Assembly (NCBI GenBank): GCA_903901425.1
Contig: CAIURC010000170.1
Span: forward strand, 1-48,861
Length of the DNA stretch: 48,861 nt
Source: an uncultured Spartobacteria bacterium
Lineage (GTDB): Bacteria > Verrucomicrobiota > Verrucomicrobiia > Chthoniobacterales > Chthoniobacteraceae
Reading direction: 5' to 3'
A program made the position numbers and the translations under genes. Under the pieces are notes generated by a model, which saw only the letters and a list, made by a program, of their open reading frames with translations, was not told the DNA's origin and did no database searches. Below, one piece after another: positions 1-48,861 of this stretch (the first letter of the stretch is position 1; every line of letters starts with the position of its first letter).

Positions 1-1
1 C

Positions 2-3000
2 GGCGGGAATGGCGGCACACCAAGTGGAGCCGGGGGACTGGGCGGATCGGCAACCGCGATAGGAAACGGCGGCACAGCCACGAACGGCACGGGCGGGACC
101 AGTGCTTCCCCCGCGCCCTCCGCGTTTTTGCTGGATCCAACGGTTGGGATTCTGGGGGGGGCGATTGTTTCCTCGAGTCCGGGCGCAATGGGCGTTGCGG
201 GGAGCTTGGGGAACGGCGGGGCCGGGATCCTATTTAACGGGACCACGGGGAGATTGATGCGGGCCTACAACAGCGGCACCATTCAGGGCGGGACGGGCGT
301 GGTGGACGGATCCGCCATCGAGGTGCAGGGCGGCAGCGCGGTGATTTACAACGCGGAGCAGGGTCTCATTCAGGGAGGCAGCGTTGCGGCGGTGTTGTCC
401 TCGAGCGCTGAGGGGGTGGAGGTTTTCAATTTGGGCTCGATCACCTCGTCTACCAAGGCTGTGTCGTTCGCGAACCCGAGTCCGACCTCTGCCAACACGG
501 TGACGCTCATGGAAGGGTCTTCGACCGTTGGCGCGCTGGAGTTCAACAGCCTCACCACGGGGGATACCTTGGTTTTCTCTGGGCTGCAAAACTCGAGCTT
601 CAACAATGTCGTCACCGGCCTGCGTTTTGTCCGGGCGGAGGAGGGAGCAACCGTCACGATGAACAGCTCCACACCCTACGTCTTCGGCAATGGGAAGGTC
701 ACCGTCGACGCGACGTCCAAGTTGACGATTTCGGGGGTGATCGCCAACCAGTCGGGGCCTACGGTGACCACAAGCCTGATCAAGGACGGGAGCGGGTTGT
801 TGTCGCTTTCGGGCACCAACACCTACTCGGGCGGAACCACGATCCAGGACGGAACACTCTGGGCCAAGTCGCCACAGGCGCTCGGAACCGGCAATGTCCA
901 ACTGGACGGAGGCAAGCTTCTGGTGAGTTCCCGGCAGGAGGCCGGAATGACCAGCAACCTGTCCATTGCCGGGAACGTGAACTGGACCAATGGCCGGATT
1001 GCATTCTACGACACGGGCACCTCCCCGGGAACCGACGACATTGCAATTCAGGTATCGGGGGCGTTTGCGGTGTCTCCCGGCCAGAGGATCTTTGACTTCA
1101 GCGGGGTGGAAGCCCTGGACGCGGGCGCCTACAAGTTGGTGGAGGCGGGGTCGGTCGCCGATTCTGGGATTGGCAACTACGCGGCTGCGCACGGTGAGTT
1201 TACGACACTGGATGGCGTTTTCAGCAAGGTGGGAAACAGCATCGTTTATACGGTGAGCAGCGCGGCTTCGGGCGGGCCGAATATCCAGAACAACGGCGGC
1301 GCCAACACCCCGGTGGTTGCGGATTACACGGTGAGCGTGCCCACACGGACGATCAACGCGTCCAACCAAGTCAAGTCGCTGACGTTCACGGGGAGCGCAC
1401 CGCTGGCCATCCAGTCCAACGGGCAACTGACGGCAACCTCGGGAATGGTGACCGTTCAGGGGGGCTCTTCGGTGGTGACCGGGGGAGCGTTCAACACACC
1501 CACAGACCTGGAAAAACAGGGGACTGGGGAGTTGGATCTGCGGGTCAACACGACGGTAAACGGCGACGCGAATGTGAACGGCGGATTGCTCTCAGTGAAC
1601 GGAACGTTCAGAGCGGACTCTGTGATGGTGGCTCCAAACGCCGTCCTTGGGGGTACGGGCCGGATCGTAGCGCCCACCGTGACGGTGCGCGGAACGTACG
1701 CGCCCGGCAACTCGCCCGGGACGCAGATCATTGTTGGCAACCTGAACCTGTCGGGCGCGAAGTCGACGGTGATCGAAATAGAGAACCCGAAGACCTTTGA
1801 CCGGATCGTGGTGAGTGGAAGGGCGTCGTTGGGAGGGGCTCTGAACGTGGTGAAGGTCGGAGGCGGCCGGATTTCTGGCCGCTACGATTTCCTGCAGGCC
1901 AGTGGCGGTATCAAGGGCCAGTTCTCTGCATTGAACCCGCCGCCCTCTTCCCGGATGCGGTTCATGAACTCGGGGACGGTTGCAACGCTGCTTTTCGGGC
2001 CGGACACCTACACGATCTTTGCGCTGACTGAAAACCAGCGCCGTGTGGCTGCGGCTCTGGATGCGTTTCCCCTGGCGGACAAGGGGGATCGGTTTGACCT
2101 TGCTCTGGAGTTGGACAGCCTGGCCGAAACCCAGTACCCGGGTGCGTTTGAGGCGATCCTGCCTTCGGTGTACGGGTCGCTTCCGACTCTGGCGTTCAAC
2201 CAGTCCAACGCGCTCAACACGGCGCTGTTGCAGCGGCTGTGGCTCCAGCGTAGCGCTGCTGATGCGGCAGCACTGCCCGCGCCTTCAGACCCCGGTTTGA
2301 AGGGCGGCAGCAAGACCGTGGTGGAACCGGAGACTGGCAAGTGGAGCCTGTTCACGGACGGAAACGGGATTTTCTCGACGACCAACAGTGCTGGTGTCCT
2401 TCAGGACTACCGTTCACAGGGTGGCGGGGTGAGTGTGGGGGGCACTTACCAGTGGACGGACCGTCTGGCTACCGGCGTGTACACGGGGTACCAAGGGTTG
2501 AAAGCCGACTTTGACCAGCGCGGGCGTCTCTCGGATGACGCGGTCCGCTTCGGCGGCTTCGGTTCTCTGGCACTGGGCAACTGGTACGTGAACGGCCTGG
2601 TGGGAGGGGCATGGCACGACTACGACATTGACCGCGGCATCGCGTTCGGATCGGTGGACCGGAAGACGAGTGGTCGCACGGACGCTGGTGAACTCGACCT
2701 GGCTCTGAGCGTGGGTCGGAACTTCCATGTTGGAAACTTCACCTACGGGGTGAACACGGGGTTCCAGTACACCTATTTGGGCGTGCAAGGGTTTCAAGAG
2801 CGGGGAGCCGGTGCTCTGGACCTGAAAGTCGGTGATTACGACTCGAGCAGCCTGCTGTACAGTCTGGGAGGCCAGGTGGCCTACCGGTGGAAGTTTGGCA
2901 GCCAGTGTGCCGTGACGCCGAGCCTGAGCGCGAGCTGGCAGCACGAGTTCATGCAGGATCCTTACTCGATCGGAGCCTCGTTCGACGCCGGTGGCCCGAC

Positions 3001-3175
3001 CTCAGCATTCACGTTCAGGTCGTCGCGTCCCCAGCAGGATTATCTGGTCGGCGGCGCGGCGCTCGGGTTCGAGTTGGGCACCAAATGGAACGCCATGGTG
3101 TCCTGGAACGTGGTCTCTGGCGGGTCGGATCTGGTCAGCCAAAACGTGTACCTGTCGCTGGGCATGAAGTTCTAA
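2..3175 (+). CDS. Autotransporter with C-terminal beta-barrel (5' end outside window)
   Basis: The frame stays open from base 2, so the true start lies left of the window; the TTG at 128 is only the first possible start inside it. The first 40 codons are almost all Gly, Asn, Thr, Ser and Ala (GGNGG, GTGGT patterns), a glycine-rich passenger. A typical autotransporter-associated beta-strand repeat with SGTNTYSGGTTIQDGTL lies near 808-870, and a second passenger segment (VLGGTGRIVAPTV, YAPGNSPG) near 1645-1720. From about 2340 to the end is a 12-strand-type autotransporter barrel with alternating aromatic/polar strands, ending in Phe (SLGMKF), the usual C-terminal signal for outer-membrane insertion. 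The passenger would be exported through or anchored by the barrel. A terminator follows 40 bp downstream, so this ends its transcription unit. Substrate or adhesion target cannot be told. Confidence 0.9.
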   Translation, partial: GGNGGTPSGAGGLGGSATAIGNGGTATNGTGGTSASPAPSAFLLDPTVGILGGAIVSSSPGAMGVAGSLGNGGAGILFNGTTGRLMRAYNSGTIQGGTGVVDGSAIEVQGGSAVIYNAEQGLIQGGSVAAVLSSSAEGVEVFNLGSITSSTKAVSFANPSPTSANTVTLMEGSSTVGALEFNSLTTGDTLVFSGLQNSSFNNVVTGLRFVRAEEGATVTMNSSTPYVFGNGKVTVDATSKLTISGVIANQSGPTVTTSLIKDGSGLLSLSGTNTYSGGTTIQDGTLWAKSPQALGTGNVQLDGGKLLVSSRQEAGMTSNLSIAGNVNWTNGRIAFYDTGTSPGTDDIAIQVSGAFAVSPGQRIFDFSGVEALDAGAYKLVEAGSVADSGIGNYAAAHGEFTTLDGVFSKVGNSIVYTVSSAASGGPNIQNNGGANTPVVADYTVSVPTRTINASNQVKSLTFTGSAPLAIQSNGQLTATSGMVTVQGGSSVVTGGAFNTPTDLEKQGTGELDLRVNTTVNGDANVNGGLLSVNGTFRADSVMVAPNAVLGGTGRIVAPTVTVRGTYAPGNSPGTQIIVGNLNLSGAKSTVIEIENPKTFDRIVVSGRASLGGALNVVKVGGGRISGRYDFLQASGGIKGQFSALNPPPSSRMRFMNSGTVATLLFGPDTYTIFALTENQRRVAAALDAFPLADKGDRFDLALELDSLAETQYPGAFEAILPSVYGSLPTLAFNQSNALNTALLQRLWLQRSAADAAALPAPSDPGLKGGSKTVVEPETGKWSLFTDGNGIFSTTNSAGVLQDYRSQGGGVSVGGTYQWTDRLATGVYTGYQGLKADFDQRGRLSDDAVRFGGFGSLALGNWYVNGLVGGAWHDYDIDRGIAFGSVDRKTSGRTDAGELDLALSVGRNFHVGNFTYGVNTGFQYTYLGVQGFQERGAGALDLKVGDYDSSSLLYSLGGQVAYRWKFGSQCAVTPSLSASWQHEFMQDPYSIGASFDAGGPTSAFTFRSSRPQQDYLVGGAALGFELGTKWNAMVSWNVVSGGSDLVSQNVYLSLGMKF

Positions 3176-3215
3176 CCCGCGGCCCTTTGAGGGCACTCCT
3201 TAGGAAGATTCTGAA

Positions 3216-3263
3216 AGCACCGGCGCAGTTCCTTTTGCATGAAGGCTGCGCCGGTGCTCTTTT
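3216..3263 (+). terminator. Rho-independent terminator after autotransporter
   Basis: A perfect 13-bp stem (arms 3216-3228 and 3246-3258, AGCACCGGCGCAG and its complement) with a 17-nt loop is followed by TCTTTT. It lies 40 bp after the autotransporter stop and faces the same direction. Confidence 0.88.
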
Positions 3264-3523
3264 CAGAGAATGTCTGGGTGCTCAGGAAAATGTTTGTCCC
3301 CGGTTGCTTGTGCAACAAGACTGTTGCCGACAAGACTTCAATGCCCAAGCCACACTCTACCCAATCCGCCCGGATGGCACCGTTTGCAGGTTGCTTGGCC
3401 GGCGTGCAACTCAGAGCGCTCTTCCCGGAACCGGAATCGGGACTGGAGTCGGGCGGGGCGAAACGGGCCTGTAAGCGGAGGTTCCTCCGGAAGAGCATTA
3501 TGAGGGGAGCATTTTAGGAAGCT
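3264..3523. other. Non-coding stretch between terminator and histidine kinase
   Basis: With the terminator, the gene-free gap is 348 bp (3176-3523). Open frames here begin inside the terminator and show no protein-like composition. It presumably holds the promoter of the histidine kinase, but I see no convincing -35/-10 pair. Confidence 0.5.
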
Positions 3524-4816
3524 ATGGGCTGGGTAGTCTCGGTTTTTCTTGCGAGCGTTCTGGGGATGGTGCTTTGGCGGCACCGGGTTTTTCTGGGGCG
3601 CTGGAAGCGTCTGGAATCGATTGTTTCCGACCTCGCCGCGGGGCGTGAACCGGAGTCCTTTGTGTTTGTGGATGGCGCCCTGTTTGCCCGTCTGGGGCGC
3701 CAGCTTGAACTTCTTTCGGATGCGCAGGAGCGCCTGAAGCGTCGGCGTCGGCGGGAAGAGATGAATTTGGAAACCATCCTCTCGAGCATGGAGGAGGGGG
3801 TTCTGGTGGCAGACCGCCAGCATTTGATCCGGCTGGCCAACCCCGCTGTGATCCGGCTTTTTGGATTGGAGCAGGACCCGGTGGGGCGAACGCTGCTGCA
3901 GGCGCTGGAATTGCCGGTTCTCGAGGAGATGGTCAACTCCACGCTTGCGCTCTGGCAGTCGCAGGAACGTCAGGTGCCGATCGGTGGTGGGACGCGGCAT
4001 CTGCTTGCTGGCGCGGTACCGATGCGGAATGCGACGGGGGAAGGGGGGGTGGTGATCATTGTCCGGGATGTGACACGGATCAAAAAGCTGGAGGAAATGC
4101 GGCGGGAATTTGTGGCGAACGTGTCCCACGAACTGCGGACGCCGCTTTCGATCTTCCGGGGGTATCTTGAGAACCTGAGGGAAACTCCCGACATTTCCAG
4201 GGAAGACTTGGCTTCCGTGGTCACGATTCTGGAAAGGCATTCCACCCGGTTGAACGCCTTGGTGGAGGATTTGTTGATCCTCGCCCGATTGGAGTCCCGC
4301 GACCTGAGTCTGCAGCCGGTGGCGGTGGATCTCGCCCGGTTCTTTGAGGAAATGCGCGAAAACTGGAGGATCGCGGGGGAACGCAAGGGTGTGGATCTGG
4401 TGTTTGAAGTGGAGCCCGGCCTGCGGCCGGTGCGCGCAGATGAGCTGCGTCTGGAGCAGGTGCTCAACAACCTCATCGACAACGCGGTGAAATACACGCC
4501 CTCCGGGGGACGGGTGTGGGTGCGCGCCCGGCAGTCTGGCGCGATGACGGAACTGGAGGTCAAGGACACGGGGGTGGGGATGACGCCCGAGGATTTGCCG
4601 CACATTTTCGAGAGGTTTTATCGGGCGGACAAGGCGCGGAGCCGGGAAAAGGGAGGGACGGGCCTTGGGCTATCCATCGTCAAGCACATTGCCCAAGTCC
4701 ATGGGGGGAGTGTCGAGGCGAGGAGCGTGTTCGGTGAGGGAACGCAGATTTTGGTGCGTCTCCCGACCCAAGGCTTGGATCGGGGCCCGGAAGTCAGGCC
4801 GGTCGAGTTGAGCTGA
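3524..4816 (+). CDS. Membrane sensor histidine kinase, PhoR-like
   Basis: 430 aa. One N-terminal membrane segment (about residues 3-19) is followed by a basic helical stretch, a PAS domain (about 85-190), a HisKA dimerisation domain with the phospho-acceptor H202 in FVANVSHELRTP, and an HATPase domain with the N box (NNLIDNAVKYTP), the G1 box (DTGVGMTPED) and the G2 box (GGTGLGLSIVKHI). All catalytic boxes are intact. Architecture and H-box wording match PhoR-type kinases, but there is almost no periplasmic loop, so sensing is probably cytoplasmic through PAS. No response-regulator gene adjoins it: upstream is the terminated autotransporter, downstream a gene on the opposite strand. AGGAA lies just before the ATG. 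phoR is the nearest name, but without phoB or pst neighbours I leave the symbol blank. Confidence 0.9.
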   Translation: MGWVVSVFLASVLGMVLWRHRVFLGRWKRLESIVSDLAAGREPESFVFVDGALFARLGRQLELLSDAQERLKRRRRREEMNLETILSSMEEGVLVADRQHLIRLANPAVIRLFGLEQDPVGRTLLQALELPVLEEMVNSTLALWQSQERQVPIGGGTRHLLAGAVPMRNATGEGGVVIIVRDVTRIKKLEEMRREFVANVSHELRTPLSIFRGYLENLRETPDISREDLASVVTILERHSTRLNALVEDLLILARLESRDLSLQPVAVDLARFFEEMRENWRIAGERKGVDLVFEVEPGLRPVRADELRLEQVLNNLIDNAVKYTPSGGRVWVRARQSGAMTELEVKDTGVGMTPEDLPHIFERFYRADKARSREKGGTGLGLSIVKHIAQVHGGSVEARSVFGEGTQILVRLPTQGLDRGPEVRPVELS

Positions 4817-4990
4817 CCGGGATCAGAGGCCTACTTGGCAAGCCGGTGTCCTGGCGGCACAAGGCGAGTTTTTGCAGAAGTCCAAGCCGGGGCGATGTGG
4901 CGCAGATTCCGCCAAGAATATCCCCGTGACGAGCAAAGGGAGCGGACCTCCCGCGGCTCGAAATGGGCCGTCAAGTGCGCATCCGAGGAT

Positions 4991-5326
4991 TCATTTGTAG
5001 GCGACACCGATCAGATTGATGTTGTTGATCGGCGTTGATTGGAAATCGTCCTTCTGGATCAGAACAGCCGTTGCCCCTTTGCTCGCCGCTTCCTGTTGGA
5101 TCTTGATCGTAGCCTGTTTCCTGAGGTTCTCGGGAGTGCCAAAAAGCTTCTCTGCAGATGCTGACACGTCTCCAACCCGTGTTTTACCCTTCACATCGTC
5201 CGGGTTACGAGTAACGAACACTTTTGCGCTCCTTGGGTCTGGTGCGATCTCCGGAGCGGAAGCACAAGCGCCGAGGAACAGCGCGATTGCAAAACAGGCG
5301 GAAACAGGTGCGAGGTGGAATCTCAT
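4991..5326 (-). CDS. Small lipoprotein, DUF4156-like
   Basis: 111 aa. The signal peptide ends in the lipobox LGAC with the modified Cys at residue 21, followed by a short Ala/Pro/Ser linker. The rest is a compact alpha/beta domain with VFVTRNPDDV, a helix, then GATAVLIQKDD and a C-terminal NLIGVAYK. The overall pattern resembles the small DUF4156-type envelope lipoproteins, but that is a resemblance only. It is transcribed toward the histidine kinase and divergently from the DUF1549 gene at 5469. Lgt, needed to lipidate it, is encoded at 35174. Function unknown. Confidence 0.75.
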   Translation of the reverse strand: MRFHLAPVSACFAIALFLGACASAPEIAPDPRSAKVFVTRNPDDVKGKTRVGDVSASAEKLFGTPENLRKQATIKIQQEAASKGATAVLIQKDDFQSTPINNINLIGVAYK

Positions 5327-5468
5327 GGCGGCAGTATTTCTTAGGAATAATCAAAATGTTTATTTTGAATCCAGAAGGAATTTTGTCCCAAAACCGTCTG
5401 CCGGTGCTGTGTTGAGGATGAGGGGCATGACTCGTGCTCCGACACTGGCTGTTTTTCAAATCAGGCTC

Positions 5469-7580
5469 ATGAAATTCCCCCCCCATCTTTGGCGTCCGCT
5501 GGTTCTGGCTTCCGTGTTTCTGGGTGTTTTTCCCGCGTACGGGAAGGAGAAGAACAAAAACCGTCGCCAGCCTGAGGCGGGGCCCAGTCAGGCGGTGCAG
5601 GCGCCGGAGCCTGAGGAACCGAAACTGGACCGGTGGAGGTCTTGGAGTGACGCGGAAGGACGCAAACTGGAGGCGGAGTACCGTGGGTTGAACGGGGACC
5701 AACTCGAAGTGCGTGCCCGGGACGGCAAAACCTACAAGCTCAGTTTGTCCAAATTGGTGGCGGCAGACCGGGAGTACGCGCTAAAACTCCAGAAGCAGCT
5801 GCCGCCCCCGCTGCATGAGGCGGCGGCCCGGATAGACGCGTTGGTGCTCGAGGGGCTGACCAAGGCCGGGAAAAAACCCAACCCGCCTTTGGGGGATGAG
5901 CAGTTTGTGCGGCGGGTTTATCTGGATTTGGCGGGCAGAATTCCCACGGCCACGGAGGCTTCCGCATTTCTGACGGACAAACGGGAGGGGAAAAGGGAGC
6001 GCTTGGTGGACGCGCTTTTGGAGGGGCCCGGATACAACTCGCAGATGTTCAACTGGCTGGCGGACATGTTGCGGATCATGGACGATTACGGCAAGGGGGT
6101 CCGGACCTATCTCTACGAGGAATGGGTAAAGGAACAGCTCACTCTGAACCGCCCTTGGGACCGGTTTGTCCGGGATCTGATGACCGCCGAGGGGCGCCTT
6201 TCGGACACCGGTCAGGTGGGTTACCTGCTCCGGGATCGGGGAATGCCGTTGGACAACCTGTCCAACACCCTGACGACCTTCCTTGGGGCCAATGTGGCCT
6301 GCGCCCAGTGCCACAACCATCCGCTTGCCCCATGGACGGAAAAGGATTTCTACGGGATGGCCGCATTTTTTGGAGCCACGGACACCACCTACGTCAAGGC
6401 GACCGGGATGGCCAAACGGATGGCCAAGACCACGGACGTGGACAAGGGGACATTGCTTCGGATTCTCGCGCCGAATCTGGCCGAGGTGGAAACGATTGGC
6501 AGCGTGACCACGAAACTCCCCGAGGATTATAAGTACTCCGATGGGAAACCCGGGGACGCCGTGGCGCCGAGCCTGATTGCCTGGGGTGAAAAAGACCGGG
6601 AGAACGGGGCTTATCAGGGAATCAAGACCGATTCCCCGGCGCTGCTGCGGCAGCAGTTCGCGAAGTGGATGACCCACCCGGAAAATCCCCGGTTTGCAAC
6701 CGCCATTTCCAACCGGCTTTGGAAAAAGTTGTTTGGTTTGGGGGTGCAGGAACCGGTGACCGATTTGGACGACCTCACAAAAGCTTCGAATCCGGAATTG
6801 CTGGCTGGGCTCTCCGATTTGATGCGGCGGGTCCGGTTTGATCTGAAGGAGTTTCAACGGGTTCTGGTGAACACGCAGGCGTATCAGAGGCAGGCCAGCG
6901 TGACCCCGGATCCCTCCAAGGGGCCTTACCTGTTCCCTGGTCCTGTGCTGAGGCGGATGAGTGCCGAACAGACCTGGGATTCGGTTCTGGCTCTGGTGGT
7001 GGGCAACGCAGTGGACGGATTCCGTTTGCAGCGTGCGGACTGGGTGCGTGAAGTGGACCTTGAGGGGGCAGTCACACAGGAGGCGGTTGTTGCCAAGGCG
7101 CGGGAGTTGTCCGAGGGGACGACTGGCAAGAGGAAAGGCAGGCAGGGCCGGAAAGGGGACACCTCGGTGGAGTCCGACTACGGGGATTATCCGCCTCCTA
7201 AGGTGGACGGGTTGATTCTGGCCCGGGCCTCGGAGTTGCAGCAACCCTCCAAGGAAGCCCATTTCCTGCGGATGTTTGGGCAGTCGGACCGGCAGGTGGC
7301 TGACAGCAACAGCGTGGAGGGGGGCATTCCTCAGGTGCTCATGTTGATGAATGGGGATGTCCAAAAAGTGATCAGCGGGGAACGATCCCAAGTTCTGAAG
7401 GATGCGGCCAAGGAGAAGACCCCTGAGAAGCAGATTGAATCCTTCTATTTCAGTTTTCTCGGGAGGCGGCCCTCGATTTTGGAACGGGAGTACGCGCGCA
7501 AACTGCTCGGCTCGGGGCTGAAGCTGAGCGATCTGGCGTGGGTCATGTTTAACACACGCGAATTCATGTTTATCCAGTAG
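5469..7580 (+). CDS. DUF1549/DUF1553 secreted protein with N-terminal SHD1-like domain
   Basis: 703 aa from ATG 5469, chosen because it gives a signal peptide (LVLASVFLGVFPAYG); the frame is open back to 5016 but that would overlap the lipoprotein gene. After the signal comes a basic/Pro linker, an SHD1-like module (about 55-110; RWRSWSDAEGRKLEAEY, KTYKLSLSKL), the DUF1549 domain (about 118-330) and DUF1553 (about 390-700; NPRFATAISNRLWKKLFG). A CxxCH motif (C278-C281-H282) lies in DUF1549. The N-terminal cytochrome-like PSCyt1 domain common in relatives is absent, the SHD1 module occupying its place. These proteins are predicted periplasmic; their reaction is not established. The next gene is a DUF1501 protein 49 bp downstream, the usual partner, so the two likely form an operon. 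Confidence 0.88.
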   Translation: MKFPPHLWRPLVLASVFLGVFPAYGKEKNKNRRQPEAGPSQAVQAPEPEEPKLDRWRSWSDAEGRKLEAEYRGLNGDQLEVRARDGKTYKLSLSKLVAADREYALKLQKQLPPPLHEAAARIDALVLEGLTKAGKKPNPPLGDEQFVRRVYLDLAGRIPTATEASAFLTDKREGKRERLVDALLEGPGYNSQMFNWLADMLRIMDDYGKGVRTYLYEEWVKEQLTLNRPWDRFVRDLMTAEGRLSDTGQVGYLLRDRGMPLDNLSNTLTTFLGANVACAQCHNHPLAPWTEKDFYGMAAFFGATDTTYVKATGMAKRMAKTTDVDKGTLLRILAPNLAEVETIGSVTTKLPEDYKYSDGKPGDAVAPSLIAWGEKDRENGAYQGIKTDSPALLRQQFAKWMTHPENPRFATAISNRLWKKLFGLGVQEPVTDLDDLTKASNPELLAGLSDLMRRVRFDLKEFQRVLVNTQAYQRQASVTPDPSKGPYLFPGPVLRRMSAEQTWDSVLALVVGNAVDGFRLQRADWVREVDLEGAVTQEAVVAKARELSEGTTGKRKGRQGRKGDTSVESDYGDYPPPKVDGLILARASELQQPSKEAHFLRMFGQSDRQVADSNSVEGGIPQVLMLMNGDVQKVISGERSQVLKDAAKEKTPEKQIESFYFSFLGRRPSILEREYARKLLGSGLKLSDLAWVMFNTREFMFIQ

Positions 7581-7629
7581 ACCAGACCGCTCCGCTCTTC
7601 ACACTTCGGATTCCCACTCGACCCCCATT

Positions 7630-8922
7630 ATGAACCTTGAGTCTTTGATTAACCCCCCCTCACTCCGTCACCCGCAGAGTCGCCGCGCTTTTGTGGAAGC
7701 CTGCGCTCGGATGGCCTTTGGAACCACCGTGCTTCCCCTGTTGGCTCCGAGCACAGCCCTGGCCCAGGGCACGGCCCGGGGCAGGGGATTCGGGAGCGCC
7801 CGCCACATCATTTTTCTGCAACTGCGCGGGGGAATGAGCCACATCGACACTTTTGATCCGAAGAGCGGGTCGAGCAAGGGCCCGCGCGGTGCGGTTTCAG
7901 CCAAGGGCGGGATGCAACTCTCGGAGTTTCTTCCCCAGACGGCCCGGGTATCAGACCGGATTGCCGTGGTGCGTTCGATGAGCGCCAAGGTGGGGGTCCA
8001 TGCGGCGGCGCAGTACCTGATCCGGACCGGGTACGAGCAGCGAGGCACCGTGCAGCATCCCTGCCTTGGGGCATGGGCGCAGCACTATCTGGGAGCCAGC
8101 ACAAAGAGCCTGCCGTCCTCTGTCTGCATCAACCACAATTCCGCCCACGGAAACGGCTTTTTTGCGCCAGGCTTGAGTCCGCTGCCGATTCTGGATCCAG
8201 ACAGTGGGCTGCAGCACGCGACCAGCGAGGCGGGGATTCCGGTGCTCGAAAAACGGTTGGGGTTGGTCAAGGACGTGGACCGGGTGTTTCGGGAGAAGTA
8301 TCCGGATGAAAACGTGCGGGCGTACAACGAGTTTTACGACGCCACCCTGCAGTTGATGAAAAGCAGCGAACTCAAAGCGTTCGACCTGACGCAGGAACCG
8401 GCGAAGGTTCGGGAGTCGTATGGGAACTCGAAGTTTGGGAGGGGCTGCCTGCTTGCCCGGCGTCTGGTGCAGCACGGGGTAAGGTACGTGGAGGTGAGCA
8501 GCGGCAACTGGGACATGCACACGGGGTTGGAGGACCGGATGGAGGAGGTGGGCGGAGAGTTTGACCGCGGTTTTGCCGCACTGCTTGAGGATCTAACGGC
8601 CACCGGGTTGCTCAAAAACACCTTGGTGGTGGTGGCCACCGAGTTTGGCCGGAAACCGGCGTTTGACGGAAGCGGCCGTGGGCACTATCCCAAGGCCTTT
8701 TCTACAGTTCTGGCCGGTGCCGGAATCAAACGGGGATTTGTCTACGGTGCCACGGACGAGCAGGGGGCGGAAGTGGTGGAGGGAGAGATGAGTGTGGGCA
8801 ACCTGCATGCCACGATTGGTTGGGCTGCCGGGTTGCCGATCGAACAGATTGTGATGTCTCCAAGTGAACGCCCGTTCACGGTAGGCAACAAGTCCAAGCC
8901 GGTTCTGGACTTATTTGCTTAA
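7630..8922 (+). CDS. DUF1501 protein with Tat signal
   Basis: 430 aa. A twin-arginine motif SRRAF (R18-R19) precedes a hydrophobic stretch and an Ala-rich cleavage region (STALAQG), so export folded through Tat is likely. The body has the DUF1501 hallmarks: LRGGMSHIDTFDPK near the start, VRYVEVSSGNWDMHT, and VVVATEFGRKP followed by GRGHYPKAFS. DUF1501 is related to the alkaline phosphatase/sulfatase superfamily, and the conserved Asp/His/Glu positions could bind metal, but the substrate is unknown. It is the second gene of the pair with the DUF1549 protein ending at 7580. At 430 aa it is shorter than the copy at 15460 (480 aa). Confidence 0.9.
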   Translation: MNLESLINPPSLRHPQSRRAFVEACARMAFGTTVLPLLAPSTALAQGTARGRGFGSARHIIFLQLRGGMSHIDTFDPKSGSSKGPRGAVSAKGGMQLSEFLPQTARVSDRIAVVRSMSAKVGVHAAAQYLIRTGYEQRGTVQHPCLGAWAQHYLGASTKSLPSSVCINHNSAHGNGFFAPGLSPLPILDPDSGLQHATSEAGIPVLEKRLGLVKDVDRVFREKYPDENVRAYNEFYDATLQLMKSSELKAFDLTQEPAKVRESYGNSKFGRGCLLARRLVQHGVRYVEVSSGNWDMHTGLEDRMEEVGGEFDRGFAALLEDLTATGLLKNTLVVVATEFGRKPAFDGSGRGHYPKAFSTVLAGAGIKRGFVYGATDEQGAEVVEGEMSVGNLHATIGWAAGLPIEQIVMSPSERPFTVGNKSKPVLDLFA

Positions 8923-8981
8923 GGTGCGGGGCACGGGCGGCCGGAATTCCTCTCGAGTACCTGATCCGCGAGGGGGGTAAA

Positions 8982-9632
8982 TCAGCTCCGTGACAGGTCT
9001 GTCTGGCCTGGCTTTTCTGCAGGTTGCTCTGCGAGCACCCGGCGGGCGACGCGGCCCACGTAGACAATGACGCCAAAGATTGCAGCGCAGCCGAGGCCGC
9101 CAAAGAGTGTCTGCGCAGGAACTCCAAGTACCCGGGGTGCGTCTGCGGAGGCGTTGCTGCCCGTGATGGAACCGATCCAAACCATGAGAAGGTTGAGGGG
9201 CAGAATGGCCACCACCGTGGACAGAAGATAGGGCCAGAAGCGGACAGCGGTAAGCCCGTACGCGTAATTGGCGAACCCGAACGGGATTGGACAGAACCGG
9301 AGTAGAGCAATGATCCTCCAACCCTCCCGTCCGATCGCGGCGTCAATGAGGCGAAACCTCGGGTTACCCCCGATTTTCCGGAGCAGCAGACTGCGGGCGG
9401 TATGTCGGGAAATCAGGAAATTGGTGGCAGCGCCGAGGGCAGTTCCGAGAAAGACCGCGGAGATACCGCCTTGAAAACCAAAGAGCAGTCCGCCGGCGGC
9501 GGCGAGGGGCCCGATGGGAGCCATGAGCATCTGGGTCAGGGTTACTACGAGCGCGTACGCAACCGGACCGGCCCAGCCGAGGCTGTGAAAATGTTCTTGG
9601 GAGGATCGAATCCACTCGAGCAATGCGGCCAT
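8982..9632 (-). CDS. TVP38/TMEM64 (VTT-domain) membrane protein
   Basis: 216 aa from ATG 9632, supported by GAGAGGG 6 nt upstream; an upstream in-frame ATG at 9653 would place this ribosome site inside the gene, and the longer frame to 10208 runs antisense to ybeY. Several membrane segments are visible, with the VTT-domain features: a re-entrant GPLAAAGGLLFG region, TALGAATNFLISRH, and LLRFCPIPFGFANYAYGLT. Proteins of this family resemble DedA and are thought to move lipids or solutes across the inner membrane. It converges with the DUF1501 gene (59 bp between stops) and diverges from ybeY. No terminator is visible between the convergent genes. Confidence 0.85.
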   Translation of the reverse strand: MAALLEWIRSSQEHFHSLGWAGPVAYALVVTLTQMLMAPIGPLAAAGGLLFGFQGGISAVFLGTALGAATNFLISRHTARSLLLRKIGGNPRFRLIDAAIGREGWRIIALLRFCPIPFGFANYAYGLTAVRFWPYLLSTVVAILPLNLLMVWIGSITGSNASADAPRVLGVPAQTLFGGLGCAAIFGVIVYVGRVARRVLAEQPAEKPGQTDLSRS

Positions 9633-9722
9633 GTGAGACCCTCTCTCTGCCATAAATTGCCGCGATTGCAACCGATCAGAGCAGATCTGGTTTTGCCGCG
9701 GGAAATGGGGCACGCTCACCAG

Positions 9723-10181
9723 ATGCCTTCGATTCTCGTCTACAACCGGCAACGCCGGGTAAAAATCCCACTTCCTTGGCTGCGCCATGCCGCAACGACG
9801 GCACTTCCCCGGTGCATACCCCACTCGCGGGACGGGCGCGGTTCTCTGGCCCAGCTTTCTGAGGTGGAAGTGAGCGTGGTGTCTGACCGCACCATTGCCC
9901 AAGTGCATCTGGATTTCCTTGGGATCCCCGGTCCCACGGATGTGATCACGTTTGAGCATGGCGAGTTGGTGGTCAGCGCAGACACGGCCCGATCCAACGC
10001 CCTCGAGCACGGGACATCTCTGGAGGCGGAATTGCTGCTTTACATCATCCACGGCATGCTCCACCTCAATGGGTTCACGGACGAGCAGCGTGCCGAGGCG
10101 CGCCGGATGCACCGGGTGCAGGACCGGATCCTGGGCGAATGTCTGCTTGCCGCCCCCCCCAGCAACTTCCCCAAAACCTAG
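9723..10181 (+). CDS. ybeY: Endoribonuclease YbeY, rRNA maturation factor
   Basis: 152 aa from ATG 9723, which gives the family's usual start (MPSILVYNRQ). YbeY is a metal-dependent single-strand RNase needed for 16S rRNA 3' processing and ribosome quality control. Diagnostic stretches are GPTDVITFEHGEL and the zinc site HGMLHLNGFTDE. The third zinc ligand of the HGxLHLxGxDH motif is Asp here instead of His, a replacement also seen in other phyla, so activity is plausible. It begins the run ybeY, exported protein, clpS, DUF2017 (gaps 46, 3 and -1 bp). The frame is open upstream to 9402 but that part is antisense to the VTT gene. Confidence 0.88.
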   Translation: MPSILVYNRQRRVKIPLPWLRHAATTALPRCIPHSRDGRGSLAQLSEVEVSVVSDRTIAQVHLDFLGIPGPTDVITFEHGELVVSADTARSNALEHGTSLEAELLLYIIHGMLHLNGFTDEQRAEARRMHRVQDRILGECLLAAPPSNFPKT

Positions 10182-10227
10182 GAATCCAAACCGGATCTCC
10201 CTCCCCACCGTTTCTCCTCATTCCTCC

Positions 10228-11292
10228 ATGAAACAAAAAGCCCGTCTCGCGTTTCCGATTGTCACGGCAGCCCTTGGCCTTCTGGTATCTGGGGGTGCCC
10301 TTCGAGCCCAGCAGGACGGGCCGCCGGTGGATGTGCAGCAACTTCTCCAAGCCTTGAAGGGGTTGAAGGAGCAGCAGGTGGCTCAGGCCAAGGCGATCCG
10401 TCAAAAGGCGATTCAAGACATCTCCGGAGCGGCAGCGAGCGGTTCGGTGGCGGCATCCGCATGGGAGGAGGCAGTCCGTCAGGTTCAGTTTCAGGGGGCC
10501 TCCAAGGAGGGGGCGCAGTTCCGGGAATGGAAGGAGCGCGAGGGAGATGCTCTGGGGGAGAAGGAGGTCCAGAGCGCGGCGCGGCTCCATTTCAACTGGA
10601 TGGTGATCACTCTGCAGCGTTCCGGGGGAGCGCAGGTCAAGGATTTGATGCCGGCAGTGTTGCAGCACATCGGGGGGGTTCTCCAGGACCGCGTCGCGGC
10701 AGAGGCACTCGACGAGCGGATCAAGCATGAACGGGAAATGGCGCAGACAGGCAAACGGCCCGGTGGCAAGGACAAGCGCAAAGACGATGAGTTGGCCAAG
10801 CGGATGCATGACCACATCCTCAATGGCTCGCTCGCGGGCGGGGCTCCTGCCCAGGCCCTCAAGATCCGGGAATTGCTCTCGGTACAGAGCTGGGAAATGA
10901 GTCCCGGGAATGTGGACGGCATCTATCAGAACGTGGTGTTGCCCGAGTTCCGGGCGACCCGGGATCCGCGGCTCATGGACTACTGGGAGATGAAGCTCAA
11001 GCGGGAGTCCGAGGCAGCCGGCAAAGCAAAGCTTGCGTACGAGACCGAGCGGTTCAACCAAGTGCGCAAGCCGGAACTGCTCTGGCAGCGGGCGCAGGAC
11101 ATGCTGGTGCTGGGCTTGAAAAACCGGGGGCTCGGCGAGATGCTCAACCTGATTAAGGCGCATCCGGCGCACCCGAACTGTGCGGGATGGATCGCGTCTC
11201 TGGAGAAGATTCTGATGCCGGCGGAGTCTGGCACGGCAGGGAGTGGAACAGGAGAGTCCATTCGGGGTGGCGATCCCGTTCAAAAGGAGTAG
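10228..11292 (+). CDS. Exported helical protein of unknown function
   Basis: 354 aa from ATG 10228, which gives a clean signal peptide (basic MKQKAR, hydrophobic core, ALRAQ cleavage at about residue 26). The mature part is rich in Gln, Glu, Lys and Ala and predicted mainly helical, with several KEQQVAQAKA-like stretches and no motif I recognise; it has no transmembrane segment after the signal. The Gly/Ser/Thr-rich tail is probably disordered. It sits between ybeY and clpS, and its last codons contain the clpS ribosome-binding site, so the two are translationally linked. The frame extends upstream into ybeY, but that extension is not protein-like. Confidence 0.7.
   Translation: MKQKARLAFPIVTAALGLLVSGGALRAQQDGPPVDVQQLLQALKGLKEQQVAQAKAIRQKAIQDISGAAASGSVAASAWEEAVRQVQFQGASKEGAQFREWKEREGDALGEKEVQSAARLHFNWMVITLQRSGGAQVKDLMPAVLQHIGGVLQDRVAAEALDERIKHEREMAQTGKRPGGKDKRKDDELAKRMHDHILNGSLAGGAPAQALKIRELLSVQSWEMSPGNVDGIYQNVVLPEFRATRDPRLMDYWEMKLKRESEAAGKAKLAYETERFNQVRKPELLWQRAQDMLVLGLKNRGLGEMLNLIKAHPAHPNCAGWIASLEKILMPAESGTAGSGTGESIRGGDPVQKE
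11285..11289 (+). promoter_or_regulatory. Ribosome-binding site deciding the clpS start
   Basis: AGGAG lies inside the last codons of the upstream gene, 6 nt before GTG 11296 and 15 nt before ATG 11305. The spacing favours the GTG as clpS start. Confidence 0.6.
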
Positions 11293-11295
11293 ACT

Positions 11296-11601
11296 GTGCG
11301 GGGTATGGCCCTCGCAGATCCCACAGAGCAGACGCAGGTATTGGAACGGGTGGCAGACCAGGTGGACCTCCCGTGGAATGTCGTGGCGCACAACGATCCG
11401 GTGAACTTGATGAGTTATGTGACCCGTGTTTTCCAGAAGGTGTTTGGTTACTCCAAGGAGCGGGCCCGCAAACACATGCTGGAGGTGCATCACCGGGGGC
11501 GTTCGGTGGTCTGGACGGGCATGCGGGAACCGGCTGAGGCGTATATCCAGAAACTTCACGGCCATCTCATTTTGGCGACCTTGGAGAGGGCGGAACGCTG
11601 A
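11296..11601 (+). CDS. clpS: ClpS, adaptor of the ClpAP protease
   Basis: 101 aa. ClpS delivers N-degron substrates to ClpA/ClpP. Recognised by NVVAHNDPVNLMSYV (the NDD-type substrate pocket), VFGYSKERARKHMLEVHHRG and the C-terminal ClpA-docking helix AEAYIQKLHGHLI. GTG 11296 is preferred because of its AGGAG; ATG 11305 is the alternative and loses only three residues. It starts 3 bp after the exported-protein stop and overlaps the next start by one base (TGATG). Unlike in proteobacteria, clpA is not next door. Confidence 0.92.
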   Translation: MRGMALADPTEQTQVLERVADQVDLPWNVVAHNDPVNLMSYVTRVFQKVFGYSKERARKHMLEVHHRGRSVVWTGMREPAEAYIQKLHGHLILATLERAER

Positions 11602-12107
11602 TGAGGTTTCAACTCGAACAGGAAGGCCCGCTCCGGGTCACGGAGGTGGACCCGGTGGAGATGGAGTTTCTGATGCAGATTCCGGGAATTGCGAGAACCG
11701 AGGACCCGGCTGCCAAGGCCCGGATTTTTGCTTCGCCCGGAGGGGACAAGGAACTTGAGGAAGATTGGGAGGCGTTTGTGCGGCCGGAACTCGAGGAGCA
11801 TTTTGAGGGGGCTCTGGAAGCAATGGAGTCCGATTTGGCGGGGGTGCGCCGGGTAAAAGGCACAGCTTCATTTGCGATTGAACCCGGGCACTGGGAACAC
11901 TGGCTGACAGGGTTAAACCAAGCGCGTCTGGTTCTCTGGGCGGAACACCGGCTCACGGATTCAGAGATGATTGAGGAAAGTGAAATTGCAGATCCGCAGC
12001 GGGCCACGGCTTTGTTTGCGATGAACCTCTACGGGTTTTTGCAGGAAATCCTGTTGCGCGTGCTGGGGGAGGCGGAATCTGGGGAGGACCCGGAGATCGG
12101 GGGGTAA
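11601..12107 (+). CDS. DUF2017-like protein downstream of clpS
   Basis: 168 aa. Its ATG uses the last base of the clpS stop codon (TGATG), so it is translationally coupled to clpS. It is acidic and helical, with a C-terminal DPQRATALFAMNLYGFLQE region. In several phyla a DUF2017 gene follows clpS; position, size and C-terminal pattern fit that family. Its role is unknown, perhaps in N-degron proteolysis by association. It has no signal peptide or membrane segment, so is cytoplasmic. Confidence 0.72.
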   Translation: MRFQLEQEGPLRVTEVDPVEMEFLMQIPGIARTEDPAAKARIFASPGGDKELEEDWEAFVRPELEEHFEGALEAMESDLAGVRRVKGTASFAIEPGHWEHWLTGLNQARLVLWAEHRLTDSEMIEESEIADPQRATALFAMNLYGFLQEILLRVLGEAESGEDPEIGG

Positions 12108-12138
12108 ACGTTTTTTTCCCTAAATCTGAAAGAATCCC

Positions 12139-12167
12139 TTGCGCGGTCGGCGGTGCCTGCTTATGGT
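12139..12167 (+). promoter_or_regulatory. Candidate sigma-70 promoter for tRNA-Leu(GAG)
   Basis: TTGCGC (12139-12144), a 17-nt spacer and TATGGT (12162-12167), ending 37 bp before the mature tRNA. Spacing is ideal; both boxes deviate moderately from consensus. Confidence 0.45.
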
Positions 12168-12204
12168 GCGCCTCCCCGTTTCCTTAGGGAAACTTCTGGA
12201 TATT

Positions 12205-12286
12205 GCTCGAGTGGTGGAATTGGCAGACACGTACGTTTGAGGGGCGTATGGCGAAAGCCGTGCGGGTTCAAGTCCCGCCTCGAGCA
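12205..12286 (+). tRNA. tRNA-Leu (anticodon GAG)
   Basis: 82 nt including the discriminator base, CCA not encoded. Acceptor GCTCGAG pairs perfectly with CTCGAGC. The anticodon stem is TACGT/GCGTA around loop TTGAGGG, giving GAG, which reads CUC. A long variable arm (TGGCGAAAGCCGT) and T arm GCGGG-TTCAAGT-CCCGC confirm a class II leucine tRNA. Confidence 0.95.
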
Positions 12287-12300
12287 CTCCAACTCCACGG

Positions 12301-12324
12301 CCCAATCTGATCTTGGGGTTTTTT
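12301..12324 (+). terminator. Possible terminator of tRNA-Leu(GAG)
   Basis: Short stem CCCAA/TTGGG with a 7-nt loop, followed by G and six T. The stem is weak, but its place 14 bp after the tRNA fits. Confidence 0.5.
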
Positions 12325-12332
12325 GAGTTCCG

Positions 12333-12377
12333 ATGGACTCTATGGACTCTATGGACTCTATGGACTCTATGGACTCT
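12333..12377. repeat. Five tandem copies of a 9-bp unit (ATGGACTCT)
   Basis: Five exact head-to-tail copies at 12333, 12342, 12351, 12360 and 12369. The unit is a multiple of three and stop-free, so it gives Met-Asp-Ser repeats on the plus strand, but I see no convincing gene around it. It is likely a variable-number repeat in the gap between the tRNA and the next gene. Confidence 0.9.
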
Positions 12378-12588
12378 CCCGCACTGCGGTTCTGCCTCAT
12401 CCCGGGTCAAATTCAGGCCAGCGACGACTCCTCAGGACACGGTCTTTCCAGGCCGATGAGCGCTGTTGCCAACGCTCCTGAGAAAGGCGCCCATCAGAGG
12501 GCTCTCCATTCAGCGGAGCCCCGAGGAACTCTGAATGCTTCAGTTTTCTCCTAATTTTGGCTAATTTTCCGGGTGAACTCTTCCTGTA
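12378..12588. other. Rest of gap before second DUF1549 gene
   Basis: Together with the terminator and tandem repeat, the gene-free gap is 302 bp (12287-12588). No protein-like frame. The AT-richer end (12545-12575) may hold the promoter of the DUF1549 gene, but no clear boxes are visible. Confidence 0.4.
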
Positions 12589-15441
12589 ATGCAATGGCTT
12601 AACCCGATTTGGTTGTTTTCCATTCCGGCAACTGCCCTAGCGGCTGTTTCCCCGGAACAGGTGGAGTTTTTTGAACGGGAGGTGCGTCCTGTTCTGGCCG
12701 ACCAGTGCTACAGTTGCCACGGCGCGGAAAAACAGAAGGCGGAGTTGCGCCTGGATTCCCGGGAAGCGGTCCTCAAGGGAGGGGACGGTGGAGCCGTGGT
12801 GGTTCTTGGGAAACCGGAGGAAAGCAGCCTGATCAAAAGCATTCGGCACGAGGGCGACTCCAAAATGCCCGCCAAGGCCCCCAAACTTAGCGACCCGCAA
12901 ATCACAGCGTTGACGGAATGGGTCCGGATGGGTGTTCCGTGGCCGGAGGGTGAGACCCGGAAACTTTCCAACGCGGAAAGAGCAGCCCGGGAGCACTGGG
13001 CGTTTCAGCCCGTGGCAAACCCAGCCGTGCCGGAAGGAGGCAAGGCCTGGGCAGAGGGCGGGAATGCGATTGACGGATTCCTTGGAGCGCAGTTGGGGAA
13101 GCAGGGGCTCAAGGGGTCGGCCCGGGCCAGTCGCCGGACGCTGATCCGGAGACTGACCTTCGACCTGACGGGGTTGCCCCCGACGCTGGCGGAAATCCGG
13201 GACTACGAATCCGATAGCTCGGGTGAAGATGCGGCCTATGGGCGGGTTGTGGACCGTCTTTTGGCCTCGCCGCGGTACGGGGAGCGCTGGGGGCGCCACT
13301 GGCTGGATGTGGCACGCTATGCGGACACCCGGGGCTACCTTGCCGGTGGCGTGGAGAGAAAGTTCCCGTTTTCTTACACCTACCGGGACTGGGTGGTGGA
13401 AGCGTTCAACACCGACCTGCCCTACAACCGGTTTGTGGAGTTGCAGCTTGCAGCGGACAAGATCGGGGGAGACAAGCGGCACTTGGCGGCCCTCGGATTC
13501 CTGACCGTAGGCAGACGTTTCCTCAACAGTGTGCATGACGTCATCGACGACCGGATCGACGTGGTGACCCGGGGCCTGCTGGGAATGACCACAGCCTGTG
13601 CCCGTTGCCATGATCACAAGTTTGATCCGATTCCGCAGAAGGATTACTACGCGCTGCATGGGGTGTTTATGTCCAGCACGGAGCCCGAGACGTCCGACCT
13701 GCCCGAAATCTCGGATCTGCCCCACACGCCGGCCTATGTGGAGGCGCGGGCAAAAATTCACGCGGAGTTGGCGGCATTTCATGAGCGGCGTGGGGCGGAG
13801 ATCGCGTTGTTGCTGAACGTGGGATCAGGCGGATTGGTGAATTTGCCAGATGGGGCTGTGGACACGCTGCTCCGGGGAAATCTCGGAACGACCCGGGTCC
13901 GGAATGAATCCACCGCGCTGCGGAACAAACTCGTGCGACTGGAGGCCGGGCCGGATGCGCCTCCGCGGGCGATGGTGCTGCAGGACAAAACCGAGCCGGT
14001 CAATTCCCGCGTCTTTATCCGGGGCAACCCATCCCGGCCGGGGGATGTGGTGCCGCGTCGTTTCCTTTCGGTGCTCAGCAGTGGGAATCCCAAGCCCTTC
14101 ACCGAGGGAAGCGGCAGGCTGGAACTGGCGCGTGCGATCACCGACCGCGCCAACCCGCTCACCGCCCGGGTTTGGGTCAACCGGGTTTGGGCGCACCACT
14201 TCGGGTCGGGTCTGGTGCGCACCCCGGGGGATTTTGGAACCAAAGGAGACGCCCCGACCCATCCCGAACTGCTGGACTGGCTGGCGAACTGGTTCATGGA
14301 AAACGGCTGGTCGGTCAAAGCTCTGCACCGGTTGATTCTGCAGTCCTCGGCCTACCGGCAGGTGTCCGATTTAAATCCGGAAGGAGTGCAGCGCGATCCG
14401 GAGAACCGCCTGCTGTGGCGGATGAACCGCAAGCGCCTCGAATTTGAGGCACTCCGGGATTCGCTTTTGGAGGTGGCGGGGGAACTGGAACACGCAACGG
14501 GCGGGCGGCCAGTGGATCTGGAGGGTCCCAAACCCTCCCTGCGCCGGACCATCTACGGATTTGTGGACCGCCAGAATCTCCCGGGTTTTTTCAGAACTTT
14601 CGACTTTGCCAACCCCGACACAAGCACTCCGCTGCGCCACCAGACCACGGTGCCACAACAGGCCCTTTTTATGCTCAACAGCCCGTTTGTGCTCGACCGC
14701 GCCCGGGCAACGGTGGCCGCCGAGGCGTTTGCCCGCTCGGACTTTTCAGAGTGGCAAGTTCAGGATTTGTACCACCGAGTTTTCGCAAGGGACGCTGAAC
14801 CGTGGGAGGTGGAGGCAGGCCTTGCATTTCTCCAACAACAGGCGCCTCCGCAGAGCGTTGAACCGGTATGGACCTACGGCTACGGTGGCTGGGATTCCGC
14901 CACAGGAAAGATCGTCTTTCAAAAACTGCCCGTGTTCGGGAAGTCGGGCTGGCAGGGGGGCAACACTTACCCGGACAAAGTCCATGGGTTTGTCAGCCTG
15001 AACGCTTCCGGCGGCCACACCGGCAGGGATCCAATGCACTCGCCAATCCGGCGCTGGAAAAGCCCGGATTCCGGCGTTCTTGAGTTGACCGGGAGACTGG
15101 AAAAGCCGGGGCCGGGCGGGGACGGAGTCAGGGTCCGGGTGGTTTCGAGCGCCCGCGGCATTCTGGGGGAATGGGTGGCAGCCCCGGGCGCCGGGGAGGC
15201 AACCCATCTCGCGGGCATCCCGGTGGCCCAAGGCGAGTGCCTCGATTTCGTCGCAGACTGCCGAGAGAACGACAACTCGGACACTTTTAAATGGGAACTC
15301 GAGCTGCGGACCGGGTTTGGAGTGTGGAATTCGCGCCGGGATTTTTCGGGTCCGGAGTCCGTGGAATCCAAACCTCCGGGTCCGTGGGCCCGGTACGCCC
15401 AGATGCTTCTGGCCGCAAACGAGTTTACTTTTGTTGACTGA
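12589..15441 (+). CDS. PSCyt1-DUF1549-DUF1553 secreted protein with inserted beta domain
   Basis: 950 aa. Signal peptide (FSIPATALAAV), then a PSCyt1 cytochrome-like domain (about 22-118) with heme motif C40-YS-C43-H44 and possible axial M93. DUF1549 spans about 159-360 with a second CxxCH (C337-C340-H341), DUF1553 about 505-760 (NPLTARVWVNRVWAHHFG). Near the end of DUF1553 a domain of about 150 residues (about 757-910; VWTYGYGGWD, HSPIRRWKSPDSGVLELTG) is inserted, with a beta-sandwich look, before the family's normal C-terminus YAQMLLAANEFTFVD resumes. Presumed periplasmic; reaction unknown, redox or glycan-related roles have been proposed for the family. The DUF1501 partner starts 18 bp downstream, so an operon is very likely. 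Confidence 0.92.
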   Translation: MQWLNPIWLFSIPATALAAVSPEQVEFFEREVRPVLADQCYSCHGAEKQKAELRLDSREAVLKGGDGGAVVVLGKPEESSLIKSIRHEGDSKMPAKAPKLSDPQITALTEWVRMGVPWPEGETRKLSNAERAAREHWAFQPVANPAVPEGGKAWAEGGNAIDGFLGAQLGKQGLKGSARASRRTLIRRLTFDLTGLPPTLAEIRDYESDSSGEDAAYGRVVDRLLASPRYGERWGRHWLDVARYADTRGYLAGGVERKFPFSYTYRDWVVEAFNTDLPYNRFVELQLAADKIGGDKRHLAALGFLTVGRRFLNSVHDVIDDRIDVVTRGLLGMTTACARCHDHKFDPIPQKDYYALHGVFMSSTEPETSDLPEISDLPHTPAYVEARAKIHAELAAFHERRGAEIALLLNVGSGGLVNLPDGAVDTLLRGNLGTTRVRNESTALRNKLVRLEAGPDAPPRAMVLQDKTEPVNSRVFIRGNPSRPGDVVPRRFLSVLSSGNPKPFTEGSGRLELARAITDRANPLTARVWVNRVWAHHFGSGLVRTPGDFGTKGDAPTHPELLDWLANWFMENGWSVKALHRLILQSSAYRQVSDLNPEGVQRDPENRLLWRMNRKRLEFEALRDSLLEVAGELEHATGGRPVDLEGPKPSLRRTIYGFVDRQNLPGFFRTFDFANPDTSTPLRHQTTVPQQALFMLNSPFVLDRARATVAAEAFARSDFSEWQVQDLYHRVFARDAEPWEVEAGLAFLQQQAPPQSVEPVWTYGYGGWDSATGKIVFQKLPVFGKSGWQGGNTYPDKVHGFVSLNASGGHTGRDPMHSPIRRWKSPDSGVLELTGRLEKPGPGGDGVRVRVVSSARGILGEWVAAPGAGEATHLAGIPVAQGECLDFVADCRENDNSDTFKWELELRTGFGVWNSRRDFSGPESVESKPPGPWARYAQMLLAANEFTFVD

Positions 15442-15459
15442 TCCAAAGCCTTTTTCCGC

Positions 15460-18068
<2,609 letters not shown>

Positions 18069-18087
18069 CACGGCTGCATTCCAATTC

Positions 18088-18121
18088 CGGCGCCCTCTCA
18101 CAAGGAGGGCGCCGTTTTTTT
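18088..18121 (+). terminator. Rho-independent terminator of gap
   Basis: Perfect 10-bp stem (CGGCGCCCTC 18088-18097 with GAGGGCGCCG 18105-18114), 7-nt loop, then seven T. It begins 20 bp after the gap stop codon. Confidence 0.93.
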
Positions 18122-18152
18122 ACCATCTCAGGCTCCCGGCAGCCCGTGCCCA

Positions 18153-18347
18153 CTATTGGGGCATGATCGCACTCAGATCCGTCTCTGCCCACGGCTCAAA
18201 AAGCGGCAACCGCGCATCCTCCGATTCCCATCCCAGCAGATAGCGCATCCGAGGTTTGGTGTGGCCACTCCTTGGGATCCGGATCGAACCGTCTGCCTGA
18301 ATAGAAAACGGGGGAGTGACCCCATCCTCCTCCTGGAGTTGAAACAC
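18153..18347 (-). CDS. Possible small gene or gene remnant
   Basis: 64 aa from GTG 18347. The residues look protein-like (FSIQADGSIRIPRS, LPLFEPWAETDLSAI), and the same frame remains open and protein-like back to 18404, seven bases after the hydrolase stop, without an ATG or GTG there and without a ribosome site. It may be a short gene with an unusual start, or the 3' remnant of a longer gene. No family recognised. If not coding, the 342 bp between gap and the hydrolase hold only the gap terminator. Confidence 0.3.
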   Translation of the reverse strand: MFQLQEEDGVTPPFSIQADGSIRIPRSGHTKPRMRYLLGWESEDARLPLFEPWAETDLSAIMPQ

Positions 18348-18410
18348 AGGCCGGGCGGAGGCGACCTCTGACGGGTTCCGGCGAAGGACAATATCGGGCG
18401 GTGCTCAGGC

Positions 18411-19370
18411 TCACGGGACGTGCAGATTCAGAAATTCCGGGACCCGGGTTGCGGTCCACTGGCTTCTGGGCGAGGAAAGAAAGCCCACATGCCCGCCGGA
18501 ATCGGGTGCCTCCAGATGGAGCAGGGGATGGCGGGATGCCAGTGCCTCTGGGAAACACCCCGGAGTGAGCAGGGGATCGTTCCGCGCATTCAGCACCAGG
18601 GTTGGGATTGGGATCCGATCCAAGGAGTGGAGAGCGCTGGATTTTTCCCAGTACTCCTCGGCACTTGCAAATCCGTGCAGAGGGGCCGTGAACCGCCCAT
18701 CGAACTCTTCAAAGGTCTGAACATGGTCGAGTCGGCGAATGTCGATCTGGCCCGGAAACTGCCGGTCCTTGGCCCGGATTTTCTGGCGTAACGTCTGAAG
18801 AAAACGGTGCCGGTAGATGCCGTTGTGAGGCGTTTGGTCGAGGGCGAGGGCAGTTGCCCTCAAATCGATCGGCGCTGAGATGGCCACAGCAGCCTGAACT
18901 TCGTGCGCGAAAAACGGGCCGGTCAGGTACTGGAGAAGCAGGTTGGCCCCCAGGCTGAATCCGATCAGAGCCAAGGTCGAATACCCCCGTCTGGCGCGCT
19001 GGACCACTGCAGCTAGGTCCTCAGTGGCTCCCGCATGGTAGAACCGGAGCAACCGGTTGGGAACCGGGCCGCACCCCCGAAAGTTCCAAGCCAGCACATC
19101 CCAGCCGGCAGCCTCCAGAGCCCTTGCCATCTCCCGGACGTAGGGCGCACCCCAGTCTCCTTCCAGCCCATGACACAGAATCGCCAGACGCTGCACCGAG
19201 CGCCGGCCCCACGCCAGAGTCAGAAAGTCACCGTCCGGCAGCTCCAAGGTCTCAAGATTGGACGGTGTCCAAGCCCTGCTGCCGATCCCAAACGCGGCAG
19301 GCAAAACAGTCTGCAGATGCCCGGGGTGCAGCCAGCGCGGCGGGCGAAATCTGGATTCCACCAAAGGCAC
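18411..19370 (-). CDS. Alpha/beta hydrolase, YheT/ABHD1-3 type
   Basis: 319 aa from GTG 19370. Typical of the UPF0017/YheT hydrolases: N-terminal PPRWLHPGHLQTVLPA, the oxyanion-side ILCHGLEGDWGAPYVR, WNFRGCG, the nucleophile elbow GFSLGAN, the acid in LNARNDPLLTPG and the His in SGGHVGF. The catalytic triad Ser-Asp-His is intact. Members are carboxylesterase or lipase-like enzymes of uncertain substrate. It lies 62 bp downstream of the ThuA-like gene on the same strand and may share its transcript. No signal peptide, so cytoplasmic. No strong ribosome site. Confidence 0.9.
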   Translation of the reverse strand: MPLVESRFRPPRWLHPGHLQTVLPAAFGIGSRAWTPSNLETLELPDGDFLTLAWGRRSVQRLAILCHGLEGDWGAPYVREMARALEAAGWDVLAWNFRGCGPVPNRLLRFYHAGATEDLAAVVQRARRGYSTLALIGFSLGANLLLQYLTGPFFAHEVQAAVAISAPIDLRATALALDQTPHNGIYRHRFLQTLRQKIRAKDRQFPGQIDIRRLDHVQTFEEFDGRFTAPLHGFASAEEYWEKSSALHSLDRIPIPTLVLNARNDPLLTPGCFPEALASRHPLLHLEAPDSGGHVGFLSSPRSQWTATRVPEFLNLHVP

Positions 19371-19432
19371 GGGATCAAAAAGCAGCCCCGGAGATTTTTC
19401 CGGGAGAAGTTTCGGTGAGACTTGTGACGCGT

Positions 19433-20368
19433 TTACTGCGCAGACGGCTTCGGAGTCGGCTCGGGATACGGTGGGTTTTGGAGTGCGCCCGGTGTGACCT
19501 GCAGGAGGTTCGGCTTGGCTTCCGCCTTGGCATCGCCCATGGCCCAGGAGAGACCGCCCACGAGCAGGGTCTGAAAACGTTCATGGGTCCAGATGTCCTC
19601 GCGATGGCCCATGGAGGTGTAAAAGACGCGGCCCTTGCCATGCATCCGTGCCCAAGTGGAAGGAAAAGGGGGCCGCTGGTATTCGATGCCGGTCATGGTG
19701 CTGGTCTCTTGGACCAAAAGCACATGGAGGTCCGGTGAAAAGTCCTTGATCGAGTACCATTCCTCCATGAGTTCGACGGATTTCCCCAGATCCTTGATTC
19801 CGGGGAACTCGGGATCCGCGACGGTGACCGTGGCATTCTGCTGTTTGCCGTGCTTGATGAACTCGCCTCCCAGCATCCGGACATAGGTGTCGGCCTCCGG
19901 CCCGAAGTTGCGGTAACGCTCGGGGCCTTTGAGGGACTCGTTGTTGGTGTGAAAGGTGTCACTGGCGCTGTGGGTACCCACGAACGCGCCGCCGTTGGCC
20001 ACATAGTTCAGAAGGGCAGCCTTGCCTTCCGGAGTCATGGCCGGCTGTCCGTCCGTTCCCGGAGAGGTCAGATCGCCCGTGGTGTAAAACATGATGGCGT
20101 CAAATCCCGCCAGATAGGCCGGAGAAAAAAGGGAGCCATCCTTTGAAAAAGTAAACTGCCAGTTCTGTTTTGCACCGATTTCGAGCAGCACCTTTTCCGC
20201 GAAACTGGGCTGCCCCTGTTTATAGCTGATCACCGAATGCTCAAACCCGCTCGACTTGCTGAAAAACAGGATCTTTCTCGACGAACGTGGAGTTTCTGCG
20301 GCCTGAGCGGGGCTCCAGAAGGCTGCCATCAGGAAGACGGCAGAAAGGGAGGGGATGAGCTTCAACAT
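19433..20368 (-). CDS. Secreted ThuA-like protein
   Basis: 311 aa with a signal peptide (LSAVFLMAAFWSPAQAAE). The mature part is a ThuA-like glutamine-amidotransferase-fold domain: ILFFSKSSGFEHSVI, AGFDAIMFYTTGDLTSPG, YVANGGAFVGTHSASDTF, HEFIKHG-type region with GGEFIKHGKQ, and WARMHGKGRVFYTSMGHR near the end. ThuA proteins are linked to trehalose and other disaccharide use; secreted copies are frequent in Planctomycetes and Verrucomicrobia and are often fused to DUF1080 or cytochrome domains. Reaction not established. It sits between the receptor-like kinase (72 bp upstream) and the YheT hydrolase. The Pro-rich C-terminus is probably disordered. Confidence 0.88.
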   Translation of the reverse strand: MLKLIPSLSAVFLMAAFWSPAQAAETPRSSRKILFFSKSSGFEHSVISYKQGQPSFAEKVLLEIGAKQNWQFTFSKDGSLFSPAYLAGFDAIMFYTTGDLTSPGTDGQPAMTPEGKAALLNYVANGGAFVGTHSASDTFHTNNESLKGPERYRNFGPEADTYVRMLGGEFIKHGKQQNATVTVADPEFPGIKDLGKSVELMEEWYSIKDFSPDLHVLLVQETSTMTGIEYQRPPFPSTWARMHGKGRVFYTSMGHREDIWTHERFQTLLVGGLSWAMGDAKAEAKPNLLQVTPGALQNPPYPEPTPKPSAQ

Positions 20369-20440
20369 GGGGCCAGAGGCTCTCAGGAGTCCGCCCCTGA
20401 CACAAATTCAATCGAAGGAACACCGCGTCCCGAAATGGGG

Positions 20441-22783
20441 TCACTGTGTCTGGGCTGACTTGGGTTCGGCAGTCCACACCAACAATTCCCGGAACTCGGC
20501 CCCGCCCTTTTTTGCAGTTAAAATCAGAGAGCCTTTCACGTTTCTGCGGATGTCCCGGTTTTTTCCGGAACCTACCGGACGACCGTCCACCGCGACCGAA
20601 ACCTCGTCGTTCACCACTTCCAGACGCAGCGAATGCCACTGGTCTGCCGAGATTGGGCAGGGTTCTGAGAAGAGGATTTTGTCCAAGACCCATCGGGCAC
20701 CGTTGGGCGGAGTCGAAGGGCAGGAAACCGTGCATTTGCCATCGGCCAGCAACAATTCACACAATGCAGATTTGTCGAAAGAAAGTGCCGCCGAAAGAGA
20801 ACTGCAGCCCGCAAAACGAAACCCGACTTCGATCACCACATCTCCCACCGAGGGTATCAACCGGGAGAAGGAGGCATCTCCTCCGGGTTGAGATGGTTGT
20901 CCTGAAAGCACGCCAGCGCGCAACGCCCAAGCTCCATCCTCAGCCTTGTGCTCATCTTTCTTCGGGAACCCTGCAAAGTCATCTCTGAAGAGCATTTCAG
21001 ACCGAGCAGCAATTGTACCCGGTTGCAGCAGAGACACTCCTTGGGCCTTGAGTTCCCGCTCCGCCAAGCGCACGAGCTCCGGCTCCAGTTCTACGAGACG
21101 ATAGGAGGCAAAGCGTTTGGCCTCCGGAGTTTTCTCCTTTTTCACCCGGTCCATCTCCATCCGGTACATGGTGAAGTCATCCACCTTGCCACCGGCAACT
21201 GCCAGCAAACCGTCCATCCAATTGAAATCTGAAACGGGCGCCCTCAAGCGAAACTCGCGCAGCAACTCCACCGCGCTGACGAGGTTCCCATCCTTCCAAC
21301 GAGTCAAACCAGACACCAGCAGGCTCAGGGTGCGCGGGTCCCCTTTGGCCACGGTTTTGAGTTGGTCCATGTCCGGGCTAACTTCCGGTTTTTTGAGGAT
21401 TCTACCGGCCTCAAACAGGGCGGCGGTAATCGGAACGATTTTCTTTTTGGGACGGGCAGCAATCTTTTCGAGATTAGCCAAGAAAGAAGCCACCGACTCC
21501 GAATCACCAGCTTCCCATGCCGCCACCGCCCCCAAGAGGCTGGAAACCGCCGCATAATCCTCATCCTGAGCAGCTTGCGACACGTATTTACGGAAAATCC
21601 CAACCGCCTCCTTGGGGTGGCCGGCAGAAAGCTCGTTGCGTCCTTCCTGAACCAACGCCGGCACCGCAGCCAGTTTCCGCATCTCTGAGCCACTGGATTT
21701 GAGGCAACTGCGTAAGCCAAAAACCGCCCCCACCAGCATCAGGAGCAGAATGACCCCCGCAAACACAACGCTCGCCTTGTTCTCCGATGGATCGTCGAGG
21801 ACAATCCGCTGCGGAGTCGAATCCGGCTTGCCCGCGAGCAGCTCGTCCCGGGCGTACTGCAGATGCTCAATGAGCTCATCGTAGCTCTGGTAGCGCTGGT
21901 CAGGGTCTTTCAACAGGGTCCGGTCAATGATGTAAGCGGTCCTCGAAGAAATGTGCGGTGCAAACGCCTGAAGGCGGACCGGCTGCGATTTGAGGTGTTT
22001 GTAGGCCACCAGACTCGCATTGGGCGCCTCAAAGGGTGGGCGGCCTGTCAGGGCATGAAAAAGGGTGCCTCCCAGAGAATAAATGTCGCTTCGGAAATCC
22101 TCCGGCTTTCCATCGAGTTTTTCAGGCGCCACATAATAGGGCGTTCCCCAAACCTCGCCCCGCGCCGACTCCTCCTGCTCCATAAACAGGGCCAGCCCAA
22201 AATCCACGATTTTTGCGGAGTCTGGATCGGAAAACAGGATGTTGGCGGGTTTGACGTCGCGATGGATCAGGTTGTGCTGGAGAGCCGCCTTGAGGCCCAT
22301 GGCGATCTGGATGCCCACCTGAAGGGCCTGGAGTTCCGAAATACCGCCCTGGATCCGGATCAGATCGTCCAGAGAGCCTTTGTCCACCAGTTCCATGGCC
22401 AGATAGAACCGGCCCGCATCCAAACCGGTTGAGAATACCCGGACCACATGGGGGTGGTTAATCGAGGCAGTGATGGCGGCCTCGACGGCCAGCTTTTCGA
22501 TCAGCTCGGAACTTCCCGAGTCATCGCGTTTGAGCACTTTAAGGGCAACCTCGCGGTTCAGGCCCGAATCCAGAGCCCGGTAGACGACACCCATACCGCC
22601 GCGACCCGCCAGAGAGACCAACTGGAAGGGGCCGATGAAATTGCCGATCTGGATCTCGGAACCGCATCCTGGACAGGCAATGACCGAGAGCGGTTCAATC
22701 TCCGTGACATCGATGGCCGTTCCGCAGAGCGGACAGTTCTCACGTTGCTGCTGGTTATTTTCTGAAAGCGAACCCGGATCCAT
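20441..22783 (-). CDS. Transmembrane Ser/Thr protein kinase with zinc ribbon and C-terminal lectin-like domain
   Basis: 780 aa. The N-terminus has a zinc ribbon (C17-C20, C37-C40). The kinase domain (about 52-325) has an intact P-loop GRGGMGVVY, ATP-binding K82 (ALKVLK), HRDVKPANILF, VDFGLA and GTPYYVAPEKLDG, so should be active. One membrane segment follows (about 345-367; VVFAGVILLLMLVGAVFGL). The outer part has a helical, TPR-like region and a C-terminal beta-rich domain (about 615-775; WHSLRLEVVNDEVSVAVDGRPVG) resembling the concanavalin/DUF1080 fold, which could bind glycans. The likely topology is cytoplasmic kinase, periplasmic sensor. ThuA-like and hydrolase genes follow on the same strand. 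The 349-bp region upstream has AT-rich inverted repeats. Confidence 0.88.
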   Translation of the reverse strand: MDPGSLSENNQQQRENCPLCGTAIDVTEIEPLSVIACPGCGSEIQIGNFIGPFQLVSLAGRGGMGVVYRALDSGLNREVALKVLKRDDSGSSELIEKLAVEAAITASINHPHVVRVFSTGLDAGRFYLAMELVDKGSLDDLIRIQGGISELQALQVGIQIAMGLKAALQHNLIHRDVKPANILFSDPDSAKIVDFGLALFMEQEESARGEVWGTPYYVAPEKLDGKPEDFRSDIYSLGGTLFHALTGRPPFEAPNASLVAYKHLKSQPVRLQAFAPHISSRTAYIIDRTLLKDPDQRYQSYDELIEHLQYARDELLAGKPDSTPQRIVLDDPSENKASVVFAGVILLLMLVGAVFGLRSCLKSSGSEMRKLAAVPALVQEGRNELSAGHPKEAVGIFRKYVSQAAQDEDYAAVSSLLGAVAAWEAGDSESVASFLANLEKIAARPKKKIVPITAALFEAGRILKKPEVSPDMDQLKTVAKGDPRTLSLLVSGLTRWKDGNLVSAVELLREFRLRAPVSDFNWMDGLLAVAGGKVDDFTMYRMEMDRVKKEKTPEAKRFASYRLVELEPELVRLAERELKAQGVSLLQPGTIAARSEMLFRDDFAGFPKKDEHKAEDGAWALRAGVLSGQPSQPGGDASFSRLIPSVGDVVIEVGFRFAGCSSLSAALSFDKSALCELLLADGKCTVSCPSTPPNGARWVLDKILFSEPCPISADQWHSLRLEVVNDEVSVAVDGRPVGSGKNRDIRRNVKGSLILTAKKGGAEFRELLVWTAEPKSAQTQ

Positions 22784-23132
22784 GGAAGTCTCGGGGAATT
22801 ATGGTTTTGGATGGCGGCAGAAGCGAGAGCGGAATTTGAGGCACGGGCGGACTGAAGCCCCGATTCGGGCCGGACTGAAACGGCACAAGTTATTCACAGC
22901 GCCACAAATCGCTGCCGGCCAAGGGGTTATTAATAACATCACACAATATATGTCATATAAAATCCAAACCACGGAGACGAGGCGGATTCAGGTGCCGCAT
23001 TGATTTTCGCCCGCCAAAACAATCCGCCAGATCCAAACCCCGTGTCAGCCCCAACCCCGTTCTGCGTCTGCGGTCTTTCTTGTTCCCACCGGTCCACAGG
23101 TTCGCTGCCGGGAATCCTGCAACCTCCCACCG
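22784..23132. other. Non-coding region upstream of receptor kinase
   Basis: 349 bp without a believable gene; open frames here are shadows running out of the tRNA. The middle (22920-22965) is distinctly AT-rich against the GC-rich surroundings and holds two inverted repeats, a likely regulatory region for the kinase gene. Confidence 0.5.
22926..22959 (-). promoter_or_regulatory. AT-rich double inverted repeat, possible operator/promoter
   Basis: Perfect 12-bp palindrome GTTATTAATAAC at 22926-22937 and a second inverted repeat TATATG-T-CATATA at 22947-22959, ten bases apart (about two helical turns centre to centre). They lie 143-176 bp upstream of the kinase start at 22783. Function inferred only. 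Confidence 0.4.
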
Positions 23133-23217
23133 TACCGGTGGCGGGACTCGAACCCGCACGGGGATTTCTCCCCAACGGATTTTAAGTCCGTTGTGTCTGC
23201 CATTTCACCACACCGGC
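23133..23217 (-). tRNA. tRNA-Leu (anticodon TAA)
   Basis: 85 nt with discriminator, CCA not encoded. Acceptor GCCGGTG pairs with CACCGGT (one G-U at the first pair). Anticodon stem ACGGA/TCCGT with loop CTTAAAA gives TAA, reading UUA. Long variable arm TGGGGAGAAATCCCCGT and T arm GCGGG-TTCGAGT-CCCGC mark a class II leucine tRNA. It begins 13 bp after the osmC stop codon on the same strand, so it may be processed from that transcript. Confidence 0.95.
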
Positions 23218-23230
23218 ATCGGAGCCGTGA

Positions 23231-23656
23231 TCAGACCGCCTCCGACTGACCATTCCAAACAAATTCCACCGGCTTTTCGATCTCAGGATGCAGACTCTGG
23301 TGCACCGGGCAACTCAGAGCCGCGCGTTCGAGCGCTTGGCGGTGCGGATGGTCTGCCGGCACCGGGAGTTCCAGACGGACGGAAATCCGCCGGATTCGCC
23401 GGATCCCCTCGGTGGTCATTTCTTTGGAGGCCGAGACCCGGGCCCCGGTGAGGCTGATGCCGTGGCGTTCGGCATAGATGCCCATCACGGTCAACATGCA
23501 GGTGCCGAGGGCGGCTGCAAGAAGGTCGGTTGGCGAGAACGCCTCGCCGCGTCCGTGATTGTCCACTGGCGCGTCCGTGAGGAGGGTTCCGTGGGACGGG
23601 CCGTGAATCGCCTCGCACCGGAGCCCGCCGAGATAATTGGCAGTCATTTTAACCAT
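23231..23656 (-). CDS. OsmC/Ohr-family protein
   Basis: 141 aa. OsmC-type proteins reduce organic hydroperoxides with two conserved cysteines. Both are present: one in LLAAALGTCMLTVMG and one in ALSCPVHQSLHPEI. EAFSPTDLLAAALG and the helical core fit the YhfA/OsmC branch. The start is ATG 23656; a second ATG at 23647 is possible. It follows the M14 peptidase gene by 6 bp. Redox activity is inferred from the cysteines. Confidence 0.9.
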   Translation of the reverse strand: MVKMTANYLGGLRCEAIHGPSHGTLLTDAPVDNHGRGEAFSPTDLLAAALGTCMLTVMGIYAERHGISLTGARVSASKEMTTEGIRRIRRISVRLELPVPADHPHRQALERAALSCPVHQSLHPEIEKPVEFVWNGQSEAV

Positions 23657-23662
23657 GGCATT

Positions 23663-24475
23663 TCAAGGGTGATTGCTGTCTTCAGTTTCGGTCGGAAAAC
23701 GGCATGCGGCCAGCAGCATCTTTCGAACGGCGGGTTCGGCTTCCTGCAGATAGCCGACGGAATCCCGGCGCCAACGCGCTTGGACGGTTTGGAGATGGTC
23801 GGACGGGAGTTCGACGGCGCGCGGCACCAAAGGTTCCGCGGGCAGTTCAAGTGTCACGATTGCAGGTCCCCACCCCCACACGGAGTGAAGACCGTACCCG
23901 CACCATTTTCCGAGTGAGCCTGGGCATTCCGAATCGTCTGGATGTCTGCTGAGGCGGCAGCGGTAGGGCACGCGCTCCTCGTCACTCAGGGAATTCCAAA
24001 TGGCCGCGAGAAAATCCCGGGATTGGAGTCCATCGGCATCCAACTCGGCCAAAGCCCAGTGGAGGCTCACAATTTTGCGCGGTTGGATTTCGAGGATGAG
24101 GCTGTGGAGAGCCTGCGACTCGGGCTCAGAAAGAGGGCCGGGCCCTGGAGGCTCATCGGAATGCGGGTTCCAGCCGGTGGGAAAATTTCTGTTCAGGTCA
24201 ACGCCGTTGGCATTGTACCGGGTACCTGCCTGGAGGCCGTCCGGGTTCCAGCATGGAACGACCATGGTGGGGCATTTTGCGGGAACCTGCGGGAGTTGTT
24301 CGGTTACAAACCGCTCCAGGAGACGGACGGTGGCGGGTTCATCACCATGAGTGCCTCCCAGGAGGAGGGTCCATGGGCGCGGATCTGCTTGGGAGCGGAT
24401 TTCTGGGATGTTTGCGTGTCCAAAAAGCGGTAGGCCACCTACGGAACGTCCAAATTGGAAGCTATGGATAGGCAC
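23663..24475 (-). CDS. M14-family zinc carboxypeptidase/amidase, MpaA-like
   Basis: 270 aa, no signal peptide. Zinc ligands H43 and E46 lie in GGTHGDEPATV and H139 in VSLHWAL; NPDGLQAGTRYNANGVDLNRNFP is the substrate-binding stretch and the Glu in VTLELP is the probable catalytic residue. The pattern fits murein peptide amidase A (MpaA) and related gamma-D-Glu-Dap amidases that recycle cell-wall peptides in the cytoplasm; a succinylglutamate desuccinylase-type enzyme is the alternative. It lies between the LptF/G gene (33 bp) and osmC (6 bp). Confidence 0.85.
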   Translation of the reverse strand: MPIHSFQFGRSVGGLPLFGHANIPEIRSQADPRPWTLLLGGTHGDEPATVRLLERFVTEQLPQVPAKCPTMVVPCWNPDGLQAGTRYNANGVDLNRNFPTGWNPHSDEPPGPGPLSEPESQALHSLILEIQPRKIVSLHWALAELDADGLQSRDFLAAIWNSLSDEERVPYRCRLSRHPDDSECPGSLGKWCGYGLHSVWGWGPAIVTLELPAEPLVPRAVELPSDHLQTVQARWRRDSVGYLQEAEPAVRKMLLAACRFPTETEDSNHP

Positions 24476-24508
24476 CGGAAAGAGGGCTGGGAGATGCCGC
24501 CAAGTTTT

Positions 24509-25651
24509 TTAGCGGCGGCTTAGCCTCCAGAAGAGCCAGAGACCGAGGCCGACAAAGAGGATGTTGGGACTCCAGACCAGGATTTCCGGATGGAGATGGG
24601 GTTTGTTGCGGACGGTGTCGGCAAAAATGATGCAGAGGAAGTACACCAGAGCGACAGCCAAGCTGAGCATGAAACCGATGGAGGTTTCCTTGCGCTGGGC
24701 GGTGACGGCAAGCGGGACGCCGATCAGGCCAAAAGCGAAGGAAGCCATGGCGAATGAGAACCGTTTGCTCACTTCAACCCGCGCGGAGAGTTTCTGTTCA
24801 CGCAGTTTTTTGGAGTCCTCGGAGGAAAGTTTGCGGGTGGTTTCCTCCTGAATTTTCTCCTGAAGCTGGGCGACGGTCATGGCGCTAAAGCCGCTCCGTT
24901 TGCGGTTGCGCTCGTAGAGTTCCTTGAGGGAGATGGGGAAGGTGGTTTCCTGGGCGGTGATCCCCTGCTTGATTTTGAGCAGGTTCTGGGGCTCGCCGTC
25001 GTCGCGCTGTTCAAACCGGGCATCGAGCAGGTGGAGCAGGATCTGGTTGTGTGCGTGATCGGTCTCGAGCACGCCCCGGCGCGCGAACACCACTTTCATT
25101 GGGTCGAACTCCTCGCCCAATTCGTAGACCAGCAGGTTGTGCAACTCCGGGCCGTTGTTGCGTTCCACGTAGATTTTCCGGCCCGGGAACTCATCAATGA
25201 CCTTGTCGCTGCTGAACATGGCCATAGGGTTGCTCGTGGCAATGTTGTACACGGCATTCTTCATCTTGACCTGGGCGCGCGGCGCCACCTCCAAGTTGAT
25301 CCAGAGACAGATCCCGACAAACGCGGCAGCCAAGACGAAAACCGGAGCGCAGATCCTTGGGATGCTGATGCCGCTGGAGCGCAGGGCGATGAGCTCGTTT
25401 TCCGCCGACATTTTTCCGAAAACCAGCAGCACCGCCGTCAGAAAGGCCCACGGAATGGTGAACGTAAGCGAAAACGGCAGGATGTAGGCGACGAATGTAA
25501 AAATGAACTCCAGGGGCGCGTTATGATTGACCAGCAGGTCGAGCATGTCGCGGAACACCTTTCCGAGCACCAGCACGACGCTCAGGATCGCCACAGCAAA
25601 TGCCGAGGTGCCCAGCACCTCCCCAGCCACATAACGGTCGAGCAGTTTCAT
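24509..25651 (-). CDS. LptF/LptG-type lipopolysaccharide transport permease
   Basis: 380 aa. YjgP/YjgQ family: N-terminal YVAGEVLGTSAFAVAIL, three membrane segments before about residue 120, a periplasmic jelly-roll region (about 135-280) and three C-terminal segments (SFAFGLIGVPLAVTAQRK loop). With LptB2 and LptC the permease pair extracts LPS from the inner membrane. KMSAENELIALRSSGIS is the coupling-helix region contacting LptB. Only one permease gene is present here and no lptB or lptC adjoins, so I do not choose between lptF and lptG. A G-rich ribosome site lies upstream. Confidence 0.9.
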   Translation of the reverse strand: MKLLDRYVAGEVLGTSAFAVAILSVVLVLGKVFRDMLDLLVNHNAPLEFIFTFVAYILPFSLTFTIPWAFLTAVLLVFGKMSAENELIALRSSGISIPRICAPVFVLAAAFVGICLWINLEVAPRAQVKMKNAVYNIATSNPMAMFSSDKVIDEFPGRKIYVERNNGPELHNLLVYELGEEFDPMKVVFARRGVLETDHAHNQILLHLLDARFEQRDDGEPQNLLKIKQGITAQETTFPISLKELYERNRKRSGFSAMTVAQLQEKIQEETTRKLSSEDSKKLREQKLSARVEVSKRFSFAMASFAFGLIGVPLAVTAQRKETSIGFMLSLAVALVYFLCIIFADTVRNKPHLHPEILVWSPNILFVGLGLWLFWRLSRR

Positions 25652-25703
25652 TCAGACCCCCCGACACTCCGAGGATTCTCCCACCGTGGCAAGTGAGGAA
25701 TCG

Positions 25704-28700
25704 TCAGTGCCGGATTCCGCATCCGCAGGCCACCGGGACTTCGGCGGAGCCGGGTTCATAATTGAGGTTCATGGCCAGCCAGCGTTCCACCTCCTCAAGG
25801 GGCATTCCCTTGCGCACATGGTAGTCGCGGACTTGGTCGCGGTCGATTTTACCGAGCCCAAAGTACCGGGAACGCGGATGCGCAAAGTACAGCCCGCTGA
25901 TGCTGGACCCGGGCCACATGGCCCCGGATTCGGTCAGCAGAATCCCGGTGCGTTTTTCCACCTCCAAAAGCTGCCAGAGGATCTGCTTTTCGCTGTGGTC
26001 GGGGCAGGCCGGATAGCCTGCGGCGGGCCGAATCCCCTGAAACTCTTCCGCGATGCACTGGGCAACGGTGAGGTCTTCGCGGATCCCCCACTCCGCCCGG
26101 ACCCGCGCATGCAGGTACTCCGCAAACGCTTCCGCCAGTCGGTCTGCCACGGCCTCCGCCAAAATCATCCCGTAGTCGTCCATCTCCTGCTTGTACCGCT
26201 CCACCATGGCCTTGAGTCCAAACCCTGAACTGACCGCAAATGCCCCCAAATGATCCGGAAGGCCTGTCGCCTGAGGCGCCACAAAGTCAGCCAGGGACTG
26301 GTTCCATTCCCCTTCCCTGCGTTCCAGCTGTTGGCGCAGAAAATGGAACCTTGCAAGCGGCTGGGTCCGGCCCTCATCCGCATACAACTCCACATCGTCC
26401 CCAACCGCATTGGCGGGAAAAATGCCGTACACGGCTTTGGCCGTGAGCAAGCCTTCGGAGGCAATGCGGTCGAGCAGTTTGAGCGCATCCGCATGGAGTT
26501 CCCGGGCCTGCCGGCCGACCAGCGGGTTGTCAAAAATCTTTGGAAAAACCCCGCGCAAACCCCACGCATGAAAAAACGGACTCCAGTCAATCCACTCCCG
26601 AAGTGTTTCAATCGGGAAGGACTCCAGAACCTGCAAGCCAGTCTTCGCCGGCTGCAGAATCTCGGTTGGGCTCCAGACAATCGGGATCGGGTTGGCGCGC
26701 GCAGTCTCCAGCGAGACCAGCTTCTGGACCGTGGACGGATGCGCTGCGCGCTCGCGTTCCTGCATTTCCCGGTTGGTCCGGATAAACTGGGCGCGTTTTT
26801 TGGGATTCAACAGGCTGCTGACCACCGGGACGGTTCTGGACGCGTCCAAGACATGTACCACGGGCTGGGAATACGCCGGGGCGATCTTGACGGCGGTGTG
26901 CGCCCGGCTGGTGGTGGCGCCGCCGATGAGCAGCGGTTGGTTCATGCCCTGCCGCTCCATCTCCTGCGCCACATGGATCATCTCCTGCAGCGAGGGGGTG
27001 ATGAGTCCGGAGAGCCCCACAATATCCACCGACTGAGCCTTGGCGGTCTCCAAGATTTTTTCGCAAGACACCATCACCCCGAGGTCGATCACCTCGAAGT
27101 TGTTGCACGCCAGAACCACGCCCACGATGTTTTTGCCGATGTCATGCACGTCGCCTTTCACCGTCGCGAGCAACACCCGCCCCTGAGCGCGGACCTCGCC
27201 GCCAGCTGCCAGAATCGCGGCTTTCTCCGCCTCCATGAAGGGCTGCAGGTACGCCACGGCCTTTTTCATCACCCGGGCCGACTTCACCACCTGGGGCAGA
27301 AACATTTTTCCCTCCCCGAACAGGTCGCCCACCACGTTCATCCCCGCCATGAGCGGACCCTCGATCACCTCCAGCGGACGCCCGTATTTCACCCTGGCTT
27401 CCTCCGTGTCCACCTCGATATGCGCCTCAATCCCGCGGATCAGAGCATGGGAGAGACGCTCTTCCACCGTCCCCTGACGCCAGGATTCCTCCACAGCCGC
27501 CCTCGCGGGTCCAGCTTCGCCCTTGAGCGAGTCTGCAAATAGGACCAACCGCTCGGTGGCGTCCGGCCGGCGGTTGAGAAGCACGTCCTCCACCCGCTCC
27601 AGCAATTCAGCCGGGATTTCCTCGTACACCTCCAGCATGCCTGCGTTGACAATCCCCATGTCCAACCCGGCCCGGATGGCATGGTAAAGAAAGGCCGAAT
27701 GCATGGCCTCGCGCACCGGGTTGTTTCCCCGGAAACTAAACGAGATGTTGGAGACCCCACCGCTCACCTTGGCCAGAGGAAGGTTCGCCTTGATCCAGCG
27801 CACGGTCTCAATGAAGTCGACCGCGTAGTTGGCGTGCTCCTCGATCCCGGTGGCCACCGTGAGAATGTTGGGGTCAAAAATGATGTCCTGCGGAGGAAAC
27901 CCGGCCTTGTCGACCAACAACCGGTAGCTTCGCTCGCAGATCGCGGTCTTTCGGGCAAACGTGTCAGCCTGGCCTTGTTCGTCAAAAGCCATCACCACCG
28001 CCGCCGCCCCATACCGCCGGATCGCCCGGGCCTGTTCGAGAAACTTCTCTTCCCCCTCCTTCAGGGAGATCGAGTTGACCACCCCCTTCCCCTGGAGGCA
28101 TTTCAATCCCGCCTCCAGAATCTCCCACCGGGATGAATCCACCATCACCGGCACCTTCGCAATCTCCGGTTCCGTCATGATGAAGTTCAGGAACCGCGTC
28201 ATGGCGGCCACCCCGTCCAGCATCCCCTCATCCATGTTGACGTCCAGGATCTGGGCGCCGTTTTCCACCTGCTGCCGCGCCACCGCCACCGCCTCGTCAA
28301 ACCGGTTCTCCTTGATCAACCGCGCGAACTTCGGCGAACCGGTCACGTTGGTGCGTTCCCCGACGTTCACAAAATTGGTGACCGCAGTGATGTTGAGCGC
28401 GTCCAAACCGCTCAAACGCAGGTGGGGTTCCACCGCCGGTACCTCTCTTGGGGCAACTCCCTGGACCGCCGCCGCCAGCGCTTCAATGTGGGGCGGGGTC
28501 GTCCCACAGCATCCGCCGACCACGTTGAAGAGCCCCTCCTCCGCCCAGGCCCGCAACTGGGGCGCAAGCGACTCCGGTGTCTCGGGAAACCCGGTGGGCA
28601 AAAGCGGGTTGGGGAGCCCCGCGTTGGGATAAACACTGACGTAAATCGGAGCCACCTCGGACAATTCCCGGATCAGCGGCCGCATTTCCTCCGGCCCCAA

Positions 28701-29483
28701 CGCGCAGTTCATGCCCACGCTCAGCAGCGGCACATGCGAAATCGAATTCCAGAAAGCTTCCACGGTCTGCCCAGTCACCCCACGCGTCCCCCCCTTCTGA
28801 ATGAAGGTCACTGATGCCATCAACGGAATCACCCTCCGGCCCGGAAGCGGCTCCCCACCGTAGGGCAGCGGAGTCAGGTTTCGCTCGTCAAAAACCTCCG
28901 CAATCGCCGCAAAGGCCGCCTTGGCATTCAACGTGTCAAAAATCGTCTCCACCAGCAGGATGTCCACTCCGCCGTCCAGCAGCGCGCGGGTCTGCTCCCC
29001 GTATGCACGCACCAACTCGTCCCAGTGCGTTCCACGGGCAGAGGGATCGTTCACGTCTGTCGAAATGGACGATGTCTTGGTGGTCGGCCCGATCGCGCCT
29101 GCCACAAAACACGGGCGGCCCGGTTGCGCCGCCATCACCGCATCTGCCGCCTTCCGAGCGCATTCGGCCCCGGCCCGGGACAGTTCATAGGCCAGGTCTT
29201 CCATCCCGTAGTCAGCCAGCGAAATGAACTGCCCGTTGAAGGTATTGGTTTCAATGATGTCCGCACCTGCCTCCAGATAACGGCGGTGGATTTCTTCGAT
29301 CACCGCAGGCTGGGTCAAATTGAGCAGCTCGTTGTTGCCCTTGAGATCTTTGCCTTTCCAATCCCGGAACCGGTCCCCGCGGAACTGTTCTTCGGAGAGC
29401 TGGTACTGCTGGATGGTGGTGCCCATGGCGCCGTCGATGAGGACGATCCGTTCCCTGAGGAGTTGGAGGAGTGGATGGGTCAT
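25704..29483 (-). CDS. metH: Cobalamin-dependent methionine synthase
   Basis: 1259 aa from ATG 29483 (a TTG at 29522 is possible but adds an untypical leader). Transfers the methyl group of methyltetrahydrofolate to homocysteine through methylcobalamin. Domains in order: homocysteine-binding (about 1-330; [21 protein letters not shown]), pterin-binding (about 355-620; [10 protein letters not shown]), cobalamin cap and binding (about 650-890; the His ligand in [11 protein letters not shown]), and the AdoMet reactivation domain (about 910-1230; [15 protein letters not shown]). All modules are complete. It is the fifth minus-strand gene after DedA, 55 bp below the DUF1624 gene. No cobalamin or SAM/SAH riboswitch is visible in front of it. 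Confidence 0.97.
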
Positions 29484-29538
29484 GGTGCTGAAAAAACTAA
29501 GGGGGAGGCTGCGGGGGCTCAAGTCACAAAATCACGCA

Positions 29539-30498
29539 TCATGATTCCTTGATGCGATCCCGGGAGTCTCGCCAGCGGCCCCATGCAAGCAGCACCCCCA
29601 CCAGCATGCCCCACAAGGCGGCAGCCTCCCAAACGCCCACTCCCCTCCCCCCGTGCAGCGCCCCCCAGAGCCCGCCCAGCAGGACCAAATGCCCGACGTA
29701 CATCTCCAAGGATCTTCTGCCGGCCAACGCAACCATTTCCGGAATCCAGCCACCCCCACTCCACTCCAGAGCGCCCAGTCCCAGACACACCCAGCCCAGA
29801 CGTTCAAAGAAAAACGGGAGGCTGGCGCCAGTGAATGGATCGGGTCTTGGCAACACTAAGCCCAGTCCCAGCGCGGTCAAGGCCCCGGCCCACCACAGGT
29901 GCCTCCGGTGGCTTACCCCAGCCCAGACGCCGAACCCGACAAAACCCGCCCATGGGAAAAGAGGAAAAAGCGACCCGGAAGAGGGATTCAAATACCCTTG
30001 GACGAAAACAGGCAGCTCTTGGATCTGGTAGACGGCAGGAGCGGCTCCGACAAAAAGGGCGGTGAGGGCGAGCCCCCCGAATGCTGGTCGCGGGAGGCGC
30101 CATGCCAGCACAAAAAGACCCTGACTGAGTGCAAGGCATTGGAGAACGTCTACGAGTGAACCGGAGCGGAGAGCCCCGTCCCAGTCCCGGGCCCAGACTT
30201 CAAAAAACGGGAAATGCAGAGCATAGCCGCACCCGGCGATCCCGAGGAGCCGCCACCAGAACCGGGCGGGGAAAACGCCTTTTCGGCGGCAAATGGCGAG
30301 ACCGAGGAGGTAGCCGGAGATGGTGAGAAACGTGGGGGCGACCAGTCCATTGAGGTAGGTTAACCGGACAAAAGCCGGGGTGTTTTTGAGCTCCGGAGCT
30401 AGGAACGCGTTGCAGACGTGGGTTTGAATCATCCAGAGCACGGCGATGCCGCGTGCGCCATCCACCCATGCGAGTCGTCGGGATGAGTCTGTGTTCAT
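29539..30498 (-). CDS. DUF1624 membrane acyltransferase-like protein
   Basis: 319 aa from ATG 30498, which overlaps the UbiA stop in ATGA; an upstream GTG at 30513 is less likely. About ten hydrophobic segments. The N-terminal RLAWVDGARGIAVLWMIQTH with the conserved His, then TISGYLLG, matches the heparan-alpha-glucosaminide N-acetyltransferase catalytic (DUF1624) family, which transfers acyl groups across membranes. The C-terminal LAGRRSLEMYVGHL is also typical. The substrate may be an envelope sugar. It follows the UbiA-like gene in a coupled unit and precedes metH. Confidence 0.82.
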   Translation of the reverse strand: MNTDSSRRLAWVDGARGIAVLWMIQTHVCNAFLAPELKNTPAFVRLTYLNGLVAPTFLTISGYLLGLAICRRKGVFPARFWWRLLGIAGCGYALHFPFFEVWARDWDGALRSGSLVDVLQCLALSQGLFVLAWRLPRPAFGGLALTALFVGAAPAVYQIQELPVFVQGYLNPSSGSLFPLFPWAGFVGFGVWAGVSHRRHLWWAGALTALGLGLVLPRPDPFTGASLPFFFERLGWVCLGLGALEWSGGGWIPEMVALAGRRSLEMYVGHLVLLGGLWGALHGGRGVGVWEAAALWGMLVGVLLAWGRWRDSRDRIKES

Positions 30499-31337
30499 GC
30501 CCGGCCCAACCACAGATCGAGCGCGACGCCCGCCGCGAACACGAGTCCCACAAATGCGTTGCTCTGGAAGAAAGCCCGGTTGATTCCGTCCACGTCCTGA
30601 CGTGCGGCGCTCCGGTGCTCGTAAATCAGGGCGCCTGCGATCAGAAACAGAGCCCAGAAGTAAATCCGTCCGAGTCCGGCGGCGGCGCCAAACCCGGCAA
30701 GGCCGGCGAGCATGAGCCAGTGGAGCACCTGTGCCAGTTGGAGGCTGCGCCGGACACCGATCCTGACGACGGTGGAATGGAGACCCTCGGAACGGTCAAA
30801 CTCGTGATCCTGAGTGGCGTAAATCAGGTCGAATCCGGCCACCCAGAGGAGAACCGCCAGCGCAAGGATGAGAGGAGGCCATTCGAAGTGGCCGCGCACA
30901 GCCAGCCAGCCCCCTACCGGGGCTACGGCCAGAGCCAACCCGAGAAAAAAGTGACACAGTGCGGTGAACCTTTTGGTCAGCGAATAGAAAAAAACCAGTG
31001 CAAGTGCGACGGGCGACAGCCAGAAACACACCGGGTTGATTGCGCGTGAAACCGCGACAAATCCCACACTGCAAAAGGCCAGAACGGCCCAGCCCCAGGT
31101 TTTGGGAAGGATCAAATGCCTTCCGGCCGTGCGCGGGTTGCGCTTGTCGATTTCCCAGTCGACTAGACGGTTGAAACTCATGGCGGCGGTTCGGGCGAAA
31201 ACCATGGCCAGGAGCACCCATCCCAAGGTTGCCGTGGATGGAACACCGCCTGCGGCCACAAGCACTGCCCCCAGTGCAAACGGCAGGGCAAAAATCGTGT
31301 GTGAAAAGCGGACAAACCGCAGGATCCGCCCGATCAC
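30495..31337 (-). CDS. UbiA-family prenyltransferase, MqnP-like
   Basis: 280 aa from GTG 31337. The first Asp-rich motif is N56-R-L-V-D60-W-E-I-D64, the second D170-D177-D181 (FDLIYATQDHEFDR), which bind the prenyl diphosphate through Mg2+. About eight membrane segments. The NRxxDxxxDxRNPRTA wording and QDxEFDR motif point to the branch acting in the futalosine menaquinone pathway (MqnP) rather than MenA or UbiA proper. It overlaps the preceding gene (GTGA) and the following one (ATGA) by four bases, so all three are translationally coupled. No other mqn gene is in the window. Confidence 0.87.
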   Translation of the reverse strand: MIGRILRFVRFSHTIFALPFALGAVLVAAGGVPSTATLGWVLLAMVFARTAAMSFNRLVDWEIDKRNPRTAGRHLILPKTWGWAVLAFCSVGFVAVSRAINPVCFWLSPVALALVFFYSLTKRFTALCHFFLGLALAVAPVGGWLAVRGHFEWPPLILALAVLLWVAGFDLIYATQDHEFDRSEGLHSTVVRIGVRRSLQLAQVLHWLMLAGLAGFGAAAGLGRIYFWALFLIAGALIYEHRSAARQDVDGINRAFFQSNAFVGLVFAAGVALDLWLGRA

Positions 31338-32047
31338 GGCCGTCCTTCAGCGTTCCGCGCCTCCTCGGGTTCTCCGAACAACCCGCTGAGCCGGTCGTCC
31401 ACCCGGATGTCCACCAGACGCCAGAAGGAGTCTGGCCGGTAAAAGTAGAGCCGCCACCGGAGCGGGAACTCCTTCCCCACGGTCAGATAGGTGAGCCGGA
31501 GCAGGTGCGGCCCGACTGTTTTGGACTCGACCTGTTCGAATCCCACCACCGCGCCGAACACTTTCAACGCCTCCTGGGTTTTGAGTCGCAGCGCCTTGGA
31601 CTCCTCGGCCCGCTCCGCGATCTTGGATCCCTTGGTCAACCCGTCGTAGGCGGGATCGACCTGCCCCTTGAGCAGCAGCCCAAAAAAACGGGCGGCCATC
31701 TGGTTGGGAATCTCTGGGCTTTCCCCCAGTTGGAGCGTGTCGTCAACGCCAGCCTTGACCGGCTTGGAGCCTGTCTTGTCTGCAGGCTTCACCGTCTTTG
31801 CAGGCTCGGATTTCACCGTCTCCCGGCCTCCCTCCTTGGAAACCTCCGAAGCCGCAGGCCCCGGTGCGGCGGCTCCGGCGGCCGCCGCTGGTTCCGGGCG
31901 GTTTGAGGGGTATCCATCGGGAACCTTTGCCCCCGGTTGGAAAATCATGGTTTTGCGGCTGACTTTTTCTTGGGCCCAGACGGAGGTTGTGAACGGCCAC
32001 AGGGAGCAGGCCATGAGCACTTGAACAAAGGAGGGCAGTTGTTTCAT
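31334..32047 (-). CDS. Exported protein of unknown function
   Basis: 237 aa. Signal peptide with a C-terminal SVWAQE cleavage site, a long Ala/Pro/Lys-rich low-complexity linker (about 45-100), then a folded domain (about 105-225; ARFFGLLLKGQVDPAYDGL, FPLRWRLYFYRPDSFWRLV). The C-terminal half has the look of a small NTF2-like or DUF3887-type cone fold, but I do not recognise the family. It begins 5 bp after DedA stops, and its own stop overlaps the UbiA-like start, implying joint expression with envelope membrane proteins. Confidence 0.7.
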   Translation of the reverse strand: MKQLPSFVQVLMACSLWPFTTSVWAQEKVSRKTMIFQPGAKVPDGYPSNRPEPAAAAGAAAPGPAASEVSKEGGRETVKSEPAKTVKPADKTGSKPVKAGVDDTLQLGESPEIPNQMAARFFGLLLKGQVDPAYDGLTKGSKIAERAEESKALRLKTQEALKVFGAVVGFEQVESKTVGPHLLRLTYLTVGKEFPLRWRLYFYRPDSFWRLVDIRVDDRLSGLFGEPEEARNAEGRP

Positions 32048-32052
32048 GGGTC

Positions 32053-32733
32053 TCAGGATGGGTTGGCGGGTGGGGCCGGTGGGGTTCCAGGGCCGGTAAC
32101 GGGCGTGATTTCAGGCGAACCGGACCTGCGTTTAGAGATCCGGGAGATCCAGCGGGCTTTCTCCGCAGCGGCTCGGGCGATGCGCCCCCTGAAAACCAGA
32201 CGTTCCAAGGCTACAAAAAGAAGGGCGAAAAGCAGAGCCCAAAACAGCCAGCTTTCAAGTTGCTTGACCCGGCCCACGAGGGCTTCGGCACTGTCGCTCA
32301 GGAGATAGCCAAGTCCCGCCAGCAGGCTGCTCCACACAAGAAGTCCGAGGGCATTCACGCACACAAACTTTAGAATTCGCAGCCTTTGGATCCCCCAGAA
32401 AACCAAGCTGGGGTTCCGGGTGCCATAGACAAACCTGCAGAGAAAAAGCTCCCAAACACCGAACTTGGCCACCAGTTTTTCGACGTACGGCCCGACCTTC
32501 CGGTACACTGCGGTGTTGCGGAGCCAATCGGCCCGGTTCCAGGCGAGGCCGAACCAGAAAAAATCGTGGATCACGCCCCCCACCACGGCGGCCGCCACCG
32601 CAGGCACTGCGGGCAGAACTCCCAGATCAATCGCCACGCCGGTGAGGATGCAGACCACGTCCGTTTCAAATAGCGCCCAGAAAAGCACCGCCCACACACC
32701 GTACTCGCGGATAAACTGGTCGAAATGCTCCAT
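32053..32733 (-). CDS. DedA-family (VTT domain) membrane protein
   Basis: 226 aa. Starts at ATG 32733 with GGAAGG six bases upstream. DedA features: FFWFGLAWN, VAKFGVWELFLCRFVYGTRNPS and later membrane helices (LLVWSSLLAGLGYLL). Members help maintain lipid carriers and membrane potential, some as undecaprenyl-phosphate flippases. It is first in the minus-strand run of at least five genes ending with metH; the promoter must lie in the 185 bp shared with argD. The C-terminus is Pro-rich and basic. Confidence 0.85.
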   Translation of the reverse strand: MEHFDQFIREYGVWAVLFWALFETDVVCILTGVAIDLGVLPAVPAVAAAVVGGVIHDFFWFGLAWNRADWLRNTAVYRKVGPYVEKLVAKFGVWELFLCRFVYGTRNPSLVFWGIQRLRILKFVCVNALGLLVWSSLLAGLGYLLSDSAEALVGRVKQLESWLFWALLFALLFVALERLVFRGRIARAAAEKARWISRISKRRSGSPEITPVTGPGTPPAPPANPS

Positions 32734-32933
32734 GAAAAACCTTCCGACCTTTTATCCATCGCCCCCGGCAGCACAAGCCCCGTCCCCATCTTTCGCATCC
32801 CCGCCGGCAACGGCACCGCTCCTCCGCACTCAACCACCCCGGCCCGCTCCCCAACGCTTCGCTGTTCCCGGAGTGACTCCGAAATTTCACTGGGTCTTCG
32901 GCCGGCACCTCTGGTAGTGTGTCCGCTTTTTCA

Positions 32934-34253
32934 ATGGAAGATCAGCCGCTTCAAACCCGGGAACTTTTCAAGGAATTCGTGGTGCCCACCTACGGACGGT
33001 TCGACGTCCAACTTGAGCGCGGCGAAGGGGCGCACGTCTGGGATGAGTCCGGAAAACGCTACCTCGATTTCGGGGCAGGCATCGCCGTCACTTCGGTGGG
33101 ACACTCGCATCCCCGGTTGGCGGCAGCCGTGTTTGCTCAGATGCAGCGCTTGGTTCACACCTCCAACCTGTACCAGACGCGGCTTCAGGGGCAACTGGCC
33201 GAACGCTTGGTGGGATGCGTGGGCGCGCCTGGGAAGATCTTTTTCTGCAACAGCGGCGCGGAAGCCAACGAGGCCCTTTACAAACTGGCTCGGAAATTCG
33301 GGAACGAAGCGCTTCCCCCGCCCCCCCGCCACTCCGCAGGGATGCTGGTTGAAGCGCCCATTTCCAGGCACGGGATGATCACCATGGAGGGGTCCTTCCA
33401 TGGGAGAACCTTGGGCGGGATTGCTGCCACGGGGCAGGACAAGGTCAAAAAAGGGTTCGAACCGATCCTGCCCGGCTTCCAGCACGTGCCGTTCAATGAC
33501 CTGCCCGCGTTGCTCGCTGCAGTTCAGGATCCCAACACCGTAGCAATCTTGCTCGAACCCATCCAAGGCGAGATCGGCATCCGGCCTGCAACCCCGGAAT
33601 TTCTCCGGCATGCCCGGGATCTTTGTGACCGCCATCAACTCCTGCTCTTTTTCGATGAGGTCCAGTGTGGACTCGGGCGTACCGGTGACTGGTGCGCATG
33701 GAAGTCCATTCTGGGCACCGATGAAATCCTGCCCGACGGTGTCAGTTGGGCCAAAGGGATTGCGGGCGGGGTGCCGATGGGTGCGGTTTGGATCCGCAAC
33801 CGGCCTGTTCAGCTCAAGTCTGGGAAAGAGACAGTGCTCAGCGACCTGCTCGGCCCGGGATCGCATGGCACGACCTTTGGGGGAACTCCCCTGGTCTGTG
33901 CCGCTGGATTGGAGGTGATTCGGATCATCGAAGACGAGGGCCTCCTCGAAAATGCGCAGATCCAAGGAGCGCTCGCGTTGGACTCTCTGCGCAGGATTGG
34001 ATCTCCGCTCATTCGCGAGGTCCGTGGGGTTGGACTGATGCTCGCCTTTGAACTGGCGGGCGACTTGGCAACCCGGCTTCCGGAGGGCAGGCTTCCGTCC
34101 ATCCACGTGGTTGAAGCCCTCCATGCCGAGGGATTGCTCACGGTCCCCTCCGGTCCCCGGGCTGTGCGCTGGCTGCCGCCTTTGAACGTCACGGCGTCCC
34201 AGATCTCGGAGGCAACGGAGATCACAGCCAAGGTACTCGCGCACTGCGCCTAA
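32934..34253 (+). CDS. argD: Acetylornithine aminotransferase (class III, PLP)
   Basis: 439 aa from ATG 32934; a GTG at 32919 would add five residues. Transfers the amino group from glutamate to N-acetylglutamate semialdehyde in arginine synthesis. The PLP-binding Lys is K274 in SWAKGIAGGVPMGAVW; other marks are LDFGAGIAVTSVGHSHP, FFCNSGAEANEAL, LEPIQGEIGI, FFDEVQCGLGRTG and GTTFGGTPLVCAAGLEV. Ornithine aminotransferase is the alternative, but argF follows 16 bp later. Somewhat longer than typical ArgD (about 400) because of an insert near 33310-33365 (PPPPRHSAGMLVEAP). Confidence 0.93.
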   Translation: MEDQPLQTRELFKEFVVPTYGRFDVQLERGEGAHVWDESGKRYLDFGAGIAVTSVGHSHPRLAAAVFAQMQRLVHTSNLYQTRLQGQLAERLVGCVGAPGKIFFCNSGAEANEALYKLARKFGNEALPPPPRHSAGMLVEAPISRHGMITMEGSFHGRTLGGIAATGQDKVKKGFEPILPGFQHVPFNDLPALLAAVQDPNTVAILLEPIQGEIGIRPATPEFLRHARDLCDRHQLLLFFDEVQCGLGRTGDWCAWKSILGTDEILPDGVSWAKGIAGGVPMGAVWIRNRPVQLKSGKETVLSDLLGPGSHGTTFGGTPLVCAAGLEVIRIIEDEGLLENAQIQGALALDSLRRIGSPLIREVRGVGLMLAFELAGDLATRLPEGRLPSIHVVEALHAEGLLTVPSGPRAVRWLPPLNVTASQISEATEITAKVLAHCA

Positions 34254-34269
34254 AATTCATTCTCGATCC

Positions 34270-35169
34270 ATGAAGCACCTGCTTTCCCTAGAGTCCCTGC
34301 CCCGTCAGGACATTGAGCTCCTCCTCCAGAGCGCCCATCGGATGAAGGCCGAAAGGGGCCGGCATTCCGCACACCCGCTCCGGCACCAGTGCTGGGGTTT
34401 GATTTTCAGCAAGTCCTCCACGCGGACCCGGGTGAGTTTTGAGGTCGGCATCCGGGAACTCGGCGGGGACGTCATGTTCCTTTCGGCCAACGACATCCAG
34501 CTCGGCCGGGGCGAACCCATTTCCGACACGGCCCGCGTTCTGGGCCGGATGCTGCACGGCGCTGTGATCCGGACCTTTGCGCAATCCGATGTGGAGGATT
34601 TTGCCAGGCTGAGCGGAATCCCGACCATCAACGCGCTGACGGATGCTGAGCACCCGTGCCAGATTCTGGCCGACCTCCAGACGATTGAGGAACGGCTGGG
34701 TGACCTCTCTGAGCGCGTGGTGACGTTTGTTGGCGACGGTGCCTGCAACGTGCCCGTCTCGTGGATCTGGGCCGCCGAACACCTGGGCTTTGAGCTGCGC
34801 ATCGCAGCCCCGAAATCGTTCCAACCCGACCCCGCTATTCTGGCGCGGCTGACCTCCAAAAAAATTCATGTCACCGAGGAATTGGAGGCCGCGGCGGCAG
34901 GAGCGGACGTGCTGTACACCGACGTTTGGGTGAGCATGGGGCGGGAGGAAGAGGCCGCATTCCGGCAGGCGCAACTGGCCCACTATCAGATTCACCCGAA
35001 GCTGGTCTCCTTGGCAAAACCCGGGGCTCTGGTGATGCATTGCCTGCCCGCCTACCGGGGCAAAGAGATCACGGCCGAGGTGTTTGAAGCCCACGCAGAA
35101 ACCATCTTCAGTCAGGCGGAAAACCGGCTTCATGCCCAGAAGGCTATCCTGAGCTGGTTGGTCTCCTGA
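34270..35169 (+). CDS. argF: Ornithine carbamoyltransferase
   Basis: 299 aa. Forms citrulline from ornithine and carbamoyl phosphate. The carbamoyl-phosphate loop is S50-T-R-T-R54 (SKSSTRTRVSFE), with H128-P-C-Q131; VTFVGDGACNVPVSW, DVWVSMGREEE (ornithine binding) and MHCLPAYRGKEI are all present. Length and motifs are those of a catabolic/anabolic OTCase; argD 16 bp upstream supports biosynthesis. It is followed by lgt after 4 bp. No ribosome site is evident. Confidence 0.96.
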   Translation: MKHLLSLESLPRQDIELLLQSAHRMKAERGRHSAHPLRHQCWGLIFSKSSTRTRVSFEVGIRELGGDVMFLSANDIQLGRGEPISDTARVLGRMLHGAVIRTFAQSDVEDFARLSGIPTINALTDAEHPCQILADLQTIEERLGDLSERVVTFVGDGACNVPVSWIWAAEHLGFELRIAAPKSFQPDPAILARLTSKKIHVTEELEAAAAGADVLYTDVWVSMGREEEAAFRQAQLAHYQIHPKLVSLAKPGALVMHCLPAYRGKEITAEVFEAHAETIFSQAENRLHAQKAILSWLVS

Positions 35170-35173
35170 GACC

Positions 35174-36067
35174 ATGTTCGCCGTCTATCTCCACCGACTG
35201 AGTCCTTTCATTTTCGAACTGGCACCCGGAATCGGGCCCCGCTGGTACGGAATGTGTTACCTGCTCAGCTTCGGGATCGGCTTCCTGCTCTTCCGCAGGC
35301 TCGCACAAACCGGCCACACGGAACTGCCCCCGGAAAAAACGGCGGATTTCATCACATGGACGGCCGTTTTTGGTGTCATGCTTGGGGGCCGGATGGGCTG
35401 GGCTCTTTTTTACGGGTGGCGGGAGATTCTCGAGCATCCGTTGCGGCTTCTGGAGGTGTGGAAGGGGGGGATGTCGAGCCACGGCGGGATCTTGGGTGTG
35501 GTTCTGTTCACCCTGTTCTGGTCACGGAAACATCGGATCTCATGGACCAGCCTTGGAGACAGCATCTGCGCCGTGGCGCCGGTGGGCGTTTTTCTGGTTC
35601 GAATGGCCAACTTCATCAACGGGGAGCTGTATGGAAAACCGGCTGCTGAGCCGGGGCAGACTCCCTCGGTGCCATGGGCCGTGGTGTTTCCGCAGGAACT
35701 CGAATCTCCACCACCACTGGATCTCCTCCGTTCAGAGAGCGCCCTCCGTCAGACTCTCCTTGAAACGCTGCCGCCGCGGCATCCCTCCCAGATTTACGAG
35801 GGCCTCTTGGAAGGCGTCCTCCTGTTTTTGATCCTCTGGACGCTGCACACTCGCGTCAGACTCCCCCGGGGTGCCGTCACCGGGATTTTCTTCCTCCTCT
35901 ACCCTGCGGCACGGATTTTTGCTGAGCTTTTCCGGGAACCTGACCCTGCGTGGAGCGCCGGCATTTTCTCTGCCGGCCAGTTCCTCTCCCTGTTTCTTCC
36001 GGTGCTGGGCATCGCCTTCCTGGTATGGGCATTCCGCGCACGCCAATATGAGCGTGCTTGGAATTAG
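35174..36067 (+). CDS. lgt: Prolipoprotein diacylglyceryl transferase
   Basis: 297 aa. Attaches diacylglycerol from phosphatidylglycerol to the lipobox Cys of prolipoproteins in the inner membrane. Signature region VRMANFINGELYG with R143, the essential-type His in MSSHGGILG (H103), GGRMGWALFY and HPSQIYEGLLEG are present; seven membrane segments. It serves the lipoproteins in this window (4991, 44061). Only 4 bp after argF, an uncommon neighbour, so it may be transcribed with arginine genes. It converges with the cyclase gene at 36146. Confidence 0.95.
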   Translation: MFAVYLHRLSPFIFELAPGIGPRWYGMCYLLSFGIGFLLFRRLAQTGHTELPPEKTADFITWTAVFGVMLGGRMGWALFYGWREILEHPLRLLEVWKGGMSSHGGILGVVLFTLFWSRKHRISWTSLGDSICAVAPVGVFLVRMANFINGELYGKPAAEPGQTPSVPWAVVFPQELESPPPLDLLRSESALRQTLLETLPPRHPSQIYEGLLEGVLLFLILWTLHTRVRLPRGAVTGIFFLLYPAARIFAELFREPDPAWSAGIFSAGQFLSLFLPVLGIAFLVWAFRARQYERAWN

Positions 36068-36145
36068 TGGACTCGGGACGGCTTTGATCCGCGGTCTGGC
36101 GAGGATGGCAGCGGTTTGGTTGCCCGGGAAATTCGGGCAGGCAAC

Positions 36146-37978
36146 TCAGAATGGATGGGAACCGGCGGCCGCACCGGTTTTGGACACGGGGCTGGGTTCG
36201 ATTTGGTCCGTGGTGAGCATCCGTTTCACCAGATGGGTAAGGACCGGGTCCCTTTTGCCTTTGACCGTCAAAGGTTCGCGGCTCTCCACCTCCACCTCAG
36301 ACTCCACCAACCGGTAGGCGGCGTCACTGAGCAGGATGCCCCCCGGCGGCGCCTGTCCTTCCAAACGCTGCGCAAGGTTGACCGGATCCCCGATCACGGT
36401 GAATTCGCGGCGGTGAAACTTGCTGCCCAGATCGCCCAGCATGACCGTCCCGGTGTTGATCCCGATGCGGATGCTGACGGGTTGTTCCCGCTCCTGATTG
36501 AAGTCTTCAAGAGCCTCCAACATTTCCAAAGAGGCACAAACGGCATCGTGAGTGCCCTCGGAGCTTCCCTGGAAGAGGGCCAGCAACGCGTCCCCAATGA
36601 ACTTGTCAATCACGGCGCCGTGCCGCTTGAGCACCTGAACCATTGCATCGAAATAGCCGTTGAGGAACTCCACCACTTCCGCGGGGGGGATTCGCTCGCA
36701 CAATTCAGAAAACCCGACGATGTCAGTGAAAACAATGGTCAGGGTCTGTTCCCGGGCACGCATGGGAACCCAGAGCGCGGATTTTTTATCGGCCAGTCGG
36801 GCTGCGTGCTCGGCAGCGGCGTCTGAGAGATAGAGCCGCATCACATCCTTTTCGCGTTCGAGGCGGTGCGCCGCCAGGAGACGCTCGATGCTGACCAGCA
36901 ATTTGTCGGCAGCAAACGGCTTGGAAATGTACTCGTTGACCCCGGCCACACGCCCCTTGGCCCGCTCCACCTTCGAGTCCCGGGAACTGAGCATGATGAT
37001 CGGCACCCGTTCATACTCCGGAAGAGCCCGGGTTCTGCGAACCAGTTCGAGTCCGTCCATGACCGGCATCTCGCTGTCGGTCAGCAGTAGCGCCACATTC
37101 TGAGTTTCAAGATACCGCAGGGCCTCGACACCATGGGCCGCCAGAATGACCCCGAACCCCTGCTGCCCCAGACTCTGGCCCACCATGTTCCGGACCATGG
37201 GGCTGTCGTCGACCACCAAAATAGTTTCCTGCCTGTAAATCCGGTTATGGGGCAGAAGCAGGTTCACCCGGTTCTGCAATTCCTCGGCCACAATCGGCTT
37301 GGTGATGTAATCGTCAGCGCCCGCAGCAAATGCGCGGTCGATGTCGAATCCCGAATTCAGGCTGGACTGGACCAGCACCGGAACGGAGTTCAGCAGAGGG
37401 TTGGACTTGATCGCCCAGCAGAGCTCGTACCCGTTCATTCCCGGCATTTCGATATCTGAAATCACCAAGTCGGCCCGGCGTTGTCCCAGCCATTCCAGCG
37501 CCTCGGCACCGTTGTAGGCGGAGTGGATTTCGTAATCCGCATCCCCCAAGATCTCGGTAACGACACGGTGGACCATGCTGCTGTCGTCCACCAGGAGGAT
37601 GGTTTCACGCTTGAGCAACGCCTTTTCAAGCACGGCGATCATCTCCTCCCCCGAAAACGGCACCCGGAGAAAGCCTGCTGCGCCCGCCAGACGCGCCAGA
37701 AGACGCCCCTCCTCCTCCGTGGAAAGAATAACGACGGGAAGGCGCCGTCCATTCAGCGCCCCCTTGAGCATTCTGCAAATCTCAAACCCGGTGTACGGCG
37801 CCAGTTGTGCCTGAAGGAGGACAAGGTCCGGCTGCAAGTCCTCCACCCGGTCTGCTATGGATGGGGCGTTGCCCTCCACGTGGAGAACCCAGCCTTGACC
37901 ATCCAAGTAACGCCGGATCATCCCCTCGTAGACCCGGTTGTCCGTCACCAGCAGTAGTGTGCCCCGATCCTCCATCAC
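36146..37978 (-). CDS. Triple-receiver adenylate/guanylate cyclase
   Basis: 610 aa from GTG 37978 (AAGGG 7 nt upstream) or ATG 37975. Three receiver domains: REC1 (about 7-122) lacks the phospho-acceptor, having Gln56 at the Asp position, and has Val106 instead of the Lys; REC2 (about 127-243) is complete with D175 and K227; REC3 (about 253-369) is complete with D301 and K353. The class III nucleotide cyclase domain (about 410-600) has both metal Asp, D419 (FTDIVGFSEL) and D463 (KFIGDALLALF), and K459, which suits ATP. It probably makes cAMP under control of phosphorelay input. No histidine kinase adjoins. Cytoplasmic, no membrane segment. Confidence 0.93.
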   Translation of the reverse strand: MMEDRGTLLLVTDNRVYEGMIRRYLDGQGWVLHVEGNAPSIADRVEDLQPDLVLLQAQLAPYTGFEICRMLKGALNGRRLPVVILSTEEEGRLLARLAGAAGFLRVPFSGEEMIAVLEKALLKRETILLVDDSSMVHRVVTEILGDADYEIHSAYNGAEALEWLGQRRADLVISDIEMPGMNGYELCWAIKSNPLLNSVPVLVQSSLNSGFDIDRAFAAGADDYITKPIVAEELQNRVNLLLPHNRIYRQETILVVDDSPMVRNMVGQSLGQQGFGVILAAHGVEALRYLETQNVALLLTDSEMPVMDGLELVRRTRALPEYERVPIIMLSSRDSKVERAKGRVAGVNEYISKPFAADKLLVSIERLLAAHRLEREKDVMRLYLSDAAAEHAARLADKKSALWVPMRAREQTLTIVFTDIVGFSELCERIPPAEVVEFLNGYFDAMVQVLKRHGAVIDKFIGDALLALFQGSSEGTHDAVCASLEMLEALEDFNQEREQPVSIRIGINTGTVMLGDLGSKFHRREFTVIGDPVNLAQRLEGQAPPGGILLSDAAYRLVESEVEVESREPLTVKGKRDPVLTHLVKRMLTTDQIEPSPVSKTGAAAGSHPF

Positions 37979-38045
37979 CGGGAAGCCCTTCCCCTCCTAA
38001 GCCAAATGCGGGGAGCCCTCGCCAACCACCTCCGGGTCAAGATAC

Positions 38046-38807
38046 TCACAAGGCCTGTGGGCGAAACTGACGAAGCGCTCCCGTGACGGGATCCACCTGA
38101 AGCGTGTAATAGTTGATGGGACGCCCGTTCTTGTCCCGGACGGTGTCCTGCTTGGGGTTCAGTTCCGACCCGTGCAGGGTCACGTACCAGTTCCCCATTT
38201 GGGCCCCGGCAGCGGGCAAATCTGTTGATCCGTCCGGCATGAATCTGAAGGAGGTGTAGAGGTAATTCCGCCCGACTCCCCGGGGAAGCTCCGGAAGCGT
38301 GGGATCCCCGGTGGCATCCACCGGCGGCCTGACGTTCTCGTCGAGAAGGCTGGAAAGAAAACCGCCGCTGAGGATCACCGTCGTGGGGAGCCTCTGAAGA
38401 TTGCTGATCGGGGTCTGAATCCCGGAAGGCTGATTCTCAAACACCTGCATCCCTCGGAAAACCCAGCTCTTGGGATCCTTGAGATTCTCACCTGGAATCT
38501 CGGGATCTGCAAACCGATAGAACCGCAACTCCACCGGATTGTTCCGGGTCAAGGCCATCTGTCGGGCAAGCACAAACTGGTCATACAGCGACTGGGAAGC
38601 TTGAGTGAGCTGGGAACCCTTCATCATGGTCTGGGTGGCCGGAACCGTCAGTCCGATCAGAATCGCGATGACGGAACAGACCACCAGAAGCTCCACCAAC
38701 GAGAAACCCGCGCTCCGACCTAGGTGGAATCCGGTCCAAACCCCGCGGGATGCCCGGGTGAAACCTGAGGCTGGCGCTGGGCGGCCGAAGGCATTTATGA
38801 GTCTCAT
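38046..38807 (-). CDS. Pseudopilin with prepilin methylation signal, Verru_Chthon cassette D-like
   Basis: 253 aa from ATG 38807; ATG 38834 is an alternative. A long leader (34 residues) ends in the prepilin peptidase site G34-F35, followed by FSLVELLVVCSVIAILIGL with the +5 Glu39, the hydrophobic alpha-1 of a type II pseudopilin. The rest (SLYDQFVLARQMALTRNNPVE, RFYRFADPEIPGE, WYVTLHGSEL) resembles the Verrucomicrobium/Chthoniobacter cassette protein D family. The cassette's A, B and C genes and any secretion ATPase are absent from the window, so this copy seems isolated. It is divergent from the FHA cyclase gene, sharing a 169-bp promoter region. Confidence 0.82.
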   Translation of the reverse strand: MRLINAFGRPAPASGFTRASRGVWTGFHLGRSAGFSLVELLVVCSVIAILIGLTVPATQTMMKGSQLTQASQSLYDQFVLARQMALTRNNPVELRFYRFADPEIPGENLKDPKSWVFRGMQVFENQPSGIQTPISNLQRLPTTVILSGGFLSSLLDENVRPPVDATGDPTLPELPRGVGRNYLYTSFRFMPDGSTDLPAAGAQMGNWYVTLHGSELNPKQDTVRDKNGRPINYYTLQVDPVTGALRQFRPQAL

Positions 38808-38976
38808 GGGGGTATGAAAAGGGGGTGCTTGCATATCCTTCGCCTGAAATCCTACGCGTTTGGTGGGCCTCTTGCCATCCGTTTTTGGCACAAAAACGGC
38901 GCGTCCCCTTGCGCGCAGCCCAGAAGCCGGCTTGTCTGGAACGCACGCCCCCGGCACACTTGCGCACCTCCATGCC

Positions 38977-40569
38977 ATGACTTCCCCCCACGCGGCCCCA
39001 TCCGCCCCCGCAGCGCCTGTCGCATTGATCCAGTTGCGGCTCGACGACTCCTCTCTGGTCGAACACGGACTTCCCGCAGGAACCTTTATCTTGGGCCGGG
39101 ACCCGTCCTGCGATCTGGTGATTCCCTCCAAAGGCGTGTCCCGCAAACATATCCAGATCTCCCTTTCTGCAACCGGGCAGCATGTCCAAATTGAGGATCT
39201 GGGAAGCACTGCGGGGACGTTCATGGGCGCGAGCCGGATCCAGGAGAAAACCCGGCTTCCCCTGCCCTGCCAAATCCGGCTGGGTCACCTGCCCGTAAGG
39301 ATCCGCTCGGCTGAACACTCAGAGGAGGACGAGGCGTTCCGAGGGATTGGACTCAGTCTGAGTGCCGCGGACAGGCATGCGCCCTCGGTGGAGGGAATTG
39401 GCACCCGTGCGCAGCAGCGGTTGGAGCTGCTTTACGAACTGCCCCTGAGGTTCGCAGAGGAGACGGATTCAAACCGGCTTTTCACCCTGATCTTGGAACG
39501 CGTCACCGCGCTCATTCCGGGGGCTGTGCGGGGGGCGCTTCTTCTCAAGGATGGCGAGTCGCAGAACCTCGCTCTGAAGGCCAGCATCTCCCCGGGCACA
39601 CCGGCGGTGAGCCGGTCGCTCATCTTGCGGGCCGCCCAAGACCAGCAGGGGTTTATCTGGGGCGGACACCCCTCCGAACAGGCGGACGCCTCCGCGAGCA
39701 TTGCGGCACTCGGCATCCAGACGGCCATGTACGCTCCTCTGGTCTGGAAGAAGGAAACCATCGGCGTCCTTTTTTTTGATAACCCGAACCGTCCAGACGC
39801 ATTCGGGGCCGAGGACCTCCGATTCCTCATTTCAGTGGCCCATTATGCCGCTGCCGCCGTCGCCAACCAACTCCTGCAGAGCCGTTTGGAGCAGAACAAC
39901 CGGACTTTGGAGCATCTTCTCACCAACTTTTCCCCCGCCATACGCAACCAGCTCCTCGAAAAGTCCAGATCCGGACGCCTCCAGCCCGGAGGCGCAAAGT
40001 CCCGGGTTACGGTCCTTTTTTCCGATCTGCGCGGGTTCACTCGGACGGCTGCCGTTCACGATTCCGCCGTAGTGGTTGAGATGCTCAACGATTATTTCCA
40101 GGTACTCGGCGCGGAAATCTTCGCGCACGATGGAACCATCGACAAATTCATCGGGGACGGAATTCTTGCCGTGTTCGGCAGCCCGGAACCGGACCCGGAT
40201 CATGCGAGGAAAGCGGCTGCGGCCGCCGTTGCAATGCAGCGGAGGATTTCCGAGGTCAACCGGCGCCGGTCCGAATCCGGTTTGGTGTGCTGCGAGATGG
40301 GCATTGGGATCTGCACCGGGGAAGTTCTTCACGGGTTTATTGGAACCGAGGATTGCCTCCAGTACACGGTGATTGGAGACACGGTGAACATGGCTTCCCG
40401 CTATTGTGACGGAGCCAAGGCAGGCGAAGTCCTGCTTTCCCCTCTTGCAGCCGAAGCCATCGCGGGCGCTCTTCCGCTTGAACCCAGCTCAATTCCCACC
40501 AAACACGAGGGATTTCTCAATGCGTTCCGGCTTCACTGGGAGCCGGCAGAAAAATCGGCCGCCAGCTAG
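38977..40569 (+). CDS. FHA-GAF-class III nucleotide cyclase
   Basis: 530 aa from ATG 38977. An N-terminal FHA domain (about 18-108; ILGRDPSCDLVIPSKGVSRKH, DLGSTAGTF) binds phosphothreonine; the key R41, S55 and H58 are in place. A GAF domain (about 147-300; LFFDNPNRPDAFGAEDL) follows, then a helical linker and a cyclase domain (about 344-515) with metal Asp D350 (LFSDLRGFT) and D394 (KFIGDGILAVF) and substrate-binding K390. The FHA domain suggests control by a Ser/Thr kinase; one is encoded convergently right next door. The stop TAG shares bases CTAG with that kinase's stop. Cytoplasmic. Confidence 0.93.
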   Translation: MTSPHAAPSAPAAPVALIQLRLDDSSLVEHGLPAGTFILGRDPSCDLVIPSKGVSRKHIQISLSATGQHVQIEDLGSTAGTFMGASRIQEKTRLPLPCQIRLGHLPVRIRSAEHSEEDEAFRGIGLSLSAADRHAPSVEGIGTRAQQRLELLYELPLRFAEETDSNRLFTLILERVTALIPGAVRGALLLKDGESQNLALKASISPGTPAVSRSLILRAAQDQQGFIWGGHPSEQADASASIAALGIQTAMYAPLVWKKETIGVLFFDNPNRPDAFGAEDLRFLISVAHYAAAAVANQLLQSRLEQNNRTLEHLLTNFSPAIRNQLLEKSRSGRLQPGGAKSRVTVLFSDLRGFTRTAAVHDSAVVVEMLNDYFQVLGAEIFAHDGTIDKFIGDGILAVFGSPEPDPDHARKAAAAAVAMQRRISEVNRRRSESGLVCCEMGIGICTGEVLHGFIGTEDCLQYTVIGDTVNMASRYCDGAKAGEVLLSPLAAEAIAGALPLEPSSIPTKHEGFLNAFRLHWEPAEKSAAS

Positions 40570-43500
40570 TTCCGCTCCCCCCACGAAGAGGGCCCGAAAA
40601 CCTCCCACATCGGAGCTCCGCGCTGCCGCACCAAGAGCCTGCCTTCCGGTCCGGGACACAGGATGGTGGGTTCCCTCGAACCCAATCGGATCTCTCCCAA
40701 CGGACGGCCGGTGCCGGGATCCCACGCCCGGACGGTCATATCCTCAGAACTGCTGATCAAACGGCTGCTTTCCCAATCCCACGCCAGGTACAGAATCCGG
40801 CCATCGTGGGCAATAAAGTCCCGGGCGGGCTCAAGCGTTCTTCCATCCAGAAGCCGGATCCGCCGATCGCCACTGCTGCAGGCAATCCATCTCCCATCGG
40901 GCGAACCACTCAGACAGGTGATGCTGGGGGTGCGGCCACTGGCCTCCAATCGACCGTTTTTCGCATCCCACAGCCGGATCCCCCACCCGCTGGATTCCAC
41001 TTTTTCAGAGCCCTGCTCCAATGCTCCCCATTCCGCAAATCGCTCATTCCCGACCCAGAGTTTTTCGGTTTCCCCGCGGAAGGCCATGGAACGCTGATCG
41101 GCCGGGATTTCAAAAACCAGGTTTCCTGTGAAAACCTCAGACACGCTGCGGCCTTTGAGAAACCATTTTCCCTCCGGATTCAGGCACCGGGGAGTACAGC
41201 CTGCCAGCCATGGAGCATCCTGAACCCGGATTTCATCCCCCCGAATCTGAAATGCAGCGTTTTGAGCGCCGACCCCAATGAGCACCCCACCGTTGGATGC
41301 TCCAAAAATTTCATTCAACGGACCCTTTTGTTGAGATCCCAACAAGATCCGGGATTTGCCGGCGTTCCCGAGGTCTCTGTAGGCCAGCGGGTCCGTGTCC
41401 CTCCCGGTGCTGTTGAAGGCGATCCGCCCCGCATTGCCCATCCAACCGATGCTGCGTCCTGGCCACTGAATGGAAGCCAGAGGGGGCTCCTCCCGGAAGT
41501 TCCAGATCATCAGATTGCCTCTGGAGTAGACCGCAGTATGCCCGGTGCGTGGATCGACGCAGAGCCCTGGAATCTGCCCTTTGGAGCCCGGAACAAACAC
41601 TTCCCTCAGCCGGACTCCCGATTCCACATTCCAATACTGGAGACAACTCAGCCCCGCGTCACGCATCACCAGACTCACCAACTTGAGACCCGACACCCCC
41701 GACTCCATAAACTCAATTCGGAGCGCGTTGGGAACTCGGTGCCCAAACACTTTCGACCCGGTCTGGGTATCGGCCACCTCCAGTTGGCCCTGCCCCCAGT
41801 TCCAACTTGCCAGTTTCCCCCCCGAGGAACTCAGGCTGAACAGCCTTCGTGTTGGATCGAAAACGGGCGTCCGTACCCCCGTCTTCAGCACCCTGCCCGT
41901 CCGCGCTTCCATTTCACGATATGGCGCCTTGCTGGCCACCACCCTCACCTGATTTCCGTCGGGGCTGAACTCGCCCCAAACCCATCCGGGTTCCTCAATC
42001 TTTAAGCAAAGCTTTTCACTCGCCCAGTCCCATACCTCGAGATGCGTTCCGATTTCTCCCCCTTCCTTCGGCAGTTGATTCATGCCCTCAAGCAAAAGCA
42101 GACTCCCATCCCGGCTCAAACGCACGTTCAGATAGTGCAGGACTGGCAACTCGATCCCTTTGATTTTCTCCCCCTTCTCCCTCCGGAAAAAATTCACCTG
42201 TACCCCCGCGTTTTCCCGGGCCGTACACAACACTTTTCCATCTCCGCTCACCGCAAACCTCTTGATCCCAGGAGAGCGACCCGCATCCCACACCAACTCA
42301 CGCTTCCCGCTCTCACAATCCACACCCAAAATTTTCCCATCCGACTGGAGTCCCAGCAGACGCCCTGGAACCGCCGGGTCCGGGAGCACAGAGATCCAGA
42401 CATCCTTGCCGGGTGCCAGCGTCTCCACCACGCGATCCTGAGATTCCAGACGCCGGTTTAAGTATTCCCAATCCGCCTCCCGATCCGCCGCAGGGACCCG
42501 GTCCAGAGCCTCCCGCAAGGTCTCTGCTGCCGACTGCTCGTCCGCGTTCGAAGCCAAGGCCAGTTCGGCGCGCCTCGCAGATTCGCGCGCTTTTTTGGCA
42601 CTCGCTTCGGCCTCGATGGACCGCAACCGCGCAAGTTCAGCTTTCTGGAGCGCACGGGCTTCACTTTGCAAGAGACTCCATCCAAAAAAAATCCCCGCCC
42701 CGAGCAAAACCCCGGTGAGCGCTGAAACCGCACGGTTTCTGCGCACCAGCAGGAGGAGTTGACGCAGAAAACCGGCATTTTCGGCTTCCGTGGCATACCC
42801 CCGCAGATAGGCCTCAATCTCCCCCATCAACTCCACCACCCCCGGGTACCGGGATTCCTTCCGCGTGGAGAGCGCCTTTTTCAGCACCGCCCGAAGCCCC
42901 TCAGGAACCTGACGCACTCCCGAATCCGTCCGCTCCAACCGCTCCTCCCAATCCAACGACTCTGAAACCCAGGTTCCTTCTGAAACTTTGGAGAGGACCT
43001 CCTGGACGCTTCCCTCGCCCACCGGGGGGCGCAGGGACAGCAGGGAATACAACATCGCCCCGAGCGAATACACATCCGAACGCTCATCCATGTCCGACAA
43101 CCGCCCCTGAGCCTGTTCCGGTGCCATGTACTGGGGACTGCCAATCAGTGAACCTGCCAAGGTATGCCCGGCCCCGCTCCCCCCATCGCCCCCATCGCCC
43201 CCATCCCAGGCACAGCCCGGGAGCGCCGGATCCTCGCCCCGCCACTTTGCAATCCCCCAATCCATCACAAACACCTCCCCAAACTCCCCCACCATCACGT
43301 TGTCTGGCTTCAAATCCCGGTGTAAAACCCCGCGGGAATGGGCGTACGCCACCCCCTCACACACCTTGAGAAAAACCCCAAGCAACCGCCCTTGGTTGAA
43401 TTGCCGGCACACGGAATCGTCCCCTGCCCGCAGCCCCCGGATCACCTCCTGCAAGGTCCGGCCCCGAACCAGTTTCATGCTGTAGTAAGGCCTCCCATCC

Positions 43501-43910
43501 GCATCCCGCCCCAAGGCATGCACGGGCACAATGCTCGGGTGATCCAGTAGCGCAAGAACCCGCGCCTCTCGTTCAAACCGCCAGTCTCCCTCCACACCCA
43601 GCGTGCTGACCTTCAGCGCCACTTTCCTTCCCAACACCGGATCCTCGCACTCCAGCACACGCCCCATTCCTCCCCGAGCAATCTCTGCCCCCCACCGATA
43701 CCCTCCGACGCACGAACCGAGTTCCCCCTGCCGATCCAGCCGAACCGCAGAATCTGCGGAGGAAAAAACGATCGTCTGATCGGGATCTGCAGTTCCTCCA
43801 CCGCCCGCCCCCGGCAACTCGCTCCCGTGCTCGACCTCTGGCTTCGGCGCCAAAGGGGACGTTGACCCCGGGAAGGGCTGCGTTCCATTCGGGTCGAAAA
43901 TGTCTCCCAT
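40566..43910 (-). CDS. Ser/Thr protein kinase with membrane segment and C-terminal beta-propeller
   Basis: 1114 aa. Kinase domain about 70-370 with ARGGMGRVLE, ATP Lys K100, HRDLKPDNVMV, DWG (217-219) in place of DFG, and GSPQYMAPEQAQG. Between DWG and APE a Gly/Asp-rich repeat insert (about 235-250) lengthens the activation loop. The Ala-rich coiled coil (about 414-455) follows a membrane segment (about 395-413; AVSALTGVLLGAGIFFGW). The C-terminal about 600 residues are WD40-like blades (WISVLPDPAV, ITCLSGSPDGRWIACSSGD, MTVRAWDPGTGRPLGEI). If the segment spans the membrane the propeller is periplasmic and may sense a ligand. It is convergent with the FHA-cyclase gene, 4 bp overlap. Confidence 0.9.
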   Translation of the reverse strand: MGDIFDPNGTQPFPGSTSPLAPKPEVEHGSELPGAGGGGTADPDQTIVFSSADSAVRLDRQGELGSCVGGYRWGAEIARGGMGRVLECEDPVLGRKVALKVSTLGVEGDWRFEREARVLALLDHPSIVPVHALGRDADGRPYYSMKLVRGRTLQEVIRGLRAGDDSVCRQFNQGRLLGVFLKVCEGVAYAHSRGVLHRDLKPDNVMVGEFGEVFVMDWGIAKWRGEDPALPGCAWDGGDGGDGGSGAGHTLAGSLIGSPQYMAPEQAQGRLSDMDERSDVYSLGAMLYSLLSLRPPVGEGSVQEVLSKVSEGTWVSESLDWEERLERTDSGVRQVPEGLRAVLKKALSTRKESRYPGVVELMGEIEAYLRGYATEAENAGFLRQLLLLVRRNRAVSALTGVLLGAGIFFGWSLLQSEARALQKAELARLRSIEAEASAKKARESARRAELALASNADEQSAAETLREALDRVPAADREADWEYLNRRLESQDRVVETLAPGKDVWISVLPDPAVPGRLLGLQSDGKILGVDCESGKRELVWDAGRSPGIKRFAVSGDGKVLCTARENAGVQVNFFRREKGEKIKGIELPVLHYLNVRLSRDGSLLLLEGMNQLPKEGGEIGTHLEVWDWASEKLCLKIEEPGWVWGEFSPDGNQVRVVASKAPYREMEARTGRVLKTGVRTPVFDPTRRLFSLSSSGGKLASWNWGQGQLEVADTQTGSKVFGHRVPNALRIEFMESGVSGLKLVSLVMRDAGLSCLQYWNVESGVRLREVFVPGSKGQIPGLCVDPRTGHTAVYSRGNLMIWNFREEPPLASIQWPGRSIGWMGNAGRIAFNSTGRDTDPLAYRDLGNAGKSRILLGSQQKGPLNEIFGASNGGVLIGVGAQNAAFQIRGDEIRVQDAPWLAGCTPRCLNPEGKWFLKGRSVSEVFTGNLVFEIPADQRSMAFRGETEKLWVGNERFAEWGALEQGSEKVESSGWGIRLWDAKNGRLEASGRTPSITCLSGSPDGRWIACSSGDRRIRLLDGRTLEPARDFIAHDGRILYLAWDWESSRLISSSEDMTVRAWDPGTGRPLGEIRLGSREPTILCPGPEGRLLVRQRGAPMWEVFGPSSWGERN
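43182..43208. repeat. 9-bp tandem repeat coding for Gly-Asp-Gly in kinase
   Basis: Two exact copies and a partial third of CCCATCGCC, read on the minus strand as GGDGGDGG in the activation segment of the kinase at 40566-43910. In-frame repeats of this kind can change length by slippage. Confidence 0.7.
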
Positions 43911-44060
43911 TGAGCCAGAAAACTCGCAGGAAAAACGGACCGGTTCAACCCATCACTACTTCCGCTAAACCGAAGGTGGTCTGACGTTCCAGTGGCTTTT
44001 CGGAACGAAGCTGGCCAACCACCCACCCCGCCAACCGCCGCCACTTTTCTACGTTCTCAC

Positions 44061-45410
44061 CTACTTCTTCACGGGCTTTGCAGCGTCCCCTGCGCCTGCC
44101 TTCTGGAAATTAAAGCTCCAGCGCGTCTCGATCCGCCTTCCATTGACTTTTCCGCTCAGAATGACCGTGTAACTGGGGTCCTTAAGATCCTGTCCGGGAA
44201 CGCCTTCCACCACCTTGTTCTCGGCATCGTACTTGATCGGGACCAGTCCCATCCCGCTCAGACGCATCTCCAAACTCGTAGGATCCACGGCACCGAAACT
44301 CGCCACGTTTGCCCGCAGCACGGGCCGCGCCTCCAGAACCGTCTCACCCTCCATGGGTTGGGTGAGCATCGCCGTTGCCGCCAGTTGGGACACGGCCGCT
44401 GCCGGGGCCTCCATGGATCCCCCGCCACCGCCGACCATTTTGAGCGCCGCCACAAAAGTCTGGGGCTTGTTGCCTTCCACTGCATACCGGCCGAGCTGGT
44501 CTGCCGGACTGTGGTACGTCAACCGTTGGCCATAGACGGAAAAAGCCGCCTCGTAACCGGCATCCATCGCCGCCTGACGCACCTCCGGGTTGTGATTGCC
44601 ATACGGGTAAGCCAGCGTCTTTACGGCGATGCCCAGTTTCTGCTCGATCAGTTTCTTCGAAGTCCCGATCTCTTCCCGGATCCACTGGTCGTATTGCTCG
44701 GGTGTCTTGCCCTTTTTTGAACGCAGATCCGTGTGGGAAACCGTGTGGGACCCGATCTCGACGCCGGCATCGCGCATTTCAGCCAGCTCCTCCCAGCTCA
44801 TCGACTGACCTCCCGCCCTTTTCTGGCCCTTGATGTAGTCCACATAAATAAACATTGTGAACGGGTACCCGTGCTTCTTGAGCAGCGGCCAAGCGACGCT
44901 GTACCCCGACCTCCATCCGTCATCCAAGGTGATCACGCAGCTCTTCTCCGGAATCTCCATCTCCCCACGTCTCCACGCCAGAAAGTCCGCCATGGAAATC
45001 ACGCTGAAACCCTCCGCTTTCAACTGCTCGAGCTGCTTTTCAAATTCCTCCGGGCGAATCGCCATCGAATCCTTGGGCAGATTTTCAAACCGGTGGTAGC
45101 AAAGCACCATGACCGACCCCTTCGTGCTCGCTGCCGGTTTCGCAGGCGCTTCCGGTTGCTTCTGAACCACAGGTTCAGGCTTCGCTTCCACCTTGGGCTC
45201 CAAGGGCGCCGGTGTCGCCGCCGCCTGAACCGCCGGCGGTTCAGCCGGTTTCTCCTTGGCGGCAAGCATCGATTTGATCTTTCCACATCCCCCAAAGCCC
45301 AAAGCCGTCACCGCCAACAAGATTAGCCCAAACTTTCCAATTCGCCTCCCTGCGCGCCGCGTCTGAACGAGTCGGAAATGAGAGCCAGAGAATTCGGGTT
45401 TTCCAGTCAT
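44061..45410 (-). CDS. Polysaccharide deacetylase (NodB-type) lipoprotein
   Basis: 449 aa. Starts at ATG 45410; a basic N-terminus precedes a hydrophobic stretch ending in lipobox GFGGC (Cys42), followed by a Pro/Ala/Lys-rich linker (about 52-97). The NodB domain (about 100-300) has VITLDDGWRSGY with the D163-D164 pair, metal ligands H222 and H226 in SHTVSHTDL, and LAYPYGNHN. Such enzymes remove N-acetyl groups from polysaccharides such as peptidoglycan or exopolysaccharide at the cell surface. A C-terminal region (about 350-445; NVASFGAVDPTSLEMRLSG) looks like a small beta domain. Stands alone; linked to lgt function at 35174. Confidence 0.88.
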   Translation of the reverse strand: MTGKPEFSGSHFRLVQTRRAGRRIGKFGLILLAVTALGFGGCGKIKSMLAAKEKPAEPPAVQAAATPAPLEPKVEAKPEPVVQKQPEAPAKPAASTKGSVMVLCYHRFENLPKDSMAIRPEEFEKQLEQLKAEGFSVISMADFLAWRRGEMEIPEKSCVITLDDGWRSGYSVAWPLLKKHGYPFTMFIYVDYIKGQKRAGGQSMSWEELAEMRDAGVEIGSHTVSHTDLRSKKGKTPEQYDQWIREEIGTSKKLIEQKLGIAVKTLAYPYGNHNPEVRQAAMDAGYEAAFSVYGQRLTYHSPADQLGRYAVEGNKPQTFVAALKMVGGGGGSMEAPAAAVSQLAATAMLTQPMEGETVLEARPVLRANVASFGAVDPTSLEMRLSGMGLVPIKYDAENKVVEGVPGQDLKDPSYTVILSGKVNGRRIETRWSFNFQKAGAGDAAKPVKK

Positions 45411-45749
45411 AGTGAAGTGCCAGAGAAAAGTATTCCGCGCACAATACCCAAAGCCGTTGCTCTGGAAAGGGTGAACCCAAACGATTTCATGCGCAGGGGC
45501 CCGGTGCAGGTCCCGGCGTCAGAATCCTGATCCAGACTTTCATCCCGGGTACCGCTCCGGTTCTGGACTCCGGGATCCTTTCCTGCCCCCCACCTCAGTG
45601 CCTCCCATCAGAGACTTGAAGCGTCTCCGGACTCGGGCCGGCCATGGATGCATGGACCGGGGCCAGAGTTCAGCAGGAAATCGGGCTTGGCAGACCGGGC
45701 CACAGGATTGAGACTGAATATCAGTTGCATCTCAGACCCACCCATTCCC
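45411..45749. other. Divergent promoter region, no gene
   Basis: 339 bp between the deacetylase start and the chosen exbB start. The exbB frame is open back to 45648, but those residues are not membrane-like. I see no clear promoter boxes or hairpins. Confidence 0.4.
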
Positions 45750-46343
45750 ATGCTCGATCTTTTCCACAAGGGCGGCCCGATTATGTGGCCAATCCTGCTC
45801 CTGTCTGTTGCCGCACTGACGGTCGTGCTTGAACGGTTCCTGTTCATTTCCCGCGAACGGTTGCGGCGGAAACCCTCGCTGGTGGAGGATATCCTCACGG
45901 AAGTGGAAAAAGGCCGGCCTGAAACCGCCGCCCAACTCGGCAAGGAAACTCAGGATTTTGTCGCCCGGGCGCTGACCTACGCGCTCACCCACCGGGACCG
46001 CTCCTTTAGTGAGGCCATGCTCCGGGCTGCCAACTGGGAACTTAAACGGTTCAGCCGGGGCCTGACCCTGCTGGACACCACCATCACTCTGGCCCCACTC
46101 TTGGGCCTGCTCGGAACTGTGACCGGGATGATCCGCAGTTTTGGCATGCTCGGGGGCGCTGAACTGGGCGCTCCCACGGCGATTACCGGTGGAATCGCAG
46201 AGGCGCTCATTGCCACCGCATTCGGGTTGGGAGTCGCGATCACAGCCCTGCTTCCCTTCAATTACCTGAATGCGCGACTGGAAGAAGCCCGCCTCGAAAT
46301 GCAGGACGCCGCCAGCCACGTCGAGATCCACCTCTGCAAGTAA
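45750..46343 (+). CDS. exbB: ExbB/TolQ proton-channel protein
   Basis: 197 aa from ATG 45750, chosen because it puts the first membrane segment (MWPILLLSVAALTVVLERFLF) at the N-terminus. Further segments fit the MotA/TolQ/ExbB core with LGLLGTVTGMIRSFGML and TAFGLGVAITALLPFNYL. With ExbD it turns the proton gradient into work on TonB or TolA. First in a unit with exbD (6 bp gap) and tonB (16 bp after exbD), so the TonB system is more likely than Tol-Pal. No ribosome site. Confidence 0.9.
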   Translation: MLDLFHKGGPIMWPILLLSVAALTVVLERFLFISRERLRRKPSLVEDILTEVEKGRPETAAQLGKETQDFVARALTYALTHRDRSFSEAMLRAANWELKRFSRGLTLLDTTITLAPLLGLLGTVTGMIRSFGMLGGAELGAPTAITGGIAEALIATAFGLGVAITALLPFNYLNARLEEARLEMQDAASHVEIHLCK

Positions 46344-46349
46344 ATCGGA

Positions 46350-46760
46350 ATGCACATCCCCAGCCCAACCTCGAGAAAGCATGCGCGGGTGGAGATCGTG
46401 CCGCTGATCGACATCATGTTTTTCCTCCTGGCGACATTCGTCATGGTGTCGCTTTCGATGGTCAAAAACAAAGGGGTTTCCGTGATTCTGCCCGCCGCCT
46501 CCTCCGCCACCGATCAGGAGCGCCACGACCACGTGGTCATCAGCCTCTCTGATTCAGGCGGGGTCTTCCTCGACAAACAGGAGATCGATCCGACAGCACT
46601 CACCGAACACCTGCGCGTACTCTTTGCCAAAAACCCTGAACTCCGCGTCTTTATCAATGGCGATGAAAACGCCCGGCTAGGGCTCGCAATTTCCGTCCTC
46701 GACGATGCCCGAAAGCTGGGGATCACCAAGGTGGCGTTCCAGACCCGTCCCAAACCCTGA
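46350..46760 (+). CDS. exbD: ExbD/TolR-family protein
   Basis: 136 aa. A single N-terminal membrane segment carries the essential proton-carrying Asp in EIVPLIDIMFFLLATFVM; the periplasmic rest (VVISLSDSGGVFLDK, LRVFINGDENARLG, LDDARKLGITKVAFQT) is the usual ExbD/TolR domain. Works with ExbB to power TonB. Spacing of 6 bp after exbB and 16 bp before tonB makes an operon. Confidence 0.92.
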   Translation: MHIPSPTSRKHARVEIVPLIDIMFFLLATFVMVSLSMVKNKGVSVILPAASSATDQERHDHVVISLSDSGGVFLDKQEIDPTALTEHLRVLFAKNPELRVFINGDENARLGLAISVLDDARKLGITKVAFQTRPKP

Positions 46761-46776
46761 TTGCCTGAACTGCTGC

Positions 46777-47493
46777 ATGGCCCGTCCCGGTGATTCTTTC
46801 GGCGCATCCGCTCCCTCCGCGCTCTGGGGGTGCGGCATATTGGCGATGGCGATGCATGCGGCCATCCTGATGCTGGGCTCCGACTCCTCCTCCGTTGCTC
46901 TGAGTACCGAGGGCGAATCTGTCGAGGTGGCCTTGGTGGCCTCTGTTGAGGCCGGTCCCTCCGAACCCAGTGCGCCAGCAGAAAAACCTCCTGAAAAAGA
47001 AACTCCGGAGGAACCGGAAAAAAAGGAGGAACCTCCTCCGCCTCAGCAGGATCCGCCGTTGCCAACCCCTCAGAAACCGGCAGAGATCGAGGAGCCCACT
47101 CCACCCAAGCCGCCTGAGCGTAAACTCCCCCCTGCCCCTTCCGCCAGAAAAGCACTCCCCGCCCGCTCTGGCCCAACTGGAGGTCCGGCGCCAACCGGAC
47201 CCCAGGGAGCCGTGCAGGGAACCTCGGGCCCAACCGGGATGCGCCCCCTTTTTTCTTATCCGCCCCGCCCCTCCTATCCGTCCGAGGCGCGGGCCGCGAA
47301 GGAGGAAGGCACTGTGGTGATCCGGATGGTGGTGAACGCAGACGGGCGCCCCACCCAGGTCAGCGTGGCCAAATCGAGCGGTTTTCCGCGTTTGGACCGG
47401 AGCGCCCAAGAAGCTGCGTGGCGTTGCCGAATTCGGAATGCAGCCCCCGGGGCGCAGTTTGATGCTCCGATTGTGTTCAAGCTGAAAGACTAA
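46777..47493 (+). CDS. tonB: TonB-like energy transducer
   Basis: 238 aa from ATG 46777. An N-terminal membrane anchor (about 16-34; LWGCGILAMAMHAAILMLG) precedes a long Pro/Glu/Lys-rich spacer (about 60-135) and a Gly/Pro-rich stretch, as in TonB proteins that cross the periplasm. The C-terminal domain (about 160-235; PSYPSEARAAKEEGTVVIRM, VAKSSGFPRLDRSAQEAA) is TonB_C. It transmits energy to outer-membrane receptors; none is in the window. Downstream, 117 bp later, is a DUF1501 gene. Confidence 0.88.
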   Translation: MARPGDSFGASAPSALWGCGILAMAMHAAILMLGSDSSSVALSTEGESVEVALVASVEAGPSEPSAPAEKPPEKETPEEPEKKEEPPPPQQDPPLPTPQKPAEIEEPTPPKPPERKLPPAPSARKALPARSGPTGGPAPTGPQGAVQGTSGPTGMRPLFSYPPRPSYPSEARAAKEEGTVVIRMVVNADGRPTQVSVAKSSGFPRLDRSAQEAAWRCRIRNAAPGAQFDAPIVFKLKD

Positions 47494-47610
47494 TCCGTGC
47501 CCTGACGGGGGCGGCGGGAGGATCCCTTAGCTAAAAAACCTGAAAAAGGTTCAAAACTTCCCGAAGAATGCGGGGTTTGCGTCTGGAAAGAACGTTCCTT
47601 ATCCCGGCTT

Positions 47611-48861
47611 ATGAATCCCTCCCAGCATTTGCCCACTCTCTCGGACTTTTTCGCGACCCGCCGCCAGTTTCTCCACCGGTTCGGCATGGGCTTTGGCGCG
47701 CTGAGTTTGGGAAGCCTTATGACTCAGTCCAGTGCCGCTTCCAGCGGCCCGGTCGGCCCCCATTTTCCGGGGAAGGCCCGGCGGGTCATCCATATATTTG
47801 CCCCGGGTGGGCCATCCCATCTGGACACCTGGGATCCCAAACCCGGGATGGCAGCCCATGCGGGAACCGAGGTTCCCCTGATCGGCGGCGCTCCCCTCCC
47901 CCCTCAGTTCAAATTCCGGAAATCGGGACAGTCAGGGATCGAAGTGAGCGAGATCTTTCCGAAAATCGGGGAGGCGGTGGATGACATTGCCGTGATTCGT
48001 TCCATGAACACGGACATTCCAGCCCATGATTTTGCCACGGTAATGATGCACACGGGGTCAGGCCGTTTGGTGAAGCCCTCGCTGGGATCATGGTCCCTGT
48101 ACGGTCTTGGGAGCGAGAATCAGAATCTCCCGGGTTTTGTGGCGCTCGGGGGCGGACTCGGCGGGGCCAGCAACTGGCGCTCGGCATTCCTTCCTGGAGC
48201 CTACCAGGGCACCCTCGTCAGTTCCGTCAGCGCGCCGGTGGAAAAAATCATCGCCAACATCCAGAGTCACCACGCCTCCAAGGACGATCAGCGCCGGCAG
48301 TTGGACCTGCTCCAGAGCCTGAACCAACGCCATGCGGAACAGTTGAGGAACGAAGCCGCCCTCGAGGCGCGCATCCAGTCTTTTGAACTCGCGTTCAAGA
48401 TGCAGACCGAGGCGGTGGAGGTCTTTGATGTCAGCAAGGAGCCTGAAAACATCCGGGCTCTCTATGGCGACACTGAGATCGGGCGCCGGATGCTCATTGC
48501 CCGCCGTCTGGTGGAGAACGGGGTCCGCTTTGTTCAGGTCTGGGCGGGAAGCTGGGACCACCACACAGACGTGAAAAACAACCTTCTCAAACAGGCCGAA
48601 AGTATCGATCAACCCGTGGGCGCGCTGCTCAAAGACCTCCGCCAACGGGGAATGCTTCAGGACACTCTGGTGGTCTGGGGAGGCGAGTTCGGGCGCACTC
48701 CGCGCCATGACCGGGGAGCCCGGGGCGAGCCCGGCCGCGATCACCACCACCGGGCATTCAGCACATGGATGGCCGGCGGCGGAATCAAAGGGGGACAAAC
48801 CTACGGAGCCACGGACGACTTTGGATACGATGTGGTTGAAAACAAGGTCCACGTCCACGAC
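47611..48861 (+). CDS. DUF1501 protein with Tat signal (third copy, 3' end outside window)
   Basis: 417 codons visible from ATG 47611, frame open to the right edge. Twin-arginine motif TRRQFLHRFG (R17-R18) and a Gly/Leu hydrophobic core mark Tat export. Family marks: [62 protein letters not shown] and GRDHHHRAFSTWMAGGG, so the metal-site residues are there. It resembles the 480-aa copy at 15460 and should end about 60 residues beyond the window. Unlike the other two, no DUF1549 gene precedes it; tonB does. Confidence 0.92.
   Translation, partial: MNPSQHLPTLSDFFATRRQFLHRFGMGFGALSLGSLMTQSSAASSGPVGPHFPGKARRVIHIFAPGGPSHLDTWDPKPGMAAHAGTEVPLIGGAPLPPQFKFRKSGQSGIEVSEIFPKIGEAVDDIAVIRSMNTDIPAHDFATVMMHTGSGRLVKPSLGSWSLYGLGSENQNLPGFVALGGGLGGASNWRSAFLPGAYQGTLVSSVSAPVEKIIANIQSHHASKDDQRRQLDLLQSLNQRHAEQLRNEAALEARIQSFELAFKMQTEAVEVFDVSKEPENIRALYGDTEIGRRMLIARRLVENGVRFVQVWAGSWDHHTDVKNNLLKQAESIDQPVGALLKDLRQRGMLQDTLVVWGGEFGRTPRHDRGARGEPGRDHHHRAFSTWMAGGGIKGGQTYGATDDFGYDVVENKVHVHD

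Follow-up and report, generated by a model that had tools for sequence, protein, structure and literature searches.

Do two nucleotide cyclases, a pseudopilin and a Ser/Thr kinase that lie side by side in a bacterial genome form one signalling system, or are they only neighbours? The question arose in an uncultured Spartobacteria bacterium (assembly GCA_903901425.1, contig CAIURC010000170.1, positions 1-48,861, forward strand; GTDB lineage Verrucomicrobiota; Verrucomicrobiia; Chthoniobacterales; Chthoniobacteraceae). In the following, the whole stretch of 48,861 nt is called the window, and the four genes occupy 36146-43910. The reading we favour, to which we give an even chance, is that the four genes are neighbours and not one system, and that the meaningful pair is an FHA-GAF-adenylate cyclase and the Ser/Thr kinase, with a relay that would lead from the kinase via the FHA domain to cAMP.

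Layout and domains of the four genes

Pfam searches confirmed the four genes that the first-pass annotation had described, with the pseudopilin between the cyclases: a REC-REC-REC-cyclase, the pseudopilin, the FHA-GAF-cyclase and a Ser/Thr kinase with WD40 repeats. Since their strands differ (- - + -), a single operon of four genes was ruled out. The kinase gene shares 4 bp at its 3' end with the 3' end of the FHA-cyclase gene, and because the two are convergent they are not co-transcribed. A promoter scan gave 0 sites, against 1.9 expected. In profile searches the 5.1 Mb genome yielded 20 Pkinase, 13 Guanylate_cyc and 7 FHA matches, so that some kinase near some cyclase is unsurprising by itself; there were also 8 cNMP-binding matches.

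The FHA-GAF-adenylate cyclase (530 aa; about 38977 to 40569, plus strand) was delimited by Pfam FHA, GAF and Guanylate_cyc matches, orthologs and alignments. Its FHA domain (39088-39285, plus strand) has the pocket residues R41, S55 and H58, which are invariant in all 16 aligned FHA-GAF-cyclases. FHA pockets are marked by the motifs GR, SxxH and NG (PMC1262709); the GR and SxxH residues are present in the window cyclase and the third motif is absent (AG). Judged from these residues, the domain can probably read phosphothreonine. It is followed by a GAF domain (39508-39867, plus strand; PF13492, 47.2 bits) and the class III cyclase domain (39997-40452, plus strand). Two metal aspartates, a Lys/Thr pair and an active-site Asn and Arg are diagnostic of ATP-type class III cyclases, and all were found by profile search and alignment (D350 and D394, K390 and T464, N471, R475); the first metal Asp is missing in one of the 16 aligned members, the distant L069. 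At the purine-pair positions CyaC and PaCyaB likewise have K/T, whereas 2w01, titled guanylyl cyclase Cya2, has E/G. Guanylate specificity was therefore rejected for adenylate, and the protein is predicted to be a cAMP-making enzyme. FHA-GAF-cyclases are also present in other phyla. Within the phylum, 387 genomes were screened, most of them with three scored candidates each, and at least 6 more full-length loci came to light.

The REC-REC-REC class III cyclase (610 aa; 36146-37978, minus strand) is 57% identical to its ortholog in G002, a genome of the same genus. Pfam gave three Response_reg stretches and Guanylate_cyc at 106.2 bits (cut-off 21.9); the profile search placed the cyclase domain at about 36224-36754 (minus strand). 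The alignments showed the two metal Asp and the Lys/Thr pair in this cyclase as well as in the FHA-GAF-cyclase, as had been claimed for the metal aspartates and the ATP-type Lys. The description as a triple-receiver cyclase holds for the number of stretches. However, receiver 1 is degenerate in both aligned orthologs. Because its phospho-Asp is replaced by Gln, and Asp and Lys are present in receivers 2 and 3 (by eye), two receivers look functional rather than three.

The pseudopilin lies in an open frame with an N_methyl match (Pfam; 38046-39224, minus strand), of which the true gene is probably 38046-38807, with the putative start at 38807. It scored 115.8 bits against TIGR02596 (cut-off 70) and is therefore a Verru_Chthon cassette protein D; on these cassettes our literature search found no papers. 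The difference from such a cassette is that its contig has no match to protein A, the only partner searched for, which in this genome matched solely on contigs C133 and C98. Here and for the ten best orthologs, protein A had no match on the contig that carries the D gene (compared by eye), and for the next ortholog down, in G011, some 1.7 kb separate the D gene from protein A. Partners of such orphan D genes could lie beyond the contig ends; the G002 copy, for instance, starts 631 bases from an end. Control of a pilus by the cluster was rejected, the pseudopilin being an orphan cassette protein D.

The kinase (1114 aa; 40566-43910, minus strand; Pfam Pkinase and WD40) has a C-terminal WD40-type part. 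Its kinase domain (PF00069; 42846-43691, minus strand) scored 104.8 bits in the Pfam search of the window (cut-off 31.7) and 108.8 bits in the profile search of the genome, and is of the Hanks type, with HRDLKP and DWG present. After the domain follows a hydrophobic stretch (residues 395-413, mean Kyte-Doolittle value 1.71 over 19 residues). The 77-residue N-terminal tail contains Thr46 in DPDQTIVF (43773-43775, minus strand). It is the sole copy in this kinase of a Thr motif enriched in related kinases (see below) and a candidate phosphosite and FHA docking site.

Neighbourhoods in related genomes

The first-pass annotation had proposed one device of four genes, in which a pilus or secretion structure would be the target of two cyclases and the kinase. 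Adjacency in this single genome speaks for it, as does locus L042 of G014 with its D-type pseudopilin near a kinase-like gene. In G002, however, the orthologs of REC-cyclase, pseudopilin and FHA-cyclase are on three different contigs, both cyclase genes over 24 kb away from the nearest contig end, and the window kinase has no clear ortholog. Moreover, none of eight other pseudopilin loci has an ortholog of either cyclase, and five of the eight share an HD-type neighbour. The four-gene cluster is thus not conserved, and what the annotation itself had named as fatal to its idea, unrelated neighbours in close relatives, was observed for the REC-cyclase, the pseudopilin and this kinase. Nor did we find any connection of the cyclase-kinase pair with a pilus or a secretion structure. 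We consider the four-gene device already largely refuted and highly improbable.

At L042, the kinase-like gene (334 residues) lies two called genes away from the pseudopilin and shares 33% identity with a portion of the window kinase.

The four genes might also be side by side by coincidence, as both kinases (20 Pkinase matches) and cyclases (13 Guanylate_cyc matches) abound in this genome; the FHA-cyclase would then be regulated from elsewhere and the local kinase be irrelevant to it. Of the FHA-cyclase loci in four genomes, G002, G006, G012 and G020, a single one, in G012, showed a kinase in the examined flanks, 30% identical and separated by one called gene. Comparison also led us to reject the window kinase as an ortholog of the kinases beside other FHA-GAF-cyclases. 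This and the convergent gene order argue for coincidence and against a relay from kinase to cAMP. Coincidence is opposed by the excess of kinases near FHA-GAF-cyclases elsewhere, and by direct kinase neighbours in kinase-poor genomes. We regard it as a serious rival, though somewhat improbable.

Kinases and threonine motifs around FHA-GAF-cyclases

With the window excluded, a kinase domain lay within 2.5 kb at 6 of 27 FHA-GAF-cyclase loci (0.81 expected, P 1.1e-4) and within 8 kb at 8 of 27 (1.76 expected, P 1.6e-4). Distances were measured to the kinase domain, not to the gene, 2.5 kb being one of three distances tried after retrieval of 8 kb flanks, and the expected counts rest on the kinase matches per genome and on rounded values for genome size, both transcribed by hand. 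Among control class III cyclases of the same genomes, hand-picked from listed hits with at most ten per genome, a kinase was found in 1 of 80 (2.5 kb) and 7 of 80 (8 kb). One-sided Fisher tests gave P values of 9e-4 at 2.5 kb, 0.028 at 5 kb (window excluded) and 0.012 at 8 kb. Three weak control kinase hits (54-55 bits) were excluded from the main count; adding them raises the controls to 10 of 80 at 8 kb (P 0.043).

The excess weakens when relatives are collapsed (median P 0.0005 to 0.03). Collapse at 50% identity left 9 clusters, with a median P of 0.030 at 2.5 kb and 0.016 at 8 kb (95th percentiles 0.22 and 0.08). Duplicates (L050, L052, L053 and L055, equal to L021, L023, L024 and L022), two FHA-GAF genes with no cyclase match (L071, L072) and a broken copy (L025) were dropped. 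Likewise, 80 of 82 controls were kept, as L085 and L087 gave no cyclase hit with the model used. In two of the 80, L088 and L113, the match to the model begins at its FHA end. L113, in which Pfam finds no FHA, accounts for the single control hit at 2.5 kb.

No kinase was found in the examined flanks at 19 of 28 FHA-GAF-cyclase loci, including the same-genus L021 and six of seven Chloroflexi loci. By group, the pairing occurs at 2/2 Aminicenantes, 1/1 Acidobacterium and 1/7 Chloroflexi loci. At both Aminicenantes loci the kinase gene directly follows the cyclase, its ATG overlapping the cyclase stop in L068 and starting 5 bases after it in L070. Kinase matches number 7 and 9 in these two genomes, in a range of 4 to 66 Ser/Thr kinase matches per examined genome. 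As FHA-cyclases adjoin kinases beyond expectation in several groups, the link from kinase to cAMP is worth testing.

The linkers of related kinases contained the motif [DE]xT[IVLM] 35 times, compared to 4.0 in shuffled sequences, and its Ser version 3 times, compared to 4.6; 22 cluster representatives gave 14 Thr motifs vs 2.5. Seven tails had been dropped, of which four belonged to other phyla, one came from a partial locus, one had a misread frame and one was a near-duplicate; the pattern found no tail in 8 of 40 kinase regions, one of 41 linkers was empty, and both window kinases, missed by the pattern, lie outside this test. Among FHA domains inside related kinases, R, S and H are all kept in 2 of 29; this covers the 33 kinase genes whose FHA was detected by the model, the Arg column being aligned in 29 of them, and the ten cyclases compared with them overlap the 16 aligned ones at the window protein and L051. 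The pocket is kept in FHA-GAF-cyclases and lost in most FHA domains of related kinases.

These data also bear on a hub, compatible with the relay, in which the FHA-GAF-cyclase would read phosphothreonine on many kinases or a common adaptor and its neighbour would be one input among others. The Thr motif is present in 24 of 41 linkers from several genomes, and at least 5 of the genome's 7 FHA matches keep R, S and H, compared to 20 kinase matches. Against this, the adjacency of the genes across several lineages hints that some pairs, at least, are specific, and we consider the hub unlikely, if worth keeping in mind. Slightly more doubtful is a wider relay in which the expanded kinases of Chthoniobacteraceae-like bacteria, with the pocket mostly gone from their own FHA domains, would mark their own linker Thr motifs, to be read by separate intact FHA proteins, above all the FHA-GAF-cyclase.

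The possible relay and known systems

The idea of a signal from kinase via FHA to cAMP, proposed in the first-pass annotation, thus lost its four-gene frame and gained indirect support from the kinase excess, the intact pocket and the linker motif, all read from sequence. In our favoured relay, the kinase would sit in the inner membrane, with the WD40 part probably on the outer side, and would phosphorylate threonine either in its cytoplasmic tail (T46) or on a different protein; the intact FHA domain would bind this phosphothreonine. Binding, together with a GAF ligand, may shift the helix between GAF and cyclase and switch cAMP synthesis, presumably on, and the cNMP-binding proteins of the genome could read the product. 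The adjacent kinase is the putative partner. To our knowledge, few targets of such Ser/Thr kinases have been described in these phyla. If the relay is true, the kinases would gain a defined second-messenger output through a phosphothreonine-reading cyclase, and the Thr motif points to peptides that are open to direct tests.

Our literature search, which left most subscription papers outside, found no FHA-gated adenylate cyclase in print. Anabaena CyaD possibly has an FHA domain; the accessible passages of a paper on CyaD make no mention of one. CyaC of Spirulina and PaCyaB, both among the 50 structural matches listed for the cyclase model, share the metal Asp pair and the K/T purine pair with the window cyclase, and are gated by sensory modules other than FHA. 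Planctomycetota WD40 Ser/Thr kinases are described, in the accessible part of the source, as membrane proteins with a kinase and a WD40 array predicted to be periplasmic (PMC11032199). They resemble the window kinase in this combination and differ in that the accessible main text names no cyclase.

A further close likeness is to DgcB of Bdellovibrio, an FHA-GGDEF diguanylate cyclase whose FHA ligand is, in the accessible part of the paper, its own N-terminal tail, phosphorylated by an unknown kinase (PMC6733907). The region before the FHA domain of the window cyclase is variable, with no Thr conserved in 5 aligned orthologs (by eye), and so does not point to such a self-binding switch. DgcB makes c-di-GMP, whereas the window protein is predicted to be an adenylate-type cyclase of class III and has a GAF domain in between. 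Both join an FHA phosphothreonine sensor to a second-messenger cyclase. As far as that part of the paper goes, FHA-gated c-di-GMP synthesis is already known, and DgcB is a precedent for an FHA-gated cyclase (PMC6733907).

The four genes and their conservation

The genome around the contig comprises 5.1 Mb in 224 contigs. Pfam searches confirmed the four proteins that the first-pass annotation had placed side by side: a REC-REC-REC-cyclase (36146-37978, minus strand), a pseudopilin (38046 to about 38807, minus strand), an FHA-GAF-cyclase (FHA-cyclase; 38977-40569, plus strand) and a Ser/Thr kinase whose C-terminal part is of WD40 type (40566-43910, minus strand). The metal Asp residues and the ATP-type Lys claimed for both cyclases are indeed retained: each enzyme has the Asp pair together with the Lys/Thr pair that marks the ATP type. 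This Lys/Thr pair is likewise found in CyaC and PaCyaB, and Glu and Gly occupy these positions in 2w01 (title: guanylyl cyclase Cya2). The Asp is gone from the first receiver of the REC-REC-REC-cyclase in both orthologs. The FHA-cyclase gene is divergent from that of the pseudopilin and convergent with that of the kinase, with a 4 bp overlap of the gene ends. The window encodes one more Ser/Thr kinase (20441-22783), away from the cluster, whose N-terminal end shows a weak zinc-ribbon-like match.

The named nearest relatives of the FHA-cyclase are 52-59% identical and belong to metagenome bins labelled Chthoniobacter flavus, Chthoniobacteraceae, Spartobacteria, Opitutus or Akkermansia. Three genomes of the same genus were searched (G001, G002 and G003). 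In G002, orthologs of the FHA-cyclase (60%), the REC-cyclase (58%) and the pseudopilin (56%) were found on contigs C18, C6 and C68, respectively, the two cyclase genes more than 24 kb and the pseudopilin gene 631 bases from a contig end. Among the matches listed for G001 and G003, there was no full-length FHA-cyclase or REC-cyclase. The kinase gave paralog-like matches only (best 33-36% identical across most of its length), and its own genome holds 22 matches, the kinase included. When 20 neighbourhoods were read gene by gene, none of the four genes directly adjoined an ortholog of another. The nearest exceptions were in G012, where one called gene separates the FHA-cyclase from a 30% identical kinase; in G014 (L042), where a gene resembling a kinase is two called genes away from the pseudopilin; and in G016 (L041), where a WD40 kinase is two called genes away from a gene with a receiver-like match. 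The reading of the four genes as one signalling device is wrong and was rejected: the strands differ, three of the genes have their G002 orthologs on separate contigs and direct ortholog adjacency was absent from the 20 neighbourhoods.

The pseudopilin is a Verru_Chthon cassette protein D, and the cassette protein A matches of this genome sit on two other contigs. Eight other pseudopilin loci were read, and in five of them the gene next to the D ortholog belongs to one family of ~350 residues, of which both scanned members (2 of 5) matched an HD domain. Loci with this family beside an orphan cassette protein D are L037, L038, L042, L045 and L046.

Kinases beside FHA-GAF-cyclases

A pattern-based scan of genome contigs using the family alignment yielded 23 loci, 21 with FHA, GAF and cyclase domains (one cut by a contig end), from Verrucomicrobia, a Deltaproteobacterium, Chloroflexi, a Planctomycetales bin, Aminicenantes and an Acidobacterium. 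A kinase lay next door at some of these loci, and kinase proximity was therefore tested with controls, setting 28 FHA-GAF-cyclase loci against 80 further class III cyclases of these genomes; up to 8 kb of flanking sequence was used, as far as contigs allowed. A kinase domain was present within 2.5 kb at 7/28 loci (6/27 without the window) versus 1/80 controls, within 5 kb at 7/28 (6/27) versus 5/80, and within 8 kb at 9/28 (8/27) versus 7/80 (one-sided Fisher, window excluded: 0.0009, 0.028 and 0.012, respectively). Including three weak control hits (10/80) gave 0.043 at 8 kb. Against expectations derived from the number of kinase matches in each genome, the 27 loci showed 6 kinases versus 0.81 at 2.5 kb (P 1.1e-4) and 8 versus 1.76 at 8 kb (P 1.6e-4).

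The excess is weakened by the relatedness of the loci. When each cluster was represented by a single locus, at 80, 65 and 50% identity (23, 17 and 9 clusters), the median P for the 2.5 kb distance rose from 0.0005 through 0.0013 to 0.030; for 8 kb it was 0.002 at the first two levels and 0.016 at the third. At 50%, the 95th percentile reached 0.22 (2.5 kb) and 0.08 (8 kb). The clearest pairs are two Aminicenantes loci, whose genomes have 7 and 9 kinase matches and whose kinases are 45-47% identical to each other: in L068 the ATG of the kinase overlaps the stop codon of the cyclase, and in L070 it comes 5 bases past that stop. In L064, a single small gene, which looks like acpS, separates cyclase and kinase.

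Three further matches were observed. A copy in G016 (L025, C100, ~5738-6547) is broken by an internal stop, its FHA-GAF region matched in parts only. In the window's own genome, a 303-residue protein (C186, L207:1575-2483) combines an intact FHA domain with a weak match to the cyclase (20.7 bits), which Pfam at E 1e-4 does not list. Kinase and cyclase matches in one 1782-residue open frame (C78:85345-90417) probably belong to one protein.

A candidate phosphothreonine signal and known systems

In the proposed mechanism, phosphothreonine written by Hanks-type kinases would be read by the FHA-cyclase. All 16 aligned FHA-GAF-cyclases share the FHA pocket residues R41, S55 and H58; in a second set of ten cyclases, which overlaps the first in part, R and S occur in 10/10 and H in 9/10. 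The NG position, a further FHA motif named in PMC1262709, is AG in the window protein. Among FHA domains within related kinases with the Arg column aligned, Arg is kept in 4/29 and all three residues in 2/29.

Linkers of the kinase family, taken from the FHA domain or protein start to the kinase domain, are rich in the motif [DE]xT[IVLM]: 41 linkers contained 35 occurrences (in 24 linkers) versus 4.0 in shuffles, a count reached by 0/2000 shuffles, and the Ser version occurred 3 times versus 4.6. Taking a single linker from each of 22 clusters gave 14 versus 2.5 for Thr and 2 versus 2.6 for Ser. In these kinases (L165-L204 and the other loci of the linker test), the motif, in some repeated as in EVTIPQR, lies after an FHA domain that is mostly degenerate and ahead of the kinase domain. 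The window kinase, left out of this test and without an FHA match in Pfam, has a single motif, with T46 (43773-43775) in DPDQTIVF. With a hydrophobic residue at +3, it appears to resemble EKpTSIVAS, the phosphopeptide of the Bdellovibrio diguanylate cyclase DgcB (PMC6733907).

The predicted FHA-cyclase structure has fairly confident single domains and an uncertain arrangement (mean pLDDT 79, pTM 0.40), and is thus silent on the route from binding to active site. With eight cNMP-binding matches in this genome, cAMP could be read. The proposed path from kinase through FHA domain to cAMP fared better in part: kinases are in excess near FHA-GAF-cyclases elsewhere, but the window pair is convergent and its adjacency therefore of a weak kind. 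Genomic support for this path is moderate and reaches past the window.

In the literature searched, which covered few subscription papers, no description of an FHA-GAF-adenylate cyclase beside a kinase was found. The FHA ligand of DgcB is the protein's own tail. The FHA-cyclase differs in having, by eye across 5 orthologs, no conserved Thr ahead of the FHA domain, which favours a ligand in trans as the more likely arrangement. PMC1262709 describes proteins that join FHA domains to kinases, a Myxococcus fusion of a kinase with a guanylate cyclase and, in Mycobacterium tuberculosis, FHA genes that cluster with kinases.
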